Under the pieces are notes generated by a model, which saw only the letters and a list, made by a program, of their open reading frames with translations, was not told where the DNA came from and made no database searches. A program made the position numbers and the translations under genes. 5,031 nt of DNA from Bacillota bacterium. Lineage in GTDB: Bacteria; Bacillota_B; Desulfitobacteriia; Desulfitobacteriales; Desulfitobacteriaceae. The stretch lies in NCBI GenBank assembly GCA_021779415.1, contig JAJYAS010000321.1:1-5031 (forward strand), written 5' to 3'. Of this stretch, positions 1-5,031 are shown piece after piece (the first letter of the stretch is position 1; every line of letters begins with the position of its first letter).

Positions 1-107
1 CACTGATCATTGGCTGATGGAATTTCCACCGAATTAAGATAAACTCGTGTATCAAATCTAAAGATACCAACCTCTTTTTTTTCAAATCTAGCCCAATAAC
101 AACTCAA
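1..107 (-). CDS. Hypothetical protein, N-terminal part only (runs off the left edge)
   Basis: A minus-strand reading frame is open from 107 to the window edge, giving 35 residues that begin MSCYWARFEKKEVGIFRFD and continue without a stop. The start is a TTG at 107-105. It is chosen because an excellent ribosome binding site, GGAGGAG (113-119 on the minus strand), lies five bases upstream. The overlapping ATG within that signal is in a different frame and meets a stop at once. The leader between the hairpin site and this start is only about 45 bases and shows no promoter, so the gene probably depends on read-through or on a promoter farther right. I do not recognise the family. It occupies the same position relative to the hairpin site as the other minus-strand cassette genes. 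Confidence 0.6.
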   Translation of the reverse strand, partial: MSCYWARFEKKEVGIFRFDTRVYLNSVEIPSANDQ

Positions 108-112
108 AGCAT

Positions 113-119
113 CTCCTCC
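113..119 (-). promoter_or_regulatory. Ribosome binding site GGAGGAG of the left-edge gene
   Basis: GGAGGAG on the minus strand lies five bases before the TTG at 107. It is the main evidence that the left-edge frame is a real gene and that a TTG, not an ATG, is its start. Confidence 0.6.
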
Positions 120-152
120 ACTCTCTACAAAAATAAGTCCTGATAGCGCAAT

Positions 153-235
153 TTCCGATAACGTCCCGCGTATTCCCGAAGTCTGGTTACTACGTGCATA
201 TTCTCTCAGATTTTGGGAATACGCTGTTATCGGAA
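153..235. repeat. attC-like hairpin site 1
   Basis: Outer arms TTCCGATAAC (153-162) and GTTATCGGAA (226-235) are perfect complements. Inside them an unpaired spacer GTCCC (163-167) faces a single T (225). The main stem pairs 168-185 with 207-224, with two G·T pairs, and closes on a 21-base loop at 186-206 containing GCATATTCTC. The stem and loop are nearly identical to site 7. There is no T-run after either arm, so it is not an ordinary terminator. Confidence 0.8.
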
Positions 236-333
236 GTGTTCCCGTCTCTCTCAACCCAAGACTAAATCCTTTCATTATGCATAATAATAATACTATCATA
301 ACAATTGTTCCAATTCATGAAGGGTGGTACAAT

Positions 334-504
334 ATGGATATAGATAGTAAAGACATCGAAAGGGATGGTCCTATGGCTTTAGCTAAAGAACCGAAAAGTA
401 ATCTTCAACAAGACACAGCTAATGAGCATAACCAAAAAATCACAAAGGCTATTAAGGAAGTCACTTCTAAACACTCAAAACTTCTCAAGAAATTGGCTGA
501 GTAA
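334..504 (+). CDS. Putative antitoxin partner of Doc/Fic toxin
   Basis: This 56-residue, charged, lysine-rich protein lies two bases upstream of a Doc-family toxin gene. That is the place of the antitoxin in phd/doc-type operons, where the antitoxin binds and blocks the toxin and often represses its own promoter. The C-terminal half (about residues 25-56, NLQQDTANEHNQKITKAIKE onward) looks helical and could cover the toxin. I see no clear N-terminal DNA-binding domain of the Phd/YefM kind, so the assignment rests on position and size. The frame is open back to an ATG at 277, but no ribosome binding site precedes that codon. The ATG at 334 has GAAGGGTGG just upstream (319-327), so I use it. 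Unlike most genes here it runs on the plus strand, against the array. Toxin-antitoxin cassettes in integrons commonly bring their own expression signals, but I could not identify a convincing promoter. Confidence 0.6.
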   Translation: MDIDSKDIERDGPMALAKEPKSNLQQDTANEHNQKITKAIKEVTSKHSKLLKKLAE

Positions 505-506
505 TT

Positions 507-920
507 ATGAAAGATATCGAACTATTATGTATTGACGATATTCTTATTATTCACAAAGAAGCCATTGAAATGTTCGGCGGAAGCTTAGAATATTATCAGA
601 ATACAGTAACAAGGGTTAAAAGTATAATTGACCAACAATACCCTCACTTCGATTACGATAAATATCCAACGCCTTTTAAGAAAGCCTCCATGCTTTGGTA
701 TTTTCTTACCAAGAACCACTGTTTCGTTGATGGAAATAAAAGAGTTGGATTTTATGCAGCGACTGTCCTTCTAAAAATAAACGGCTATTCTGATCAAATC
801 GATGACGATGAAGCATATGAAAAAGCTATTGAAATAACGTGTTCGCACTTAACCGGCGATGACTTAGACCAATATGTGAATGATCTTTCATCATGGCTTG
901 AAAAAAGATTTACTGATTAA
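507..920 (+). CDS. doc: Death-on-curing (Doc) family toxin, Fic fold
   Basis: The 137-residue product has the signature of Doc toxins at residues 71-79, HCFVDGNKR, matching HxFx(D/N)(A/G)NKR. Histidine 71 is the catalytic residue of the family. The asparagine-lysine-arginine end binds nucleotide phosphates. The length fits the family. The best-studied member, P1 Doc, phosphorylates elongation factor Tu and halts translation; I infer the same chemistry from the motif. The N-terminal part has the helices usual for these proteins, with FGGSLEYYQNTV near 23-34 resembling the early conserved segment. The gene starts two bases after the stop of the small upstream gene, indicating translational coupling, and is followed at once by a terminator. 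The likely role is stabilising the array or giving phage defence. A housekeeping Fic AMP-transferase is less likely given the short length and operon. Confidence 0.88.
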   Translation: MKDIELLCIDDILIIHKEAIEMFGGSLEYYQNTVTRVKSIIDQQYPHFDYDKYPTPFKKASMLWYFLTKNHCFVDGNKRVGFYAATVLLKINGYSDQIDDDEAYEKAIEITCSHLTGDDLDQYVNDLSSWLEKRFTD

Positions 921-921
921 C

Positions 922-953
922 GCAGATCCTGAGAGATCTGCTTTTGATTTTTC
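922..953 (+). terminator. Rho-independent terminator of the toxin-antitoxin operon
   Basis: GCAGATC (922-928) pairs perfectly with GATCTGC (935-941) across a six-base loop and is followed by TTTTGATTTTT. It begins two bases after the toxin stop codon, so the operon carries its own end signal. Confidence 0.85.
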
Positions 954-984
954 AAGACTCTTTAGATATACATGCAAGGAACAT

Positions 985-1064
985 TTCCGATAACGTTGCT
1001 CGTGTTGCCGACGCGTCCCAACCACATTCATCTTTACTAAGTGTCGGCAACACGGTTATGTAAA
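985..1064. repeat. attC-like hairpin site 2
   Basis: ATAAC (990-994) faces GTTAT (1055-1059). The unpaired spacer GTTGCT is on the left side only. CGTGTTGCCGAC (1001-1012) pairs perfectly with 1043-1054, and the loop of about 30 bases carries CCACATTCATC. The flank on the left (TTCCGATAAC) does not match the flank on the right (GTTATGTAAA). Each flank instead matches the far end of its own cassette. Confidence 0.8.
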
Positions 1065-1136
1065 TTGGAAACTTGAGATAATAACATTCACAAATCTCAT
1101 CTAGACTTTTATTAATAAGTTACTTGTACCAAACGA

Positions 1137-1448
1137 TTATTGGGATAAGACTGTTAATCCTAACCATACGACAACCCCAACATATGGTAATGTTAAAACC
1201 CATGCTAATATTATTTTGCCAAATTTTATAGCTAATGCTGCTCCAATAAAAAATAGGGGAAGAGCGTACATAATGTATCTAAACTTCGGTGTGGATCCCA
1301 AATACCATGAAATTGGTACAGAAAATATCGCTCCTAAAATTATTAACCAACTCTTCTTTGTAATTATTCCTATACAGACAAGAACGATAGCAGTAATAAT
1401 TCCGGGCCATCCGATGAGCATTATTGCTAATCCTGAAAGGATTGCCAT
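1137..1448 (-). CDS. Small four-helix integral membrane protein of unknown function
   Basis: The 103-residue product is almost entirely hydrophobic. I see four likely membrane helices at about 3-29, 34-51, 58-74 and 79-101. They are separated by short charged turns (KK at 31-32, PKFR at 54-57, KFGK at 75-78), which suggests a bundle in the cytoplasmic membrane. There is no soluble domain and no motif I can name. The ATG at 1448 is well supported: GAGGAGGG lies on the minus strand at 1455-1462, six bases upstream. The stop is about 80 bases from hairpin site 2. The leader back to site 3 is about 130 bases, longer than in the other cassettes, and includes a tiny open frame described under findings. 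Immunity or transport roles are possible but unsupported. Confidence 0.75.
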   Translation of the reverse strand: MAILSGLAIMLIGWPGIITAIVLVCIGIITKKSWLIILGAIFSVPISWYLGSTPKFRYIMYALPLFFIGAALAIKFGKIILAWVLTLPYVGVVVWLGLTVLSQ

Positions 1449-1572
1449 GTTCTTCCCTCCTCATGTCGATTTGAGTTACACTACATGAGAGCTTAAACTA
1501 TTCCTCTAACTAAAAAAGCTTCCAATTCGTCATTGATTTCATCGACCCAAAAATACACTCCGACATTGCCAT

Positions 1573-1655
1573 TTTACATAACGTTCCGAGGGTTTGCGAC
1601 GTCGGGTTACTACATTCATATTCTCTCCGATGTTGCAAAACCTCTGTTAGGTGAA
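1573..1655. repeat. attC-like hairpin site 3
   Basis: ATAAC (1578-1582) faces GTTAG (1646-1650). The spacer GTTCC on the left is opposed by one T (1645). The 18-base stem 1588-1605 pairs with 1627-1644 with two G·T pairs and one mismatch. The loop shares GGTTACTAC and CATATTCTC with sites 1 and 7, though its stem sequence differs. Confidence 0.78.
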
Positions 1656-1664
1656 GTACATGCC

Positions 1665-2279
1665 CTAAGAGAAATACCCAAGCAATTCCCGAATAATACT
1701 CGCAATTATCAGCATCCCAAAAGGTAAACCAAAATGGATTAAACCTTCTTTTGTTAAGATGATTGTTCGACCTTCCTTTTTTAATCTGTCTGGTTCTTTG
1801 ATAAAAAGATATATTATGAAACCAAAAATAAAACTGCATCCCAATGAAACTTCAATTAATTCCGCTATTTCAACGTGGCTGCCCAATCCAATATTGAATA
1901 AACCAATGAGAAATGTAAGAATAAAACCCACAAGGTAATACAACTTTCTTTGCCATAACATAATTAATATATTGGTCTCTTCGCCCCTTTTGGACTTCTG
2001 AATTTGTTCCCATCTGATAGTTGTCGGATTCATATAAAACTTTTCCTTAATTTGATTTATTGAGTGACAGTGATTACATTCCCAAGTGTTAATCCTATCA
2101 GTTACTCCGTTTGTCTGTTCCCACTCCCAGCCACACGTTGGACAGTTTAATTCTGCTAATTCGAATCCGCACTTATTACAAATCAAAAATCTATCTTCTC
2201 CATTCTTGTATCGATAGTAACCAAAATTCTTACAGGTTGGACACACGAATGGCTCCAGATGTGATGATTTTCCCTTCAA
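1665..2279 (-). CDS. Double zinc-ribbon protein with C-terminal membrane segments
   Basis: The 204-residue product has two domains. The N-terminal part carries four CxxC pairs: C13/C16 (CPTC), C34/C37 (CNKC), C46/C49 (CPTC) and C68/C71 (CNHC). This fits two zinc ribbons, each binding one zinc through four cysteines. After a charged linker (about 80-110) come hydrophobic segments at about 114-133, 143-160 and 182-197, so the ribbons are probably anchored at the cytoplasmic membrane. The start is unusual. The frame can be read from a TTG at 2294, but that codon overlaps the ribosome binding site itself. GGAGG at 2288-2292 is eight bases before a TTG at 2279, which I take as the true start. The TAG stop is about 10 bases from hairpin site 3, a very tight cassette fit. 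No promoter is visible in the 36-base leader. I do not recognise a named family. Confidence 0.78.
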   Translation of the reverse strand: MKGKSSHLEPFVCPTCKNFGYYRYKNGEDRFLICNKCGFELAELNCPTCGWEWEQTNGVTDRINTWECNHCHSINQIKEKFYMNPTTIRWEQIQKSKRGEETNILIMLWQRKLYYLVGFILTFLIGLFNIGLGSHVEIAELIEVSLGCSFIFGFIIYLFIKEPDRLKKEGRTIILTKEGLIHFGLPFGMLIIASIIRELLGYFS

Positions 2280-2287
2280 AATAACAT

Positions 2288-2292
2288 CCTCC
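2288..2292 (-). promoter_or_regulatory. Ribosome binding site that fixes a TTG start at 2279
   Basis: GGAGG on the minus strand is eight bases before TTG 2279-2277. An upstream in-frame TTG at 2294 overlaps this signal, so it cannot use it. Confidence 0.6.
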
Positions 2293-2305
2293 AAAATGCA
2301 TGTAT

Positions 2306-2385
2306 TTCACCTAACGTTTAGGTATTCCCGACGCGTCATACTACTTTCATCTTGGCAAAGTGTTGGGAATACCGTGTTATACGGA
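2306..2385. repeat. attC-like hairpin site 4
   Basis: CTAAC (2311-2315) faces GTTAT (2376-2380). The left spacer is GTTTA (2316-2320) and the right spacer GT. The stem 2321-2332 (GGTATTCCCGAC) pairs with 2362-2373 with one G·T pair. The loop contains CTACTTTCATCTT. The two outer flanks do not match each other beyond TAAC/GTTA. Confidence 0.8.
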
Positions 2386-2407
2386 GGACCATGCCCCCAG
2401 ACTCAGA

Positions 2408-2427
2408 GGCCACCATGGACGGTGGCC
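2408..2427. repeat. GC-rich hairpin with loop ATGGAC, downstream of the 2439-2945 gene
   Basis: GGCCACC (2408-2414) pairs perfectly with GGTGGCC (2421-2427) around ATGGAC. It lies 11 bases after the stop of the minus-strand gene. On the plus strand it is followed by CCTTTAATTTT, a weak terminator-like tail; on the minus strand there is no T-run. A hairpin with the same loop but a different stem sits at the other end of the gene. Confidence 0.5.
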
Positions 2428-2438
2428 CCTTTAATTTT

Positions 2439-2945
2439 CTACAGAGCATGCCTAGTCCACCATTCATCCGAATATTCATCCACTGAAACCATAATATCTA
2501 AATTATTTCTATTAAATGTGTCTAGATACTGATGTCCTTTATGTCCTTTATGTCCTAATATTTCACTATCATCTATAATGTTAAACCCTGATATCAAAGA
2601 AGAAAACTCTTTCCATTTACTCTTCGGTAATACCCAGTGAAACACATTGTCCCCTTCGACATTCTTTAAATATTCATCCTTTTCACTCACGAATCCATAA
2701 AGTTTGATCCCTTGATAAGCCTTTATGAATTCTAACTTATCAAACCTTATTTCTCTTGATTTACCATTGGCTAAGTCAGCAAACAAACTTTCAAGTAGCT
2801 TAATGGCCTTCCATTCTCCAGAAAACATAATCATTGTTTCCCCATATCCCCATTTAGGGAAAAACCCAAGATTAATTATTGAATCCATAAAATACTCCCC
2901 ACAAGCTTTTAATACTATTATTTCTTCCCTATCTATCCGCGCCAT
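2439..2945 (-). CDS. Hypothetical protein, possible small cytosolic domain
   Basis: The 168-residue product has no signal peptide and no membrane helix. Its mixed hydrophobic and charged composition suggests a soluble globular protein. Visible traits are an aromatic stretch FFPKWGYGETMIMFSGEW (about 28-45), a short tandem GHKGHKGH near 130-137 made by a repeated 9-base DNA unit, and an acidic, tryptophan-rich tail ending DEWWTRHAL. I cannot assign a family. The start is uncertain. The ATG at 2945 sits at the edge of a GC-rich hairpin loop with only AAAGG about 11 bases upstream. The ATG at 2888 (residue 20) has GGGGAG at 2895-2900, six bases away, and would give 149 residues. Cassette-borne orphans of this size are typical of integrons, and small immunity-like proteins are one possibility, but nothing here proves a role. 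Confidence 0.7.
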   Translation of the reverse strand: MARIDREEIIVLKACGEYFMDSIINLGFFPKWGYGETMIMFSGEWKAIKLLESLFADLANGKSREIRFDKLEFIKAYQGIKLYGFVSEKDEYLKNVEGDNVFHWVLPKSKWKEFSSLISGFNIIDDSEILGHKGHKGHQYLDTFNRNNLDIMVSVDEYSDEWWTRHAL

Positions 2946-2956
2946 GGACGGCGCGG
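2937..2956. repeat. GC-rich hairpin with loop ATGGAC at the start of the 2439-2945 gene
   Basis: CCGCGCC (2937-2943) pairs perfectly with GGCGCGG (2950-2956) around ATGGAC. On the minus strand it covers the ATG at 2945. It could restrain translation from that codon, or mark that the gene really starts at 2888. Confidence 0.5.
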
Positions 2957-2970
2957 CCTTTGCAAGGTCT

Positions 2971-3050
2971 TTCGTATAACGTCCAGGGATTCCCGACGCG
3001 TCCCAACCACATTCATCATTGCTAAGTGTCGGGAATCCCGTGTTATGTGA
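2971..3050. repeat. attC-like hairpin site 5
   Basis: TATAAC (2975-2980) faces GTTAT (3042-3046). The left spacer is GTCCA and the right GT. GGGATTCCCGAC (2986-2997) pairs perfectly with 3028-3039. The loop closely resembles that of site 2 (CCCAACCACATTCATC, then TAAGT). Confidence 0.8.
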
Positions 3051-3084
3051 TGCCGCGGCAAAGATTCACTTTCAAGCTCAGATA

Positions 3085-3507
3085 CTATTCTAAGTCACTA
3101 AAATAACTTGCCACATCATAATTAGCAATTAAACGTGCAAGACCGATTGGGGTTTGTCCATAATTATTTTGACAATATGGGTTTGCACCAAAGCTCCTGA
3201 GGATTTCAATGACACTACCATCAGAACGATAATTAAAAACCGCTCCGGATAAAGGAGTATTTCCATTGCTATCAAGTGCATCTACTTCCGCACCGGATTC
3301 TAATAACAAGGACACTAGTTTACTGTTCTGAGCTTGCGCAGCAAAGTGTAATGGCGTCCACCCCTTTTTGTCCCTATGATTGACGTCAGCACCTGATAAA
3401 ATCAATTCTTGTGCTTTTAATAAGTTTCCGTCATTGGCAGCATAGTGTAAATCTATGCGCCCAAGCTTATCTTTCGGTTGAGCCTTACTCGTTAAGTTCT
3501 GTTGCAT
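3085..3507 (-). CDS. Ankyrin-repeat protein
   Basis: The 140-residue product is built of about four ankyrin repeats at roughly 15-46, 48-79, 81-113 and 115-138. The second is textbook: GWTPLHFAAQAQNSKLVSLL, then ESGAEVDALD, with the TPLHxAA helix start and the GA(D/E)V turn. The first has DLHYAANDGNLLKAQELILS and GADVN. The third is interrupted by a short insertion (FNYRSDGS). Ankyrin repeats bind other proteins and carry no catalysis of their own. There is no signal peptide, so it acts in the cytosol, perhaps as an inhibitor or immunity-type partner; that is inference. The ATG at 3507 is supported by AGGAG nine bases upstream, with GAGG closer. The 73-base leader contains the palindrome TTAATATTAA but no convincing promoter. 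The stop is about 35 bases from hairpin site 5. Confidence 0.88.
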   Translation of the reverse strand: MQQNLTSKAQPKDKLGRIDLHYAANDGNLLKAQELILSGADVNHRDKKGWTPLHFAAQAQNSKLVSLLLESGAEVDALDSNGNTPLSGAVFNYRSDGSVIEILRSFGANPYCQNNYGQTPIGLARLIANYDVASYFSDLE

Positions 3508-3570
3508 ACATCCTCACTCCTAAACCCTTTAAGTTAATATTAATCAACAAATATTTTTCGTCCCAGCGGT

Positions 3571-3649
3571 GTCACATAACGTTCAGGTATTCACGAAGCG
3601 TCTCAACCACATGCATATCTCTAGTTTCGAGAATACCGTGTTATGTGAC
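3571..3649. repeat. attC-like hairpin site 6
   Basis: Outer arms GTCACATAAC (3571-3580) and GTTATGTGAC (3640-3649) are perfect complements. The left spacer is GTTCA, the right GT. The stem 3586-3597 pairs with 3626-3637 with one A/A mismatch. The loop carries CCACATGCATATCTC, mixing features of the two loop types. Confidence 0.8.
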
Positions 3650-3782
3650 GTTGTACGACCCGTCAATCTCACATACGCGGGCCCCTCTTACCCCAAAGTA
3701 AACCCTAAATCCCTTATATACCCCTCTGTGCCTCTCTCCTTTGATTTTATGAGCGTATATAACCCCTCATTTTCCACACACC

Positions 3783-3828
3783 ATGTCAAGTAATATTACT
3801 TGACATAAGCTTTTAGTTATGCTATATT
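3783..3828 (+). promoter_or_regulatory. Near-consensus promoter overlapped by a 24-bp perfect palindrome (candidate operator)
   Basis: TTGACA (3800-3805), a 17-base spacer and TATATT (3823-3828), with TG of an extended -10 at 3820-3821, form a strong vegetative sigma-factor promoter on the plus strand. ATGTCAAGTAAT followed by ATTACTTGACAT (3783-3806) is a perfect palindrome that covers the -35 box. A dimeric repressor bound there would block the polymerase. It would drive the small gene at 3951 through a leader of about 115 bases. This is the best promoter in the window. Confidence 0.75.
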
Positions 3829-3838
3829 CGCTTCAAGC

Positions 3839-3940
3839 CTCCTTTCATAATTTATACGGCTCAGTGCTACACCACACTGAGTCAATTAATTTAGAATCAT
3901 TTCAAATAATATAGTGGGGAAATTCCCCACCTTTAAGGAG
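3839..3940 (+). promoter_or_regulatory. Structured leader of the 44-residue gene
   Basis: The leader has a hairpin (3858-3866 with 3875-3883, core CTCAGTG/CACTGAG), then the palindrome GTGGGGAA-A-TTCCCCAC (3914-3930), which ends five bases before the ribosome binding site AAGGAG (3935-3940). Near its 5' end CTCCTT (3839-3844) is complementary to AAGGAG. The elements could mask the ribosome binding site or bind a protein; both readings are inference. Confidence 0.4.
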
Positions 3941-4057
3941 AGATTAAACCATGGATGACAAGTTACGCAAATCATTATTCGCTCAAATTAGACGACTTGA
4001 ACGAGAAAAAGAAATCTTAAAACTAAAAATTCAAATCCTAAGTGGGGAAATTCCCCA
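3913..4057. repeat. Pair of 17-bp direct repeats AGTGGGGAAATTCCCCA
   Basis: The identical 17 bases occur at 3913-3929 in the leader and at 4041-4057 inside the 44-residue gene, where they encode SGEIPQ. Each contains a palindrome TGGGGAA-A-TTCCCCA. A diverged copy lies at 4794-4817, where TGGGGAA and TTCCCCA are separated by ten bases. Copies in both non-coding and coding DNA suggest a protein-binding site. Confidence 0.65.
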
Positions 4058-4085
4058 ATTGCAGGATTCATGCAATAATCAATAA
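3951..4085 (+). CDS. 44-residue coiled-coil protein
   Basis: ATG at 3951 opens a short frame ending at TAA 4083-4085. AAGGAG (3935-3940) is ten bases upstream and a strong promoter lies further up, so translation is credible despite the length. The product starts MDDKLRKSLFAQIRRLEREK. From about 5 to 31 it shows a heptad-like pattern of L/I residues with charged flanks (IRRLEREKEILKLKIQIL), the look of a small leucine-zipper dimer. The tail (32-44) is polar with one cysteine. It has no helix-turn-helix, so if it binds DNA it would do so by the basic patch or through a partner. Small regulators of plasmid copy number have this size, which fits the origin-like elements nearby, but I do not recognise it. 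Confidence 0.55.
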   Translation: MDDKLRKSLFAQIRRLEREKEILKLKIQILSGEIPQLQDSCNNQ

Positions 4086-4243
4086 ACTCGCCGAAGCGAA
4101 GCGGAGGGCCTTGATGTGGAGATGTCCAATATGCTAAGCTAATTCAGCGAAGCGAACCACAAGCCCCGCAGGGCGCAGGGGGTCGTTTCGCAGTTCGCTC
4201 ATGGCATATTGGACAGAGGCTCCGTGTCAAGGCTTTATTGATT
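4077..4243. repeat. Long interrupted inverted repeat around the end of the 44-residue gene
   Basis: Three nested perfect arms pair in order: AATCAATAAA (4077-4086) with TTTATTGATT (4234-4243), CCTTGA (4109-4114) with TCAAGG (4227-4232), and TGTCCAATATGC (4123-4134) with GCATATTGGACA (4204-4215). A 22-base GC-rich bulge lies on the left side only. The inner region of about 70 bases is rich in GCGAAGCG-like words. The outer arm contains the stop codon of the small gene and is followed by TTTTGCTCTT, so it may act as terminator. It may also be a structured RNA or a single-strand origin. Confidence 0.6.
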
Positions 4244-4561
4244 TTGCTCTTAGTGCGACCTGAAATTATTCATTCAAATTCTCCCGGCAAGTATGTCGCG
4301 CTCAGACATTCTTGCTCGTTCTGTTCGTTCCTTTTTGCGAAGCAATATTACGCTAAGCCCCCGTTCTCGCGAAGCGCAAATCGTCCTTTCATAAATCAGG
4401 AGTGCCTTAGTAACTTAATTAAGACCTTTTCTTTTGCGTGATTCGACCGCTGGCATTTATTTAAAATCACTCGTTTCAAAAGACCGGGTGCGCTCGCAAG
4501 CGCACAACTTCTCTTATACTCTAGACAAATTTTTGATATTATTCGACAAATAATTCTCATT
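4244..4561. other. Non-coding stretch with GCGAAGC words; no credible gene
   Basis: Open frames here lack ribosome binding sites and protein-like composition. GCGAAGC occurs at 4337-4343 and 4369-4375, besides 4096-4102 and 4147-4153 in the preceding structure. A perfect hairpin GTGCGCT/AGCGCAC (4488-4494 with 4499-4505) has the loop CGCA and no T-run. I see nothing else. Confidence 0.5.
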
Positions 4562-4619
4562 GGGGGGTGATCTCCCCCCACCTAGCGAAGTATGGTGGGG
4601 GGGGATCTCTTCTTATCTT
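4562..4619. other. C/G-tract hairpins with TAGCGA loop beside TTCTTATCTT: candidate rolling-circle origin element
   Basis: CCCCCC (4574-4579) can pair with GGGGGG on its left (4562-4567). Alternatively CCCCCCACC (4574-4582) can pair with GGTGGGGGG on its right (4594-4602); the two folds exclude each other. The loop of the second begins TAGCGA (4583-4588), which resembles the CS-6 motif in the loop of single-strand origins of rolling-circle plasmids. Six bases further, TTCTTATCTT (4610-4619) matches the core of the nick region of pC194/pUB110-type double-strand origins, though the following GATA is replaced by ATTC. No Rep gene is in the window. The resemblance is from memory and needs an alignment. 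Confidence 0.35.
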
Positions 4620-4663
4620 ATTCCCTAATTTTTCCATAATTTTATTTCCATATTCTTCCTAAT

Positions 4664-4695
4664 AGTTGCATGGGTATAGTATTACCCATGCAACT
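4664..4695. repeat. 13-bp perfect hairpin AGTTGCATGGGTA
   Basis: AGTTGCATGGGTA (4664-4676) pairs perfectly with 4683-4695 across TAGTAT. Neither side has a T-run, so it is more likely a protein-binding palindrome or part of an origin than a terminator. Confidence 0.6.
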
Positions 4696-4697
4696 TC

Positions 4698-4788
4698 TGT
4701 AACATGTAACATTTACCCCTTAAACCCGCTTCTACCAAGGCTTTGAACCTGTTACACCCATTTATTTCCTTTTGTAACATTTGTAACT
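4698..4788. repeat. TGTAACA repeat cluster (iteron-like)
   Basis: TGTAACA occurs at 4698-4704, 4705-4711 and 4773-4779, with TGTAACT at 4782-4788 and the inverted form TGTTACA at 4750-4756. The two end pairs are close direct repeats and the inverted copy sits between. Such clusters are typical of binding sites for a replication initiator or a repressor. No gene follows before hairpin site 7. Confidence 0.5.
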
Positions 4789-4839
4789 GAAAATGGGGAA
4801 ATTCCTTCAATTCCCCAACGACCCCATATTTCATCCCAA

Positions 4840-4924
4840 TGTCACATAACGTCCCGCGTATTCCCGAAATCTGGTTACTACTTTCATATTCTCTCAGATT
4901 TTGGGAATACGCTGTTATGCGTAG
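4840..4924. repeat. attC-like hairpin site 7
   Basis: CATAAC (4845-4850) faces GTTATG (4914-4919). The left spacer GTCCC is opposed by one T (4913). The 18-base stem 4856-4873 pairs with 4895-4912. From 4851 to 4918 it differs from site 1 at only about three positions, yet its flanks differ, which shows that the core and the flanks have separate histories. Confidence 0.8.
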
Positions 4925-4946
4925 TTACAGCCCCCAAAGAAATACT

Positions 4947-5031
4947 TTAATCTATAGAAATGGGTTCATATCCATTTGAAGCGTAGATTACAAATCTATC
5001 TATGATATCCCATGTATCTGTTAGCACTTTT
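4947..5031 (-). CDS. Hypothetical protein, C-terminal end only (runs off the right edge)
   Basis: The minus-strand frame entering from the right edge is open for 27 residues, from KVLTDTWDIIDRFVIYASNG to the end EPISID, then TAA at 4949-4947. Composition is protein-like, with an amphipathic run TWDIIDRFVIYA. Its stop lies about 23 bases from hairpin site 7, the same tight arrangement as the other minus-strand cassette genes, which supports it being real. With so little sequence no family can be named. Confidence 0.5.
   Translation of the reverse strand, partial: KVLTDTWDIIDRFVIYASNGYEPISID

Follow-up and report, generated by a model that had tools for sequence, protein, structure and literature searches.

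The window analysed here, a 5,031 nt stretch of contig JAJYAS010000321.1 (assembly GCA_021779415.1; Desulfitobacteriaceae, Bacillota; forward strand), was found by a pattern scan to hold a six-cassette array with seven attC-like sites. Comparison with related loci makes it very probable that this is an integron-type array, whose folded cassettes would be joined to attI by an adjacent tyrosine recombinase other than IntI. The recombinase gene is absent from the window itself. We read the system as a new variant of integron, and no description of such a system was found in the open-licence literature.

Each cassette would consist of one interval and one attC-like site. The exchange points were set at TAA^C, by analogy with the G^TT of classical integrons. 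The features of the window are given below with their strand signs; the R1 model scores are not independent evidence here, six of the seven sites being within the alignment of R1 itself or similar to it.

157–231 (+): attC-like site 1, R1 82.4 bits, also a pattern match
162–993 (-): cassette 1, site 1 and genes; 159–996 matched in D. lacus L017
226–242 (+): end arm of cassette 1, pairs with 978–994 (16 Watson-Crick and one G·T of 17)
277–504 (+): ORF of 75 aa, cassette 1, no Pfam or NCBIfam match
507–920 (+): Fic/Doc family gene, cassette 1, PF02661 E 1.4e-14, TIGR01550 above cut-off
978–994 (+): second end arm of cassette 1, complementary to 226–242
989–1060 (+): attC-like site 2, R1 76.8 bits
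994–1581 (-): cassette 2, site 2 and ORF 1137–1448 (-); arms 1055–1068/1569–1582 (13 of 14, one T·T)
1137–1448 (-): ORF of 103 aa, cassette 2, no Pfam/NCBIfam family
1577–1651 (+): attC-like site 3, R1 77.4 bits
1582–2314 (-): cassette 3, site 3 and ORF 1665–2294 (-); arms 1646–1663/2298–2315 (17 and one G·T of 18)
1665–2294 (-): ORF of 209 aa with a zinc-ribbon-like N-terminus, cassette 3, PF12760 E 4.1e-05, below its own cut-off
2310–2381 (+): attC-like site 4, R1 76.3 bits
2315–2979 (-): cassette 4, site 4 and ORF 2439–2945 (-); arms 2376–2394/2962–2980 (16 and two G·T of 19)
2439–2945 (-): ORF of 168 aa, cassette 4, no Pfam/NCBIfam family
2975–3047 (+): attC-like site 5, R1 85.6 bits
2980–3579 (-): cassette 5, site 5 and ORF 3085–3507 (-); arms 3042–3058/3564–3580 (14 and two G·T of 17)
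3085–3507 (-): ankyrin-repeat protein of 140 aa, cassette 5, PF13637 E 1.9e-22
3575–3645 (+): attC-like site 6, R1 73.3 bits
3580–4849 (-): cassette 6, site 6 and 1.2 kb without a convincing gene in the ORF list; arms 3640–3653/4837–4850 (13 and one G·T of 14)
4666–4711 (+): ssNA-helicase RNA motif within cassette 6, RF03070 48.4 bits, gathering score 41.5
4845–4919 (+): attC-like site 7, R1 83 bits

The 75-aa ORF of cassette 1 is possibly the partner of the Doc-like gene, a guess from its position. Three Rfam microRNA matches on hairpins of the window were attributed to chance, all of them being far under their gathering scores. The window DNA had no match in the plasmids or phages searched, and the site pattern was found in no viral contig searched.

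In the preliminary description of this DNA, the two ends of each cassette were said to be complementary to each other and not to their neighbours, and all six flank pairs named there are present in the window. Pairing was scored over 12 tested positions (5–17 without 11). The intervals of the window alone had 10.67 of 12 positions paired, versus 5.68 ± 1.07 after shuffling of the flanks, and none of 2000 shuffles scored as high. The comparison of true and shuffled flank pairs that had been proposed as a check was run on 196 intervals from 61 loci (window included, duplicates from overlapping loci counted once, 31 more intervals without GTT/AAC ends excluded) and gave 8.98 of 12 versus 4.85 ± 0.12, again with 0 of 2000 shuffles as high; in an earlier shuffle control, GTT/AAC ends were missing from 21 of 136 intervals. 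Pairing was poor (less than 11 of 16) in 45 of the 196 intervals. Since the arms lie outside the pattern that found the loci, they were not selected for. The two flanks of the same site paired at 4.84 of 12 positions (n = 255), no better than shuffled ones, and therefore the second half of the claim holds as well. As a measure of background, shuffled DNA gave 6–11 chance pairs per 19 kb at the 13/16 threshold, versus 17 in locus L144.

The end sequences vary from cassette to cassette, as had been described, and the site is common to all. The proposal that the ends of one interval rebuild a hairpin in a circle is supported by the pairing and folding of the sequences: among seven alternatives, folding a site with the far flank of its own cassette gave the greatest stability in all six cassettes, with a mean of -24.7 kcal/mol versus -15.6 kcal/mol. 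This hairpin had been described as fully paired, a point that is refined here, since the pairing is imperfect. Arm pairing extends over about 17 bp with one fixed non-pair at position 11, a feature on which the preliminary description made no remark. In the window, all six intervals have a non-pair at position 11, five of them G·T and the sixth T·T. It is G·T in 146 and Watson-Crick in none of the 151 well-paired intervals, and the wobble is kept in 168 of all 196. An A·C pair at position 11 in some loci, considered as a compensated mismatch, was rejected: these are minus-strand sites with G·T on the model strand.

In related arrays, a first-cassette junction (at least 13/16) was found no more than 320 bp from the end of the recombinase gene in 16 of 26 recombinase loci, versus 52 of 520 random windows. 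Alignment of L084 and L087 revealed similarity up to GTTA and different sequences after it; L070 and L079 look likewise by eye. In the set of five array junctions, L091 is a miss (best match 12/18, without a GTT start and inside the frame of a broken gene), and L087 matched at 11/18, one above the runner-up, so that its junction is trusted only because the L084/L087 alignment supports it. By these comparisons, an attI-like region follows the recombinase gene, and the first cassette would join there.

Cassettes were also found in other settings. Positions 159–996 (cassette 1) share 91.6% identity with positions 6188–7011 of Desulfosporosinus lacus L017; the homology stops at TAACGT on both sides, and the D. 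lacus copy lies next to the remnant of a recombinase gene and a stretch resembling attI. The region 1136–1585 of cassette 2 is 76% identical to positions 682–1119 of D. fructosivorans L047. Homologous cassettes were found with unrelated neighbours in different loci; 3 of the 26 listed cassette pairs, from the same contig or near-identical genomes, were not counted as moves. Judging from these alignments, cassettes appear to move as exact units. Every interval has inverted ends of 14–19 bp, which is what would be seen if each were a transposon-like element with terminal inverted repeats and the hairpins were dispersed repeats at its ends. We give this explanation hardly any credence: the ends vary among cassettes while the site is common, the units stop at the site boundary next to the recombinase, comparison points to junctions at attI and to cassettes being exchanged as exact units, and the window proteins tested gave no transposase or recombinase family, except for the sub-threshold zinc ribbon that is named after one. 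The shuffle controls, the attI-like junctions, the occurrence of cassette 1 as an exact unit elsewhere and the homologous cassettes with unrelated neighbours all support the reading as integron cassettes.

The sites contain a palindrome with AAC/GTT. The classical attC consensus is RYYYAAC/GTTRRRY, whereas here GTTA is mostly followed by T (T-A at position 5 in 74 of 115, for example GTTATGT), a misfit to GTTRRRY. The consensus inner stem has 14 pairs and no bulge, with variation among individual sites, and the spacers appear unequal by eye (about 5 and 1–2 nt). The loop ACYACNTNCAT is present in all seven window sites; its conservation beyond the window is not independent evidence because the loop was part of the scan pattern. 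The R1 strand gave the more stable fold in 238 of 303 sites (equal in 8), and the longest ORF ends toward the site of its own cassette in 122 of the 151 well-paired intervals (21 reverse, 8 without an ORF). A strand that folds better is also expected of an RNA element, and the hairpins could be intergenic terminators or regulators that work as RNA, with the end pairing as RNA looping. However, in 122 of 151 intervals the longest ORF and the better-folding strand are on opposite strands, whole units are common to loci with unrelated neighbours, first cassettes end at conserved attI borders and comparison indicates whole-unit exchange at TAAC/GTTA, all of which makes a role in RNA extremely improbable as the explanation.

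In the Bacillota relatives, a tyrosine recombinase gene points toward the array. Going downstream from the gene for up to 10 kb, the first site met has the opposite model strand in 19 of 22 distinct places, namely 10/10 with the N-terminal domain detected and 9/12 others; this count covers all loci with both features and has more exceptions than the 14 hand-picked loci. With the integron integrase model TIGR02249 (cut-off 265), the L068 protein scored 224 bits and those of L070 and L144 were also below the cut-off, which IntI1, IntI2 and a Raoultella IntI exceed. Residues 175–239 of VchIntIA have no counterpart in the recombinase, and in the tree the array recombinases form a group separate from IntI. 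By these sequence criteria, the array recombinase is not a classical IntI and lacks the IntI additional domain; the preliminary reading was refined in this respect. Recombinases without the N-terminal domain were also found near some sites, and some adjoin IS91-like genes (L071, L077); they form a separate tree group and, although they might serve the arrays, were not counted as the recombinase of the arrays.

The cut-off of the XerA model NF040815 (220) was exceeded by L068 (240 bits), L070 (230) and L144 (221.5), and both model and fold (PDB 5hxy, 4a8e) match over two core domains of XerA-type archaeal recombinases. VIA-align placed archaeal Xer above IntI and Foldseek placed IntI first, so the fold is undecided between Xer and IntI. 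Unlike XerA, the array recombinase has an N-terminal part that the matches do not cover, as they begin near residue 100. In the available portion of PMC8371274, XerA is not linked to cassette arrays. The N-terminal 80 residues gave weak fold matches to XPB, T4 UvsW and the SMARCAL1 HARP domain; this fold search had no match with E < 0.001, and eIF1-like folds scored as high as XPB. One member reached 19.3 bits with PF07443 (HARP), under the gathering score of 25, and at E up to 1 HARP matches were obtained for 8 of 11 N-termini, the best of them with E 0.00043, and for 15 of 29 whole proteins, where the best E was 0.0019. Because of these weak fold and Pfam matches, below the usual thresholds, the N-terminal domain is said to weakly resemble the HARP/XPB/UvsW DNA-recognition domains, which occur in helicases, whereas here the domain is fused to a recombinase.

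The sites were found in 22 of 299 sampled Bacillota genomes and together with the recombinase in 8 of 299 (expected 1.8, P 8e-5); in seven of these eight, a gene and a site share a contig and are less than 10 kb apart. By eye, five of 67 genome matches look like chance and were left out of the R1 search: two in Nostoc and one each in Acinetobacter, Ignavibacteria and goat Bacilli. A site in L037 (Tepidanaerobacteraceae; R1 40.6 bits) may be real and was left out of the site alignment. The site list keeps 214 of 220, 100 of 105 and 70 of 76 rows of three hit listings: the six dropped from the first were four truncated or partial and the two weakest, the five from the second were the weakest except for one group, and the six from the third were five weak ones and one of 36 bits dropped by oversight.

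As in classical integrons, a cassette mostly has one gene and one hairpin site, the recombinase gene and attI lie at one end, genes mostly end at the site, the ends of one cassette are complementary, the core is GTT and one strand folds better. The arrays differ in their recombinase, which has no additional domain, is apart from IntI and points toward the array, and in their arms, whose pairing extends over about 17 bp and is interrupted by the fixed non-pair at position 11. Their spacers are unequal (about 5 and 1–2 nt), and the consensus inner stem shows no bulge. The phylum is already represented among cassette-like clusters by the Firmicutes CALIN and the Limnochorda pilosa integron, reported in the available part of PMC9024848 as the single complete integron of the phylum; in the present comparison, several Bacillota have a recombinase, an attI-like region and an array together. 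The few Firmicutes CALIN listed in that part of the survey are in line with another explanation, namely ordinary attC sites of CALIN on which a classical IntI acts in trans, from another place in the genome or from an earlier host. So is the pairing past the 7-base core in a class 1 array (12/12 in one cassette, 10/12 in another), but position 11 is paired in both of these cassettes. In addition, the integron-integrase cut-off was passed in none of 23 array-bearing genomes (likewise in none of 14 control genomes, with no positive control), the array-adjacent recombinase is apart from IntI in the tree and the attI-like junctions come after the gene of that adjacent recombinase. Service in trans by a classical IntI is thus considered very unlikely.

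Comparison of sequences establishes the arms, the sites, the gene beside related arrays, the attI-like junctions and the cassettes in new settings, and we infer recombination in these arrays. In the proposed integron-type mechanism, the two ends of a circular cassette would lie side by side and complete a long hairpin on one strand, made of the inner stem and an outer arm that is about 17 bp long and has G·T as its eleventh position. The array-adjacent tyrosine recombinase, a relative of IntI that has an N-terminal HARP/XPB/UvsW-like domain and no additional domain, would recognise the folded strand and join it to attI just past its own gene, thereby adding the cassette. Within the array, the arms would be parted, each beside those of its neighbours. 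The N-terminal domain is proposed to read the outer arm or its wobble, replacing the extrahelical-base contact of IntI. We see an even chance that this is a second integron lineage, with a fork-recognition-like domain in place of the additional domain, widespread in Bacillota and present on at least one Bacteroidota plasmid. In this lineage the long arms, whole in the free circle alone, would work as a ratchet that makes circles good substrates and leaves integrated sites poor. The wobble at position 11, which the helix of just one strand would tolerate, would mark the strand used.

Gene-shuffling platforms in Bacillota may therefore be commoner than surveys have reported. If the arrays are integrons, their rarity in surveys of the phylum would partly be a matter of definition, because they would escape any search that relies on the additional domain of IntI. 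The arrays would also serve as a natural experiment on the function of this domain and of the extrahelical bases, since their recombinase lacks that domain and their consensus site seemingly lacks extrahelical bases. Finally, arms of 17 bp with one fixed wobble may provide a handle on strand choice and the direction of cassette flow.

Seven attC-like hairpin sites and the six intervals between them were found in the window. A site pattern written from these seven sites recovers all of them and gave no match in 200 shuffles, and a scan with it yielded 67 genome stretches, about 5 of which resemble chance matches; Desulfosporosinus was predominant, and the other carriers included Gracilibacter, Peptococcaceae, Pelotomaculum, Geosporobacter, Lutispora and Acididesulfobacillus, among more. 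R1, a sequence-and-structure model of the site, was built from 30 sites, 6 of them from the window, and a search with it revealed 220 matches across 78 sources, window included. Four fetched loci (L124, L126, L132 and L143) carry bigger sites, mostly 110–155 nt, with ends and cassette logic as in the other loci.

All six complementary flank pairs named in the preliminary description are present in the sequence at their coordinates. In a first count, limited to the 115 intervals (out of 136) that have GTT/AAC ends, 8.23 of 12 positions (5–16) formed Watson–Crick pairs between the two ends of an interval; over 2000 shuffles of the partners, the figure was 4.49 ± 0.13 and never above 4.93. A second count, which adds later loci and uses positions 5–17 minus 11 as the 12 positions, gave 8.98 of 12 within intervals vs 4.85 ± 0.12 after shuffling (196 intervals, 61 loci), and 8.93 of 12 with the window left out (190 intervals). 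The pairing lies within the cassette and not across the site, as had been claimed: because interval ends pair and the flanks of one site give 4.84 (n = 255), the arms are a property of the cassette and not of the site within the array. The pattern used for finding loci was confined to the site interior, so the arms were unconstrained by the search. Well-paired intervals (at least 11/16) numbered 151 of 196, the other 45 being poorly paired. When each site was folded with the seven left flanks of the window, the cassette's own far end was the best in all six cassettes, with a mean energy of −24.7 kcal/mol, compared with −16.7 for the linear array and −15.6 for all other flanks. The interpretation as integron cassettes was correct in kind.

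None of the 151 well-paired intervals had a Watson–Crick pair at position 11: it was G·T in 146, T·T in 3, and G·G and C·T in 1 each. Pairing at positions 12–14 was seen in 92–97% of them. Among all 196 intervals, it was G·T in 168, T·T in 9, A-T in 7, G·G in 5, G·A and C·T in 3 each and A·C in 1. Where the model strand, i.e., the strand as written in R1, has G·T, its complement reads A·C; the remaining arm positions contained 63 G·T and 29 A·C. The model strand gave the more stable fold in 238 of 303 sites and an equal one in 8. This asymmetry is as expected if the model strand is folded and used. The longest ORF ran opposite to the model strand in 122 of the 151 well-paired intervals and in the same direction in 21; 8 had no ORF of at least 60 codons. 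Such directions agree with what bottom-strand use would have, the bottom strand of attC being reported as the one bound by IntI (PMC3053210).

Under the integron model, the recombinase gene would be directly followed by the first cassette's far end. In five arrays, a sequence complementary to the near flank of the first site was sought. In four it was located at a GTTA directly downstream of the gene, with scores of 14 (L083), 13 (L084), 15 (L085) and 11 (L087) of 18, the last exceeding its runner-up by one only; in L091 this search missed it. A first-cassette junction (at least 13/16) was located within 320 bp of the gene end in 16 of 26 loci, and at the same threshold in 52 of 520 random windows of these loci, with some true cassettes among those windows. 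For 15 of the 16 loci, the best junction reads A·C at position 11, and in L144 the second match has it; this A·C is the position-11 mark read on this strand. In two Desulfosporosinus species (L084 and L087), the gene end and the next stretch are 92% identical up to CCCATA|GTTA and unrelated beyond. By eye, Lutispora (L070) and a Clostridiaceae MAG (L079) show a similar break at the junction, and several attI-like regions contain two dyads with the form CGANNNNNNTCG, of which the second is located just ahead of the junction.

Among 299 genomes drawn from the phylum of Acididesulfobacillus, the recombinase (E 1e-60 or better) was found in 24, R1 sites in 22 and both in 8, with 1.8 expected (P 8e-5). 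According to the coordinates, 7 of these 8 have gene and site on a single contig, at most 10 kb apart; the eighth (G292) has them on separate contigs. Two of the 8 (G013 and G142) have a recombinase without the N-terminal domain. The recombinase was also matched in 32 of 93 fetched loci bearing sites. After merging by hand into distinct places, 22 have a site at most 10 kb downstream of the gene, and 19 of them have their first downstream site on the opposite model strand: 10/10 where the N-terminal domain was detected and 9/12 for core-only genes or fragments. In the Acididesulfobacillus chromosome (L083, 692.5–712 kb), the array is bounded by an intact recombinase and, at its opposite end, a recombinase fragment; four of its nine sites, those in the middle, are inverted. 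Some genomes have, near sites, a related recombinase that lacks the N-terminal domain; in L071, L077 and L081 the gene next to it resembles an IS91-type transposase.

Cassette 1 with its site (window 159–996) shows 91.6% identity to D. lacus (L017, 6188–7011), and TAACGT is the limit of likeness on both sides. After the D. lacus copy come a stretch that by eye resembles attI and the remnant of a recombinase; the window copy is inside the array. A comparison of 219 interval bodies gave 26 pairs alike over at least 60% of their length, not all independent, as some cassettes recur in several pairs. Three, from the same contig or near-identical genomes, were set aside, and in 21 of the other 23 a similar neighbour was absent on either side. 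The closest pair (D. lacus and D. nitroreducens; 97.4% over 794 bases) had dissimilar neighbours; in the next (Gracilibacter and another genome; 97.3% over 662 bases), 53 bases of the left neighbour were alike.

The following features were found inside the window cassettes:
507–920: Doc-like toxin gene, cassette cargo, directed against most other genes
2407–2436 and 2942–2961: GCCCCNGATTCAGAGGCCGCCAYGGACGGCGGCCCCTT-type hairpin module, immediately within the cassette end
3913–3929, 4041–4057 and partly 4792–4808: short dyads GGGGAAATTCCCC, cassette 6
4666–4711: ssNA-helicase RNA motif RF03070, in cassette 6, which is without a convincing gene

Toxin–antitoxin cassettes have a known stabilizing effect on integron arrays. 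Across the window and the fetched loci, 43 of 296 site ends had hairpins of the GCCCCNGATTCAGAGGCCGCCAYGGACGGCGGCCCCTT type, and in 28 cases similar hairpins were near the opposite side of the site; they may be terminators or a trace of cassette formation. Cassette 6 also contains GCGAAGCG-rich stretches (3913–4808).

Beyond Bacillota, a Chryseobacterium plasmid (L144) carries the recombinase and, oriented as expected, flank pairs at 10300/11387, 11506/12103 and 12395/13240. Its gene-free unit of about 170 bp, present in four copies (10128, 12223, 14604 and 17673) with the two arms nearly touching, looks as if it were a copied empty cassette. At the threshold used, L144 gave 17 flank pairs and shuffled DNA 6–11; chance yields such pairs too, and this array is therefore only a lead.

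In a class 1 control array of three cassettes, the two testable ones had 12/12 and 10/12 pairs from GTT, with position 11 paired in both. Class 1 pairing thus extends past the 7-base core, and arms beyond the core are not unique to the new arrays; arm length and the fixed non-pair are the features that differ, as judged from these few, two, control cassettes. In published work, IntegronFinder 2.0 names one complete integron and a few CALIN for Firmicutes (PMC9024848), the paper on archaeal integrons treats the additional domain as one of IntI's defining characters (PMC9668308), and an earlier survey that selected proteins by this domain noted Firmicutes as absent (PMC2426708). Among the open-licence papers searched, none was recognized as a description of such a cassette system. 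By the IntI test, the system is not a classical integron; judged from its sequences, it works like one.
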